From the NCBI GenBank assembly GCA_025617745.1, contig CM046863.1, forward strand, positions 57,363,829-57,427,828: a stretch of 64,000 nt of DNA, written 5' to 3'. Below, one piece after another: positions 1 through 64,000 of this stretch. The stretch's first letter is position 1, and each line of letters starts with the position of its first letter. The stretch is from Heliocidaris erythrogramma (Eukaryota > Echinodermata > Echinoidea > Camarodonta > Echinometridae). The notes under the pieces are model-generated. The model saw nothing but the letters and a program-made list of their open reading frames with translations, made no database searches and was not told where the DNA came from. A program made the position numbers and the translations under genes.

Positions 1-75
1 TTGAATCAGCGAAATTCAAAATTATTTTCGGCCGTTAGTAACGGCCGAAAATAATTTTGAATTTCGCTGATTCAA
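1..75. repeat. Perfect 75-bp palindrome at window edge
   Basis: The first 37 bases are repeated exactly as their reverse complement around a central G at 38 (arm ends GGCCGTTA, mirror TAACGGCC). With no loop or mismatch this is a very recent foldback, the tip of a hairpin element, or an assembly/library hairpin artefact. The left edge of the window truncates any longer arm. Confidence 0.85.
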
Positions 76-1068
76 TTCGAGGCCGCGAATAAAAGAATTA
101 TTATTAGAATAATTAAAAATACGCATATAATTACCAATCTTTTTGCTTAATTGATTGGTGATAACTTCTCACATTTAGTAATCTTCAGCATAACACAACA
201 ATCTTGGAAAGTCAGATTTTAGGATGAAAATGTAGTACATTACCTTTAAGGAAAAAAAAAACGCAGTGTGTTGAATGTTCACTTCATCACTTAAAGAGAA
301 TGTCTTTGACTAAAATGAAACAAAATAATCCAAGCCTGGGCATTAGAGATCACAGTCCAATATATTGAGCATCAATCAGTCCTCTCTGATATACTTAAGT
401 TCATAAGGTGCGGCTGTACAATTATCATCAGTCTCTTGATGCGATCCAAAATATCAGTTCAAGATGCGGCTTAAAATGTATGTTGAAAACATAGTCTCTG
501 TGGTAACAAGGCGTATCGCTCTTAATATGGAAAGTTCATCATCTCAGTCGACATTATCACGATTTGTTGTTCGAGTCTCGACGTTTGTGATCATTGAAGA
601 CTTCAAAGATGACCACAAGCAAAAGTCCAAATCTAAACTTTGGCAAAGCTCCCATTTAAATTTGTTTTAGCGTCCATTATCGCAAACTCCAGCATGTAAG
701 TTCATAATGAGTATCAATATACATAGGCATGGTATAAAAAACAGTAATATCAATATTCATGTATTTGCATAAGGTACAATGTATAATATACTGCTGCAAT
801 ATATCCATTTTTTTTCTTCAACTCAAATTCCAGTAATGCATTTCATGCATTTCTAATAAAACATGCTTTAGGATAAAAAGTGTATGTATTATCATAGATA
901 GTTTGAAGGGTGGTTCACAAAATCATTTGAAAATAAACATTACATTACCCTGGTAAATGTACTGTATAGCCAACAAACATTAACAAAACGTTTTAAATGA
1001 TCAATAGTACGTATGTATCCATCAATTTACATTGGTAGACAGATGAGAAAATACATGTGAAATGCATT
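76..1068. other. AT-rich sequence downstream of the gag-pol stop; no gene seen
   Basis: This lies 3' of the minus-strand gag-pol. A 3' LTR matching the candidate 5' LTR at 6447-6995 should follow a polypurine tract here, but I see neither. The 68-codon + frame at 464-670 has no recognisable features and is treated as chance. Confidence 0.5.
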
Positions 1069-4000
1069 TCATATTCTGCTCATAAAATCTGCTGCAGTGT
1101 TATCCTGCCCCTTCACTGATACAAGCCTAAACCTGTAATCTTGGAGCATCATGCTCCATCGCATGATTCTCTTGTTCTCAAACTTCTTCCCTTGAATGTA
1201 GACCAATGGTTTGTGGTCTGTGTGCACTTCAAACTCACGTCCATACAAATAGTAGTCGAACTTCTTGATCGCCCATACTATTGCTAAGCACTCTTTCTCT
1301 ATTGTCGAGTAATTCTCTTCCCTTGGTAACAGCTTTTTACTAGCATAAGCGATTGGGAATTCTTCCCCTGAATGCTCCTGCATAAGCACAGCACCCACAC
1401 CCCTGTCAGATGCGTCTACCTTCAATACAAACAACTGATCAAAACAAGGGAGATGAAGGATTGGACGAGTAACTAGACATTCCTTCAACTTTCTGAACGA
1501 CCTTTCCTCATCTTCTCCCCACTTTACCTCGTTTGGTTTACCTTTAAGCGTTAAGTCTGTCAAAGGCAGTGCGATCTCAGCATAGTTAGGGATGTAGTCC
1601 CTATAGTAACCTGTAAGACCTAAGAACGATCGCACCTGCTTCTTGGTTTTTGGCCTAGATGACTCAATGACTTTCTTAGTCAGTCTACTACTAGTTTGGA
1701 TAGTACCATCTCTAAGACTATGTCCTAAAAACTCGATCGTGTTGAATCCCAAAGCGCATTTGGTAGGACGTGCAGCTAAGTTAACCTCGCGCAATCTTTG
1801 CAACACCTTTCTGAGCGTCTCTACATGCTCTTCCCAACTCTGTGTATGAATGAGAACATCATCGATATAATGAACTACGTTGGGAATACCCTGTAACACA
1901 TTACGCATCATCTTGGTAAACTGTGCACCTGCCGTAACCAAACCAAATGGCATGTATCTAAACCTATACTGCCCACTTGGAGTTAGAAATGCAGTTTTGT
2001 TTTTGTCACTGTCTCGCATAGGGATCTGCCAGTATCCCTTTGTCATATCTAGTTTACTGAAGAACTTGCTTTGTGACAATGTAGCAAACAAATCCTTAGG
2101 GTCTGGTATTGGTTCTGGATTGAACACAGTGATATTATTCAAACGGCGGAAATCTATACAGAATCTATTAGAACCATCTGGCTTCTTCACCATTACTATC
2201 GGATGTCCATAAGGGGAATCTGCCGGTTCAATAATTCCCATCCGCAACATTGTATCTATTTCCTTTTCTACAGTTTCTTTCATTGCCTGTGGAATCTTGT
2301 ATGGAGGTGAACGTACTGGTTCATCACTCGTCAAATACAATTTGCATTCTGCAGCAGTCGTCTTCTTCGGCACATCAGAAAAGACATCCTGATACTCTCC
2401 CAATAACTGAGATATCTCTTTCTTACGAATCTCCTCCAAGGACTCATTCACCTTGACATGTTCTACAAATTCCTTCTGATGCATGGATGGCATCACTGTG
2501 ACGTCGGCGCCATCGACATCACTAATCTCAACCTCGATATCTCCCTCACACACTTTCTTACTCTCTGAACACAAATCAAAGCAGCCTGTCATAGACAAGT
2601 TAACCTCCTCCCTGGGGAAATATTTCTTGAGAAGATTAATGTGATATGTCTTAGGAACACCATCTACATCTACAATGTAGTCATAGTCATACTTTGCACC
2701 AACAACAGGGAAAGGACCCATCCATTTCAGCAACAACTTGTTCTGATCCGTTGGAAGCAAAATCAACACCTGATCTCCGATATTCAACTTCCTGTTCCTA
2801 GCATTTCTGTCATAATACTTCTTGTATTTTCCCGCAGCACATTTTAAGGCTTCCTGGGCTAATTCCCACGACTTCACCAACCTCTCACGAAGCTCTATGA
2901 CATACTCGTACTCATCTTTCAATTCTGGAGTTACATCATCATTCGTCCACAATTCCCTTAACACATCCATGGGACCACGAACATTTCTCCCATACAACAG
3001 CTCAAAAGGAGAATATCCAAGACTAGAGCTTGGAGTCTCGCGCAATGCAAAGAGAAGTGCAGGCAAATACCTGTCCCACTCGCGTGGTTCATCCGCGCAC
3101 AACCGTCGCAGCGCAGTTTTCACCAACCCATTGTACCTCTCTACTAACCCATTACAAATAGGATGATACCTAGAGCTAGTGACCTGTTGAATAGACAACA
3201 GTCTCGACACTTCCCGCATTAAACTTGAAACAAACTGTGGTCCCAAGTCTGACATGACTTCATTTGGTATTCCTACCCTGCTATACACACTGAGAAGTGC
3301 TTCGGCCACTTCCACAGTTGTTATTGTCTTCAAAGGTATGGCTTCTACATACCTGGTTGCATAATCTACAACCGTCAGTATATGCGTATGACTTCTAGCT
3401 GACCTAGTGAATGGTCCTGCTAAATCTATAGCTATTCTCTGAAAGGGTACACCTATGATCGGCATTCGACCTAATGTTGCCTTTGACACTCTACCCTTAC
3501 TGACCGTCTTCTGACAGATGTCGCAGGATCGACAAAAGTTTGCTACATCCACCGACATTCCTGGCCAGAAAAACTGACTTTTGATTTTGGCCATTGTATT
3601 GTTTATGCCTATATGACCTCCCATCAAGGACTCATGTGCCACTTTCATGACTTTCTCTCTTTGTGACCTAGGGAGAACTACGCACTTATGTCCAACACCA
3701 AGCTTAGGATTGTTTCCATCTCTTCTCTGCCTGTACAAATACTGTCCCTCTGACACAAACATGTACTTAGACTTTTCATCCCTACCTACTTTGTTCCATA
3801 GTGAACGCAAGGTCGGATCTTCCTTCTGTTCGCGAACAAAATCAGCAGGCTCTACACAGGAAATGGGACTCCCAGTTTTCAAACCCTTGAGCGGTTTGAC
3901 CTTTACCTCCTTTTGAGATCGAGTTTCAACTGCCATCACCTGTGGACTACCCTCTTTCACACCAGAGATACTTGCAACAACCTGCTCAACTCCATCAACA

Positions 4001-5736
4001 ACATGCACATCAATGGCCTCCTTGTCATCACCAATGTCATTCTCACCATCACTATCCACCTGGTCTGCATCATCGATTTCATCATTAACATGCACATCAA
4101 TGACTTCCTTGTCATCACCAATGGCATTCTCACCAACACTTTCTATTTTACCTCCTTTAGGCACCCATTTCAAATCTGGATTACTGGGCTCACGTGCACC
4201 AGTTATATTGCCAATAACGAGATCACACAGTGAATGAGGCATACACAAAGCCTCTATCTCACCCACGTAGTATGGAGAATCAACTGTCAGCTTTGCAACT
4301 AAGAACTCCCTTATTGTACCATCAATGAGCAACACTAACTGCTTGAAACCTGTCAGCTGATCTTCATCGACCAATTCTGATTTAACTACACAAGTAGTGC
4401 ACCCGGAATCTCTCAAAACTGACACCGCTTTGCTTCCTTTTACCAGTCTACCTGAAACTATGGGCATATGTTTCATCATAGCCCCCAACAGATCATAAGC
4501 CATGCCTAACTTATTCACTATGCTTTGTCTTGCCTGTTCTAATGAATTCAATCCATTTGTTTCTACCTGTAGTAAACAAATACCAGCCAGTCCAAGTTGC
4601 ACTGAATGAACAGTAGGTGAATTATCATTGGACCTCAATGAACCAATACTATATCCCGTGTCCTTACCATCATTTGCAACTAACCTAGTAGTGATATCAC
4701 CCTCTTCTCTTTGGGTGGGTAAATCTGTCCCATCTACAGTTATTATTCCTTGCACTGAATGCATCTGCTTTCGCAATGGACATTCCTTCTTAAAATGCCC
4801 CTGGCTGCCACATGTATAACAACCTCTAACAGAACGCTTGCCTGCATCATGCGCCCTTCCACCTACACTACTCGGTGTACGCGAATCAGGACCCTTAGCG
4901 CTAAAGTTACCCTTGGGGACACCTGGCCGAGTGGAACTAACACCACCTTGTGTACTTGTAGCTGTAGGTTTGAATCCACTTGGTTTACGCGGTGTACAAA
5001 AAGTATGTAACCCATGAGCCCCTACATAAACCATAGCCCTATCAACAACCTTTTCAATGCTACTACATTGCCCCTCTCTAACAAACACTTCAATTCCCTT
5101 TGGGCAACAATACACAAATTGTTCTCTTAGAATCAAATCCAAAAGGGATTCATAGTCTTCATCAATATCTGATAATTCAATCCACTTCTGTAAGTAGCCT
5201 TTTAATCTAACACTGAATTGTCTAGGCTGTTCATGCTTTTCTGGCTTAGCTGTACGGAATTTTCTCCTATAACCATCAGCAGTTAAATGATAGAACTCCA
5301 TCAGCTCCCGCTTTACTGCCTCATAATCATTGCGATCTTCACTTGACATTCTATTCACAACCTCTAAAGCCTGTCCTGTCAGATTAGAAATAAGATGTAA
5401 GGCTCTTACGCTGTGAGGTACCTTCTGACTATCCATGAGTAATTCAAATTTGGTAACGTATGCATCAAATTTATCATTTGAGTCATCAAACTTCCCAACT
5501 TTCAACTTCAATCCGCCAGTATCTACACTGCCGGTCTTTCTCTCCTCGACCCGAAGCTGAGCTAGCTTCACTTCTTTTTCGCGCTCTTCGCGATCGCGCT
5601 GGCTTTCTAGTTCTAACTCTTTTGCCCTTAACACCTCAGCACAGCGCTCAGAAACAAACTTGTTAAGCTCACTGCCCGCCAAGTTCATCTCTCGACCTAG
5701 GGCTGAAAATTCTTTTATCTGATCTAAACTGGCCAT
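1069..5736 (-). CDS. Gag-pol polyprotein, PR-INT-RT-RNaseH order (1,555 aa)
   Basis: This polyprotein encodes the capsid and enzymes for reverse transcription and integration of the element's RNA. Residues 1-300 are Gag, with a charged coiled-coil-like stretch at 35-66. A CCHC zinc knuckle lies at C306/C309/H314/C319. The aspartic protease motif DSG is at 443-445. An acidic linker (about 534-582) holds a duplicated IGDDKE.IDVHV block. Integrase follows: HHCC zinc finger H701/H708/C738/C741, catalytic D771, D830 and E866 (D-x35-E), and a GPF-type domain near 985-1040. RT comes next with D1230 and YIDD at 1290-1293, then RNase H with D1441, E1482, D1507 and D1550, ending the protein. All catalytic residues are present and the frame is unbroken. 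Gag and Pol share one frame, so their ratio is not set by frameshifting. The start is the first in-frame ATG before the Gag-like region. Confidence 0.95.
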   Translation of the reverse strand: MASLDQIKEFSALGREMNLAGSELNKFVSERCAEVLRAKELELESQRDREEREKEVKLAQLRVEERKTGSVDTGGLKLKVGKFDDSNDKFDAYVTKFELLMDSQKVPHSVRALHLISNLTGQALEVVNRMSSEDRNDYEAVKRELMEFYHLTADGYRRKFRTAKPEKHEQPRQFSVRLKGYLQKWIELSDIDEDYESLLDLILREQFVYCCPKGIEVFVREGQCSSIEKVVDRAMVYVGAHGLHTFCTPRKPSGFKPTATSTQGGVSSTRPGVPKGNFSAKGPDSRTPSSVGGRAHDAGKRSVRGCYTCGSQGHFKKECPLRKQMHSVQGIITVDGTDLPTQREEGDITTRLVANDGKDTGYSIGSLRSNDNSPTVHSVQLGLAGICLLQVETNGLNSLEQARQSIVNKLGMAYDLLGAMMKHMPIVSGRLVKGSKAVSVLRDSGCTTCVVKSELVDEDQLTGFKQLVLLIDGTIREFLVAKLTVDSPYYVGEIEALCMPHSLCDLVIGNITGAREPSNPDLKWVPKGGKIESVGENAIGDDKEVIDVHVNDEIDDADQVDSDGENDIGDDKEAIDVHVVDGVEQVVASISGVKEGSPQVMAVETRSQKEVKVKPLKGLKTGSPISCVEPADFVREQKEDPTLRSLWNKVGRDEKSKYMFVSEGQYLYRQRRDGNNPKLGVGHKCVVLPRSQREKVMKVAHESLMGGHIGINNTMAKIKSQFFWPGMSVDVANFCRSCDICQKTVSKGRVSKATLGRMPIIGVPFQRIAIDLAGPFTRSARSHTHILTVVDYATRYVEAIPLKTITTVEVAEALLSVYSRVGIPNEVMSDLGPQFVSSLMREVSRLLSIQQVTSSRYHPICNGLVERYNGLVKTALRRLCADEPREWDRYLPALLFALRETPSSSLGYSPFELLYGRNVRGPMDVLRELWTNDDVTPELKDEYEYVIELRERLVKSWELAQEALKCAAGKYKKYYDRNARNRKLNIGDQVLILLPTDQNKLLLKWMGPFPVVGAKYDYDYIVDVDGVPKTYHINLLKKYFPREEVNLSMTGCFDLCSESKKVCEGDIEVEISDVDGADVTVMPSMHQKEFVEHVKVNESLEEIRKKEISQLLGEYQDVFSDVPKKTTAAECKLYLTSDEPVRSPPYKIPQAMKETVEKEIDTMLRMGIIEPADSPYGHPIVMVKKPDGSNRFCIDFRRLNNITVFNPEPIPDPKDLFATLSQSKFFSKLDMTKGYWQIPMRDSDKNKTAFLTPSGQYRFRYMPFGLVTAGAQFTKMMRNVLQGIPNVVHYIDDVLIHTQSWEEHVETLRKVLQRLREVNLAARPTKCALGFNTIEFLGHSLRDGTIQTSSRLTKKVIESSRPKTKKQVRSFLGLTGYYRDYIPNYAEIALPLTDLTLKGKPNEVKWGEDEERSFRKLKECLVTRPILHLPCFDQLFVLKVDASDRGVGAVLMQEHSGEEFPIAYASKKLLPREENYSTIEKECLAIVWAIKKFDYYLYGREFEVHTDHKPLVYIQGKKFENKRIMRWSMMLQDYRFRLVSVKGQDNTAADFMSRI

Positions 5737-6422
5737 TGTGAAATATTATGATCCGTGTTCTAAATCAATATAGACCCTATCACAAAACAATCTAGTGCTG
5801 GGTATAGATTACAGTTTACACTAACTTTATGTTAATGAGCCACTTAATATTCTACTTGCACTAACAAGTTTAGAATAATCCCTGTAGAATCTATTCTAAC
5901 CAACTATTGTCTTATCAAGACTCTTGTTGTATCTGTCTAGTTTATAATTTTATATCCCAAGACAAAACAAACTCATGGGAATTTCTACCCACCACTTGTC
6001 TTTATAAACCTAGACATGCAATACCAAAACTAGTCTCAAAGTAAGTATGCTTGCATACAACGTGGATTAACTCACACAGCTAAATCCAATACCATGTCCA
6101 ATTCCGGCGAAAAACCCATTACAGCCCTCGTACAAAAACCTGTAGTACACACCGCTGTAATTCACAATGCCAACGGACATCCCATGCACGTAACACGCAT
6201 ACCTGAAACCTGAATAGCATTCTACACAGAACCCCGCATACCGATCCCTGTACAATACGGTACACGCACTACTGAAACCGTGGCGAGAGACCTACCACAC
6301 CGAACCGCAAAATCACTCTTTTTGCAAACATCCGTCTCTCTTTCAACCTAAAACATACACACATGGTAGCATTGAGATAAAAACTACAAATTGTGGTATT
6401 TCATACAAGACCTAAAACTTTC

Positions 6423-6440
6423 GTCCTGGCGGGGTCGCCA
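6423..6440 (-). promoter_or_regulatory. Primer binding site (tRNA 3'-end complement)
   Basis: On the minus strand this reads TGGCGACCCCGCCAGGAC. It starts with TGG as expected for pairing to a tRNA CCA end and lies 6 bases inside the candidate LTR edge. The TGGCGACC start resembles sites assigned to tRNA-Arg in other gypsy elements; the tRNA identity is an inference. Confidence 0.7.
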
Positions 6441-6446
6441 TAAAAT

Positions 6447-6995
6447 TGTCACGGAAAAACGACAATTGTACTTGCTATTTTAGGTCTTGGCTCGAAGAGA
6501 GTTTATTCACCGTTTTCTAAGGTGTACCTCAATATCAAATAGGAAAACAAAATCTGACTTCAGTCAGAGCAACATAGGCAACATAGTTACGACCATAATT
6601 CTTATATGACAATGTTGACATCATGTAACGTCAGAAACAAAACACCGCATACATTGTTTTTCATAACAGAAAAGTTTAAGTGAATTTCCTGAGAGGTTTC
6701 AGTGACTACAATTGCTATTAGGTTCATATCTTGCAAGTTTACATCACTTATACATTTTAAGTGCATGTAAGTACACCTTGGATTCCAAATTGAGTAACTG
6801 ATATAGACAACTATGTGCTAAACTGCACATTTGTGTTGATTACATTTTGCATAATTAAATGTAATAAATTATTGATAGAGTATTTAACTGCCAACAAGTA
6901 TTGTCACAGACCAATCATACCAAAAGAAAAGAAATAAAATGGTGAAAACAGTAATGTTAACAGAATGTAACGTCCGAAACGTCAGGGGTGTTACA
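6447..6995 (-). repeat. Candidate 5' LTR (549 bp)
   Basis: On the minus strand the segment begins TGTAACACCCCTGACG and ends GTGACA, giving the TG...CA ends typical of LTRs, and it stops 6 bases before the primer binding site. The second LTR copy needed for proof is not in the window, so the outer boundary is provisional. Confidence 0.55.
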
Positions 6996-8230
6996 TGGAA
7001 ATCGTCAAATGATGCACCCGTTCCCAATTTTTTTTTTGTATCTATCTTATATCATCACTTGTTTACATAAAATAAGTTTGACCCAAGGAAAGTACATTCT
7101 ATTATATGAAATAAAAACTGTTAGTTGTCAAACCCCAAATTTAGGGCTATTTTAAAGTTTCAATTGATGTAAAATCTATATTTTTCAAGATAGAAACTTT
7201 TCCATTAATAATCTCTGAAGCACAGAATATTATATATCATTGATATAATTTGTAACAAATCAGTTTAATATCACAGTTACATGTATAAGATATGCTATAT
7301 TGTGGAGTAAAATTGTAAAACTCATAATGTTCATGTCTGTCCACTAAATATGGAGATAGATTAAGGTCCAAAATTTGCATTTCTCAAAAATATCATTAGT
7401 CTTGATACTCAAAATACATGTTTGAAGTGTGTAAACATAATTTCATTTTAACTCTCTTTGGGGACATTATGAGCTCCTCTCCCATTTTGCTTTAATAGTA
7501 CAGAATATTTCATAAATTTTCATTTTCTTAGCTTTTGATGACGGAATTAATTTGTTCCATACAGGTTAAAAAATATATGAGCAATGATTATCTAAGGTGC
7601 ATGAACATGTATGATTGAATATTTTCTTAAGAGAAAATTGATTTTCTAATTTTTTTACAGGGCAGATAGGCCATAATTTTCGCTATGCATTCAAATTATG
7701 TTTACCTCTTTGTCAAAATCCTAGTTACGAACTATTACATCCATCTGTTACCATGCATTGTATTTCAGTAGTCAGAATGTAGATTGGATACATTAAGCAT
7801 TGCTAGGTTGGGCAAGCCTGAATGTTTGTCTGATAGTAATACATGCAACGCCTAATAAATGCAATTCACATTCTACTGAAAAGAATAGGTTTTAATAGGT
7901 GAATGTAATAGTTTGTCACTATCTTAGGCAAACGTGTATTTATATATTAATACGATTACGAAAATGGCCTATGGGAGAGAAGCTTGGAAGATACGTCACG
8001 GAGTTGCCAATCTGTGTTTTATTGAATGCAATTTAAAAAATCATAACGTCCTTATTTTTTATCGTAATTTTCTCAAACCTTGACTGAGCTGTTTCTTTAA
8101 TTGTTCAGTTTCTTTTAAAACCAACTTGTAATCAGGGTTGACTTTCACTTTAATAGGCCTATTGTTTCATCATATATAACTCATTTCAAATAAAACGATA
8201 AAGCCAGCACACAGTATACTCTAATCTGTA
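6996..8230. other. AT-rich non-coding stretch
   Basis: I see no long open frame, clear repeat array, tRNA-like fold or splice-bounded exon here. Confidence 0.4.
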
Positions 8231-8675
8231 TTAAGAACATATTTGTTGTAGTAGACCAAATGAATATTGGACCAACTGAGTTATAGACAAAGAGGTCATT
8301 AGACGAAATAAGGCGAAATGATCATTGGACCAATTGGCTGATGGACGAAATGATGATTAGACGGAATGATAATTGAAGTAAATAATGATTAGACCATGTG
8401 GATAATACCAACTGCAGGGGGTGGGCGGAAAAAGGCGTGCGCCCCCCCCCCCCCTGTTTTGTCTGACAAAGTATGCCCCCGGACCCCCTAGATGGCCGTT
8501 TGGCTTCGTCAAACGGACGGTTCCCCAGTGTGCGCCCCCCTTTCTGAAATGCGCCCCCCCCCCCCATTCTGAAAATCCTGTATCCGCCCCTGAACCGGGG
8601 TTAGCCGAAATGGGTAATGGACCTAATGCATATTGGACCAACTTATAATTGGACCGAGTGGTATTTAAACTTAAT
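8231..8675 (+). repeat. Degenerate GGACGAAATG minisatellite, left part
   Basis: Short phrases of the type ATTGGACCAACTG or ATTAGACGAAATG recur every 15-25 bases. The array is interrupted by a small G/C-rich element (8415-8592) and continues beyond the TIR element at 10493. Base substitutions among units suggest an old array. Confidence 0.7.
8415..8592. mobile_element. G/C-rich MITE (CAGGGGCGGAT ends), copy 1
   Basis: The ends match CAGGGG..GGCGGA on the left and TATCCGCCCCTG on the right. The core (CCCCCTGTTTTG, TGGCCGTTTGGC, GTCAAACGGA) is shared with copies at 17475-17636 and 48621-48757. Poly-C runs replace parts of the arms. It is non-coding; translations of it give spurious Gly/Pro-rich peptides. 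Confidence 0.75.
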
Positions 8676-10489
8676 GGCCGGTATTCTGATAGCAGGTTTA
8701 ATTTAACCTCAGTCTAAAGTTAACCCCGGGTTAACTAAACTACACTTAAACCTCACCCTCAGTCTAAGTGTAGTTTAACTCTATTTGGTATTCTGATAGC
8801 AAGGTTTAGTTAAACCTAGGTTTAAAATTTAACCCTGGGTTAAATGCCCCGCCCAGGTTTAATTACCATGGACAATCTACTGCACATGCTCAGTAGAGCT
8901 CATTTGCTCATGAATATTCATAGCACGGGCCATCGAGGATTGTCAAGGGGATTCCCAGTGCATTCATTTATTGTGGCCAATAGTGGGTGGCAATCCGAAA
9001 ATTTATGTATAGAGTAGGCTATCCCCAGGAGGGTACCTGTGCTCTTTTGAACTGTATGTCATAGAGTTACATGATGTAATTGCTGCCTTTCCTTGTTTAT
9101 ATTAATTTTTACTTTATAGACTGCAATAATTTTTATAATTGTTTGTAAATGCGGTGAATATGTTTGATTCAATCAAAATAAATAATCCCCCCAAAACAAC
9201 CACACACACAACATATTAGCCTATTGATGAAGGTGTTTCTTGAAATAAAAAAAAACACAAACTAGATCTATGATGGAATTTCTTTAGGCCTATTTTTTTC
9301 TTCTTGGCTTTCAAACTGGGGGGGGGGGGGGGGGGGGGGAGGTGAAATACGCCGTTTATACCCATAGCTACTTGCCCTTTGCAAATAAGCGCATTTTCGG
9401 TGCTTATTGAATTTGCATATTGATCGATGATATGATTACAGACATGACATCTAGGCCTATGCCTAACGTCTCTCGCTACGACTACGACTAGGCCTACGAG
9501 TTTCATTTTTTGATTAGCAAGATCTATACCGCAAACCAGTACCGTATCTGAATATGGAGAATTTATAACGGATATTATGCCTGAAAACATTGGTGAGTAG
9601 AACGGTAGGCTAGGCCATTTTTATTCTAAGCCTGCGCTAGTGCTAACGTTAAGCCAGGTCAGGAGATGTTTAAATTCCCTTCGGTCCGACCTAGGCCTAG
9701 GCCTAAGGCTAAGTTAGAATTTAGATCTAAGCCTATGTTTGATGTGACATCTCGGCAAGTTCTCGACTAAGTTCTTAGTAAAGTTAGGCCTAATTTACTG
9801 TTTGGCAGAAAACTTCGTCTGTTAATTTGTAGGACTTTCATAACATTAGGCCCCCTATTTGTTTTCTTTTAAATTCTAGGCATACATGCGGCAAGTCTGA
9901 GATCTAACGTTAGATTTAACAAGTTAGTTAGATCTAGGGGCCTACCCATACTACGACGAACTTTAACTAGGGCTAGGCCTAGACTTTATCTACTGTTAAT
10001 TCTAAATCTAGGCCTACATCTAACTAGTAATAATGCGTTAAAACAAACAAGAACTCTATTATTAAAGTCTAACCGTTAAATCTAATTTTGCTAGGGCCTA
10101 CCAAGAAATGGGATTATCTAGGATCTACCGGGTTTTTTTTTTATCTCCGTAATTAACAGCAGTAAAAAAGTTAGAATTTAGGCGTTGGTCATTTCAGGAG
10201 CGACGTGTACGTGCCAGGTCTGCAAGAGTTTCGTATCGCTATATACGGCCTACCCACAGACTCTAACGTTAGCATTTTGACTACGCGACAGAGTTAAACC
10301 CGACTTAAACTACCCCCTGCGCGAGTCTAAATATTGAGAGAGTTATTACCACACTTAGACTGAGGTTAGACTAAACCTCGCTATCGGAATACCAAATTAA
10401 AACCCAGGTTTAAATATGGCGACTTAGACCAAGGTTATTACCACACTTAGACTGAGGTTAATTTAAACCCGGCTATCAGAATACGGGCC
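8676..10489. mobile_element. 1.8-kb TIR element with GGCC(G/C)GTATTCTGATAGC ends
   Basis: The left end reads GGCCGGTATTCTGATAGC and the right end is its near inverse. The inverted similarity extends about 50 bases, including CCTCAGTCTAA blocks. It is flanked by AAT on both sides (8673-8675, 10490-10492), a candidate 3-bp target duplication, and splits the GGACGAAATG minisatellite. The subterminal regions repeat TTTAAACC-like words. The middle (9450-10280) is rich in TAGGCCT and CTAACGTTAG words and has no transposase frame, so the element is non-autonomous. The element at 32441-33967 is related. Confidence 0.75.
9320..9340. repeat. Poly-G tract inside TIR element
   Basis: An uninterrupted G run sits inside the 8676-10489 element. 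It is one of about thirty such tracts in the window. Confidence 0.9.
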
Positions 10490-10492
10490 AAT

Positions 10493-10690
10493 GAGTTTAA
10501 ACCAAATAGTTATTAGACCGAATGGTTTTTGAACGAAATGGTTATGGATTAACATGTCATTGGACGAAATGTTTATTGGACTATATATTCATTGGACGAA
10601 ATATTTAATGGACGAAATGATATTAGACCAATTGATTATGACCAACTGACAATTGGACCAAATGGCAATTTACCTAAGTTACATATTCAG
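10493..10690 (+). repeat. Degenerate GGACGAAATG minisatellite, right part
   Basis: This continues the array at 8231-8675 with phrases such as CATTGGACGAAATG and ATTGGACCAAATGG, showing that the TIR element inserted into a pre-existing array. Confidence 0.7.
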
Positions 10691-11016
10691 TATTCATTAG
10701 TCTTAACAAGACGAGTAGGCCCTATGCAATAGTTATTCTGTCACTGACTGGTTTTTTTTTTAAGGTAAAAGGCTCGTATCACTACACTGATAGGACTTAT
10801 AAATGTAGTTCCAAACATCCATGATGAGATGTATCTAAATGTTACTGGTACATACATGTACGGGTTCCTGTTTTGAAGATGAATTTATTCAAAGGTCAAA
10901 ATTTGAGATAAATCTACTGATGAATCAATATTTCTTCTTCTTTTTTATTTGAATTGTTTTGAATATTTTTCTTTATAATTCATGTGCTACATTTCCCCAA
11001 TTCTTATTTATTCCAG
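10691..11016 (+). other. Intron upstream of the first LRR-like exon
   Basis: The sequence is AT-rich and ends with a pyrimidine tract and AG at 11015-11016. The 40-nt partner exon found before the other three copies is not recognisable here. Confidence 0.5.
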
Positions 11017-11504
11017 GACAATGGTCAACTCTTTATAAGGAAATGCGAGCTATCTAATGAGATGACCATGAGGTTGTGGTCCTGCCTTAGATCTCTCACT
11101 CCAATGACCCAAGTCATTATCTCAGACTCCTCTCTCAGTTTCCCTCCATCTCCTCCTGAGCTTCCATCCGTCACAAAGCTGATAGCCAAGAGAGTGACGG
11201 CACAAAGCTACGAAGGTCTGTTCTCTTCTTTACCTGGCGTGGGAGAGATCGATATCACTATCGATGATGTAGGGAAAGCAGACGTATCTCAGATCCAGAC
11301 TGGTCTTCGTCGACGTCTGACGGGACAGGAGCTCACGCGCATCAGGCTTACAGCACCCGATACACGAGAGACGATGAGGGACATGGGTCTTCTGATCGGG
11401 GACAAGGTGATATTGTCAGGGGTAGTATCCGGACCGGAGGAGAAATTAATTGGTCTTGTCGAGCCTTTGACACGTTTGATATCATCTAGTTTGTATAGAG
11501 AACA
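11017..11504 (+). CDS. LRR-like exon, copy 1 (488 nt)
   Basis: This is one internal exon of a probable leucine-rich-repeat receptor or NLR-type gene. The splice acceptor is ..TTATTCCAG and the donor is the consensus GTAAGT at 11505. The frame is open throughout (162 codons plus 2 nt). Repeating LxxLxIxDSSL-type strand and turn phrases (IISDSSLSF, EIDITIDDV) suggest leucine-rich repeats. Compared with copies 2 and 3 it lacks 18 nt (six codons, in frame) in the middle. The 2-nt overhang CA is completed to a Gln codon by a G at the start of a downstream 40-nt exon. An ATG upstream of the acceptor is intronic, so no start is claimed. The NLR assignment rests on general resemblance; no NACHT, TIR or death domain is in the window. 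Confidence 0.7.
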
Positions 11505-11924
11505 GTAAGTAATAACTACTTTTTTTTCAAAGCTCATTTTATTACTTCCATTTTCAAATAACCTCTTTACAAATAATCAAGGTCAAATAAGATAGACATC
11601 TATAAATCCACATGCCAGAAATAATATTATGCAAACTTATATGATTACATTTATTGAAACAAATTAACTATTGACAATGAGTCAAACATAACATTGTATA
11701 AGCCCTGTCATGCGCATGGTATTATTGAGTGGAAGTTTATATTTAAAGCATTTAAAAGAGTGAACAAAAAAAAAAAGAAGAAAAGGAAAATCGATTCAAA
11801 ATTTCTCGCATCAATCGCGGGTTTCCCCTATTATCAGCACGCCTTTGTGTGTGTTCTTGTTCATGTTTATAAGCCATGCATTTGAAATGAAATTGGCATC
11901 ATAATTACTTTTTTGGTCACAAGT
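11505..11924 (+). other. Intron sequence of duplicated exon unit
   Basis: This matches the sequence after copy 2 (29715-30270), including the TTGATTCAAT/TTTCTCGCATC block, so the intron was duplicated with the exon. Nothing is coding. Confidence 0.6.
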
Positions 11925-11930
11925 CTCTAT

Positions 11931-12268
11931 AATAATAATACCTAGCATTTATAAAGCGCCTTTCCCAAGTACTGGCTCAAAGCGCTAGATATATATTATT
12001 ACCCCGGTCATTGGATTCTGGCACGCCCGCACACAGTGTATGCACATTCTCCACTCCCTGGGGAGCATTCCAGCCAGTCGCCTGTTAAGCGCACACACAT
12101 GCTAAGCAAAGGACATTAACTTTCGCCATCGGATACCCATTTAACACCTGGGTGGAGAGTGGCAAATGTAGATTAACGTCTTGCCAAATGACGCTAGTGC
12201 TGCGGTGGGATTCGAACCCCGGACCTTGTGGTTCACAGTCCGGGGACTTATCCACTGATCCAAAACAC
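11931..12268 (-). mobile_element. tRNA-derived SINE
   Basis: On the minus strand the head contains an A-box-like TGGATCAGTGG and a B box GGTTCGAATCC, as in a pol III tRNA promoter. The body continues to an AGCGCTTTGAGCC-type region and an (ATT)n-like tail. CTCTAT occurs at both edges (11925-11930, 12269-12274) as a short target duplication. The paralogous intron near 30270 lacks the insert, a natural empty site. No protein is encoded; mobilisation would depend on a LINE elsewhere. Confidence 0.85.
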
Positions 12269-12539
12269 CTCTATGATTATTAAAGATTTTTATTGGGTGT
12301 AATTATGTTTCATATGACAAAGGACCAGTAAGGTACAAAATATCCCACCAAAATAGGTATAAAAACACTCGCAGGAAAACAAACACACACACACACACAA
12401 AGAAAAAAACCTTTACCAAGTTTGGAAAAGATAAGAGATGATTCTGTTCAAGTTATAAAAAGAAATAAATTAGCTCAGATTTTCATTATATTACAATGGG
12501 CATGATGTGCAATTCTGAAGTATGACCACAAGGCGTAGC

Positions 12540-13120
12540 CAGGATTTCATTTTAGGGGGCGGTTGTGGGGCACGCGAAGACTGGTGATGAGCACGCAAAG
12601 CGTGCTCTCCAGGGGGTGTGTGCAGGGAGTTTCCCCCTCCCGCGCGTAGCGAGAAAGCTCTTACGTTTTACAGAAAATCTGAAAGATAACGGCTCATAGC
12701 AAACAATCTTTTTTTAGGCGGAAAGTTATAGTTCGACACCCTGCCTGCTTTTTCACTTATTTGGACGTAATAATGCACTGTATGTTACAGGGGTGGGTGC
12801 AGGGAGGGGGAGTTTCCCCCTTCCCGCGCGAAGCGCGAAAGCTCTGATGTTTTAGCACCCTTTATTTAGGCGGAATGTTAGTTCGACGCCTTGGCTGCTT
12901 TTCAGTTATTTGGACGCCATACTGCATGTGTGTAACAGGGGTGGGTGAAGGAAAGGGGAGCTTCCCCCTTCCCGCGCGAAGTGCAAAAGATTTGACATTT
13001 TAGCAAATTTGAGAGAATAATAACGGCTTGGAGCAAACAATTTTTGTTGGCGGAAAGTTATAGTTCGACGCCCAGACCGCTTTTCAATTACATGTGTTTG
13101 GACGCAACAGTTCATATGCG
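12540..13120. repeat. Three ~190-bp subterminal repeats of the hAT-like unit
   Basis: Three direct copies contain a TTTCCCCC..CCGCGCG block, a TTTTAGCA block, a GGCGGAAAGTTATAGTTCGAC block and a TTATTTGGACG block. A related copy in the same orientation lies near the right end at 27915-27985, tying both ends to one element family. Confidence 0.7.
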
Positions 13121-13473
13121 AGGGAGCGAAAGATTTGCATTTGACCACCGAAGTTGAGCAGTAGAGAAAATCGAATTTTATACATTTATAAACGGTTTTC
13201 TATTCACTCACTTCTACAATCGGGAGCAGAACTAACGAAAACCCTATAGGCTTCAGAAAGAGTCGATATATTTTGCATGGCGACCTGAAGTTGAGATTTC
13301 TTTCAAAAGTTGAACCTTTGCAGATGCTGTTTTATACACTTTATCCTATATTGGGAGCGCAATATTTAGCAGGACACATATGAAACTAATAGATTGGAAG
13401 AGGTTCATCGTGGTGAAGAATAATTGAAGAGAGTTAATCAGTTGTCTCGCGATGTGCAAACGTAAACATAGGT
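13121..13473. other. Remainder of hAT-like left arm / Penelope 3' flank
   Basis: No coding frame is recognisable. The junction between hAT-like DNA and the 3' end of the Penelope-like element lies somewhere in this stretch and could not be fixed. Confidence 0.4.
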
Positions 13474-13516
13474 AGTCTGACGTTTCGGATGCTATATACT
13501 GCTAGCCTTAGTCATA
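13474..13516 (-). ncRNA. Possible decayed hammerhead-ribozyme motif of Penelope-like element
   Basis: On the minus strand, just past the ORF end, a GCTA/TAGC stem with an 8-base loop is followed by CCGAAACGTC, resembling stem II plus the GAAAC core of hammerhead ribozymes known in Penelope-like terminal repeats. The expected CTGATGA core is replaced by a related but altered word (CTATGACTAAGG), so activity is unlikely. This is a weak call. Confidence 0.25.
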
Positions 13517-15208
13517 GAGCCGAGATCACGCTGAGCGGGTCTTAAATAGCCCGGAGCGGCCGGATATACGCACGGACCACTCGCGCTGTGATTGATCGCT
13601 GCCGTTGACCAATCACCGGACGCGGCATTGTTCCCTGCCGTGTCGGCGCTGTGATTGGTCGCTGCCGTTGACCAATCACCGGGCGCGGCGTTGTTCCCTG
13701 CCGTGTCGGCGGGGGGCGCGCTATCCTTGGCCGGTTCTAACCGGTTAGCTGCGTTGCGCTGAATAGCAGATAGCCATTCGTTAGGGATGTCAATGCCGTT
13801 ATCCCTGTTAATGTTATTCGAGTGCAATCGGATTTGAATAGCTTCTGTCACCCGGCGCGTGTACCAATGCTTGTCCTGCGCAACGCAACTGATATTATCC
13901 CAGCCGGGATAGTGCTCGGCAGTCCAAGCATGCTCAGCAACAGCCGAGCTATCAGTGCGTCCGAGGCGAACATCCCGGCGATGTTCATGCATGCGCTCCC
14001 CGACGGGTCTACCAGTCTCGCCAATATAAACCTTGTCACAGGTCGAACATGGGATCTTGTAGACAACTCCATCGCGCCTATTCGGGAGGACAGGGTCCTT
14101 CGGGTGGACCAGCTGGCTGCGAATAGTTGTGTCGGACTTAAACACAACGCGAATATCATGCTTTTCCAAGCGCCGGCGGAGTAGGTGCGCAATGTTATCA
14201 ACATACGGGAGAACAATGGTGGACTTGAAACGGCCAGGTTCCTCGGGAGTTGTGTGCTTCTTCCGGGAGGCGCGATTCACAAATGACTCGGGATAGCCAT
14301 TGGCAATGAGCGCTGAGGAGACGTGTTGCTTCTCTATCGCTGTGCATTGGGGTTTGGACACGATTCGTGAGGCTCTTTCGTAGAGACACTTCACTACCCC
14401 GCGCTTGACGGACTTCGGATGATGCGAATCAAAAGCCAAATACTGATCGGTATGCGTGGGCTTCCTGTATACGGTAGAAGTCAAACGGCCTTCAGTGTCG
14501 CGGTGCACCATGGTATCAAGAAAGGCGATGCGCTTGTCCCTTTCTGTCTCCATAGTAAAACGGATAGAGGGCTGCTGCGCGTTCATGTGCTCGAGTAGAT
14601 CATTGGCGGATGATCTAGAGGTGATGATGAAAGTATCATCAACGTAGCGCTTCCACACCCTCGGGGCGCAATCGGGTGGGCAGATCTCCAGCGCGCGTTC
14701 CTCAAATGACTCCATGTAGAGATTAGCAATGACAGCGGAAACCGGACTGCCCATTGCCGCTCCCTCCTGCTGCTCATAGAAATCACCGTTATACATGAAG
14801 TAAGTCGAATGCAGCACAAACTTCAGCAGGTCAACTATCTTCGCCGGTGATAGTTGAGTGCGTTCGGACAAAGATGCATCAGAGCTAAGTTTGAGAAGGG
14901 CGGCGTCACATGCGACATTGATGGGTACGTTTGTGAATAAGGATACCACATCGAATGAGACCATAACTTCGTGGTCAAGTATGGTCTCGCTGCGCAGGAA
15001 ATCAACGAAGGTTACGGACGGCGTGCTCGGATAAACCGACTAGAGGCGCGAGAATATCGGCGAGGAACTTCGAAGTGTTATAAGCAAAAGAGCCAACGCA
15101 TGATACAATAGGGCGCAACGGGATATCAGGCTTGTGGATCTTTGGAAGTCCATAGATCCTCGGCGGCTGTTTCTGCGCAGGTCTCAAACGGCGGTAAACA
15201 GAATCGTC
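13492..15208 (-). pseudogene. Penelope-like element RT and GIY-YIG endonuclease (3' two-thirds)
   Basis: This encodes most of the reverse transcriptase plus a C-terminal GIY-YIG nuclease that nicks the target for priming. The 490-codon frame (14964-13492) holds the FDVVSLFTNVP motif, GSPVS, YVDD at its residues 107-110, and the endonuclease with GVVY (299-302), YIG (313-315), R319, H345 and E374. Upstream, 15187-15002 carries the conserved PRIYGLPKIHKP block. A 1-nt frameshift near 15015 separates the two parts. The N-terminal portion lies beyond an 11.3-kb insertion at 26544-27004; removing the insertion with one TA copy rejoins the frame. The C-terminus includes a 57- to 60-bp duplication (13585-13710). 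The element is disabled by the insertion and the frameshift. Confidence 0.9.
13585..13710 (-). repeat. Two-copy tandem repeat in Penelope C-terminal region
   Basis: The phrase containing GCTGCCGTTGACCAATCACC occurs twice in tandem and keeps the frame, giving a repeated GDWSTAA.NHSA segment downstream of the endonuclease. Confidence 0.85.
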
Positions 15209-15210
15209 TA

Positions 15211-15390
15211 CACTGTAAAAAATTGCTGTAACTTGTACAGTAAATTACAGTAATTTACAACGGTAAAATACTGTAACAGTGATTTTACAGTAATTTACCA
15301 TATATTTTAGTCGGTTCACTGTAATTTACTGGAATCATCAGTGTTGTTTTATTCGGAGACAGATGTTACAGTAAATTGCTGTAATTGAGC
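15211..15390. repeat. ACAGTAATTTAC-rich left subterminal array
   Basis: Words such as TTACAGTAAATTACTG recur irregularly every 15-30 bases. They are matched in inverse orientation by the right-end arrays at 21400-21573 and 26340-26541, and may be binding sites for the mobilising enzyme. Confidence 0.75.
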
Positions 15391-15424
15391 ACGCGAAGTG
15401 CATTCTGGGATACACAACGTCACA

Positions 15425-15574
15425 CGCGCATGCGCACCACGCGCGGCCGGCCGGCGCGCGCGCGCGGCGCGGAGCATAAATTTATGCAGAATTTTCGGTG
15501 CCTGAAGAAGCTATGATTGCCAGTTGTTTTGGGAAATCATGTTCATAAATCACCGGTCAAGTGCATATTCCCTG
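15425..15574 (+). promoter_or_regulatory. Possible promoter and first exon of the element-borne gene
   Basis: A CG-rich run (GCGCGCGCGCG, 15450-15470) precedes a TATA-like CATAAATTTA at 15474-15483. About 90 bases later comes a consensus donor CTG|GTAAGT at 15575. This would be a mostly untranslated first exon of the gene at 16320-19469. No transcript evidence is available. Confidence 0.35.
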
Positions 15575-16674
15575 GTAAGTGGTGATGTGTTATTATCTGT
15601 GGATCATTCTGATATGGAAATTGTGTTTCTATCTTTTCCCAATATTATGTAGGCCTAATCTTTATTTGACAATCAATTCATCGTCGACTCACATCGCACA
15701 AAGTCGCAGTTCTGCGTTGCCTACGGAAGATGTGTGTGTTAATGTGTGTTGTGCAAGATCAAGCGCAAGCTAGATTCAGACTGGTTTTAATATAATTTGA
15801 ATGCTCATAATTAACACAAGACCTAGGGGCAGGCGTAGCTGATCCAGACCATAATATTCTAATGTTAGGACCAGTTTAAATTAAGGAGGCATGATCGGTT
15901 ATTACTTTAGCTGTCATGTTATTGTTAGTCCCGTATGTTGTGATTTCTGTAGTCTACACAAATTTCAGTAGGCCTATACGTGACTGCTCCATGGGCCTCC
16001 CTGCCTAGGCCCTGGCTTATACTAGGCGTAGGCGTGCATCCAGGCCTCACACCCTGTCCCCACACATAGGGACATTGCATACTTTGTGTGTACAAAGATT
16101 TAAAGAAATGAGCTCCTGCCTGGCCCTCATGATGGACAGTTGAACTTTGCAGCTAAATATTACTTTTCTGAAACCAGGTTTTGTAGATAAAAATAAATCA
16201 TTCAATGATATGAGTATCATTATCATGGGAGTGATTTTACTGTTAGACTTAGTTACCTAAAAATGAAAAGCTAAAATACTGGTGTTGACATTACTTCAAC
16301 CCTTTTGAAGGCATTTCAGGAGAAGCAGTGTCTGGCAAAGAGGATGTCAACTTGCACGAGTCTTGCGAGGACTGCAGAGCCTGTTCAAAGAGAAGGACGA
16401 TGCCCTCTTCCTCCGTAGGAATGTAAGATTTAATAATTACATTTTATTCTTAACCAAAAAATGCAAAAATATTTTGCATTATATCCCTCACCGTAAGATT
16501 GTTGCATTAGGAGTGTACACAACAAGAAAATTAATAGTTTTACTAGAAAAGCTGTTTCATGCTGACGTCATCTAATAGTTCATTTTCCCCCATCAATATA
16601 GGGAAAAAGTGAACTACATGTATTTGTTGACGTCAGTGGGAAAATATGAACCATTCGTTTTTCGTGTCAGCCTC

Positions 16675-16692
16675 CCCCCCCCCCCCCCCCCC
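16675..16692. repeat. Poly-C tract
   Basis: A run of C sits between exons of the element-borne gene. Confidence 0.9.
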
Positions 16693-17252
16693 AATCGACT
16701 CACAACGCGAAGGAAAAAAAAATCGCTATCGTTTTCTACCTTAGAAAAAAAAAGATACTACTTTTGACATCTATTTACCATATTACTTTAATACCGATAT
16801 TGGCATATCGATTTGCAATATACAATCGAGTTTCAAATCAGCCGATTTTGTTAGTAAACTCAAAACGGTGGCGTCCAGCAGTTACAAGAATGACGGCAAC
16901 AATTCAAGATTCCAATAATATAATGACGAGGAATTAATGGATTTTATCAACTTAACTGGCAGCCTGAACATTCAGAAACAAATCAAGTTTGCTGTGTCCG
17001 GATATCGTGATTTTTTTTGCTCAAATTTGATGATGTAAGGAACAATGACATTCACGTGAAATCAATCAATTCTGTGCTTGCAAGATTCTATGCTGGTGCC
17101 CGTACAAAAACTGACCAGTGCATAGTACATGTATCCATGCAGTCAATTAGATTCGGATTGTAGCGACATTTTCAGAAATCTTTCAAAAATGACATAATCC
17201 ATGATCCTTCTTAAATGTGGTGAGGGATATACAATGACTCATTCTCGGAACA

Positions 17253-17363
17253 AGCTGGAACTATTCGCACTCAGGAACACCAAATAGTACTATTCTCTCT
17301 CTGGCCGATGGACCTCGGAGAATAGTACTGTTTGACGTTCCTTTGATGCGAATAGTTTCAGCT
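17253..17363. repeat. Small hairpin element (111 bp)
   Basis: The arms AGCTGGAACTATTCGCA and AGCTGAAACTATTCGCA (inverted) extend for about 45 bases through AGTACTATTCTC, with a short loop centred near 17310. It looks like a miniature foldback MITE in an intron. Confidence 0.7.
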
Positions 17364-17474
17364 AGGGCCTCGGGAGACTGACATGTATATTTGTATAATA
17401 TTAGTCTGGGATGCAAAAATTAGGAATTTGATTGTTGCTTTCATACCAATCACTCTGCACTTTGTGAAAAATGC

Positions 17475-17636
17475 CAGGCGCGGATCCAGAGGGGGGCGCA
17501 AGGGGCGTGCCCCCCTGTTTTGTCTGACAAAGTACATGTATGCCCCAGGACCCCCTAGATGGCCGTATGGCTTCGTCAAACGGAGGGTTCCTCAGTGTGC
17601 GCCCCCCCCCTTCTGAAAATCCTGTATCCGCCCCTG
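17475..17636. mobile_element. G/C-rich MITE (CAGGGGCGGAT ends), copy 2
   Basis: The left end is CAGGCGCGGATCCAG and the right end, read inward, is CAGGGGCGGATACAGG. The core matches copies 1 and 3. AATGC flanks both sides, a candidate 5-bp target duplication. It lies in an intron of the element-borne gene. Confidence 0.8.
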
Positions 17637-18455
17637 AATGCTCTCTTTATTTGAAAAATCATCTTGCCAGCTAGTGCATTGGATTGTACCAGAGTTTGAG
17701 CCTAAAATATCAATTCTCAAAACTCTCATCCTTTTCTTTGTGGAACTCTTCCTTGGACCTCTTTTTCCTTTGGGGGGGGGGGGGCGTGTTTTGGGGGGTA
17801 GCCAAAATAAATCAATCAATTGCCTTGCTGCCCATCCAAGTATTATGCAAGTACATAATGAATAACTGAAAATCAACTCAAGATTGGAAAGGACCTTCAA
17901 ACTTTGGGACTATATTTGAATTGTAATCAATCAAATGACACTTTAGAGGTGAATCTAATGTGTAATGGTAACAGAAACATTTTATTTTCATATTATCCTT
18001 TCCTTTATACACCCTTAATTTTCAGGTGACTGCTACTGCAGAGGACATTGAGAGAGGTAGAGAGGCAGTTGAAAGTGAATCACCGAAGCTGGTCATCCAA
18101 GGTGCATTATGACCTCAATCATTTGTTGATTGAATATCTTTGTGGAATGATATAATATGGACATTTTAAAAATTCTCAAATTTTGGTGTAGGCCAAAGTC
18201 TGTACAGATTATATGTCAAATTTCTTAACCAGACTTGTAGTTCATATATATATACATCATACACTTTCAGCCTGTTGGGTTTGCCATGTTTTAAAGTTTG
18301 TAATTCATTTCAAACTATAACATAATTGAATACCTCGTGATTCTAACCGAATGGTAAAAACAAAAGACGAAGAAAAGGGCAAAAAACATTAAAAATGTAC
18401 TTTTCATTTTGTGCTCTTTTCCTGTGATATTTCCCAAACTGATATTGGGTATTGG

Positions 18456-18476
18456 GGGGGGGGGGGGGGGGGGGGG
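18456..18476. repeat. Poly-G tract
   Basis: A long G run lies upstream of the 18699 exon; its length may be unreliable in assembly. Confidence 0.9.
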
Positions 18477-18942
18477 AGAGGAGGAAGGAAGAAAAATCTG
18501 GGGCCTGTAACATAAAAGATTCAATAAATCTTACGATAAATATCGTGAGTCGATGGAAAACCATGTACTAAAGAGTTACTATTGATTGTATCTTTTTATG
18601 TTTTTTTTACTCATTATGTGCATTGTGTCAGAGATGTTCCCATCAGCCAGTCCAATGAAGGTCATAATGATTAAATGTCTATTATTTTTGTTTGGTAGAG
18701 GATCCCCTTGCCTCAGCATAGTCCAGATGGATGGTCCTTGTGGAAACCTCAGCCATTGGTCGATCTACACCAGCTGATGAAGTCTTCATTTGTGGGGTAG
18801 CATATCTTTTTGCCTCTTACTACAATCTGAACCTGGAGTATCAGTGCACCGCATCAACAACACTGGAATTCATTCAGAGGTACAACATGGCATGCAAAAT
18901 TCAGAAGCATAGATTATCTGATCTCGATTTATTTTTAGTGTA

Positions 18943-19105
18943 CAGTGGAAACTCGTTATAATGAGGTCCTTGGGACCATGAAAAATTACCTTGTTATATC
19001 AGGGTAAAAAGACAAAAGAATACAAAGTGCTGGGACCAGCAAATTTACCCTGTTATATATCAGGATTATTGTTATATCAGATCTCATTTTAACGAGTTTC
19101 AACTG
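18943..19105. mobile_element. TA-flanked MITE (CAGTGGAAACTCGTTATA), copy 1
   Basis: The left end is CAGTGGAAACTCGTTATAA and the right end is the inverse, CAGTTGAAACTCGTTAAAA. TA lies on each side (18941-18942, 19106-19107). A second member is at 61234-61407. The TA target suggests mobilisation by a Tc1/mariner-type transposase. Confidence 0.8.
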
Positions 19106-19469
19106 TACCATACATTATATGTTTGGTCATCCGTTCATTCGTCCTGTTTTCATTCTCGCGATAACTGAAGAATCATTTGATGGCTCAGATTAGATGTAAA
19201 GCTGTCGTGATGGAGCCATAATTTATAATTAATGTTGGACAAATTTCAGTAGAGGTTTGCTGATAATGATTCCCTTATTTATAAAAAAAACTCAACAAGC
19301 ATTCATTTTAATTTTGAAACTAATCTATTTCGGTAATATCCTACTACCATTTTCTTTCTCTCTGTCTCTCAGATGTCTTTTTGGAATTAGTCCTGATTGG
19401 TCCAAGAGCCAAGGATCTAAGAGGCAGCAGTGCAACTTGAAGATGTTTCATCATAAGCCGATATGCTGA

Positions 19470-19836
19470 TTTTCAGTTGGTATAATGCTTAAACAGTGGA
19501 TGTCGCCAGTTGTTAGGTCGTCATGAATATCAAGTGCCTGCTTTGAACAATCACACACTTGCTTGTATGTCTTTCCCAACAGTGCAGATTTCAATCTGAT
19601 TTCAGCAGTGTTGTTGTTCTTCCAAAGTCCAATATTTAAACTTTTTCTTTTTTTAAATTTGAATAAGTAGAAATTACACGTGGTCAGTATTGCAGTATTA
19701 GAAATAATTTACCATTTACAATTGTGTGTATTTGGCGATTTAATGTTTATTGGGTAATTCAATGACACATTTTAACCCTTAAAGAGCCTGGTGAATTTCT
19801 AGTTTTGTTAGAGCCGGGCGGGGGGGGGGGGGGGGT

Positions 19837-19869
<33 letters not shown>

Positions 19870-20540
19870 CAACATTAGGGCATGGAAAAGAGTTATGAAA
19901 CGTTGTGACAAGAGGTTTTCGCCTTTCAGACATATCGTGTAAATGCTTTTTAGGGTTAACATTATGGTTAATCAATTGAAAAAATTTTAAAAACTGTGAG
20001 TTGTGTACTGCATCGTATGCCTTTGTGCATCAAGATATGTACATGTATATATTTTCACAATTTAATGTTTACAAGTACTTTGCATTTTAGTATATTGGCA
20101 TGTTGTATAAAATAAGTAATTTTTTAAATGTATCCAGGGGCTATTTCTAATTTCGTCAAAGGAATGACTAATTTCTTCTGTATCTCATGAAACATTTAAT
20201 AATGCAAAATTTATTTGAGTTTATTCAATTTTAATGCAATGGCCATTATTTGTGAGGAAAATTTCTTTAATGTATTTATATTTCAACAATTTAAATGTTT
20301 ATTTGGCATTTCAATATATTTGCATGTTTGTATAATATAAGTAAATAAGGTTTCCTGATTCAAAAATGAAATTTTAAAAGAAATTGACATACACTTGTTG
20401 ACATTTACTTGTCTACATTTAAGTACTCATGTGAAGTTCACTTAAAAATTTGTTTTTCTTCTTGTAGAAGCATTGTCTTCAGGTTGCCATGGAGCAAGCA
20501 TGTTGTGTGTTACTACAGATATACGGTATGGATGTAAGTA
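19470..20540. other. 3' flank of element-borne gene; AT-rich
   Basis: The stretch contains a very long G tract (about 19818-19868, broken once by T) and two similar ATTTAATGTTTA-type segments (20060 and 20290). No gene is seen. A CTTGTAG acceptor-like site at 20468 has no clear exon. Confidence 0.45.
19818..19868. repeat. About 50-bp poly-G tract
   Basis: This is the longest G homopolymer in the window, interrupted once by GTGG. It is a candidate G-quadruplex and a likely sequencing problem. Confidence 0.9.
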
Positions 20541-21025
20541 GGGGTAGGCTATACAGGGCGATACAAATGGTGATGTTTCAAATCAATTTAGTCTCGTGCT
20601 TATTTTGATGCAGTTTGATCTCCTGACCATTTTGACACCAAATTTATGGAAATTGGCAAAAAAAATGAGAAGGTGCCACCAAAAAAAAAATTATTTCTGT
20701 GAGGAGGGTCTTATATTTTCATATTTGACATTGCGAGGCCATAATATATGCGTGGTTCAGTAATTTATTCAGAAGTTCAGCAGCAATGCACAATGGTGGG
20801 CACATTGGTATTGTTCTGAATAAACTACCGAACCACACATATCTGATGGCCTTGGGTTGTCAAATATGGAAAAGACCTCCTCACCGAAAAAGTTTTTGGG
20901 GCGGCACCTTCTCAATTCAGGCTGCTTTTCATAAAATTGGTGTCAAAACGCTCAGGAGATCAAACTGCATCAAATAAGCATCAGACTAAATTGATTTGAA
21001 ACATCACCATTTTATAGCCCACCCC
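20541..21025. mobile_element. Near-palindromic 485-bp MITE (GGGGTAGGCTATA ends)
   Basis: Two ~220-base arms mirror each other around about 20785: GGTGATGTTTCAAATCAATT on the left is matched by its inverse on the right, as are the GAAGGTGCC and GTCAAAT blocks. TA lies at both edges (20539-20540, 21026-21027). Non-coding hairpin MITE. Confidence 0.85.
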
Positions 21026-21399
21026 TAATGTACGAAAAAGAGAGTCAGTGTGTGAATTTCATCCAGTGCTTCTCCATGGCCAGCTGAGACATGCCCTCCC
21101 AGAAGGAAGTTCTCTTTATTCAGAGTTGTTTCAAAGAAAAATGAAAATTTGACATTTCAGGCACAAGTTGCATCGGTGAACAAGTGCTTTCTCTTGTATT
21201 TGATTCTAATGACTGTACATATGTACCATACTTCAGCATTCCATTTTGCAGTATGCATGTTACTCATTCTACTTGCAGGCATTATTGCATCCTTTTACAA
21301 ATTGTACTATTCTTATGTGAAATAGGATATATTTCTATTGCATGTTAACACAATTATAGACTTTCAAAGTTTCATTCAAATGTTGTAAGTGTTTTTTTG
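21026..21399. other. AT-rich spacer in TA-flanked element
   Basis: No gene or repeat recognised between the hairpin MITE and the ACAGTAATTTAC array. Confidence 0.4.
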
Positions 21400-21573
21400 G
21401 TGTCAATTGCGTGATTTTAATGGTATTTTACTGTAAATGGGAAAAGTTTACAGTAATTTACTGTATGAATTCTACAGTACCTGGGGTAAATGGGGGAATT
21501 TTACAGCAAATTACTGTAGGAAATATACAGTACATCACTGTAATGTAACCAAAATTTACAGTACATTACTGTA
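21400..21573. repeat. ACAGTAATTTAC-rich right subterminal array, outer piece
   Basis: This has the same word family as 15211-15390. It continues, after removal of the foldback insertion (21582-26331), directly into 26340-26541, so the two pieces were once one right-end array of about 375 bp. Confidence 0.7.
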
Positions 21574-21589
21574 ATTTTACCGGTTACAT

Positions 21590-22020
21590 GTCGTTTTTCC
21601 GAAGGTTCGTATTTCCGAAGGTTCGTTTTTCCGAAGGTTCATAATTCCGAAGGTTCGTTATTCCGAAGGTTCGTTACTCCGAAGGTTCGTTTTTCCGAAG
21701 GTTCGTTTTTCCGAAGGTTCTTTTTTCCGAAAATGAAATAGGGTTCATAATTCCGAAGGTTCGTATTTCCGAAAATGAAATGAGGTTCGTATTTCCGAAA
21801 ATGAAATAGGGTTCGTATTTCCGAAAATGAAAAAGGGTTCGTATTTCCGAAAATGAAAAAGGGTTCGTATTTCCGAAAATGAAAAAGGGTTCGTATTTCC
21901 GAAAATGAAAAAGGGTTCGTATTTCCGAAAATAAAATAGGGTTCGTATTTCCGAAAATGAAAAAGGGTTCGTATTTCCGAAAATGAAAAAGGGTTCGTAT
22001 TTCCGAAAATGAAAAAAGGT
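21590..22020. repeat. Left arm array of GGTTCGTATTTCCGAA units
   Basis: The outer half repeats a 16-bp unit (GGTTCGTATTTCCGAA) about nine times. The inner half repeats a 26-bp unit, the same 16 bases plus AATGAAAAAG, about ten times. Because 26 is not a multiple of three, the array cycles through all frames and yields spurious open frames with a 26-residue period. Confidence 0.95.
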
Positions 22021-22179
22021 TGTAAATTCAGAGAATACGGCGTCAATCCGTATTTCGGATAGGGAAGAGGGGAAAGACGGCCAAGTGTAAAGATATAAAG
22101 GTACTCAATAATCATAACAATGATGATAACAATTATAATAAAATCCAGAGAAATAGCCATTATATTATCGTAAATCCTA

Positions 22180-22290
22180 TCAATATTATCATTATGATTA
22201 TTATTATTATAATTATTATTATTATCATCCTTATTGTTATTATTATTAATATTATTATCATTATTATCATTGTTCCTATTATAATAACCA
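22180..22290. repeat. ATT/ATC-rich microsatellite
   Basis: Imperfect ATTATT and ATCATT trinucleotide run beside the left arm of the foldback element. Confidence 0.85.
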
Positions 22291-23128
22291 ATATTTGTGA
22301 GCGAGCGTAGAGAGCGAGCGCCTCAGGAATACATGTTTCATTTCTCATAAAATGATATTACTTCGGTGATTAAAATACATACTGATGTATTGAAGAAAGT
22401 GAATGATCGGATTCCGGATTAAATTTGCTACAACGAAATTGGCTTGAAGTTATTTATATAATGTATATACCGCTTTGGAAAATGAGACACACCAAAGTTC
22501 CAAGTAGATCTTTACAAGCAGAAAATGGCCACGTAATGTTTTTGAAAGGGGGAGCTGATGCCTCTTGGCAGAATATCATACTCCCCGTTTCTACAATTTG
22601 CAAGCGAGCGAAGCGAGTTAGAAAAAAACATAAAACCCTTTTTTCATTGTAATGGAAATGCAATTTCGTCATCAAAAGACAAATATAGAACATGTAATAA
22701 TGAGCCATGAATAATATTACTTAACCCTGCTGCCGAATATGGAATGTTTGGGCACTTCACTCGCCCTAATGAAGGGCGTTCCCTGTCCCAAACTATTCCG
22801 TTTCTAAATCTTACGCGCAAGTGAGCAAGTAAAAAAAAAGGAGATATTGTCTATAGAATAATGATTTTGTTACCAGATAATCCAAACAACGATCACATTT
22901 TGAGTACTTTCCCACCCACAGATAAGGATAGCCGACCATCTCGCTTCCCAAAATAAAAGGATGTTCGGGCACCACGCTGCTGGATTCCAACGAGCCAAAC
23001 ATTGACACTTTATTATCTTTAAGATGTAATTACTTCGTCAACATTCAACATAAATTGTGATTAAAAAAGTATACTATGAAAAGTTTATACTAAAAATAAG
23101 GTGGGGGTGTCCTGCATCCCTAGCCCTC
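22291..23128. other. Foldback interior, unassigned
   Basis: AT-rich with GCGAGCG-type words near 22305 and 22605. The open frames are short and unlike known proteins. Confidence 0.4.
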
Positions 23129-23278
23129 AGAGCCGTCTATTACAGAGTTTGGCCAACTCGGCTCCATGTAGGTAGCAATATGGCGCTTGTTGCTTTGTTA
23201 GGCAAGCACTAAACAAAGGAATATACGCCATGTTGTGTCCAAATAAACCGAGTTGGCCGAAGTCTGTAATATGGCTCT
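23129..23278. mobile_element. 150-bp MITE (AGAGCCGTCTATTACAGA ends)
   Basis: The arms AGAGCC..TATTACAGAGTTTGGCCAACTCGG mirror about 31 bases on the right, with a loop near 23200. No clear target duplication is visible. Confidence 0.75.
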
Positions 23279-23569
23279 GTAGATGACTCTACAAGCCCTC
23301 CCCTCTGGTCCCCAAAACAACAACAGCAATAAAAACAACAACATAATATTACAGAGAGTTCATAAAGGAGTCACTGCTATGTTTAATAAATAGCCTGGCA
23401 AGTAGCACAGCATATTATAACAAGCATATTATTGATAGGCTATAGGCCAATTATACGATCATGACAAGGGAAATAAAAGAAGCAATAGTAGAGTAACCGG
23501 TGCAATATCCAAGTCTGGTCGCATAACTCCATCCAAAATGACATCGTCATCGTAATTCTGGGTAGTCCA

Positions 23570-23780
23570 CTTCATAATAACAATTGTAATAATAATAATA
23601 ACAATAATAACAACAACAGCAATAATATCAATAATAACAATTATAATACTGATAATATTACTACTAATAATAATAAAAATGATAAAACAGATAATACTAC
23701 TACTAATAATGATAATAATGATAATTGTAATAATAACAATAATAATAATACAAATAATACTAGTAATAATAATAAATAAA
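23570..23780. repeat. AAT/AAC-rich microsatellite
   Basis: Imperfect AATAATAAC trinucleotide array, open on the minus strand only because it is low complexity. Confidence 0.85.
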
Positions 23781-25147
23781 TGAATAGATATCATAAACAA
23801 CCAAAGCCGAAGAAAGATGGATCGTAACAAGTTAAAGAAGGAGTCTTATCATCAGGCTGATATGATTATCATAAAAGGAAACAAAAGTAAAACCAAACTA
23901 TAATGCAAAATATCTTAAACAATAATGCAGCAGGGCAGACTGAAATCATTGAGCATGTTTTATAACCTTGCAAAAGTATTAACATTTCTTAAAACAGATT
24001 AAAATCTTAAATTGTAGAGGTAAATGAATGAAATGCAGCATAGTAATGACCTTGCTTACACAACTATACAGCATTTTGTTTGCCGCATATCTGAAATGAT
24101 CTATGACGCAGATAGTTTTCAAACACTTTACAATTCCAACAGAACTTTTCAAAAGCCGTGCATCAGCTACTTCTTAAGAAAACCAAATTCAAGAAAAGAA
24201 AGATAACAAGTGAGCAACAACAAAAATGTTAAAGCCACTGCTATGCAGCACACCGCATCTGAAGAATAAAAATAACTCTTTATACTGGCATATTATATGT
24301 AAGTATATAGGTCAGGTGCAATCGCTAATTGAATATAATGATAATGATTAAAAGCAACATACAACCAAATTTGAAGAATAGTGGATCAAAATGTTAAGTT
24401 TTCTTTCAGTCGGGCTAAAATAATTATCATACAGGGAATAATCCTAACTATCTATGCCGCATAAATAGATTAAAATCATTGAACATGTTCTTTAACTTTG
24501 CCAAAATACCATCATTTCTAAACATGGATGAAAATCTTTCATTTTATACAGCTGCTTACAGCATAATAAATTTGTACAGATTCTAATGAGTTGCTTCATT
24601 TTACTGCACAGTCAGCGTTTTTAACAGTTACAACCGCTGACCTGAAGTTTGAAATAACTTTTACAAGCATAACGAATTACAAAACACTAAAAGACATTGA
24701 GAGTAAAACAATCCTCATCGTAAAAAATAGAAATAAGGAATTACACATGGAGAAGAAAACATTCTGACCTAAATTAATGGCTTTTATCAACCAGTGCCCC
24801 GCCTTATAAGGAGTTGAAGCGATTTATTTGAAACAATCGCAAGTTAAAATCAATCGCAACTGTGGACTTAACATAGGCCTAGTCATAGGCGTACGGGAAG
24901 GGGGCTGCTGCAGCCAACCCCCCTACCCCGGATTTTGAAAGTGCCGATATTCCGGCAACTCACACCTCATATTCAGGGAGTGAGGTGCCCGAATATCCTC
25001 ATATTCCAGTCATTATATGCCGAAATATGTTATTTTTATGATTTTTCACAACGGAAAGGCACAATTATTTTTGGTCGCTAGCTTCGCGCGCTCGTAAATT
25101 AAAAAAAGGAAAGTTGCTATCATATTTTTTACAACAAAAAGGCCATA
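23781..25147. other. Foldback interior, unassigned
   Basis: Two diverged copies of an AAATCATTGA(A/G)CATGTT segment (23942 and 24474) point to an old internal duplication. A GGCGTACGGGAAGGGGG fragment at 24888 looks like a decayed hAT-like end. No gene. Confidence 0.4.
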
Positions 25148-25221
25148 GGTGCCGTAACAGGGATCAAACCCCAACCTTCGCGTTTCCAGTCAAGGGCTGT
25201 AAACCGTTCGACTACGACACC
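25148..25221 (-). tRNA. tRNA-like sequence, probably a SINE head or tRNA pseudogene
   Basis: On the minus strand the first 7 bases (GGTGTCG) pair fully with the last 7 (CGGCACC, one G-U). A B-box GGTTTGATCC and an A-box-like TAGTCGAACGG are in place. The D, anticodon and T stems are imperfect and no clear anticodon can be assigned, so a functional tRNA is unlikely. It is followed by an (AC)n run. Confidence 0.4.
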
Positions 25222-25234
25222 TCCACACACCCAC

Positions 25235-25267
<33 letters not shown>

Positions 25268-25769
25268 TAAACACTTATTCGATTTTTCTAATCTCGTCCT
25301 CTTATTTTCATTTCTTTTCTCTTCTCCTCTGCTCTTTTATAAACCTTCCCAATTTTGTGTCTCCATTTCATTTTTTTATTCATTGCGGGGGTGGGGGAGG
25401 TGCTTTTCGTCGAAAAGAGATCCGCTTTTTGAAGATGGCAATTAAAACCATAATATCCTATCGTTCCCCTCAATTTTCCCTTTAACAGTGGCGTAGCTAG
25501 AGTTTAGCCATTGTGGGAGCACTGGCACCATTGGAGGCACAAGTCTTTTGGAATAATCTTAAAGCTAATCTAAGACACCGCTGGTGGAAGAGGGTTGGGG
25601 GGGGGGGTTGCCGGAAGGGGTCCAACCGTCTTCTTTCCTATTCCATTTTCTTTCTTTTTTTCTTATTTTTTCGCCATCCGACGAGGGAGGGGTGGGGGCG
25701 TGCCCTCCCCCTCCCCCCCCCCCCCCCCGTTGCTACACCTCTGCTCCTGATGAATTCGCCTTTTTTACC

Positions 25770-26325
25770 TGGAATTATGAACCCTATTTCATTTTTCGGA
25801 AATACGAACCCTATTTCATTTTCGGAAATACGAACCTTATTTCATTTTCGGAAATACGAACCCTATTTCATTTTCGGAAATACGAACCTTATTTCATTTT
25901 CGGAAATACGAACCCTATTTCATTTTCGGAAATACGAACCCTTTTTCATTTTCGGAAATACGAACCTTATTTTATTTTCGGAAATACGAACCCTTTTTCA
26001 TTTTCGGAAATACGAACCCTTTTTCATTTTCGGAAATACGAACCTTCGGAATTATGAACCCTTTTTCATTTTCGGAAATACGAACCTTCGGAAATATGAA
26101 CCCTATTTCATTTTCGGAATTATGAACCTTCGGATAAACGAACCTTCGGATAAACGAACCTTCGGAATAACGAACCTTCGGAGTAATGCAACAAATGTTC
26201 GGAATTACGAACCCTTTTTCATTTTCGGAATTATGAACCCCCAGGCATGGGAAATTAGTGTTTCGGAAATACGAACCTTCGGAAATACGAACCTTCGGAA
26301 AAACGAACCTTCGGAAAAACGAGAT
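25770..26325. repeat. Right arm array of inverted GGTTCGTATTTCCGAA units
   Basis: Mirror image of 21590-22020: about fourteen 26-bp units inside, then 16-bp units towards the outer end. The symmetry of unit order between arms argues for arm-to-arm copying or a palindromic origin. Confidence 0.95.
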
Positions 26326-26339
26326 GCCCCCATTTTACC

Positions 26340-26541
26340 AGTAGCTGCAATTACAAGTTGTAAATTGTACAGGAAAATACAGTACATTTTACGGTATTTC
26401 CCTGTAGATAATAAAAATTTACGGTAATTTACTGTAGGACGAAGTTACAGCAGCTTACCGTAAAATAAAATTACGGTAACTTACCGTGCAGCAGAGTTGC
26501 CGGTAATTTACCGTAAAATCTACAGGAATTTTTTTACAGTG
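26340..26541. repeat. ACAGTAATTTAC-rich right subterminal array, terminal piece
   Basis: This ends with the inverted terminal CACTGTAAAAAAATTCC at 26541. It pairs with the array at 15211-15390. Confidence 0.75.
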
Positions 26542-26543
26542 TA

Positions 26544-27004
26544 TATCTCCATCCTTCAAGAAGCCGCGGAGGATGGTTGTAAGCTTGCGGCAGAGGCGCT
26601 CGGTTGGATCCTTCTTAATAGCGCGATACGGACCGGAGTCAATTAAATCGGACATCTTAGCTCGGTAGACATCGGTATCCAGAACAACACTGGCGGGACC
26701 TTTGTCAGTGGGCAAAATCATAATCGAGTCATCATCCTTGAGTGATTTCATGGCCTTGCGCATATCGGGCGTGATGTTGGGCTTTGGCGGCTCGGCAGTG
26801 GCGAGGATCGCGCCAATTTCCCTGCGCACTGAGTTAACAGTCTCGGCGCTACACTTACGGATGGAGGATTCAACCTTTGCGATAATCTCAGTAGCAGGCA
26901 CGCGGGCCGGGGCAACGGCAAAGTTAAGCCCCTTGCAGAGGAGCGCGTTCTCGTCTGGAGACAGTTTGCGTTTGGATAGATTAACCACCCATGATTCGGA
27001 ACCG
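26544..27004 (-). pseudogene. Penelope-like element RT, N-terminal part
   Basis: Minus-strand frame with the NLS..LS..E..LL.KGLNFA motif typical of the Penelope RT start, followed by a ILPTDKGPASVVLD block (RT motif 1 region) and LTTILRGFLKDGDI, where the TA-flanked element interrupts it. It continues on the far side at 15208. There is no ATG in the right place (the frame opens via SWVVNLS), and its upstream neighbour is the RPL23 fragment in another frame. Confidence 0.85.
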
Positions 27005-27008
27005 GAAA

Positions 27009-27125
27009 GATGTACAGGTTCTTACCACCTGTATTGTCTGCGCAGTTGACAACCGTCCCCACTGGCAGACCCAGTGAGATACGGAATTTGGATCCAGATG
27101 AACCTCCACGTCCTCGCTTCGACAT
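27009..27125 (-). pseudogene. RPL23: Ribosomal protein L23 (uL14) 5' fragment fused to Penelope-like element
   Basis: The minus-strand ATG at 27125 opens 39 codons beginning [11 protein letters not shown] and running through [10 protein letters not shown] and [13 protein letters not shown], about 35 of 39 identical to animal RPL23 as I know it. The match stops abruptly at 27009 and the Penelope RT begins within a few bases, in a different frame. There is no intron within the fragment. The rest of RPL23 (about 100 aa) is absent, so it cannot make a ribosomal protein. The likeliest origin is a template switch by an RT between RPL23 mRNA and Penelope RNA. Confidence 0.85.
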
Positions 27126-28119
27126 TTTGGAAGGAAATGGCGAACAAAGCAATTTTGAAACTTTTTGAACCCTTTAATCTATTTAAGAACTATATACTGG
27201 GGGAGCGAAATTACGAGATCCTGAAAGAAATTATGCGAGGGAGCAAAGCGACCGAGCTTGGGAAAATTTTCGCATTTCAAACCTTCAAAAACTAGATTTC
27301 TAGTGCATTTACCCTGCGGAGTTGGGGCAGTGATCCGTAAAGATTATGATTTTTATTAATTTCCCCCTATTTTTCTTTCTCTCCTTTGCGTTTTTTCGCC
27401 CCCTCCAAGTGCTGCACGAGACACGTGCCCCCTGCCCCCTAGATACACCACTGAGCGAAGAGACCGAGCTGGGATGGGAGGGGGTATTCCCCCTCCTACA
27501 TCAGGGAATTTTTCAAAAATCTGTCCATAAATCTTGCATTTTAGAGCATCCCAAAATGGTTTTTAATGAAAAGAAGAAATGCACGGATCTACGCCAGTGG
27601 ACGGAACCCCTTAATCCTTAATTGAGAATAACAATGAGAGCGAACGAATTTTCTTCGATACTTTCACATTGAAATTATGGCATTTCTTATTTCCTTACTT
27701 CTAGTCATTAAAGAATGTGATGGTATTTCAAGATCAAACATCACGAGTTTGGATAATTAGTTTTAAGTTAATGTACAGTATCATAATCCAAAAAATATTT
27801 GAAGCGGGGTAATAACACAGGCCACCCCCCCACCTCAATTCTTTTTTTGATATATATACCCCCATCCCCCCGGGATCGACACAGAGGTGGTGCAGTGAGA
27901 GGAGAGTTATATCCCTCTTCCCGCGCGAAGCGCGAACACTTTGACGTTTTAGCAAATTTTAAGATCCAGATAACGGCTTATAGCCCCTTTTAGGCCTTTT
28001 CTCTCACTTCCCCCGCTTTTTCGCTCTCGCTCTCACTTTTTTTTTTTTTTTTTTTTTTTAGTGGCTGAATGGGGGGGGGGGGGGGGCATGGCCCCCGGTC
28101 CCCCCTGTGTACGCCAGTG
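27126..28119. other. Right portion of the hAT-like composite
   Basis: This contains a copy of the subterminal CCGCGCGAAGCGCG/TTTTAGCAAATTTT block (27915-27985), two internal hAT-end-like fragments (near 27440 and 27590), a poly-T run (28038-28059), a poly-G run (28071-28086) and the terminal CCTGTGTACGCCAGTG. No gene. Confidence 0.5.
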
Positions 28120-28683
28120 AGTATGACATTGTAAAGCCTGGCCTTATTTTGAAAACTATGGGTCAGAGAACTTTGTCATGTTTGTGCTCATTTATTGCAT
28201 GCTTGTCAATTACATTTTCACCTGCCAATCACCCTCAACACCCTCTTCATCCAAACCACCTGTTCATAAGTTTTATCTTCTTCTTCCTTTTCTCTTCTTC
28301 CTTTTCTCTTCTTCCTCTTCTTGTTGTCTTCTTCTTCTTCTTCTTCTTCTTTTTTTTCTTCTTATCATTATTGTTTATAATTATATGTATTATTATTACC
28401 ATCAACATTGTTATTATGTCACTGTTAATTTGTTATCATTAATTACATTATTTCTAGAGTAATAATCATCATAGTCCTTAACATGATTGTTATTATAATT
28501 TTAATTCATATGCTTTACTAATAAGTTTTATGTTATTCTTCTTCTTATTATAATAATTATGATTGTCAGTATCTTCTTCTTCTTCATATTATAATTGTTA
28601 CCATCAGTACATTTACTCTAAAAGCCGAAAAACATTATTACCGACTGTCTTGTTTTTCCTCTTCTTTCTCTTAAATACTATAG

Positions 28684-28723
28684 TTTTTCTGGATCCCTGA
28701 ACTCGGACAGACGCGTATCGAAT
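28684..28723 (+). CDS. 40-nt partner exon, cassette A
   Basis: The acceptor is ACTATAG and the donor GTAAGTAG. After 1 nt completing a split codon it encodes FSGSLNSDRRVSN and ends in phase 0, matching the phase-0 start of the 29209 exon. It begins with T where the other copies have G. Confidence 0.7.
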
Positions 28724-29208
28724 GTAAGTAGACTGGTAGGCCTCATTGTTTAGAAATGTTCAACAAAAACAATTTACATGTACACCGTTTCGCCTCATAG
28801 AAAATACAGCAAAAATAAATGATATTTCTTCCTTATTTACTTCATGTCGTACTACAATAAAATATTGTTTTATTTTTGTAGAAGATTGTAAATGGCCAAG
28901 AAGTTAATAAAAATAATTGGTTTCTTGTAATGAAACTATTTATTGGAACAGAAGTCGAGCAAAATCACATCTTATTTCATGCCATTTCTTGTCAGCTTGT
29001 TTACACTTTGTTTCTCCAAACCACGGATATACTGCGATTTAGTTCTTTTATATATCCTTCTTCTTGTCATTAAGATTCATCAGAAGAACCCGAAACTCGT
29101 AAACCGTATGTTTTGTCCATGATAGTGAGAGGAAGAAATTGTATGCAACTCCCTAAATTGAATATGATGCAAAATTGACGCATTCATTTTCCTTGTATTC
29201 TATTACAG

Positions 29209-29714
29209 ATCCCTATGTTAACAATTAAGGACTGCCATCTATCTGCTGAGATGACCAACAGGTTGTGGTCCTGCCTCAGATCCGTCGCTTCTCTAAAACA
29301 TCTCTCCATCTCAGACTCCTCTCTCAATTACCCTCCATCTCCTCCTGAGCTTCCATCCGTCACAAAGCTGACAGCCGAGAGAGTGACGTCACAAAGCTAC
29401 GAAGGTCTGTTCTCTTCTTTACCTGGCGTGCGAGAGATCGATATCACTATCGATGATGTAGGGAAAAAAGGCATATCTCAGATCCAGACTGGTCTTCGTC
29501 GACGTCTGACGGGACAGGAGCTCACGCGCATCAGGCTTAAAGCACCCGATACACTCCGGTCAGAGAAGAAGAATTTAGAGACGATGAGAGGACTGGGTCT
29601 TCTGATTGGGGACGAGGTGATATTGTCAGGGGTAGTATCCGGACCGGAGGAGAAATTAATTGGTCTCATCGAGCCTTTGACACGTTTGATATCATCTACT
29701 CTGTATATAGAACA
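29209..29714 (+). CDS. LRR-like exon, copy 2 (506 nt)
   Basis: The acceptor is TATTACAG and the donor GTAAGC. There are 168 codons plus 2 nt. It starts I-P-M and continues with LTIKDCHLS, then repeated hydrophobic strand phrases (HLSISDSSL, EIDITIDDV) and a C-terminal SGVVSGPEEK segment. It is very close to copy 3 in nucleotide sequence. The 2-nt end CA plus the G opening the next 40-nt exon makes Gln, so cassettes can be spliced in series without frame change. The likely role is part of a leucine-rich sensor region; this is an inference. Confidence 0.75.
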
Positions 29715-29987
29715 GTAAGCAATGACTCCTTTTTTTCAAAAAATATTTTATTACTTCCATTTTCAAAAATAACATCTTTAAAAATCAAGGTAAATCTGGT
29801 AAAAAAAAGGATAGACATCTATACCCATATGCCAGAAATATACTATGCAACCTTATCTGATTACATTTATTGATACAATTAAATTAACTATTAACAATGA
29901 GATAAACGTAACATTTTATAAGCACTATCACGCGCATGGTTTTATTGAATAGAAGATTATATTTCAAACATCTTTTTAAAAGAGTGA

Positions 29988-30005
29988 ACCCCCCCCCCCC
30001 CCCCC
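29988..30005. repeat. Poly-C tract in duplicated intron
   Basis: A C run is present in this intron copy but absent from the corresponding position after copy 1 (11760), which is A-rich. The tract arose or expanded after duplication. Confidence 0.85.
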
Positions 30006-30986
30006 AAAGAAGAAGAAACAAAAATACAAAAAATACCAACAAAAACCAACAAAAAAAACAGAAAAAGAAGAAAATGAAAATCGATTCAATGTTTCTCGCA
30101 TCTATCGCGGTTTTCTTTTTTATCAGCAGGCCTTTGTGTGTGTTCTTGTTCATGTTTTTAAGCCATACATTTGAAATGAAATTGGCATCATAATTACTTT
30201 TTTGGTCCGGTTAATGTGTAGACTTTTAAAAAACAAAACATCCACCAGAAATCCATAAACTTGGTCACAAGACTCAATGATTATCAAAGATGATTATTGG
30301 GTGTAATCATGTTATGACAATAGGTACAACATATCCTACCTTTTTATCACCAAAAGAGGTATAAAAGAACTCCCAGGAAAACATAAAACATACACACAAA
30401 ACACCCTTTAACAATTTTGGAAAAAATAAGAGATGATTCTGTTCAAGTTATAAGAAGAAAGAAATTAGCTCAGATTTCAATTATATTACAATGGGCATGT
30501 TGTGAAATTCTGAAGTATGACATTGTAGAGCCTGGCCTTATTTTGAAAACTATGGGTCAGAGAACTTTGTCATGTTTATGCTCATTTATTGCATGCATGT
30601 CAATTACATTTTTCACCTGCCAGTCACCCTCCATACCATCTTCATCCAAATCCCCTTTTCATAAGTTTTATCTTCTTCTTCTTCTTCTTCTTCTTCTTTT
30701 CCTTCTTTTTTCTTCTTCTGCTTATTCTCCTTCTTCTTTTTCTTCTTTTTCTTCTTCTCTTCTTCCTCTTCTTATCATAATTATTTGTTATTATTATTAC
30801 CATCAACATTGTTATTATGTCATTGCTAATTTTTATCATTGATTACATTCTTAGTAGTATAATAATTAGCTTAGTCCTTAACACGATGTTATTATAAGTG
30901 TTACCAGCAGCACTTTTACTCTCGAAGCCGAAATATTTTATTAACATCAGTCTTGTTTTTCCTCATCTTTCTCCTAAATTCTATAG

Positions 30987-31026
30987 GTTTTCTGGATCGC
31001 TGAAATCGGACAGACGGGTAACAAAT
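30987..31026 (+). CDS. 40-nt partner exon, cassette B
   Basis: The acceptor is TCTATAG and the donor GTAAGTAG. It encodes the split codon plus FSGSLKSDRRVTN, same length and phase as cassettes A and C. Confidence 0.7.
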
Positions 31027-31520
31027 GTAAGTAGACTGGTAGGCCTCATTAAATGTTCAACAAAAGGAATTTATACATTCTGCTTCATAGAAAATACACC
31101 AAAATAAATGATATTTCTTCCTTATTTATTGCATTGTGCAAATGGCCTATTTCGTACTATAATAAAATAATATTCTAAACACTTTTATTTTTGTAGAAAA
31201 TTTAAATGGCCAAGATGTTAATAAAAACATATATATTTTTTTAAATGAAACTATTTATTGGAACAGAAGTCGAGCAAAATCACATCTTATTTCATGTCAT
31301 TTCTTGTCAGCTTGTTTACACTTTGTTTCTCCAAACCACGGACATACTGCGATTTAGTTCTTTTAAATATCCTTCTCGTCATTAAGATTCATCAGAAGAA
31401 CCCGAAACTCGTAAAGCGTATGTTTTGTCCATGATAGTGAGAGGAAGAAATTGTATGCAACTCCCTAAATTGAATATGATGCAAAATTGACGCATTCATT
31501 TTCCTTTTCTTCTATTACAG

Positions 31521-32026
31521 ATCCCTATGTTAACAATTGAGGACTGCCATCTATCTGCTGAGATGATCATCAGGTTGTGGTCCTGCCTCAGATCCGTCGC
31601 TTCTCTAAAACATCTCTCCATCTCGGACTCCTCTCTCAATTACCCTCCATCTCCTCCTGAGCTTCCATCCGTCACAAAGCTGATAGCTGAGAGAGTGACG
31701 TCACAAAGCTACGAAGGTCTGTTCTCTTCTTTACCTGGCGTGCGAGAGATCGATATCACTATCGATGATGTAGGGAAAGAAGACATATCTCAGATCCAGA
31801 CTGGTCTTCGTCGACGTCTGACGGGACAGGAACTCACGCGCATCAGGCTTAAAGTACCCGATACACTCCGGTCAGAGAAGAAGAATGTAGAGACGATGAG
31901 AGGACTTGGTCTTCTGATCGGAGACGAGGTGGTATTGTCAGGGGTAGTATCCGGACCGGAGGAGAAATTAATTGATCTCGTGGAGCCTTCGACACGTTTG
32001 ATATCATCTAGTTTATATAAGGAACA
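31521..32026 (+). CDS. LRR-like exon, copy 3 (506 nt)
   Basis: The acceptor is TATTACAG and the donor GTAAGT. It has the same length and phase as copy 2. Differences from copy 2 are mostly single substitutions that keep the frame (for example KDCHLS to EDCHLS). The surrounding intron sequence is also highly similar, so the duplication is recent. Confidence 0.75.
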
Positions 32027-32440
32027 GTAAGTAATTACTACATCTTTTGTTTTAAGATTCTTCTAATTACTTCCATTTTCAAAATAACATTTTTACAAAT
32101 AATCAAGTTAAGATAGCATATCATATATGCAAGCTTATATAATTACATTTATTGGTACAATGATTATCAAACCAACTAATATGAGTCAAACATTTTATAA
32201 GCACGATCATGCACGTGGTATTATTATTGAAATAAAATTTACATTTAAAACATCTTTCTAAAATAATGAACAAAGAAAACAGAATGTAGAAGAAAAGGAA
32301 AATCTAGTAAAAATCTATTGCGGGTTTCCTTTTTATTAGCATGCCTTTGTGTGTCCTGGTTCATGTATTTTTAATCCATACATTTGACATGAAATGGGCT
32401 AGTTAATATGTTGACTTTTAATTACCAAAATATCCACCTG

Positions 32441-33967
32441 GGCCCGTATTCTATAAACTACTTAAGAATGGTATTTATGAACTTTTTCTTAAGAAAAAAA
32501 TCTTCAAAATGCGTATTCAATATAAATATATTTGATAAGAACCAGGATTTAGTAAACGGGGGGGGGGGGGGGGGGCACACACCAAAAAAAAAGGCCCTTT
32601 CCCTCAAAAATTCTCTGACAAGCCACTCCCACCCCCCCCCCCCCCCCACACCAAAAAAAGGTCCTCGGCATTTCAGTGTGTCTCCTTTTCACTCCAAAAT
32701 TCTCTGACAAGCAAAAAAAAAAAGGTCCTCAGTATTTTTGTGTCTCTCCGGACAAGCAAACAAAAAAAGGCATCCGCCACTGAGTAAGGTATAAATCTTA
32801 GATTTTTTCCAAGTCAAAAATCTTAAAGTAAAATTCTTAAGTGTTCTACCCTATACTTTAGCATGCTATACTAGGGAGGATCCCGGGGGAGGATGCTTAA
32901 ATGGTCCGCTGGGATGCTGACAGCGTTAGCTATGACTATGATAAAAACATACGAATACACCTTCCATGAATTCACGTTTCGCAGGTTTTAGACTTTAGTT
33001 GACCTATACATAGATCTATGCGTGAGCTAGCTGTGCGCGCCGCGCCGTGAAGCGCAGTCGCGCGTCGACAGTCGGCATACGCGCATTGTGGAATTTTGTA
33101 CCACAAAAATGATATGATATAGAGAGCCGCGCCTAACTGTTAGGCCCTATATAATATATAGCACAGGTCCGATCGACTCGACATAATTATAACACTGACT
33201 GCCATATCCAGAGGTGAGATAAAAATGTGTTTAATCGTTCGGGCTTCGTGGCAGCGTCCCGGGGCTAGACTGAGACCTGAGGCCTGAGGCTGAGATCTAC
33301 AGTAGATCTAACGCCAACTTTTATAGATCAGTTAGCCTAACTAGCCTAGGCCTAGTTAAATAGAGGATTGGGCTAGCAGGCCGCCGATGTACAGTGCTAG
33401 CCCTAGTTGGGCGATCAACGGGACTAGCTAGCTTCGTGGAGCCTAGCCGAGGCCTGCCTAAAGGCTAAGTCTAAAATAGCAATTTAGGTATAGCCTACAA
33501 TGTAGGCTCTTCTAAATTGTGAAAAGGAGAAGTACAGTGGCCTAGAGTAGACTCTAGACGGTGGATATAGGTCCAGGAGAGGGGGCTTGAGCCTTAACTG
33601 TTCCAAGGCATAGGCATAGGTAGCACTAGCCTAGTTAGGCCTAGGCCTAGGCTAACTAAATCTAGTGCAGTCGGTCAAGCCCAAAATTATGAGCATAATC
33701 ATTTCTGTTAGGTTCTCCCATATATGTTTTGTGTATAATTTTCCTACGGTACGATTTTCATTTTAAAACGCAAAATGCATAGGCAAATTTTGGCTGCAGT
33801 CGTGTCACTCGAATCTGCTATCTGACTAGACATAGTGATGTCACTGAATCTAAGAAATTTGTTTAACCTGTCGGTGGTTAACTTTTTTAGATTATTTCTT
33901 TAACAGATTCTTAGAATTTTGTCTTAAACTTTAGAAAAATGTCTTAGAAGTTTATTGAATACGGCCC
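32441..33967. mobile_element. 1.5-kb TIR element with GGCCCGTATTCT ends
   Basis: The left end is GGCCCGTATTCTATAAACT and the right end is the inverse, GGGCCGTATTCAATAAACT, with further TTAAGAA/TTAAAGT subterminal words. CTG (possibly CCTG) flanks both sides. The paralogous intron at about 30232 joins the two flanks (CCACC/AGAAATCCATAAACTT) without the insert. The interior is rich in CTAGGCCTAGG words, like the element at 8676-10489. It contains a nested poly-G/C element (about 32540-32783) and no transposase. Confidence 0.8.
32540..32783. mobile_element. Poly-G/C element nested in the 32.4-kb TIR element
   Basis: Two C/G homopolymers (32560-32576, 32633-32647) and three copies of a TCTCTGACAAGC or CCGGACAAGC phrase end at GGCATCCGCCACTGA. 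The phrase TCCCTGACAAGCCAC recurs at 63748, linking it to the element there. Confidence 0.55.
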
Positions 33968-34365
33968 CTGAAATCCATAAACTTTGAAGAGTTACAGAAA
34001 ATATCACAAGAAGAGTAGGCTACTATAAAAACAATCGCAAAAAAAATGAACAATTTTGGAGAAAGTAAGTCTAACTCTAAGAGATTATTCTGTTCAAGTT
34101 TTTAATAGAAGAAATGAGCTTACATTTTCATTGGCATTATATTTACAAAGTCAAAGCAATGGGCATGATATGCAGTCGTGAAATAGGTATCGTTTTTCAT
34201 ACACTTTGTGTCAGAAAACTTGGTCATGTAAATGCTCATTAATTGCATGCTTGTCCATTACAATCACCCTCCATACCATCTCCATCCAAACCACCTGTTC
34301 ATTGTACATTTCATCCCATTGTCATGTTCCATCCATACACTCAATGTTCAGTCAATGTTCTATGT

Positions 34366-36429
34366 GGTCAATTCCAGCGTAACGGACATGACATTCAGAC
34401 AGTTTTTTGTAATTCAAAACATCACACAATAGAATTGGCAGTCTCCAAACAATTTTTATTGAGTTTATCAGACACATTTGACTATCAGGGATATACTCAT
34501 GAAATTCCACATCATTTTATTGAACGGTTGTGGAGAAAATGCACTCGTGAGCGTAACGGACATGACACAAAATGGACAAGGCTTTTTAACCTACTTTTTA
34601 TTATGAAAATTCCTGTGAGTTTTGGGATAGAATGAACCTGGTTTGGGTATTAATTAAAACTTAAAGTCATGCTGTAATCATAAATTCATGTTTGAGATTA
34701 GTTTTACATTGCATTCTTTTTTTATAGCTCAAAATGTAGCGTAACGGACATGACGCATTGAGCGTAACGGACATGACAGTTTTGTCCACTTTTTGTGAGC
34801 GGACATATTTGTTTTATTACGAGATATGGCAGATATTTTAATGTTCATATAGTAAGGTTGAAAGATAGGGACACACATCATAACTGGTATTCTGTACTAT
34901 CTCATATATTTCTGTAATTTTAGAAGGGTTGGTTTTTCAATGTTTACACAAGATATAAAAAATAAAGCAAACTTGCTTCTGCACCAGCTAGCTACAATTT
35001 ATGATACATTTTAGTTAATACTACCCTCCATACCAAAACAGAACAAATTATTAGTTGATGCTATGGTGTTTTCTCCTTTATAGGCTAATATTTCTCAGAT
35101 AGTATTAATATGCTAGCGTAACGGACATGACACCCTTGTGAAGAGAACCATATCTTCACTTCTTTCTTTCAAAAAAACATTTGGCATAAAAAAGACAAAA
35201 CTAACAGCTCAGTACTACTACCAAATGTTAAATAGTAACACATCTAAGTTCTTTTTTGCAGGTTTTAGTGATCTAACAACTATACTACAATGCATGGAAT
35301 ATAATGCTTAGAGTACCACAACAACATACAACAAAGTAGAGCACGTCTCAAGCTTTGAGGCAAAGAAAACTTAATGAACCAGACCTGATCAAAAGTTTGA
35401 ACATATCATGAAAATGTCTTGAATGATTCACATCAGTTTTAAAGAAAGAAAGTTAACTACATGTATCTGCAACATGCACTAAAGCAGTTCCACAAAACCA
35501 GTGTCATTATGAAATGAGGTCTAAGTTATCATGGAAAAGTGCTAGGGAGATGGCCAATAGTGGAACTGCATTGTCTTGGCTTCAGTAATCCACTATGTAA
35601 ATAAACAGGGACATACCTGCTGCTGCATGTTGGTCATCAATCATGATCAAGATGTTGGAATGGGATTACATAACAGGGCTAGCAAGATCATCTGAAATCT
35701 ACAGACTTCCATGGGTAAACTGGAAAATCTGCTTGTTGTTGTGTCTTAAATATAACAAGCAGATTTATATTTATGAGTCACTAGTATCTAGAAACATCCC
35801 ACTATCCTCAAGCAATTGAAAATAATAATCAATCTATTAAATGGAGCCCACAATGTGGTTTCTGCCACTTGTCGTATATAAAGTGTCATGTCCGTTACGC
35901 CATTTGCTTGAAAACTGACAGTGGTAAGGAAAAATGGTTGCTACACATGTAAGGGGATTTAGTTCTAACGTAGAAACTGAATTTACAGTAACCAAATACA
36001 AATTTCCTGTTGGCTATGAAAACTTTAAGTGAAAAACGTAACGGACATGACACTTCTAATGATAAAGAAATCACACAATTTTGAGGATCAATGCCTCGAA
36101 AATTGATGAATGATATAAACATTCATTGTGATTTTCTGTTGATATGTACACTGAACTGTTTAAAAGTTGAAGGAGACCTCCAGTAGATTTTAGGCCTTCA
36201 TTAGAGACAGGAAGAATAAACTCTTCAAAAATAGCCACATTTTTGTGTTATTGCGATACATCATATTAGATTTTCACTGGTGGAAAAAAATACGAAAATT
36301 TGTCAGTTTAATGATTTGTCTATTGGAAAATTAACATTTATACATTACTTTTCAAGAATATTTGAGAGTTTAAGTGCAATTGCAAACTTCATTTTTTTAC
36401 TAAAGTGAACATTTTTCATGGAATTGCCC
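34366..36429. mobile_element. 2.06-kb element with seven dispersed GCGTAACGGACATGACA motifs
   Basis: The left end is GGTCAATTCCA and the right end, inverted, is GGGCAATTCCA. ATGT flanks both sides (34362-34365, 36430-36433). The 17-mer occurs at 34377, 34551, 34739 (ends GACG), 34761, 35116, 36037 (lacks the first G) on + and at 35884-35900 on minus. Spacing is irregular (23 to 769 bases) and the sequence between copies is ordinary AT-rich DNA, so this is not a tandem repeat. No open frame of note. It sits in an intron of the duplicated gene. Confidence 0.7.
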
Positions 36430-36755
36430 ATGTATACACCCAATGTACATTGTATTCAAGTTATACACACTACGTGTCATGCTCATTGTCAAACACATTG
36501 CATAATGCTATCACTCTCTCACATACATACACACTACCCTGCATCTCTCTCGTGACTTTGACTTTGAGTTTGATATACTATGGGAGTATTTTAATTCATA
36601 TGCTTTACTAATAAGTTTTATGTTCTTCTTCTTCTCTTTTCTTTTTCTTCGTGATTCTTATTATAATTGTTACCATCCGTACTATCACTCTAGAAGTTGA
36701 AATATTTTATTACCGGCTGTCTTGTTTTTCTTCATCTTTCTCCTAAATGCTATAG

Positions 36756-36795
36756 GTTTTCTGGATCGCTGAACTCGGACAGACGCGTATCAAAT
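36756..36795 (+). CDS. 40-nt partner exon, cassette C
   Basis: The acceptor is GCTATAG and the donor GTAAGTAG. It encodes the split codon plus FSGSLNSDRRVSN, identical in protein to cassette A. Confidence 0.7.
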
Positions 36796-37218
36796 GTAAG
36801 TAGGCCTGATAGGCCTCATTGTTTAGAAATGTTCAACAAAAGCAATTTATACATTCCGCCTTATGAAAGTTACAGCAAAATAAATTATATTTCTTCCTTA
36901 TTTATTGCATTGTGCAAATGGCCTAATTCATACTACAATTAAATGGCAATTTCCAAAAGACGTCAGTAAAAGAATTGTGAATGGCTATTAAAGTTACCCC
37001 TCCCCCCCCCCAAAAAAAAAAAATTAAATAAATAAATAAAATGAAATAAATAAAACAATAAAATTCATACAAAATGACTTTAAAAAATAATACGATCTAG
37101 TAGTTGTAAAGCGTATGTTTTGTCCATGATCGATAGTGAAAGCAAGAGATTGTATGTAACTCCCTAGATTGCATATGATGTAAAATTGACGCATTCATTT
37201 TATTGTATTTCGTTACAG

Positions 37219-37736
37219 ATCCGTATGTTAACGATTAGGGACTGCCATCTATCTGCTGAGATGACCACCAGGTTGTGGCCCTGCCTCAGATCCTTCACCT
37301 CACTGTCCAAGCTTACTATCTCAGACTCCTCTCTCAGTTTCTCTCCATCTCCTCCTGAGCTTCCATCCATCACAGAGCTGATAGCTGAGAGAGTGACGTC
37401 ACAAAGCTACGAAGGTCTGCTCTCATCGATACCTGGCTTGAAAGAGATCGATATCACTATCGATGATGCAGAGAGAGACATACCTCAGATCACGGCTGGT
37501 CTTCGTCTGACCGGGGGACAGCAGCTCACAGACATCTGCCTTATAGCACCGGACTCACTCCCATCAGAGAAGAAGAATGTATCGAGAGAGACGATGAGAG
37601 GACTGGGTCTTCTGATCAGAGAACAAACCAACAACCTACAGTGGCTGCGTGTGTACGGGGTGGAGTGCACAGACGAGGAAGACTTGGTTTACCTCGTCGA
37701 GTGCTGCAGACATGTGAAGACGATGAAATACGTATG
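37219..37736 (+). CDS. LRR-like exon, copy 4 (518 nt), diverged 3' end
   Basis: The acceptor is CGTTACAG and the donor GTAAGTT. It opens like copies 2 and 3 (I-R-M-LTIRDCHLS) but its last third differs: after RGLGLLI it reads EQTNNLQWLRVYGVEC and LVYLVECCRHVKTMKYV, with regular leucine spacing, instead of the SGPEEK ending. Length is 172 codons plus 2 nt, so phase is unchanged. This version may be closer to the ancestral LRR, or the ends may have been exchanged by gene conversion. Confidence 0.75.
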
Positions 37737-37740
37737 GTAA

Positions 37741-37994
37741 GTTATTGTTCAACTCATAATATAAAATAGATTGTATGAGATGATTCTATTCCGTTTTCTA
37801 CAGTACTAACGCGTATTATGAATGCAATAAAAGCGATGAATAGTTTCGACGTGGATGTAGCCTCCTAGTTTTATGTTGATTTTTGTTTATTACAAAAATA
37901 AATTATTTCTCCGTATTGTTATATTCTTATTTCAATGTGCACTAGTATTAGTATAATCTGAATGTAAATTGAGCAAAATAAACTTACATTTAGG
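37741..37994. other. Intron after copy 4
   Basis: AT-rich; nothing recognised. Confidence 0.4.
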
Positions 37995-39800
37995 TGACTA
38001 TAATTAGATCTATTATAATAATTTTAATTTTATTTTATTGTTATTATTATTATCATTATCATTAAGAGTATTACCATTATAGGTTTTCCGTTCATTGCAA
38101 TCATTTTGGACACTCAAATTTATAATTCAAATTAACGCAAATGTCGCTCTTGGACGAATTCTGTAATTGAAATTAAGAATGCAAACATTCAAATTCCACG
38201 AGTCAACCAAACATACATTCAGTTTACAAATTCGTGCATGCCGGTCTTTTGATATCAGTGCATGCAAGTTAACACGTTCGGTTTACTGTGTTAACTTGAA
38301 CGCGCAGATCTAATATAAAAGAGCTCGCATTTGCAAGTTGAATTCACATTATGTGAATTTGTTTTCCTGTTGTTTAATTTGAATGCTCGGCCCGGATTCT
38401 TACTTTGAACAATTCTTTCTTGGTCGACATTTACGTTACGTTGAATGGACGAAATATGAATGTGAATGACCAAATGATTAAAGTGGCCGGGAAAACCATA
38501 TTAATATCATTAGTAGTAGTAATAGTAGTAGTGTTATTATTATTATTATCAGCATCATCATACACATTATCATTATTATTATTATTTATGTTTCCACGAT
38601 TTCTTTTGTAAGCGCAATGTTATTCTAGTCTATCAAATGATCTAACTAAAACATAATCCCCGAGTACAGTACATTATTCAAGCTCTTTTAATATGGCTTC
38701 AAAGAAAATATAGGTCACTTTTAAAGGTCATTCGCCTGACGCTCTGAGATTAGAAAACGATAAAGGAAAGAGAAGTGCATGATATAGATCTAGACACTGT
38801 AGATCAGCACTGTTGATCAGCGATGTTGATTTCATGCCCTGTGAGAGCGAAATTTGCGGAAGCAACACCAAATGCGAAAATCTGATTGAAAATTTCCAGT
38901 ATCCACGTGTTACATTCACAACTGATAACCTAAAATCATGATTCGATGAAGATACACGTAGGCCTATTAAGAAAGAAGAAACTCAGTAATTATACAATAA
39001 TAAGATTTATTATCATCATTTTAGTTTTATTTTATTGTTATTATTATTACTATTATTATTTTAATATATTTTCCGGTCAATGCAATCATTTGGTCACTCA
39101 AATTTATAATTCAATTTTAACACAAATATCGCTCTTTGACGAATTCTGTAATACAAATTAAGAATCCAAACATTCAAATTCCACGAGTCAACCTAACATG
39201 CATTCAGTTTACAAATTCGTGTATGCCGGTCTTTTGAGATCAGTGCATGCAAGTTAACACGTTCGGTTTACTGTGTTAACTTGAATGCGCAGATAGAAGT
39301 GCTCGCATTTACAAGTTGAATTCACATTATGTGAATTTGTTTTCCTGTTGTTTAATTTGAATGCTCGGCCCAGATTCTTACTTTGAACAATTCTTTCTCG
39401 GTCGACATTTAAGTTATGTTGAATGCACGAAATATGAATGTGAGTGACCAAATGAGAAAAGTGGCCGGGAAAACCAATATTAATACCATTAGTAGTAGTA
39501 CTAGTAGTAGTAGTAGTAGAAGTGTTATTGTTATTATCATTGTTATTATCATTATCAGCATAATCATCATACACATTATCATTATTATTATTTATGATTC
39601 CACGACTTCTTTTGTAAGCGCAATGTTATTCTAGTCTACATGTGAACGATCTAACTAAAACATAATCCCCGAGTACAGTACATTATTCAAGCTCTTTTAA
39701 TATGGCTTCAAAGAAAATATAGGTCACTTAAGGTCAATCGCCTGACGCTGTGGGATTAGAAAACGATAAAGGAAAGAGAAGTGCATGATATAGATCTAGA
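37995..39800 (+). repeat. Two-copy ~1.0-kb tandem duplication
   Basis: Sequence from about 37995-38790 recurs at about 38990-39795, including TTCACATTATGTGAA, CGGTCTTTTGA and CCCCGAGTACAGTACATTATT blocks, offset about 1 kb. Each copy carries a GTA/TTA microsatellite of different length. Copy 2 is cut at ATAGATCTAGAC by the hairpin-bearing element at 39801. No coding potential. Confidence 0.85.
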
Positions 39801-39966
39801 CGGCTTGTCTCGAATGGGTGGGTTGCGGGAGCGGGAACGGGCACACCCTTTCGAGACAAGCCCCCCCCCCCCCCGGTTATCTCGAATGGACGCGTTCCCA
39901 GCGAAAAGTTCAATGAACGCGCCACTTCGAGACAACCGGGGGGGGGGGGGGGGCTTTCCTCGAATG
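39801..39966. repeat. Two adjacent hairpins with TCTCGAATGG arms and C/G tracts
   Basis: Hairpin 1: GGCTTGTCTCGAATGGGTG pairs with CACCCTTTCGAGACAAGCC. Hairpin 2: CCGGTTATCTCGAATGG pairs with CACTTCGAGACAACCGG. A third CCTCGAATGGATG follows. A C tract lies between them and a G tract after. It appears to be a composite miniature element. Confidence 0.7.
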
Positions 39967-40434
39967 GATGTGTAGAGTAGACTTTTGTAACAGACGTTTT
40001 AGAAATTTTTGAAAAATGTACTCTTGCTGGTTTTTTGTTTTTCTTTTGTCTAAGATGTAGAAAATATAATAAAACAGTATCTAAAAAAAGCTTTTGACAA
40101 GGAAATCATTATTTGCGCAAAATAAATAGGAGAATAGAATAATTATGCATTAAAACACACGGGGACGATAGGGCAAGTGCCGTAGCTAGGATTTTTGTAT
40201 TTATTTATTTATTATTATTTTTGTTTGGCGTGACCTGGGCCCCGTAACATAAAGAGTGTTTAGCGATTAATCGCTAAACTCCGATCAAGCGCTAATGGTA
40301 AGGCTTTTGCTAAACAGTCGGGTAACGTCGCGTCGCGTTGGTAGAAATTTTCGAACATTTTTCAGGAAGGTGTCTTCAAGGGGACAAATTGAAAAAGAGT
40401 CCATCTCAGTATGATTTTTCCCGTTTTCAGGCTA

Positions 40435-42200
40435 AAACGACAAACAAGGGAATAAAGAAAACAATGGAAAGATAATGCAAAGAAAAACATGAACTATACA
40501 GAGAGAATAGAAGGGTAGGAGGGATGGAAGAAAATATGATGAAAGGAAACAAAGAATACAACAAAAGGAAAGTTGGAAAGTAAAAATAAGTGGATAAAAA
40601 CAAAGAATAACATAAAGAAAGATAGAGACATAAATGATAGAAGGATAAAGATATTAAGAGTAACATAAGGAAAGATAGAAGAGAAGATGATAATTTGAAT
40701 AAAGGAATAACATAACGAAAGAAAAGATGAAAGGAAAACAAAATGATAGGATAAAAGCAAAGAATGTTTTAAGGAAAGTAAGTAAAGATGGGAAGCAGAA
40801 AATGATTTTAAAAAGAATAATATGAAAGATAGAGAGAGAAATGATAGAAGGATAAAGATTAACGTGAGGAAGGTGGGGGAGAAAATGATAACAGGAAACA
40901 AAGAATATCATAACGAGAGGAAGGATGGAAAGATAATTGATAGAAGGATAAAAGCAAGAAATGACAAAGCGAGAGATAGAGAGAAAAATGATAAAAAGAT
41001 AAATATAAACATGAAGAAAGGTGGAAGAGAAGATGATAAAAGGGAACAAAGAATAAGAAAGTGAAGATGGAAACCAATAAAAAAAGAGGATAAAAAGACT
41101 AAATATAAACAGTAACATTATGAAAGATGGAAAACAAAATGATAAAAGCAATAAAAGAATAACGTAATGAAAGGAAAGGTGGAAAGAAAAATTAATAAAA
41201 GGATTAAAAATAACTGAATTAGTAATTACGCGATGCGTATTATGTCCCCGCCAGAAGTGTAGATCTGTGTTGGCTGTTAATGGCTGTTAATTTATGTAAT
41301 TTCTGATAGAACCTTGAAGATAAATGTGAGAAATGCATTTTCTATTGATTTTGAATAAATTACAATAAATTTGCATAATTAATGAATTTCAAAATTCTGT
41401 GTAGAGGTTTGACAGCCCCTATACCCAGCCCTATCAGATAAAACAATCAGATTCAAAATACGGTGTGAAATAGAGAAGTAGCATTTTTGGTCGATTTTGA
41501 ATAAATTTGCATAAATTTGCATAATTGATGAATTTCATGACTTTGTGTAGAAGTTTGGAAGCCCCCACTCAGCCCTATCAGATAAAACAACCAGAATCAA
41601 AATTGGCCTAGAAATGACGGAGAAGTAGCATTTTCTAACTTTTTGAGCACACACGGACGGACGGACGGACACACACACGCACACACGAACGGAGTTCGTT
41701 TCATAGTCCCCTCGCGAACTTCGTTCGGCGGGGACAAAAAAGAATAACACTACGAAAGATAGACTAAGGAATGATAGATGGATGAATATAAAGAGTAACA
41801 TAAAAGATGGAAGAACAGATAAAAGGAATCACAGAATAACATAACGAAAGTAAAGATGGAAAGCAAAAAAAAAAGTATCATTGGGAAAGAGGGAAGACAA
41901 GATGATACAAGGGATCAAAGAATAACATAATGAAAGGAAAGGTGGAAAGAAAAAAATTATAGGATAAAAAAAATTGCAGAAATCATAATTAATGTTTGAG
42001 ACAGAGTTCAAAAATCCTGTGTAGAATTTCTACGTATATCACTTAGCTCTACTGGATAAACCAAACAAAATTTAAAGAAATGAAATGAAGGAGAAAAGGC
42101 TTTTTTTTCGGGGGGGATTTGTACTAAAAAATTATCATAGTTAATATAAAGCAAACAAAATCAGATGAGAAAAGACAAAGATATGATAGAAGAATAAAGA
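40435..42200 (+). repeat. Purine-rich degenerate repeat array
   Basis: Phrases such as GAATAACATAACGAAAGGAA, AAGATGGAAAG and GATAGAAGGATAAA recur every 40-50 bases. The strand is almost pure purine over long stretches, giving meaningless Phe/Ser/Leu-rich frames on the other strand. It is interrupted by a MITE at 41243-41736. Confidence 0.75.
41243..41736. mobile_element. TIR element with TGTCCCCGCC ends and internal repeats
   Basis: The left end TGTCCCCGCC is mirrored by GGCGGGGACA at the right. Two ~170- to 200-bp internal units contain AATAAATTTGCATAATT.ATGAATTTCA, AGCCCTATCAGATAAAACAA and GAGAAGTAGCATTTT. A third decayed unit lies outside at about 41995-42095. A GGACGGAC/ACACAC run precedes the right end. 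No target duplication evident. Confidence 0.65.
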
Positions 42201-42836
42201 TTTAGAAATAGAGCTACATCCGCACACAGATTGGACGCTCATCATTCAACAAAACAAAATACAAAACAAGAAAAAGAATACAAAGAAAGTTTTCTTTTTG
42301 TCTATAATTGTTTAACATTATAACTCTTGTTAAATACCTCAGGATAAAATATGAAGATACATAAGCAGCTTGTGGCACACAGGCAAGAGAGACAAGTATG
42401 GCAGTAACTAGTTTTGGTAACTTCCTAACACACATATAATTGTACATCGACTGGACTCGACTCGGCTACTTCATGGACTGCAGAATAAGTTCAATATTGA
42501 AGGAAATGTTGGAGTTGTCACTGCCACAAATCTTACAGGGGAAACAATTGAAGCAACTGAGTTGAAGCATGAAAATCAGAGAAGCAGAATGGTACGAGTT
42601 TAAAAACAAGTCAAACAAAAAAGAAAGTTATGAATGTCTGAAAGTTAAGATTACCAATGTATGGAATATCCTCTTGACATCGTCACACATGGTGAATCCC
42701 ACCATCTGGTGTGTATAAATACACACACACACACGCATACATATATATATGAATAAAATAAGCCAAGACTTTCTTGACCATTGATTTACTTGATATATTA
42801 TCTAACCAAGACGGCCTGTCATGTTGGGCTTTTGCT
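42201..42836. other. Interior of the foldback, unassigned
   Basis: No gene; a short CA/TA microsatellite lies at 42720-42750. Confidence 0.4.
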
Positions 42837-42969
42837 AAACGGGAAAAATCATACTGAGATGGACTCTTTTTCAATTTGTTCCCTTGAAGACACCTTCCTG
42901 AAAAATGTTCGAAAATTTCTACCAACGCGACGCGACGTTACCCGACTGTTTAGCAAAAGCCAATGGTAA

Positions 42970-43814
42970 TCAATTGCTAAAATCCGTAACACAAAGCACC
43001 CCCCTTCAATCAAACGCTATTAGAGCTTGATTCATAGCGATCGATCGTTATTAATTTTTACATACATACACCCTCAAGCTGTTTCTGAATAAAACATGGA
43101 CAAATGTTTCCCATTGTTTTGTCTGTCGTTGTAATTGTACTCAACAGGACATTCACAGACACCATACAAAATACTTGTTAGTCTTTGTTTTTGGTTAGAA
43201 TCAAATGAATGTATGAGGTTGCATGAATTCATAATGGAATGTTCATTTAAAATTCAAAGGTCTGGTCGGGCAGACAGTCCAGAATAGAATGTTAATTCAC
43301 TGCGGCGTATTTTTTTTTACGGGGGGGGGGGGGGGGGGAGCACAAGATGGCCATGCCCCACCCCTTATTGGTGGGTGATAAGAATATAGGAAGATGAGTG
43401 AGGAAGATGAAAAAAAATTCCCGGGAAAATGTAAATAGGGGTCAAGTTTCGCAGACTCTGGTGGTTTCCTCCCCGGGGATAGGGGGGGGGGGGTTAATTT
43501 CCTAAATTGCCTGGATAGGGGGTCCAATATCTCAGAAAATTCCCCGGGATAGTGGGGTAAAACAAATTCCAAATTCTCCGGGATAGAGGGTCACTTTTGA
43601 AAAGGAGGTACGAGCATAGGCCTACCCCTTGTATGGGGAGTTGGGGGGGGGGGGGGGTACAAACGACCTTTTGATATGCGTTTTGACTTTTGATAGTGGG
43701 TATTGATAGAATGATAGTGGCATTAAAAGGTGTTTCTCACTTTGGAAAGATAATAAACACACCTTGGCTTAATATGTCAGCACATGTCTGTAACACAATT
43801 TCACAATATTTAAC
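42970..43814. other. Right-arm spacer with poly-G blocks
   Basis: Contains G tracts at about 43321-43339, 43483-43492 and 43642-43656 and repeated CCGGGATAG phrases (43455, 43545, 43579). No gene. Confidence 0.5.
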
Positions 43815-44049
43815 AGGTCACGCCAAAAAAATAAAAATAAATAAATAAAAAATCCTAGCTACGCCACTTGCCCTTTCGTCCCCGTGTGTTTTAATGCATA
43901 CTTATTCGATTCTCTTATTTATTTTGCAACATTTTGACCGAAATTTGTCAGTATGGTTGTACATTAAAAAGGTATAAAACTGACCAAAAATCCATCGGGA
44001 AGAGGGCGTAACACTTCCCTGAAAACCACAACAACAACACTATACCAAA

Positions 44050-44708
44050 GTGCCCTTTGACCAAGCCTCGCTGGATGTGGAGAAAAGACTTCTTATTTTA
44101 CATTCCAACCTTAATACGTCAAATGTTCTTTATTCAATTCCAATCAAACTTATGTAGTTCAAATTTGAGTATTTTTTCTTTCCTAATGTGCAATTTGGTG
44201 CAAAACGATAATTGCAGTCATGGCAGTAGTAAGTTCTTAAATTGTGAAAATTGTATTGCTCTCTCAAAATAGTTTACGAAGCAATTTCAAGATTTTGTAA
44301 CACACCCATTGTCCATCTTCACCGTCTTGACAATTAGGCATAATAGAAGATCTCGCAAGGTATTTGTGTAATTAACACATGAATGGTAGATTTCAGCATG
44401 GCAGTCACGTATAGTAATATAGCGAGCTGCTTTATTATGTCTTCTCAAACAGTTTGCAGTTGGACAAAAATGATTGAGTTTACAAAATCCTCTCAACATT
44501 TTTTGGCTACTTTTCAGAAAGCAATACAATTTTCACAATTTTATAACTTATGCATGAAATGGTAATTTCATATCAAATTTCACCCCGCTTTGTAAATTCG
44601 ACCTGAATTGAATTTAATCTTTTGAGTTATTATTAAGGTTGGAACATATAAAGCCTTTTCTCTACATCCAGAGCAATTTAGGGGCAGCAAAGCTTGGTCA
44701 AAGGGCAT
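44050..44708. mobile_element. 660-bp near-palindromic MITE (GTGCCCTTTGACCAAGC ends)
   Basis: GTGCCCTTTGACCAAGC on the left is mirrored by GCTTGGTCAAAGGGCAT on the right. Mirrored blocks continue inward (GGATGT.GAGAAAAG, TTCCAACCTTAATA, AAATTGTGAAAATTGTATTGCT) to a centre near 44380. Non-coding. Confidence 0.8.
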
Positions 44709-45752
44709 GCTGAGGGTTTTTTTTCTTGCAGGGGAACGTTTACACCGCCTTCCTGATGAAAATATGTGTCAGGTTTTTTTAAAAATATTTTTCTACTGTA
44801 CAGCCACATACCTCTCCCATCTGGCAATTTTTTTTGTTTATTGTAATCCCCCCCCCCCCCCCCCCCCCCCCCCTCCTTGTAAGGAGAAGTTTGAAAATAG
44901 CCCAATACTGTAAGGGTTGAATTAGCATAAAAAGTTAGGAAAATAAAATAACTTTTATGGAAAATACTGATTTATCTTGAAAATTTACAGTTGTAGATGA
45001 AATAATGGGAGAAAAACCCTCGAAGTGTCTCTGTGCAATGCCAAAATGGAAAGCTGTAAGGAGTGTTATATACGAGTGGGCGTCCCGGCATGATTTACAT
45101 CAGAACTGTTTTATCCTAATATAGTAATAAACTTTTATCAACTTTAATTTTGTTACTTTTCTTCTTTAATGGCAGCCATTGGTGGTGCCAATGAGCTATC
45201 ACAGATCTCATTGGTGCCACATGCTTTAGAAGGGTTGCATTTATAAGTTAATTCCGTTACTGATGAATTGATCGGGGGAAAAAATCACACATAGACTACA
45301 TCCCTGCCCGAATATGAGGTGATTGTTGCTCAAATATCGGGAATTTTAATACACAGGATTGTGCTGTTTGTATTCTGTCGTATTTCGGGTGGATCATCTG
45401 AATAGCATGATGTCAACAGTGACAATACCAGTAGGTGGCAGGGGTGCCCCCATAACTCCCTTTCCCCTACCATCATCTCATGAACTAGGATCTAAAGATT
45501 TTTTTGCTTTGAATGATAATGAAATGACTACTTTTCCGGCTGTTTATTTTTCTCTCCCCCCCCCCCCCCCCCCCGAACATACCGAAGATGTAACTACTGT
45601 TGATAAACTTAACGTTGTAGGAATTCTCTGTCTGTTTCTCTCTTAGTCTATCTGTCTTTCTGTCTATCTGTCTGTCTGTCTCTGTCTGTTTCTAATCCTT
45701 AAGTCTGACACCCAGCGCACCTTACCTCCATCTCTCTGTTTTCTGCACATAG
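44709..45752. other. AT-rich intron or intergenic stretch
   Basis: Contains C tracts (44850-44873, 45558-45574), a short hairpin with GGTGCCAATGAG/CTCATTGGTGCC (45190-45222) and a TCTG/TCTA microsatellite (45630-45690). No gene before the exon at 45753. Confidence 0.45.
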
Positions 45753-45849
45753 GCTTGTCTGGTGTGGGACTAAAGAGGACGGCAGACTGGGATCTCATCT
45801 CAAGGGTCTTCGCACATCACGCGGAGGTTTAGAAGTGCGGGTTTGGCAT
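45753..45849 (+). CDS. Candidate next exon of the LRR-like gene (97 nt)
   Basis: A good polypyrimidine tract and ACATAG acceptor precede it and a consensus GTAAGTAA donor follows. Only one frame is open, starting after 1 nt, exactly the phase left by copy 4 (TG plus G gives Trp). It encodes 32 residues with CGTKEDGRLGSHLKGL and GGLEVRVWH, compatible with a leucine-rich-repeat edge. It ends in phase 0. The 8-kb intron from copy 4 is filled with repeats. Without cDNA the linkage is an inference. Confidence 0.5.
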
Positions 45850-46157
45850 GTAAGTAAATTCTTCCTTGTTGTGTGCACTGTTAGAGTACACTTTCACTGT
45901 TTGTTTGTTTCATGTGTGTAATAGCCACGATGGCGATACGTTTCTTTTGTTACGGTTCTCCGTCTTTTGCTTCTATTTAATTTTCTTTCTCTTGGTCAAT
46001 TTTTCGGTGGCAATGTTTTTTTAATCTCTTTTTTGTTTTACTGTTAATCATCTGTTTCACCACTTTTCATTCTGTTTCCTCATATTTTTTTTTTGTTTCC
46101 ATTTTCGACTCATATTTCTCATCTACTTGTTTTCTTAATTCATTTTCATATTAAATA
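45850..46157. other. T-rich stretch left of the TIR element
   Basis: Similar to 53300-53460 (TTTCACCA.TTTTCA.TCTGTTTC and TTTCGACTCAT blocks), so it is part of a local duplication. No gene. Confidence 0.5.
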
Positions 46158-46999
46158 TGTGACCCGTCACGTCAAAATGAGACAGAAGTCGCATTTTTTG
46201 AAATTGCATTTTATTATTGATTATTATTCTCCGTTTCATAAGCTTTAATTTGGTATATAGTTCAACTCTAGAGAGTGAGTATTAGTGGAGATAATAGCTT
46301 TTGAATCTTGAGTAAAGTAGGGCTGTGGCAAAGTATTTCTTCGAGAAAAACGCTTCCAAAGTTTGACTTCCGTTTTGCAGTCATGCAGCATTTTCCGTTT
46401 GTAATGTCAACTAGATTTTTATAAAGCCCTTAGCAACCGTTTATTAATTCTAATAAAAACTAGTCCTTATGTTTCTTTAGGATCTCTTCTCATGAAAACA
46501 TGAATTTTAATTCATTTAAGCCATGAATTCTAACGCTTTAAAGGGTAACAAATCAAGTAGTTTCACGGCACTGAAAAAGCTTCCCGCATCAACTTCATGC
46601 TTTTTTCGTTGAGCCTTTCCTATGCCGGTATGATTTTCTTAAAGGGTTGATTAACCTAGCTATAGTCAAAAGGTTTATAAGTCTGTCATTTTGTGCGGGG
46701 AAATGTATTAGATTATGGTTCAAACTTTCAGAGGTTTTTATGTCATATCTTTTTCTAAATTAATCATGTAAACTTGATTTCTTTCAATGTTATTTGCTTT
46801 CTTTTTATAGCTTGGATTCGATTGTCGCAAAGTCATTCAATTTTGGCAAATTTACTGATTAGACTAGTCTTTACCAAGAATAATATTGACAGAGATCGTT
46901 GATGTCTGCATATGAAGCTTACTTTTTTTACTTTCCGAAAGAGCAATAGAAATCGCCGCTTTCTTAAGCTGAAGAATTAACACACGATTATTGATTTTC

Positions 47000-49440
47000 T
47001 CTCTCTCCTTCTACATCACGCACCTGTTTCATAATCTCCACAGTTTTATTTCTTTCTTTTGAAAGCTAACTCTCTTTTCGGTTCGCTCTTTACTTATTAC
47101 CAGATTAAACAACGATGGAATGAAACAGAATCATAATAAAGAAATTGTATCCTGCTCTAGTTAGTTCTACCTTAAAAAAATGTTTATAAAAGCGTCTTTC
47201 TTTTCTTTTCACCATGTCAAAGAGGTATAGAATTCGCCCCTTTCAAAGAACAAGGATTAAGTCACATCCTGCCTTCGCGAGACGATTGATTTTTCTTCTC
47301 TCTCATTGTCCTTCTCAGGGGCCGCGGAACGTCTTGGAAAGTGGAGGGCTAAGTGGGGGGGGGGGGGGGGGCTGCAGCCCCCAGCCCCCGGTTCCGCGGT
47401 CCCTGCTTCTCAATCACGAGCTTGTGTCATAATCTCCACACAGGTCCTTTTCTGTATGGTTAAAAAGCTTCATTTCTTTTATCATCAATTCCCCATGTTC
47501 AACAGCAGGATAAAGATAAACTGCTTCTTAGCGCCGCTGTATAGTTAATAGAGCTTTAATTTTTTTTTTAAATTAACGCCCGAACAATCTCTCTCTCCTT
47601 CTAAATCTTTCACCTGTATCATAATTTCGACTGTTCTTCTTAATTCTATTTTAAAAGCTAACTCTTTCTTGTCTGTTCGGCTTTTTTAACGAATAAGAGA
47701 TTTGGCCGCTAATTATCATCATGTTGACTGGCGGTATGTACATGACGAAGACAAACTGCATCTTAGCTTGAAAGTTCGTTTCTCCCCGCTCTATAGTTAA
47801 CTCAAGCTTAAAACAAATCAGATACTTGTTTCACTATCGCAACCGAGGGCCTTTTCATTCTAGTTTAAAAAAATAATTTTCTTTTATTTTCGTCTGTTGA
47901 AAAGAGTTATAGAATTGGCCGCTTTTTATCGTCATGTTCAAAAGCGGGATAGAGATAAACTGCTTCTTAGCGCCGATCTAGTTAACCAGAGCTTAAAAAA
48001 ATAAATAATAATGACAACTGCTTTTTGTAAAAATTGACACCCAGACAATTCTCTCTCTCCTAAATCTTTCACCTGTATCATAATTTCGACTGTTCTTCTT
48101 AATTCTGTTTTGAAAGCTAACTCTTTCTTGTCTGTTCGGCTTTTTAAACGAATAAGAGATTTGGCCGCTAATTATCATCATGTTGACTGGTGGTATGAAC
48201 ATGACGAAGACAAACTGCATCTTAGCTTGAAAGTCATCGTTTCTCCCCGCCCAATAGTTAACTCAAGCTTAAAACAAATCAGATACTTGTTTCATTATCG
48301 CAACCGAGGGCCTTTACATTCTAGTTTAAAAAAAATAATTTTCTTTTATTTTCGTCTGTTAAAAAGAGTTATAGAATTGGCCGCTTTTTATCGTCATGTT
48401 CAAAAGCGGGATAGAGATAAACTGCTTCTTAGCGCCGCTCTAGTTAACTAGAGCTTAAAAAATAAATAATAATGAGAACTGCTTTTTGTAAAAATTGACA
48501 CCCAGACAATTCTCTCTCTCCTTCTAAATCTTTCACCTGTATCATAATTTCGACTGTTCTTAATTTTATTTTGAAAGCTAACTCTTTGTCTGTTCGGCTT
48601 TAACGAATAAGAGAATAAGCAGAGGGGGGGGGGGGGGCGCCCCCCTGTTTTGTGTTACAAAGTATGCCCCAGACCCCCCAGATGGCCGTTTGGCTTCGTC
48701 AAACGGAGGGTTCCTCAGTGTGTGCCCCCCTTTCTGAAAATCCTGTATCCGCCCCTGGCTAACTGGCAGTATGAACATGATGAAGATAACGCGCGTCTTA
48801 GCTTGAAAGTCATCGATTCTCTCCGCTCTATAGTTTACTCCAAAAAAAATGTATACAATCTACTGGTGTCTAATATCTAATTTCTTTTCTTCTTCGCCAT
48901 GTTATAAAGAGGTAGAGAATTCGCCCCTTTCAAAGAACAAGGATTAAGTCACCTCCAGCAAGAGACGATTATTGATTTTCTCTCTCTCTCTCTCTTTGTC
49001 CTAAATCGCGCGCATGTTTCATAATCTCTACACAGGTACATGTACTGTTCTTTCTGGTTAAAAGGCTTATTTTCTTTTCGGCTTTTCAAAGGGTTACAGA
49101 ATTTACCCCTTATTATTATCGTGTATCAATAGTTTCGTTGTTCGTAAGCCATCTTTCCAGTTCTTCTTACTTCTGTTTTGAAAGCTAACTCTTTTCTATT
49201 CCCTCTCTACTTTCAATAGATTAAACAGCGATGGCTTAAACCAGCTTCGTAATGAAGAGATCTTTCATTGACGATTAACAATTCTCTGCGCTAGTCGAGT
49301 CTTGCTTTACGAAATCTACCACCTTCTCAATTTCAACTTTTTCTTTTTGCTTTTAATAGAGCTAAATAATTTGTCTTTATTTTCACACGCACCCTCACCA
49401 GATGATTAGTGAATTCTTCTCTCTCTCTCATTCTGAACAT
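47000..49440 (+). repeat. Degenerate ~235-bp tandem repeat, ~470-bp higher-order unit
   Basis: Units share GGCCGC..TTATC.TCATGTT, AAACTGC.TCTTAGC, CTAGTTAACT.AGCTTAAAA and CTAACTCTTT..TCTGTTCGG blocks. Two 470-bp dimers (about 47580-48030 and 48040-48500) are nearly identical, flanked by more diverged units. This is classic higher-order satellite growth inside a transposon. Confidence 0.8.
48621..48757. mobile_element. G/C-rich MITE (CAGGGGCGGAT ends), copy 3
   Basis: Core identical in layout to copies 1 and 2 (CCCCCTGTTTTG, AGATGGCCGTTTGGCTTCG, CTTTCTGAAAATCCTGTATC). It is inserted in a unit of the 235-bp satellite, so it is younger than the array. Confidence 0.8.
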
Positions 49441-50206
49441 GTATCACATTCTAACACATTTTCATTCGCCGTCACAATTTCATTTGGTTCACCCCCCCCC
49501 CCCCCATTCAAAGGGATCTTGGGACTTATTTCACTTTCAGACTCTCTTTAAAGTGATACTAGGCTGAGCAAAGTAACAAAATAATCAACTTGTAAAGAAA
49601 AGGAGACAGAGAGGGGAGGTACTGATAACTGAAACAGAAAGAAGAAAAAGATTTTTGTTTAGCCTGCACTCAAAACTAAACAAGAAAGACTCCCAAAAAT
49701 AAAGATTAATGAAATATTGATAATATTGTACTTTATTATAACGGGACCAAAGTAGTAGGAATGCGATGATAACAGAAGCAATATCTGATCTTAATCTTCA
49801 GAACATTCGAGACGACACGAGCAAGCCAGCGCGATCGAGCATTAAGTACATGTACTTGTTGCAAATTCTTTTACAGAGATCATGTGACTGCGAACGTCCA
49901 ATGAACAAAGCCACGCGTCGCTAGGGGCGGGGCCTAGCGGATGGCTTTCTTTTCGCTCTGGGACGAGCCAGCTGTCCGAAAAAATAGAAGAGTTGACCGA
50001 AAAAAACACTCGTAGAAAAACTGCTTTTTCTACCCTTTCCCGTTATATTAAGGACTCAATTTTTTTACAGAGCATTCATGAAACGTTGAAGATTCAAATC
50101 AGGTAAGAAAAAAAAAATGACGAAATTTGAAGTTTTTTTAAATTTGTCCAATTTTCTCGAGTTCTAGCCCAGCGACTTCTGTCTCATTTTGTCGTGACGG
50201 GTCACA

Positions 50207-53200
50207 TATGTTCGGTTTTGTTTCCCTTGACTCGACTTGCGTTATGCTCTTATTTTCGTCATATCGAATGCGCTTGCGTTCTTTATCTTTGTTATATGTG
50301 TGTGTGTTTGTGGGTTTTTTCTGTTGCTTTAATTTTCAATATGATTGTTGTAATTATTAACGCTATGCATTAAACAAATGTTTATTTTTCTCAGCTCGTT
50401 CTTTGATTTGCTGTTGTATGTTTGTGTTCGTTTCGCTATTTCATGCACTCACTCTCTTATTTACTTTCCTTTTCTCTCACCCGCATAGCCAGGATTTTAT
50501 TTTGGGAGGGGCGGCCGGATCGCCCAAGAGAAGTGTTCCCCCGGAAGGGGGGGGGGGGGTTGTTCTGTTCGAAAATTATAAGTATCCACTTTTCGATGCA
50601 TAATTATTATTGTTGTTTTGATACCCCATTTGATTTAGAATGGATATGAGTTTAATAAGTGATACTGGAACTCATTAAAAAAAGTTGTTCACACTCGTAC
50701 AAATACTAATGAATTAAAAACTGATTTGAAAAAAATAAAAACACGATTCTATCTTTTGAACATAGCGCATACGATAAATTTACAACCTCTTACTTTACAA
50801 TAACAGTTTTAAAAAGACATAATGGGAGGACTCATTCCTACCGGTTTAAGCTAGAAACATCTAGAATGTATTCAAGAGATACAATCAATCTTACAGAAAC
50901 TAAACAAAAATGGTAAGGTAAGTCAGTTGCGGCGTAGTTTTCCCAATGTTATTACATTGTAAGCCGTGTTTCTCTCACGTAAACAAAGAATGTTCGTATG
51001 AAGAACATTCACATTTTCTTATTCGACATAAAATCATATTTTCAAAGAGTTATGGAAAAGGACGGTTGTTTTTATACAGATATTTGTAATAAAAGGGTAG
51101 CCCTACATATACATCATATACATCTACATTTATCATTGCTGCTTCTTGTCCGTTTTCCAAGAGATACCTTTCACTAGTATTAGGAAAATGAATTTGGCTT
51201 CATTTCCTTTCTTCCCTTTTGTGTCTCTTTCTTTTTGAGGCACCTTTTATTTCGTCTTGCTTTCCTTTCTATTTCATGTTTTATACTCTGTATCACTACT
51301 ACCGTTTTGTTGTTAAAGTTTTCCCCAGCATTTTGCACCTGGCTCATTCATGGAGGATGGTCTATATGCATACTGTTACTGGCTTTGTTTACCACCGCCC
51401 CTTCTCTTTCTCTCTCTCCCTTTAATTCTTTATCGCTTTGAACTTTGCTTCCAATCTGCGTCATTGGTTTCTGGTTTACATGTATTTGTTTGATCATTAT
51501 ACTACGGTACTCTTAATTTATCCTGTCTCCTGTGATTGTTTTCTGTCTCTTATATGTATCCCTTATCTCCCGTGACGGTACCCTCGATTTATGTTAAGTA
51601 CTTGTAAATTGTAAATTGATGATTACTGAGATAAAGAGCTTTCAGGCAATTATTTCAAGAGAAAAAAACCCCGATATGCTTAGTTCTGCTCTAAATGGAA
51701 GGAAAGTTGCAGCATTTTAAATGTGTTTCTGTCCTTTATGTAAGGCAGTGGTGAAGCTTTATGAGACACGGTGCCCCGATAACATGGTGAAAAGCAAAAC
51801 AAAACAGAAAAGAAGAGTCAAATAAAGAAGGGGGAAGAAAATGAGTAGAAAAATGAAAGGACCCTCTCCCCACCACCTCTTATTGCATGCCCTGTTAATT
51901 CACATTTTATTCACCTAGTGAGATCGGTTTCCCCAAATAATTGTCCTCTCAACGCCGGTACCCACTCCACGCCATTGAAGTTAGGCCCCATGGTTTTTCC
52001 TATAATATAAGCTTATAAAGGAAACATAGATCTGCCTTCACAAGTATTAGCAGTCACCTTAATGCAATTAAACGTTCAAAGATATCAATTATATAATACG
52101 TAATGTGAGAAAAGATCTCTATTGCTTTCTGGGAAGCGACTCGGCCTAGCTATCATAATTCATATAGAACATGTAAACTAATGATCAACTTCAAAGGTTA
52201 TAAGCAAGAACGCTTTCCTGATTCATAACAGAACCCGGTACTGATGCAATCGAGGTGAAGTTTGGGTGAGAAAGAGAGAAGGGGGATGGCGCTGAATTAT
52301 GTATAAACCTTTTTCCTTTTAAATCTAGAATCCCCCTCCCCCATTTCATTCTTTCTTATACACCATGTATGTATATACCTACTTCAAATCAATTTCTCTC
52401 TTTGTCCCAAGCTGTCTCTCACTCTCTATGAATATTATTCCTTTTCAAGGCTTTCCTAGCTTTCTCATCCTCTCTCTTTCGTGCTTCATTTCTTTATCCT
52501 TCTTTTCAACTCTTCTCATTTTTACTATGTCTTACTCTTCTCATATTCTTTTGATCTCACTTTTCTATAATATGGGACCTGCCTGCATCTTGTGTCCCCC
52601 CCCCCCCCCCCACCCCTCTCTCTCTCCCGCTCTACTTTTGCATGTCTCACTTTTACTCCCTTATTCCTCTCTGTTCATTTTCATCATTCTTTTCCCCTCT
52701 TCCATTTCTTGCCCACTCTTTCTCATTTACTCCTTAATAACTATAGCTACAGGCCCCTTCTCTCTCTCTCTCTCTCTCTCGTTCATTCTCTCTTAATCCC
52801 TTATTCTTTACTCTCCCTCCCCTTCCCTTTGATCGAAGTCAATCTTCCAGCAGACACGTCGGCATCCTCTTTCTCATGTACCCTCGTCCTCATCTTCTAG
52901 TTTTAATTCCTACCCCACTTGCTCTCAGGACTGTGTCTTGTGACTGTTGTGACAAATATATAATAGATCTTTGGTGTAAACGATGCATGTACGTACCCTT
53001 TTCCCGGTTGTATTTTCAGACAAGATACTTTTCCTCTCAATTGATATAACATACAGCACATGATGAAAATGGTTAACGTACTCCGATGCAAAATACACAC
53101 ACGCTGCAAAACATCGGATACAGGTTTTAGTGGAACAGTCTGCGTTGTCTTGCTACTGCCATCCGATTGGGCTCACAGTCTCAGAGCAATCGGATCGCAG

Positions 53201-53299
53201 TCAGATTGTGCAGTGTGCGCCGGGCTTTAATGTCCATGATAACGCAAAGTTTCTATTTTCATGGCTTCCAGTATTTTGCTTCATTTTTGATCGGTCTAA
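50207..53299. other. Pyrimidine-rich non-coding stretch
   Basis: Contains a decayed hAT-like end (GCATAGCCAGGATTTTATTT at 50485), G and C tracts (50549, 52598-52612), and long TCTC-rich runs (51400-51430, 52360-52820). Open frames here are low-complexity Ser/Leu/Phe sequences. No exon with convincing splice signals found. Confidence 0.45.
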
Positions 53300-53650
53300 A
53301 TGTATTTTCGTCGCGAGTTTTCCTTTATCTTCTTCTTTTTTTTCTGTTAAATCACCTTCGTCTCTTTCACCATTTTTCAGTCTGTTTCTTAATATTTGTT
53401 TTAATTATTATTTTTTTTAATTTTCGACTCATTTTCTCATTCCATTTCGTATTTTTATTTCTTTTTCATTATAACCGCTATGCATATGACAAAACTCATG
53501 TTTTGACTCATTGCTGTACAATGTTAGTGTTCGTTTCGTTATTACATGAACTCACTCCCTTCACTTTCCTTTTATTTTGGGAGGGCGGTCGGATTGCACA
53601 AGCGAAGCTTTCGGGCTTTGGGGGGGGGGGGGGCGGTGCGAATAAGAAAT
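53300..53650 (+). repeat. Duplicate of 45990-46157 plus 50340-50600
   Basis: Shares TTTCGACTCAT, CGCTATGCAT, TGTTCGTTTCG, TTTTATTTTGGGAGG and GGTCGGAT/GGCCGGAT blocks in the same order. This copy lacks the 46158-50206 element, supporting insertion of that element after the duplication, though the exact junction is diverged. Confidence 0.6.
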
Positions 53651-54626
53651 TAAAATTTTAAAGGGAAGATGTCAGAGATTATCTGTTTCAACTTTTTTAA
53701 AATAATGCTGGTATAGTTTATTCGTAATTCCGAAGTTGCTTAGATATAATTCTCTTGCTTTCCCAGAAGCGACTTCATACCATCGGCCCATTTATGGATC
53801 ATATAGCAAATGAAACATCCGGATAAACTGGAAAGAAAATAGCCCACCTATGTTTCCTTATTCATACGTATTCATTAGACACGTGCAGGGATAGATTATT
53901 TGAATTCTATATAAAATGCGCCTAGGGAAGAACTTTTCATGAACAATATGCAACGTTACCATGTGATTTAAGATGTCCGTTTCATCATTAATGGGAACAG
54001 CCATTGGATTTCTAAATTAGACACATTTCCCTCCTTTTTTTTTTTTTTTTTTTTTTTTTTTTCAGGCCATTTCACAAAAGGCATCTCTTTAACATCATGC
54101 CTATTGTTTTTTTTTGTTTTTTTTATGTATTTATTGAATTTCACAAAATGCAACAAATCAGGTACAAAATCAGGATAATCATAAAATATGAATAATAATT
54201 ACAAAAACAAAAGAAAAACCCCAACAACAACAGATAAAAATAAAATAAAGAGAGCAGCTAAGATAAAAGGAAAATAAAGAGAGCAGCTAACAAAACAATA
54301 CAAAGGACCTAAGAGGATGCCCATAGCCAACCGAAGACGACCCCACGAAACGAACCTGGCAACGAACGGCTAATCACCCCGCCCACTATATTAGCGACAT
54401 ATACATGGCAGATCCCATAACTGTGAATGACCGACTAATAGTTGACACACACATTCTCTCTCTCTCTCGGAAAAAAAAAATCCAGTAACATCATGAACAC
54501 ATGACACGTACAGTCGAAACCCGGTATAAGGTGGCCAGATCAGAGCGGAATGTCATGCATCTCTGTATTTTGCATGAAAAAGAAATAAACAAAGGAATAG
54601 TCAAAAATTCGAACTGAATGAACCAG
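53651..54626. other. Non-coding stretch with poly-T and A-rich runs
   Basis: A T run spans 54036-54062. A-rich sequence with two copies of AAATAAAGAGAGCAGCTAA lies at 54240-54295. A CAGTCGAAACCCGGTATAAGG fragment at 54512 resembles one end of the GTGGAAACTCG MITE family. Confidence 0.45.
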
Positions 54627-55016
54627 TTATGACCCCTTGGCCCTACCATACCGAGTCCCCACTGCAAAATTCGTATTAACTTTTAATACACATTGCACAT
54701 CAACATACACACCGAGATGAAACCTGCCTGAAACGAAAATATTACACGAAACGGGGAAAACAGCCATCCGCCCGGTCGATACGCGGAAAAACCAACGGTC
54801 AACCACAGACATCCACCCCAACGCTTTGGGCCCAGTAGAGGGAAAAAAAACCCTCTCGGGCCGAGCACATTTTCCTCCTTGTTGAAAACATGTCAGTCTC
54901 ATTGTAACATCATCCGTCTTCCCTTGCAGTATAATACCTATCATGACGAGGAGTACCACATTTCTCACGTTCACTGAGCTACAATGATGACTACGCACTA
55001 CTCTGGAAGCTGACAT
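54627..55016 (-). CDS. Uncertain 129-codon ORF, possible secreted protein
   Basis: I do not recognise this protein. The frame opens with an ATG, has a hydrophobic stretch (about residues 19-31, NVVLLVMIGIIL) that could be a signal peptide, then TCFQQGGKC, reminiscent of the G-x-C turn of small cysteine-rich peptides, and two further cysteines near the end. The segment is less AT-rich than its surroundings. There is no support from a promoter, splice sites or a second copy, and a 129-codon frame can occur by chance. An alternative is the start exon of a longer gene. Confidence 0.25.
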   Translation of the reverse strand: MSASRVVRSHHCSSVNVRNVVLLVMIGIILQGKTDDVTMRLTCFQQGGKCARPERVFFPSTGPKALGWMSVVDRWFFRVSTGRMAVFPVSCNIFVSGRFHLGVYVDVQCVLKVNTNFAVGTRYGRAKGS

Positions 55017-55225
55017 GGTACATTGCCATCAAACCATACCTGACATACATCACGGGGAATATTAACTACAAGGATGAATGCATTTGCGACTATTTTACCA
55101 CAGGTTTGCATCATGATGTACTAAACAGGAATATGCATCGCTAACGACGTTTAATATGCCCACATTCATCTACATTATTGGTAGTAAATAGTTATTACTA
55201 TCATTTACTGCATATCATCATCATA

Positions 55226-55340
55226 ACAGTAGTAGTAGTAGTAATAATATAAGAGTAGAAGAAGAATGGAATAAGTAGGAGTAGCAAGAGGAGGTGGAGA
55301 GGGAGGATTGAGTTGTAGTATAGCAGTCATGGTAGTAGTA

Positions 55341-55430
<90 letters not shown>

Positions 55431-55450
55431 GAGGAGTAGTAGTAGTAGTA
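55226..55450. repeat. GTA-rich microsatellite
   Basis: Long (GTA)n run, nearly perfect at 55340-55450, with GGA interruptions to its left. Confidence 0.95.
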
Positions 55451-56562
55451 ACAATAATGAGTTGTTTTTTTATATAGTAGTCATGGTAGTTGTAGCAAAT
55501 GAGTCATACTTACTTGGGGACCTTACTCTTTTAGTGCAATATTTCAAATATTTTGTCTCACTTTGGTTATACTTTCTAAAATTTGATATTGTTCGAACCG
55601 ACATATAAGTCATACGTGCTTTCTATTGATTGGTCGTGTACATGGTTAGAAATGGAATTGTAATCATTGTCACAACTTCTACCAATATGCTATTCACCAG
55701 TACTCAACAACAATACGTGTGTTTATATAATAAAGTTCATTAGATGAACGGGTGTTATCTACTAATGTATATGAATATGTACATGTATAACAATGCAGCT
55801 ACGTTTACATGTATAACAGTCTGTTTCATTGTCATCATCATCGTCATAAATGTGTATAGATTTGATACTTGAATACCGCTAGGTATTTAAGGTACTGTAA
55901 ATAGGTTTGCATTCATTTCACTAAACAAAAATTACAGAGTTCTTTTAATAAATACAAACAGCGTTGTTGTCATCTCATAGTTATGATTTTAGTTTATAAG
56001 TTTTAAAGCTTAATTTAATTGTGATAACATCTGGAGATGTAAAAGAACAGTGAATAACGTTTATCATGCGGTCATTAAGTTCTTAACAGTGTTGGTATGA
56101 GATTGAGTTCTTAATAATGGATCAGTTACACACCAAAGAGTAGAATGTACTAATCAAGATATAATGATAGTGAATTATCAAATGACAGGTTTAGTGACCC
56201 AGTCAATTTATATGACAAACGTCCCCATTTCATATCTCCGTATCCTACTGCTCCAACTGTAAATAAACGTAAATAAATAATTATGTAGGCCTACATGGAT
56301 ATGATGGATGTTTTCCTTTTAATTAAATCATGTAGATTATCCATATTCCTCTTTTATGCTGAAAACAAAGTCATCAAATATAATTATGTACATGTACAAG
56401 ACCATACACAATGGGGTATGCAGCTCATTGTTTATTTTGTCAGGATTACAATTGTAAATAAGCAAGAAGAATTAAGTAATGATTTTTGTTCATCACCATG
56501 TATTCACAATTAGTCTTCATTCAGGGTAGATACGAAGAACATTTACCAAAATCGTTGGGTAA
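55451..56562. other. AT-rich non-coding stretch
   Basis: No gene, array or inverted repeat recognised. Confidence 0.4.
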
Positions 56563-56847
56563 ATGACATTAACGTGTAGTATTGACAAATCAATGAAAGT
56601 CTCGTTTCATTCTGTAAATATGACATTAACGTGTAGTATTGACAAATCAATGAAAGTCTTGTTTCATTCTGTAAAGATGACATTAACGTGTAGTATTGAC
56701 AAATCAGTGAAAGTCTCGTTTCATTCTGTAAAGATGACATTAACGTGTAGTATTGACAAATCAATGAAAGTCTTGTTTCATTCTGTAAAGATGACATTAA
56801 CGTGTAGTATTGACAAATCAATGAAAGTCTCGTCTCATTCTGTTAAG
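56563..56847 (+). repeat. Five-copy 57-bp tandem repeat
   Basis: Copies begin at 56563, 56620, 56677, 56734 and 56791 with ATGACATTAACGTGTAGTAT and contain a TTGACAAATCA word. Copies differ at only a few positions. As 57 is a multiple of three, frames stay open on both strands by periodicity alone; I do not call a gene. Confidence 0.95.
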
Positions 56848-57590
56848 GAAAAAAAAATAGTATGCGTGATTATAGGCCTATATAATCATATGCAAAGGGA
56901 AATGTATTCCATCTTATTTTAAAGAGAGATATCTAAGACTCTGTCAGAAATGTCACATACCCCCTACCCCATGAACGTCAAATGGGAGGGGATTTGAAAA
57001 TATAATATAAATATGTATCATAAAATGGTTTTATCTGGTTTTATCATTGTCATTATGTCGTTCAAGACAGAATGGACACCTTTTTTTTTAATGAATCTTT
57101 AGACATCATGAACGAAATAATTATCCTAAATCCTAAACGATAATGTCAAATAGTGAATGAACAGAATCGAAAATACATATTTGTATCCTTATTGACTGGT
57201 TCCTTGTCATCTACAGATTTCATTTCATCAGTAAGCGATGATTCATATATTCAATACATGATTATCTGTAAATGCTTATAATAAGAGATGATACTGTTTC
57301 CAAACGTTAAATTATTTGCTTGATTTTGCATTTTTAGCTATGTCGTTCACTTTATGCCATAACATGTCTTGGAGACCGATGCGGGAGAAAACGAATGCGA
57401 ATTATAAGAAAGATATGAAATGAATAATGTGAAACTAAATAAAAAATGAGAGCAATTTATACAGAGCATTCAATTTGGAGCTGCCGTGTTACTATATTGG
57501 AAGATCGTTTCATACTGCGCGATAAACAACGTTATTTCCCCACCCCACTCCCTCGGATTATCAATTTTTGACAGGATGTGAGAAGAACTG
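56848..57590. other. AT-rich non-coding stretch
   Basis: Nothing recognised. Confidence 0.4.
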
Positions 57591-57711
57591 GCACTTGGAA
57601 AGATAAAGTGGAGAGAGGGAGGGGGTGACAATCAGAGTGGGGATAATGATGCAGATAGAGAGGCTGGGTGGAGGGGGGGGGGGGGGGTAGTCATAAGGAG
57701 AGAAATCAGAA

Positions 57712-57749
<38 letters not shown>

Positions 57750-58100
57750 CTATCAGGATAGAAACGAGATAAAAGAAAAAGAGACTCAGAGTGGGAATAG
57801 AAGCACATAATACAGATAAAGAGATGGAGAAAAGAGAGAGAGAGGAAGAAGAGGTATACAGGTAGAGTAGAAAGTAGGGAAAGAGTGTGGAGACATTATA
57901 GACAGAGAGAGAGGGGGGGGGGGGGGGTCAAGACACAGTGGGAGAGATAACAGAGACTCGTAGTGGGGAGAGAAGCAAATTAAGACAAAAAGAGATGGAG
58001 AAGTAGAGAAAGAGAGGTATGGGTAGAGAGTAGAGATAGAATAAGGAGAAATAATAGGCAAAGAGAGAGAGACGTATACTCCAGACGACACTTTTTTCAA
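57591..58100 (+). repeat. GA-rich low-complexity region
   Basis: Contains (GA)n at 57715-57750, repeated AGAGATGGAGAA and GGTAGAGTAGA phrases, and G tracts at 57676 and 57914. Opposite-strand frames are low complexity. Confidence 0.85.
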
Positions 58101-58361
58101 GCAGAAGAATTTAGGTCATGAAGGGTTGTTAAATTACAAAAAATTTAACCCCCTCTCTCTCTCTCTTTGCCTATAGCGTGACCTTTATACTTATCTTTAC
58201 TCTCTACAAATAACCTTTCCTTCTCTCTCTCTCTCTCGTTCGCTCACTCCACACGCCACACTTTCAGAGATGTTCATATATTTAACAATGTTTTATTATA
58301 CAATGTTTAGATTAAACATTCTATGTTAGAATATTGTCAAATAAATGAACATGAACGGGTA

Positions 58362-59256
58362 GCGCGTTTCCGTTTTACACCGTTGCCTAGGCATTTTTTC
58401 GATTAATCGCTTCGAACGTGCTGGTTTCAAAGTCTAGGTTTCAGCTCGCTTCATGCGCTATGAGCTCGAGCTTGCTCTGCACGCGCGAAGTATGAAATCG
58501 AATGTACACACGTACTCCTACTCTGCATGTTTGCGGCGATCGGGTGTATGTGTACGTGTACTATAGGGTCTACTGCACTGGTCTACTGTCTCGGATTGTC
58601 TATATGGCGATAAAGAATAACATTAGAGTTAATTCATGTTGCATTGCAAGGTAAAAGAATTTTAAAATGTAGCTGAAAGGCAGCTAAGCTGAAACAGTGT
58701 TACCAGAAAGCGAGGGAATTAAACAGAAGGGGTGGGACGAGGAATATACGTATAATAATTATAGCCCAGGATCATACATTTAAAAGAAAATTTAGGTGTT
58801 TTACTAATATCGAGAAGATAAGAATAATAAGAATAATAATAATTGATTTGAAGAAATATAGTTATATTTGCTACAACTATAACTATAACTGCGTATCTAG
58901 CTGTAACTCTTTGTGCGCCAATTAGAGAAGAGGAAGCCTCATCAGCATGAAAGAAAAAAAAAAACAAACTGAAGACGGCCCTTTCACGCTTCCTTCTGTT
59001 TTGCTTTTCCTTTCACCCCCCTTGTCTCTTTTATATATTTTTTTGCTTTTATCGTTCCTATTTCTTTTAGCTCGTTTGCGCACAAGATGAAGTGTAGCTA
59101 CTGTACAGTTACTGTAATGCATATCTTTGCTGTCTGTGCAGATGCTGTGCATGCTAGACCTCACTGGGGGCGCTGACGACTTAGACTCTTTCACCAGCGC
59201 ACTTCTTGGATTTTTTCGCGAAAATGCCTAGGCAACGGTGTAAAACGGAAATGCGC
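58362..59256. mobile_element. 895-bp Mutator-like MITE with perfect 9-bp target duplication
   Basis: The left end is GCGCGTTTCCGTTTTACACC and the right end, inverted, is GCGCATTTCCGTTTTACACC. Identity continues through GTTGCCTAGGCATTTT, about 36 bp with one mismatch. GAACGGGTA flanks both sides exactly (58353-58361, 59257-59265). A 9-bp duplication is typical of Mutator-type (MULE) elements. No transposase; the interior open frames are short. The intact duplication and ends imply recent insertion. Confidence 0.85.
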
Positions 59257-59265
59257 GAACGGGTA

Positions 59266-60700
59266 TACTCGGTAGAGATCGATAAAGCTACCTGCACAAG
59301 CAGGTTGGTTGGTTCTTCTTTATGATGGCGCTCTTCAATCTCCTCAGATTATTTGCGCCAGTCATAGTAGGTTTGGCGTAGGCTTCGGAGAGCCCACGAG
59401 TGACTTTTTTGTGGTGAAAATGGTGTTATTAATGGTCATCATTAGTGATGGAATAATTTGTCACTAGATGGCGCTCGACCACCCAACAGTTATTGTCGTA
59501 ATGACAAAATGGATTGATTGATTGATTGTTAGTTTAACGACACTATCCACACAACAGTGTCATATAAGTGTCTGACATTAATAGATACAAAGTTAAAAAT
59601 TTCATTAAAACGTTAAACTTTACGTAAAAATTTGGACTGATGTTATACATGTATATGAAAGTCTTAAGTTCTGAAATTCAGTCACAATGATTGGTATTGT
59701 ATACACTTTATTCAATGTCCAAGTGGACTAACATCAATAATTTATAGTCAATTCGTATAGATCATAAAATAGTATAAAAGGCAGTTTCTTTCCACCAAGG
59801 ACTTACTTCTCAAGTAGATCCCCGATATGCCCGAGTTACTGAGTTACTAGCCAACTGGGCGAGAGCTAGAACCTAGGCCACTCCCAATGACTAGCCGAGA
59901 AGGACCAGAGACAAAATGGAAGTGCCCTTTTATTCCCTTTTTCAAGTAGGCCTACATTTTATGGTGTCATGTGTTTCGTTCATTTTAGGAAAAGGAAGTC
60001 ATTCCACTATAAAATAGTGATTGAATTACTATTATTATTTTTTAATTTTTTTTTGTAATGGATTCCACTGTCTTAAGAGTGAATTTTCATTCCAAAACGA
60101 AGAATTCCAAATAAGACTCCCTAAAAGGGGAGTTTTCTAACACGATCCAAAATTAACTCATTAACTCAGGGGCAATTCCATGACCCTATTCCACAGGTTC
60201 GTTTTACGTAATTTGTCATCGTAATGTTTGCACATTTTAATAGGTGATGGACAAGACTCATTGCCCAATAAAGGTTCATTATTGGAATGTCTTTCCGATA
60301 TAGTTGACTTTGATTTGGTTTGGTTTAAATGCATGACAAAAACTGGGAACAGATAAGTGGTTCTCCTCACTACCGCAGCCGCACAACCAATCTGACGGGG
60401 TTCAATAACTATTCCACATTTTCCAACAAACAAACGCAGGCGGAATTGGGGGGGGGGGGGGGCAGGTACGAATCCCCCTTCTGAAACCTATTAAGTGGCA
60501 TACCATAAAGGTCCCCTGTTATGAAATTATAATTCTTGGTATTTTGTACATGCATCTCATCTAAATTGAAAAATCACATCCGTTTGCAATAAATACGTAT
60601 CAAGATATTTTTAAAATAATATTTCCCCCAGGTATTCATGTCCAAAACAGTCTGCTAAGCTCCGCCCCCTTTTAAACCCCGAATTCTCGTTCCGCGAGCA
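59266..60700. other. Non-coding stretch upstream of the THAP fragment
   Basis: Contains a short GATTGATT run (59511-59527) and a G tract (60450-60463). No gene. Confidence 0.45.
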
Positions 60701-60710
60701 TGATTGACGT

Positions 60711-60720
60711 GTGACGTCAC
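60711..60720. promoter_or_regulatory. CRE-type palindrome TGACGTCA upstream of the THAP fragment
   Basis: GTGACGTCAC contains a perfect cAMP-response-element palindrome about 110 bases before the THAP ATG, in a locally more CG-rich patch (60655-60720). It could be the original promoter of the gene from which the fragment derives. Confidence 0.45.
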
Positions 60721-60825
60721 AAACCGACATTGCCGATGCTTGTTTACAATATTGCCTATGTATTACATGTGCAAACTAACTTGCTGTTGTGTATACCACC
60801 TCGAAAACCACCTCTAAAGCGAAGT

Positions 60826-61061
60826 ATGCCGCAACGCTGCGTTGTTGCAGGTTGCATAACACCACAAAGGAGGGTGTCAGTCTACATTTATTCCCTAAAG
60901 ACCCAAATATAAGAAGGAAAAGGACCGCAAAAATAAAATTAACTCGCGCCCATTGGAAGGGGCCGAGTGAGCACAGTGTTGTGTGCTCCGAGCACTTTTG
61001 TGCGGAGGACTTCGTCGATAGCACGGGGCTGCGTATGGCATCAAGAAGAGGCCGTCCCTGA
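60826..61061 (+). pseudogene. THAP zinc-finger domain fragment with frameshift
   Basis: The ATG at 60826 opens MPQRCVVAGC, the typical start of a THAP C2CH zinc finger. After that a 1-nt loss near 60857 shifts the frame, and the rest continues in the next frame: NTTKEGVSLHLFPKDP, then HW, then CSEHF with the last Cys and His ligands. Together the pieces give C-x4-C, the invariant Trp, and C-x2-H at plausible spacing. Translation stops at 61061 with no further domain. THAP domains bind DNA in host regulators and in P-element-like transposases; nothing here tells which. The frameshift may also be a sequencing error. Confidence 0.75.
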
Positions 61062-61233
61062 AACAAGTTTGATCATACATGTATCAATAATATGAAATTT
61101 GGCGACTCTGAGCTTTACCTCACAAGCACCTCTCTCAATTGGTCTTTACTATTAAAAATGATTTTTTTTTTGTTCTTGATGAAGAAAAAGATCTTTCTCC
61201 ATAAAGAGTGTTATAAAAATGTTTAACATGGTA

Positions 61234-61407
61234 GAGTGGAAACTCAGTATAAAGAGGTCTGATACAACAATATTCCTGATAAAACAAGGCAATATTTTGG
61301 TCTCAACTTTTTATATTCTTTTTTTTTTAAACTGATGTAACGAGATTCTGGATTTAACCAGGTAATTTTAATAGTCCCAAGGACCTCGTTATACTAAGTT
61401 TCCACCG
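61234..61407. mobile_element. TA-flanked MITE (GTGGAAACT..GTATAA), copy 2
   Basis: The left end is GAGTGGAAACTCAGTATAAA and the right end, inverted, is CGGTGGAAACTTAGTATAAC, with TA on both sides. The interior shares the GGTCCTTGGGAC-type block of copy 1 in inverse order. Confidence 0.75.
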
Positions 61408-61474
61408 TATAATATATTGATTTTTGTTACCACCCTGAATGTAGTGAAAGTGTAACGGGCAATTTTCAACCTAC

Positions 61475-61479
<5 letters not shown>

Positions 61480-61505
<26 letters not shown>
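61480..61505. repeat. Poly-C tract
   Basis: About 26 consecutive C, followed by TCCGGCAGG. Confidence 0.9.
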
Positions 61506-61509
<4 letters not shown>

Positions 61510-61600
61510 GCAGGAAAAGGGGTATACATCACAGTTACAGGTTGATTCCTACTTCTCTACATTATACATGTAGTTCATTTGACAGAAAATCTGTTTTCCA

Positions 61601-62110
61601 ATGATTCCCTCTCTCTCTTTCACCTTTTCTTCTCTTGTGCTTTCCCTCCCTTTGTCCCTCTTTATGCCTAAAATTCTCCACTTACACACATCTTCCCTCA
61701 ACTTTTTATCTCTTTTTCCCCCCAATGATTCCCTCTCTCTCTATTTCTCCCCTTGTGCTTTCCCTCCATTTCTCCCTCTTTATGCCCAAAATTCTCAACC
61801 TTTATGCCCAAAATTCTCCGCTTTCACACATCTTCCCTCAACTTTTTTATCTCTCCCTTTTTCCCCCAATGATTCCCTCTCTCTCTATTTCTTCCCTTGT
61901 GCTTTCCCTCCATTTCTCCCTCTTTATGCCAAAATTCTCCACTTTCACACATCTTCCCTCAACTTTTTTATCTCTCCCTTTTCCCCCAGTGATTCCCTCT
62001 CTTTTTCACTATTTCTTCTCTTGTGCTTTCTGTCTCCCTTTCTCCTTCTTTTTGCCCAATATTCTCCAATTACACACATCTCCTCTCAACTTTATCTCTT
62101 TTTTTTTCTT
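61601..62110 (+). repeat. Pyrimidine-rich ~125-bp tandem repeat, four copies
   Basis: Units start ATGATTCCCTCTCTCT or GTGATTCCCTCTC at 61601, 61726, 61867 and 61987, and share CTTGTGCTTTC, TTTATGCC.AAATTCTC and CACACATCTTCCCTCAAC blocks. One copy has an internal duplication of TTTATGCCCAAAATTCTC. The long frames through it are an effect of strand asymmetry. Confidence 0.9.
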
Positions 62111-63560
62111 TTTCCATTCTGCCAATTGTTGGTTTTGATCTCATTCACGCACTCACACCTTTCTTTTCAATTGTTAGTTTCATTCACGACAAGCCTTGCA
62201 TAGTAAATGTGTTTGAGCTCTTCCAGAGATGACAAAAATATTCAATTGATTTGAAATATATTATTACTTCTGGAGAAATGTAGATATAGATGTATCCAGG
62301 AAATGGTTGTCTTACAATTGAACATCAAAAATTCAATAGGAGAATGCCCACCCCCCCCCCCCCAAAAAAAAACAAACAAACAAACACAAACATAACAAAA
62401 CAAAACAAACAAAACTGATTAGCTTCCAAAGTGTGTTTCATTAACAAATTAAACAACAAATGCCATAAAAAATAACGGACCTCATATGCCATTAACAATA
62501 GAGTTATCATTCTTGACTGAGATACATGCATCTTTACAACATCCATTAAAAAAATGCTCTGGGCAAATACTTAGATGTGAACTCAGTTACCCAATTCCAA
62601 TTTTATTTCTGACAGTGAAAATGAATATTCAATTCAAAATAAGCCTCCTAGACTACTCTTTTCCTCTGATACTTGAAGCAAAAACAGCAATAACATTTTT
62701 ACCACATTGTCACAGTGTAGCACACCCTCATGTAATAAACCCAACTTTCAGGAAAACTGATATCCATGTATAGGAATTAAATATCATGAAAAGATAGACT
62801 GAACAATGACGTACTAGCATTTTTAACATTTCTTATAAACAGTTATATACATGATAAATGTATATGCTATCTAAGCGTTATCAAGTTAACAACTAGACCA
62901 ACATATATCAGTACATAATAATAAATACAATAAATCAAATGAAAGAAGAAAAAAAAATCTGTAGAAAAAATAATGTCAATTTGAAAAGAAATATGATGTG
63001 AAGCAACAATAATGATGATCACATAAATGACCCAATTAAATAAAAGATGTTTGCCAGTCATTAGTACTGAATATTTTTTTCTTTCAAATAATGACTTTGT
63101 GTAAAGGTTTACACTGATGGAACAACAGTTCTGATACATAAATATTTTTAAAATGTTCAATTCTACTATCACCTTTGCTTGATGTTGAGATTTGTGCAAT
63201 GCATATCCAAGCCCCAGTAAAAAAAAAGTATGAGAATAATGGTTGCATAGCTTAAATTAAAGTTCCACAGAGCTGCCCTCCCTTTTGATTTTTTTGCAAA
63301 GGTTAAAAAAATATATATACATACAGTAAACTTTGAAAAGAAAATACCCTAAAGAGGTAAAATGCAGGGAATATTTCCAATTTAAAAAAAATATCTTTGA
63401 AAATCTATCTTAGAACAGTAATAAAAATGTCAGTAATAAGGTGGAAGTAAAACATATATTTTTCTGTAAACATAGATCTTGACAAGGTGGGGGAAAAACA
63501 GCAAAATTGTATGTAGGTCTACGCCTCTTCAAAGCCCCTGTTCTGTTCTGATCCAGGATT
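62111..63560. other. AT-rich non-coding stretch
   Basis: A C tract (62351-62363) next to an AAACAAAC run; otherwise nothing recognised. Confidence 0.4.
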
Positions 63561-63840
63561 GAGTAAAAGAGGGGGCACAAAATGAAAGTTTGTCAAAAGG
63601 TAGACCCGTATTTTTCTGGTCTCGTCAGCTTCTCGAAAAGTCGCTCAGTGAGGGGGGGGGGGGGGGGGGGGGGCAAAAAAAAGAAATTCGCTAAACCTTC
63701 ATCGCTCAATAAAGGGTTATTGGGGTCTAGGTTCCCCTCCATAATTCCCTGACAAGCCACAAAAAAATCATACTTCTCCTCCAAAGGGGGGGGGGGGGGG
63801 GGGGGGACCGGGTCAGCTGTGCCCCCTGGATCCGCCAATG
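63561..63840. mobile_element. Poly-G element ending at TGGATCCGCCA
   Basis: Two long G tracts (63652-63673, 63787-63806) bracket AATAAAGGGTTATTGGGG and TCCCTGACAAGCCAC, the latter phrase also in the 32.6-kb element. The right edge GGATCCGCCAATGG resembles the ends of other G-tract elements here. Boundaries are uncertain. Confidence 0.45.
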
Positions 63841-64000
63841 GTTCTGATGGAAATGCTGCACGGATTCTTGTCACGGCACAAGATGGGAGAGGAACACGTC
63901 CTGCCCTGCCTGGCTTTCCTATAAAAGATTTTTTTTTTAAGAGTACAAAGGAAACTATGATTAGACAACTTCAAAACAATGCACAGTGTAGTCTATGATG

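Follow-up and report, generated by a model that had tools for sequence, protein, structure and literature searches.

The element and its family

The window, by which we mean the whole 64-kb stretch of Heliocidaris erythrogramma DNA that was analysed, holds a non-autonomous DNA transposon of 2064 bp at 34366..36429 on the plus strand, identified as a copy of a 2.09-kb family by its ends, its target duplication and its 98.4% identity to the family consensus (2090 columns). The left terminal inverted repeat (TIR), GGTCAATTCCA, spans 11 bp at 34366..34376 on the plus strand, and its 11-bp partner at 36419..36429 reads GGGCAATTCCA on the minus strand (TGGAATTGCCC on the plus strand). The same four bases, ATGT, lie immediately outside both ends, at 34362..34365 and 36430..36433. 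The short terminal repeats and ATGT duplication described in a sequence-only reading of this DNA are therefore present as claimed.

We searched the genome (1.06 Gb in 26 contigs) for further members. A 27-base left-end pattern, in which the 17-mer described below adjoins the terminal repeat, was found at 229 places, and a central 34-base marker at 235 places with up to three mismatches; from these counts we put the size of the young family at about 230 copies. Eight of the 229 left-end matches begin GGG, and those that were fetched are old relatives. Twenty loci were fetched, including the window copy, and 19 yielded an element, the aligned pieces of which are 96.5 to 99.8% identical to the consensus, indicating that the family is young. 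Both ends were present at 18 of the 20 loci, and in 17 of these 18 copies, that of the window included, the element is flanked by identical 4-bp AT-rich sequences; the exception, L020, has ATGT on one side and ATAT on the other. In the 17 duplications the first base is A in 15, the second T in 12, the third A in 10 and the fourth T in 12. The 11-bp TIR, the 4-bp duplication, the ~230 dispersed copies and a longest consensus open reading frame (ORF) of 90 aa are the features of a non-autonomous TIR transposon. One copy, L037 (G000:C1:77821300-77825300), has CCAG instead of GCCC as the last four bases of its right end, with CCAGATAT on both sides, perhaps the trace of an aborted excision or of short-homology repair. 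A search for an exact empty site gave adjacent paralogous units without the element, in which the junction was too diverged. We know of no published description of this family, the literature having been searched by the 17-mer word only; four spellings of it led to a single listed paper, on insect odorant receptors.

The window contains other features. An intact Gypsy-type ORF of 1558 aa lies at 1069-5745 on the minus strand, with a SCAN-domain match and with integrase domains placed before the reverse transcriptase and RNase H; this integrase-first order is unusual and is known from Gmr1-type elements. Four related open stretches of ~180 aa on the plus strand (10963-11508, 29179-29718, 31491-32030 and 37168-37740), in a partly duplicated array, match the first of them at 72-88% over 300 nt. 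They resemble the exons of a gene present in repeats, and a Pfam scan of all four returned no significant match. Two arrays, with units of 16 and 26 bp that resemble each other, lie on opposite strands at 21591-22095 and 25741-26338, ~4 kb apart.

A 17-mer repeated within the element

What had drawn attention to the element was a near-invariant 17-mer on both strands, and this description held. Allowing up to three mismatches, the whole window contains seven matches, all within 34366-36429, five of them exact and two with a single mismatch, six on the plus strand and one on the minus; shuffled sequence gave a mean of 0.10 matches and a maximum of 2, and none of 100 shuffles reached seven. The first copy (34377..34393, exact, plus strand) adjoins the left terminal repeat at consensus position 12, and the second (34551..34567, exact, plus strand) corresponds to consensus position 189. 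The third and fourth (34739..34755 and 34762..34778, both plus strand) form a 23-bp tandem pair, of which the second member is exact and the first differs in its last base, a G shared with the consensus. An exact plus-strand copy follows at 35116..35132. The only minus-strand copy, exact and at 35884..35900, is single here versus two in the consensus, and the last, at 36036..36052 on the plus strand, carries as its one mismatch a first-base A that is also found in the consensus.

The consensus itself has eight copies, on the plus strand at 12, 189, 377, 400, 754 and 1695 and on the minus strand at 1522 and 1543. All eight share a 15-bp core, CGTAACGGACATGAC, without a single difference, and agreement in the neighbouring columns falls to 2-6 of 7-8. 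There are two tandem pairs, with steps of 23 and 21 bp; the flanks of the remaining copies are unrelated, and beyond extensions of the motif and one short hairpin no 11-base word recurs in the consensus. Such sharp edges are what a protein-binding site would leave. A coding repeat, already discounted from the sequence alone, was rejected because the copies fall in different frames and the consensus has no ORF longer than 90 aa. Nor, for the window element, is the 17-mer part of a longer decayed satellite, the condition named in the sequence-only reading as one that would refute it: outside the two tandem pairs, the sequences flanking the eight consensus copies are unrelated, and a longer tandem unit was seen only in the array of one relative (L079, below).

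Counting the 17-mer across the genome, as had been suggested, gave 1445 exact matches (737 + 708) versus none for the reversed control. Among the first 100 exact places listed, 99 lie within 18 element copies and the remaining one lies in L027, a decayed relative whose end is GGGCAATTCCG with one mismatch, so that among the matches listed the word almost never occurs outside these elements. In other sequence collections it occurred in one viral contig and, once each, in 10 prokaryote stretches, which is not above the expectation from collection size.

Old relatives, unequal ends and the search for a partner

A search with a combined end-plus-motif pattern gave 18 further loci, of which 17 are old relatives and one (L053) is a young member with an insert. 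The old relatives are mostly short, and where the match extends for at least 120 bp their left ends are 68-76% identical to the young consensus. The word stands at base 12 in all 17, as the search pattern required. A second word, with up to four mismatches, occurs 110-190 bp further in, at base 122-202, in 10 of the 17; the other seven have no second site up to base 230. When left ends are aligned, similarity drops past the second site (mean 0.66 over the next 18 columns), and some pairs of relatives stay similar beyond it. Two short relatives, L045 (134 bp) and L046 (421 bp), carry the word in both arms. Four others within C2:22.65-23.35 Mb (L040, L041, L051 and L052) have a common left flank and therefore go back to a single insertion that was copied when the DNA around it was duplicated. 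Another C2 relative, with an ATGT duplication, has a degenerate pair of motifs (at 950 and 973) and a foldback repeat of 588 bp nested inside it. L079, of 1004 bp, has ATGA as its target duplication, and its left ~420 bp match the young consensus; its first 17-mer copy is damaged.

The right end is built differently. In the young element the two ends have only the 11-bp tip in common, and the right-end module of the window copy (36402..36429, minus strand) consists of the terminal repeat and a different inner sequence that lacks the 17-mer and aligns with the right ends of relatives. Near its tip the right end has no 17-mer. An old right-end pattern matched 17 places in the genome, and 12 were fetched; over ~120 bases these 12 arms can be aligned with the L079 arm, and they align less closely with the arm of the young consensus; the inner module in old members is CAGAAAATGTTCACTT. 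Further in from the right end, the word is present in five of the 12; in the other seven it is absent, at up to two mismatches, within the roughly 0.8-1.6 kb examined. Right-end palindromes at L082, L084 and L091 look like parts of another repeat and, with shared flanks included in them, were not counted as independent right-right elements.

We asked whether the motif is better preserved than its surroundings. Among young copies there was no signal of constraint (7 of 2499 motif cells differ, versus 157 of 36952 elsewhere; p=0.34), and in an alignment of 12 left ends, 11 of them old and one that of the young consensus, the columns of site 2 average 0.86 identity versus 0.90 before them, which is no excess. 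Between the young consensus and a consensus of nine old rows from eight elements (L051 and L052 having the same left flank), both cores are identical at 30/30 positions versus 117/168 for the rest (p=7e-5). The fair test is that of site 2 alone, because site 1 belonged to the search pattern; here 15/15 positions are identical versus the same 117/168 (p=0.013). Of 15 old rows, five (L040, L042, L043, L047 and L056) have no site 2 in that position; L049, with 13/15 at site 2, was excluded for a large gap. We consider the support for constraint on the motif to be real but modest, because young copies show none, old rows show no excess and some old rows are without site 2.

The sequence-only reading had proposed looking for a DNA-binding protein in longer family members; the longer copies examined gave none, and the loci examined yielded neither an autonomous partner nor a family-linked transposase. 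The search covered the inserts of L020, L021, L022 and L025, together with L040-L057, L075, L076-L078 and L079, and 13 slices, among the 100 left ends listed, in which the exact central marker was absent or too far off. Eight of these 13 match the consensus normally over most of their length or over the part examined, L062 and L070 match partway, and L065, L066 and L067 have no consensus match. ORFs of at least 130 aa were sought in all 72 loci from L020 to L091, and nine, besides a LINE-like one, were scanned against Pfam. The matches were to reverse transcriptase (L040, and weakly L041), GIY-YIG (L041) and, just below the cut-off, tyrosine recombinase (L067). A young copy at G000:C6:21170600-21191100 (L071, L065, L073 and L074) carries an ~18-kb insert that starts CACTCTTAAAATG, that is, with CAC, and adjoins a short target repeat (consensus 183-186). 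Its 863-aa ORF (L073:1497-4085, plus strand) has a weak Transposase_21 match below the cut-off (E=0.041), and the insert looks like an EnSpm-type element. As partner candidates all four kinds of ORF were rejected and taken to belong to nested, unrelated elements. A search with the old left end gave at least 50 matches, including ten convergent pairs of 285-421 bp (40 of 427 candidates scored); these are short foldback elements, and the convergent-pair search for a partner yielded nothing else.

What the repeated word may be for

We favour, at a probability of about 0.78, the interpretation that this is a recently amplified non-autonomous cut-and-paste transposon in which the 17-mer is a putative site for a transposase supplied in trans or for a TNPA-like partner. 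A transposase made elsewhere would cut and join the tips of the element; the 17-mer beside the left tip would be the recognition site for that transposase or for a partner protein from an autonomous relative, and the inner copies may serve, subterminally and internally, to strengthen binding or to bring the ends together. Binding itself, the identity of the protein, the role of the inner copies and the superfamily are all points that we infer from sequence. Among the uses first suggested (transposase, host factor or silencing), transposase or partner sites fit best, because the word adjoins the left 11-bp repeat in young and old members, occurs in both arms of L045 and L046, has a second site at which the young and old consensus do not differ, and in the places listed is hardly seen outside these elements. 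The transposase proposal is partly supported. Against it count the lack of a constraint signal among young copies and in the aligned left ends, the seven old relatives with no second site up to base 230, the right tip and the seven fetched old right ends without the word, the damaged first copy of L079, and the search for a transposase or other DNA-binding protein, which gave none in the copies and loci examined.

The asymmetry of the ends admits another account, which we think improbable: a lineage outside the named superfamilies whose ends are unequal by design, sharing the 11-bp tip, with the left 17-bp module reused up to eight times and an unrelated right module (CAGAAAATGTTCACTT in old members). 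In that account each end would be marked by a different DNA-binding protein or domain supplied in trans, and mobility would be gated by inner copies that coat the element. Equally unlikely, in our estimate, is that the element recruited the site of a host transcription factor, chromatin protein or replication protein. Copies far from the ends (consensus 754, 1522 and 1543) and a right end with none near its tip would suit such a site, and the TAACGG part of the 17-mer may resemble a Myb-type site; against it, the word is nearly confined to one element family in the places listed and, whether the member is young or old, keeps a constant position next to the terminal repeat. We give still less credence to functionless minisatellite remnants, in which a short tandem unit would have expanded and then been dispersed by rearrangement. 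Tandem growth does occur, in the pairs with 23- and 21-bp steps, in L079 (L079:4407-4641), where 10.5 tandem units of 23 bp have grown out of the motif pair, and in a triple 21-bp repeat at C12:7342052, but single copies are sharp-edged with unrelated flanks, and places 1 and 2 predate the young family, with site 2 identical at 15/15. That the copies seed small-RNA silencing is very improbable, repetition itself being all that speaks for a use that would need no fixed core beside the terminal repeat.

Returning to a cut-and-paste transposon with transposase or partner sites, we compared the element with known systems. Helitrons have neither a target duplication nor a TIR and were rejected, as the element has both. 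The target duplication of piggyBac is TTAA, and with none of 17 duplications TTAA, piggyBac and Kolobok were rejected; the termini differ as well. The likeness to piggyBat lies in unequal ends and multiple sites, here putative; piggyBat has several transposase sites on one end, and an extra site can restrain activity (PMC11707139). Ginger, with TG...CA termini (PMC10741241), was rejected on the element's GG...CC termini. En/Spm (CACTA) likewise combines a short TIR, unequal ends and many copies of one subterminal word (TNPA sites; PMC2613891); it was rejected because the element starts GGTC and not CACTA and has a 4-bp rather than a 3-bp duplication, and here the word also lies mid-element. 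Galileo, of the P superfamily, has several sites for the THAP DNA-binding domain of its transposase, some far from the end (PMC3688188), as some of the putative sites here are, but its TIRs are long. Our best guess for the superfamily is Sola2, at roughly even odds. Sola2 elements have short TIRs and 4-bp AT-rich duplications (AWWT; ATAT, AAAT, ATTT reported; PMC3627910), and Sola TIRs measure 11-1124 bp (PMC10741241); the 11-bp TIR and the AWWT-like duplication fit, with AGGT, AAAG and others deviating from strict AWWT. The likeness is in duplication and TIR length; the assignment is tentative, because the loci examined yielded no transposase.

The principle of a repeated word is known from other transposons, and this family is a new example of it. 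Its ~230 young copies, the members that differ in how many sites they have (seven in the window copy, the tandem array of L079, the triple repeat at C12:7342052) and the old short relatives that keep left-end sites only lend themselves to study of the role of subterminal sites: site number can be compared with copy success without constructing anything, and the 17-mer is a marker for hunting the autonomous partner.
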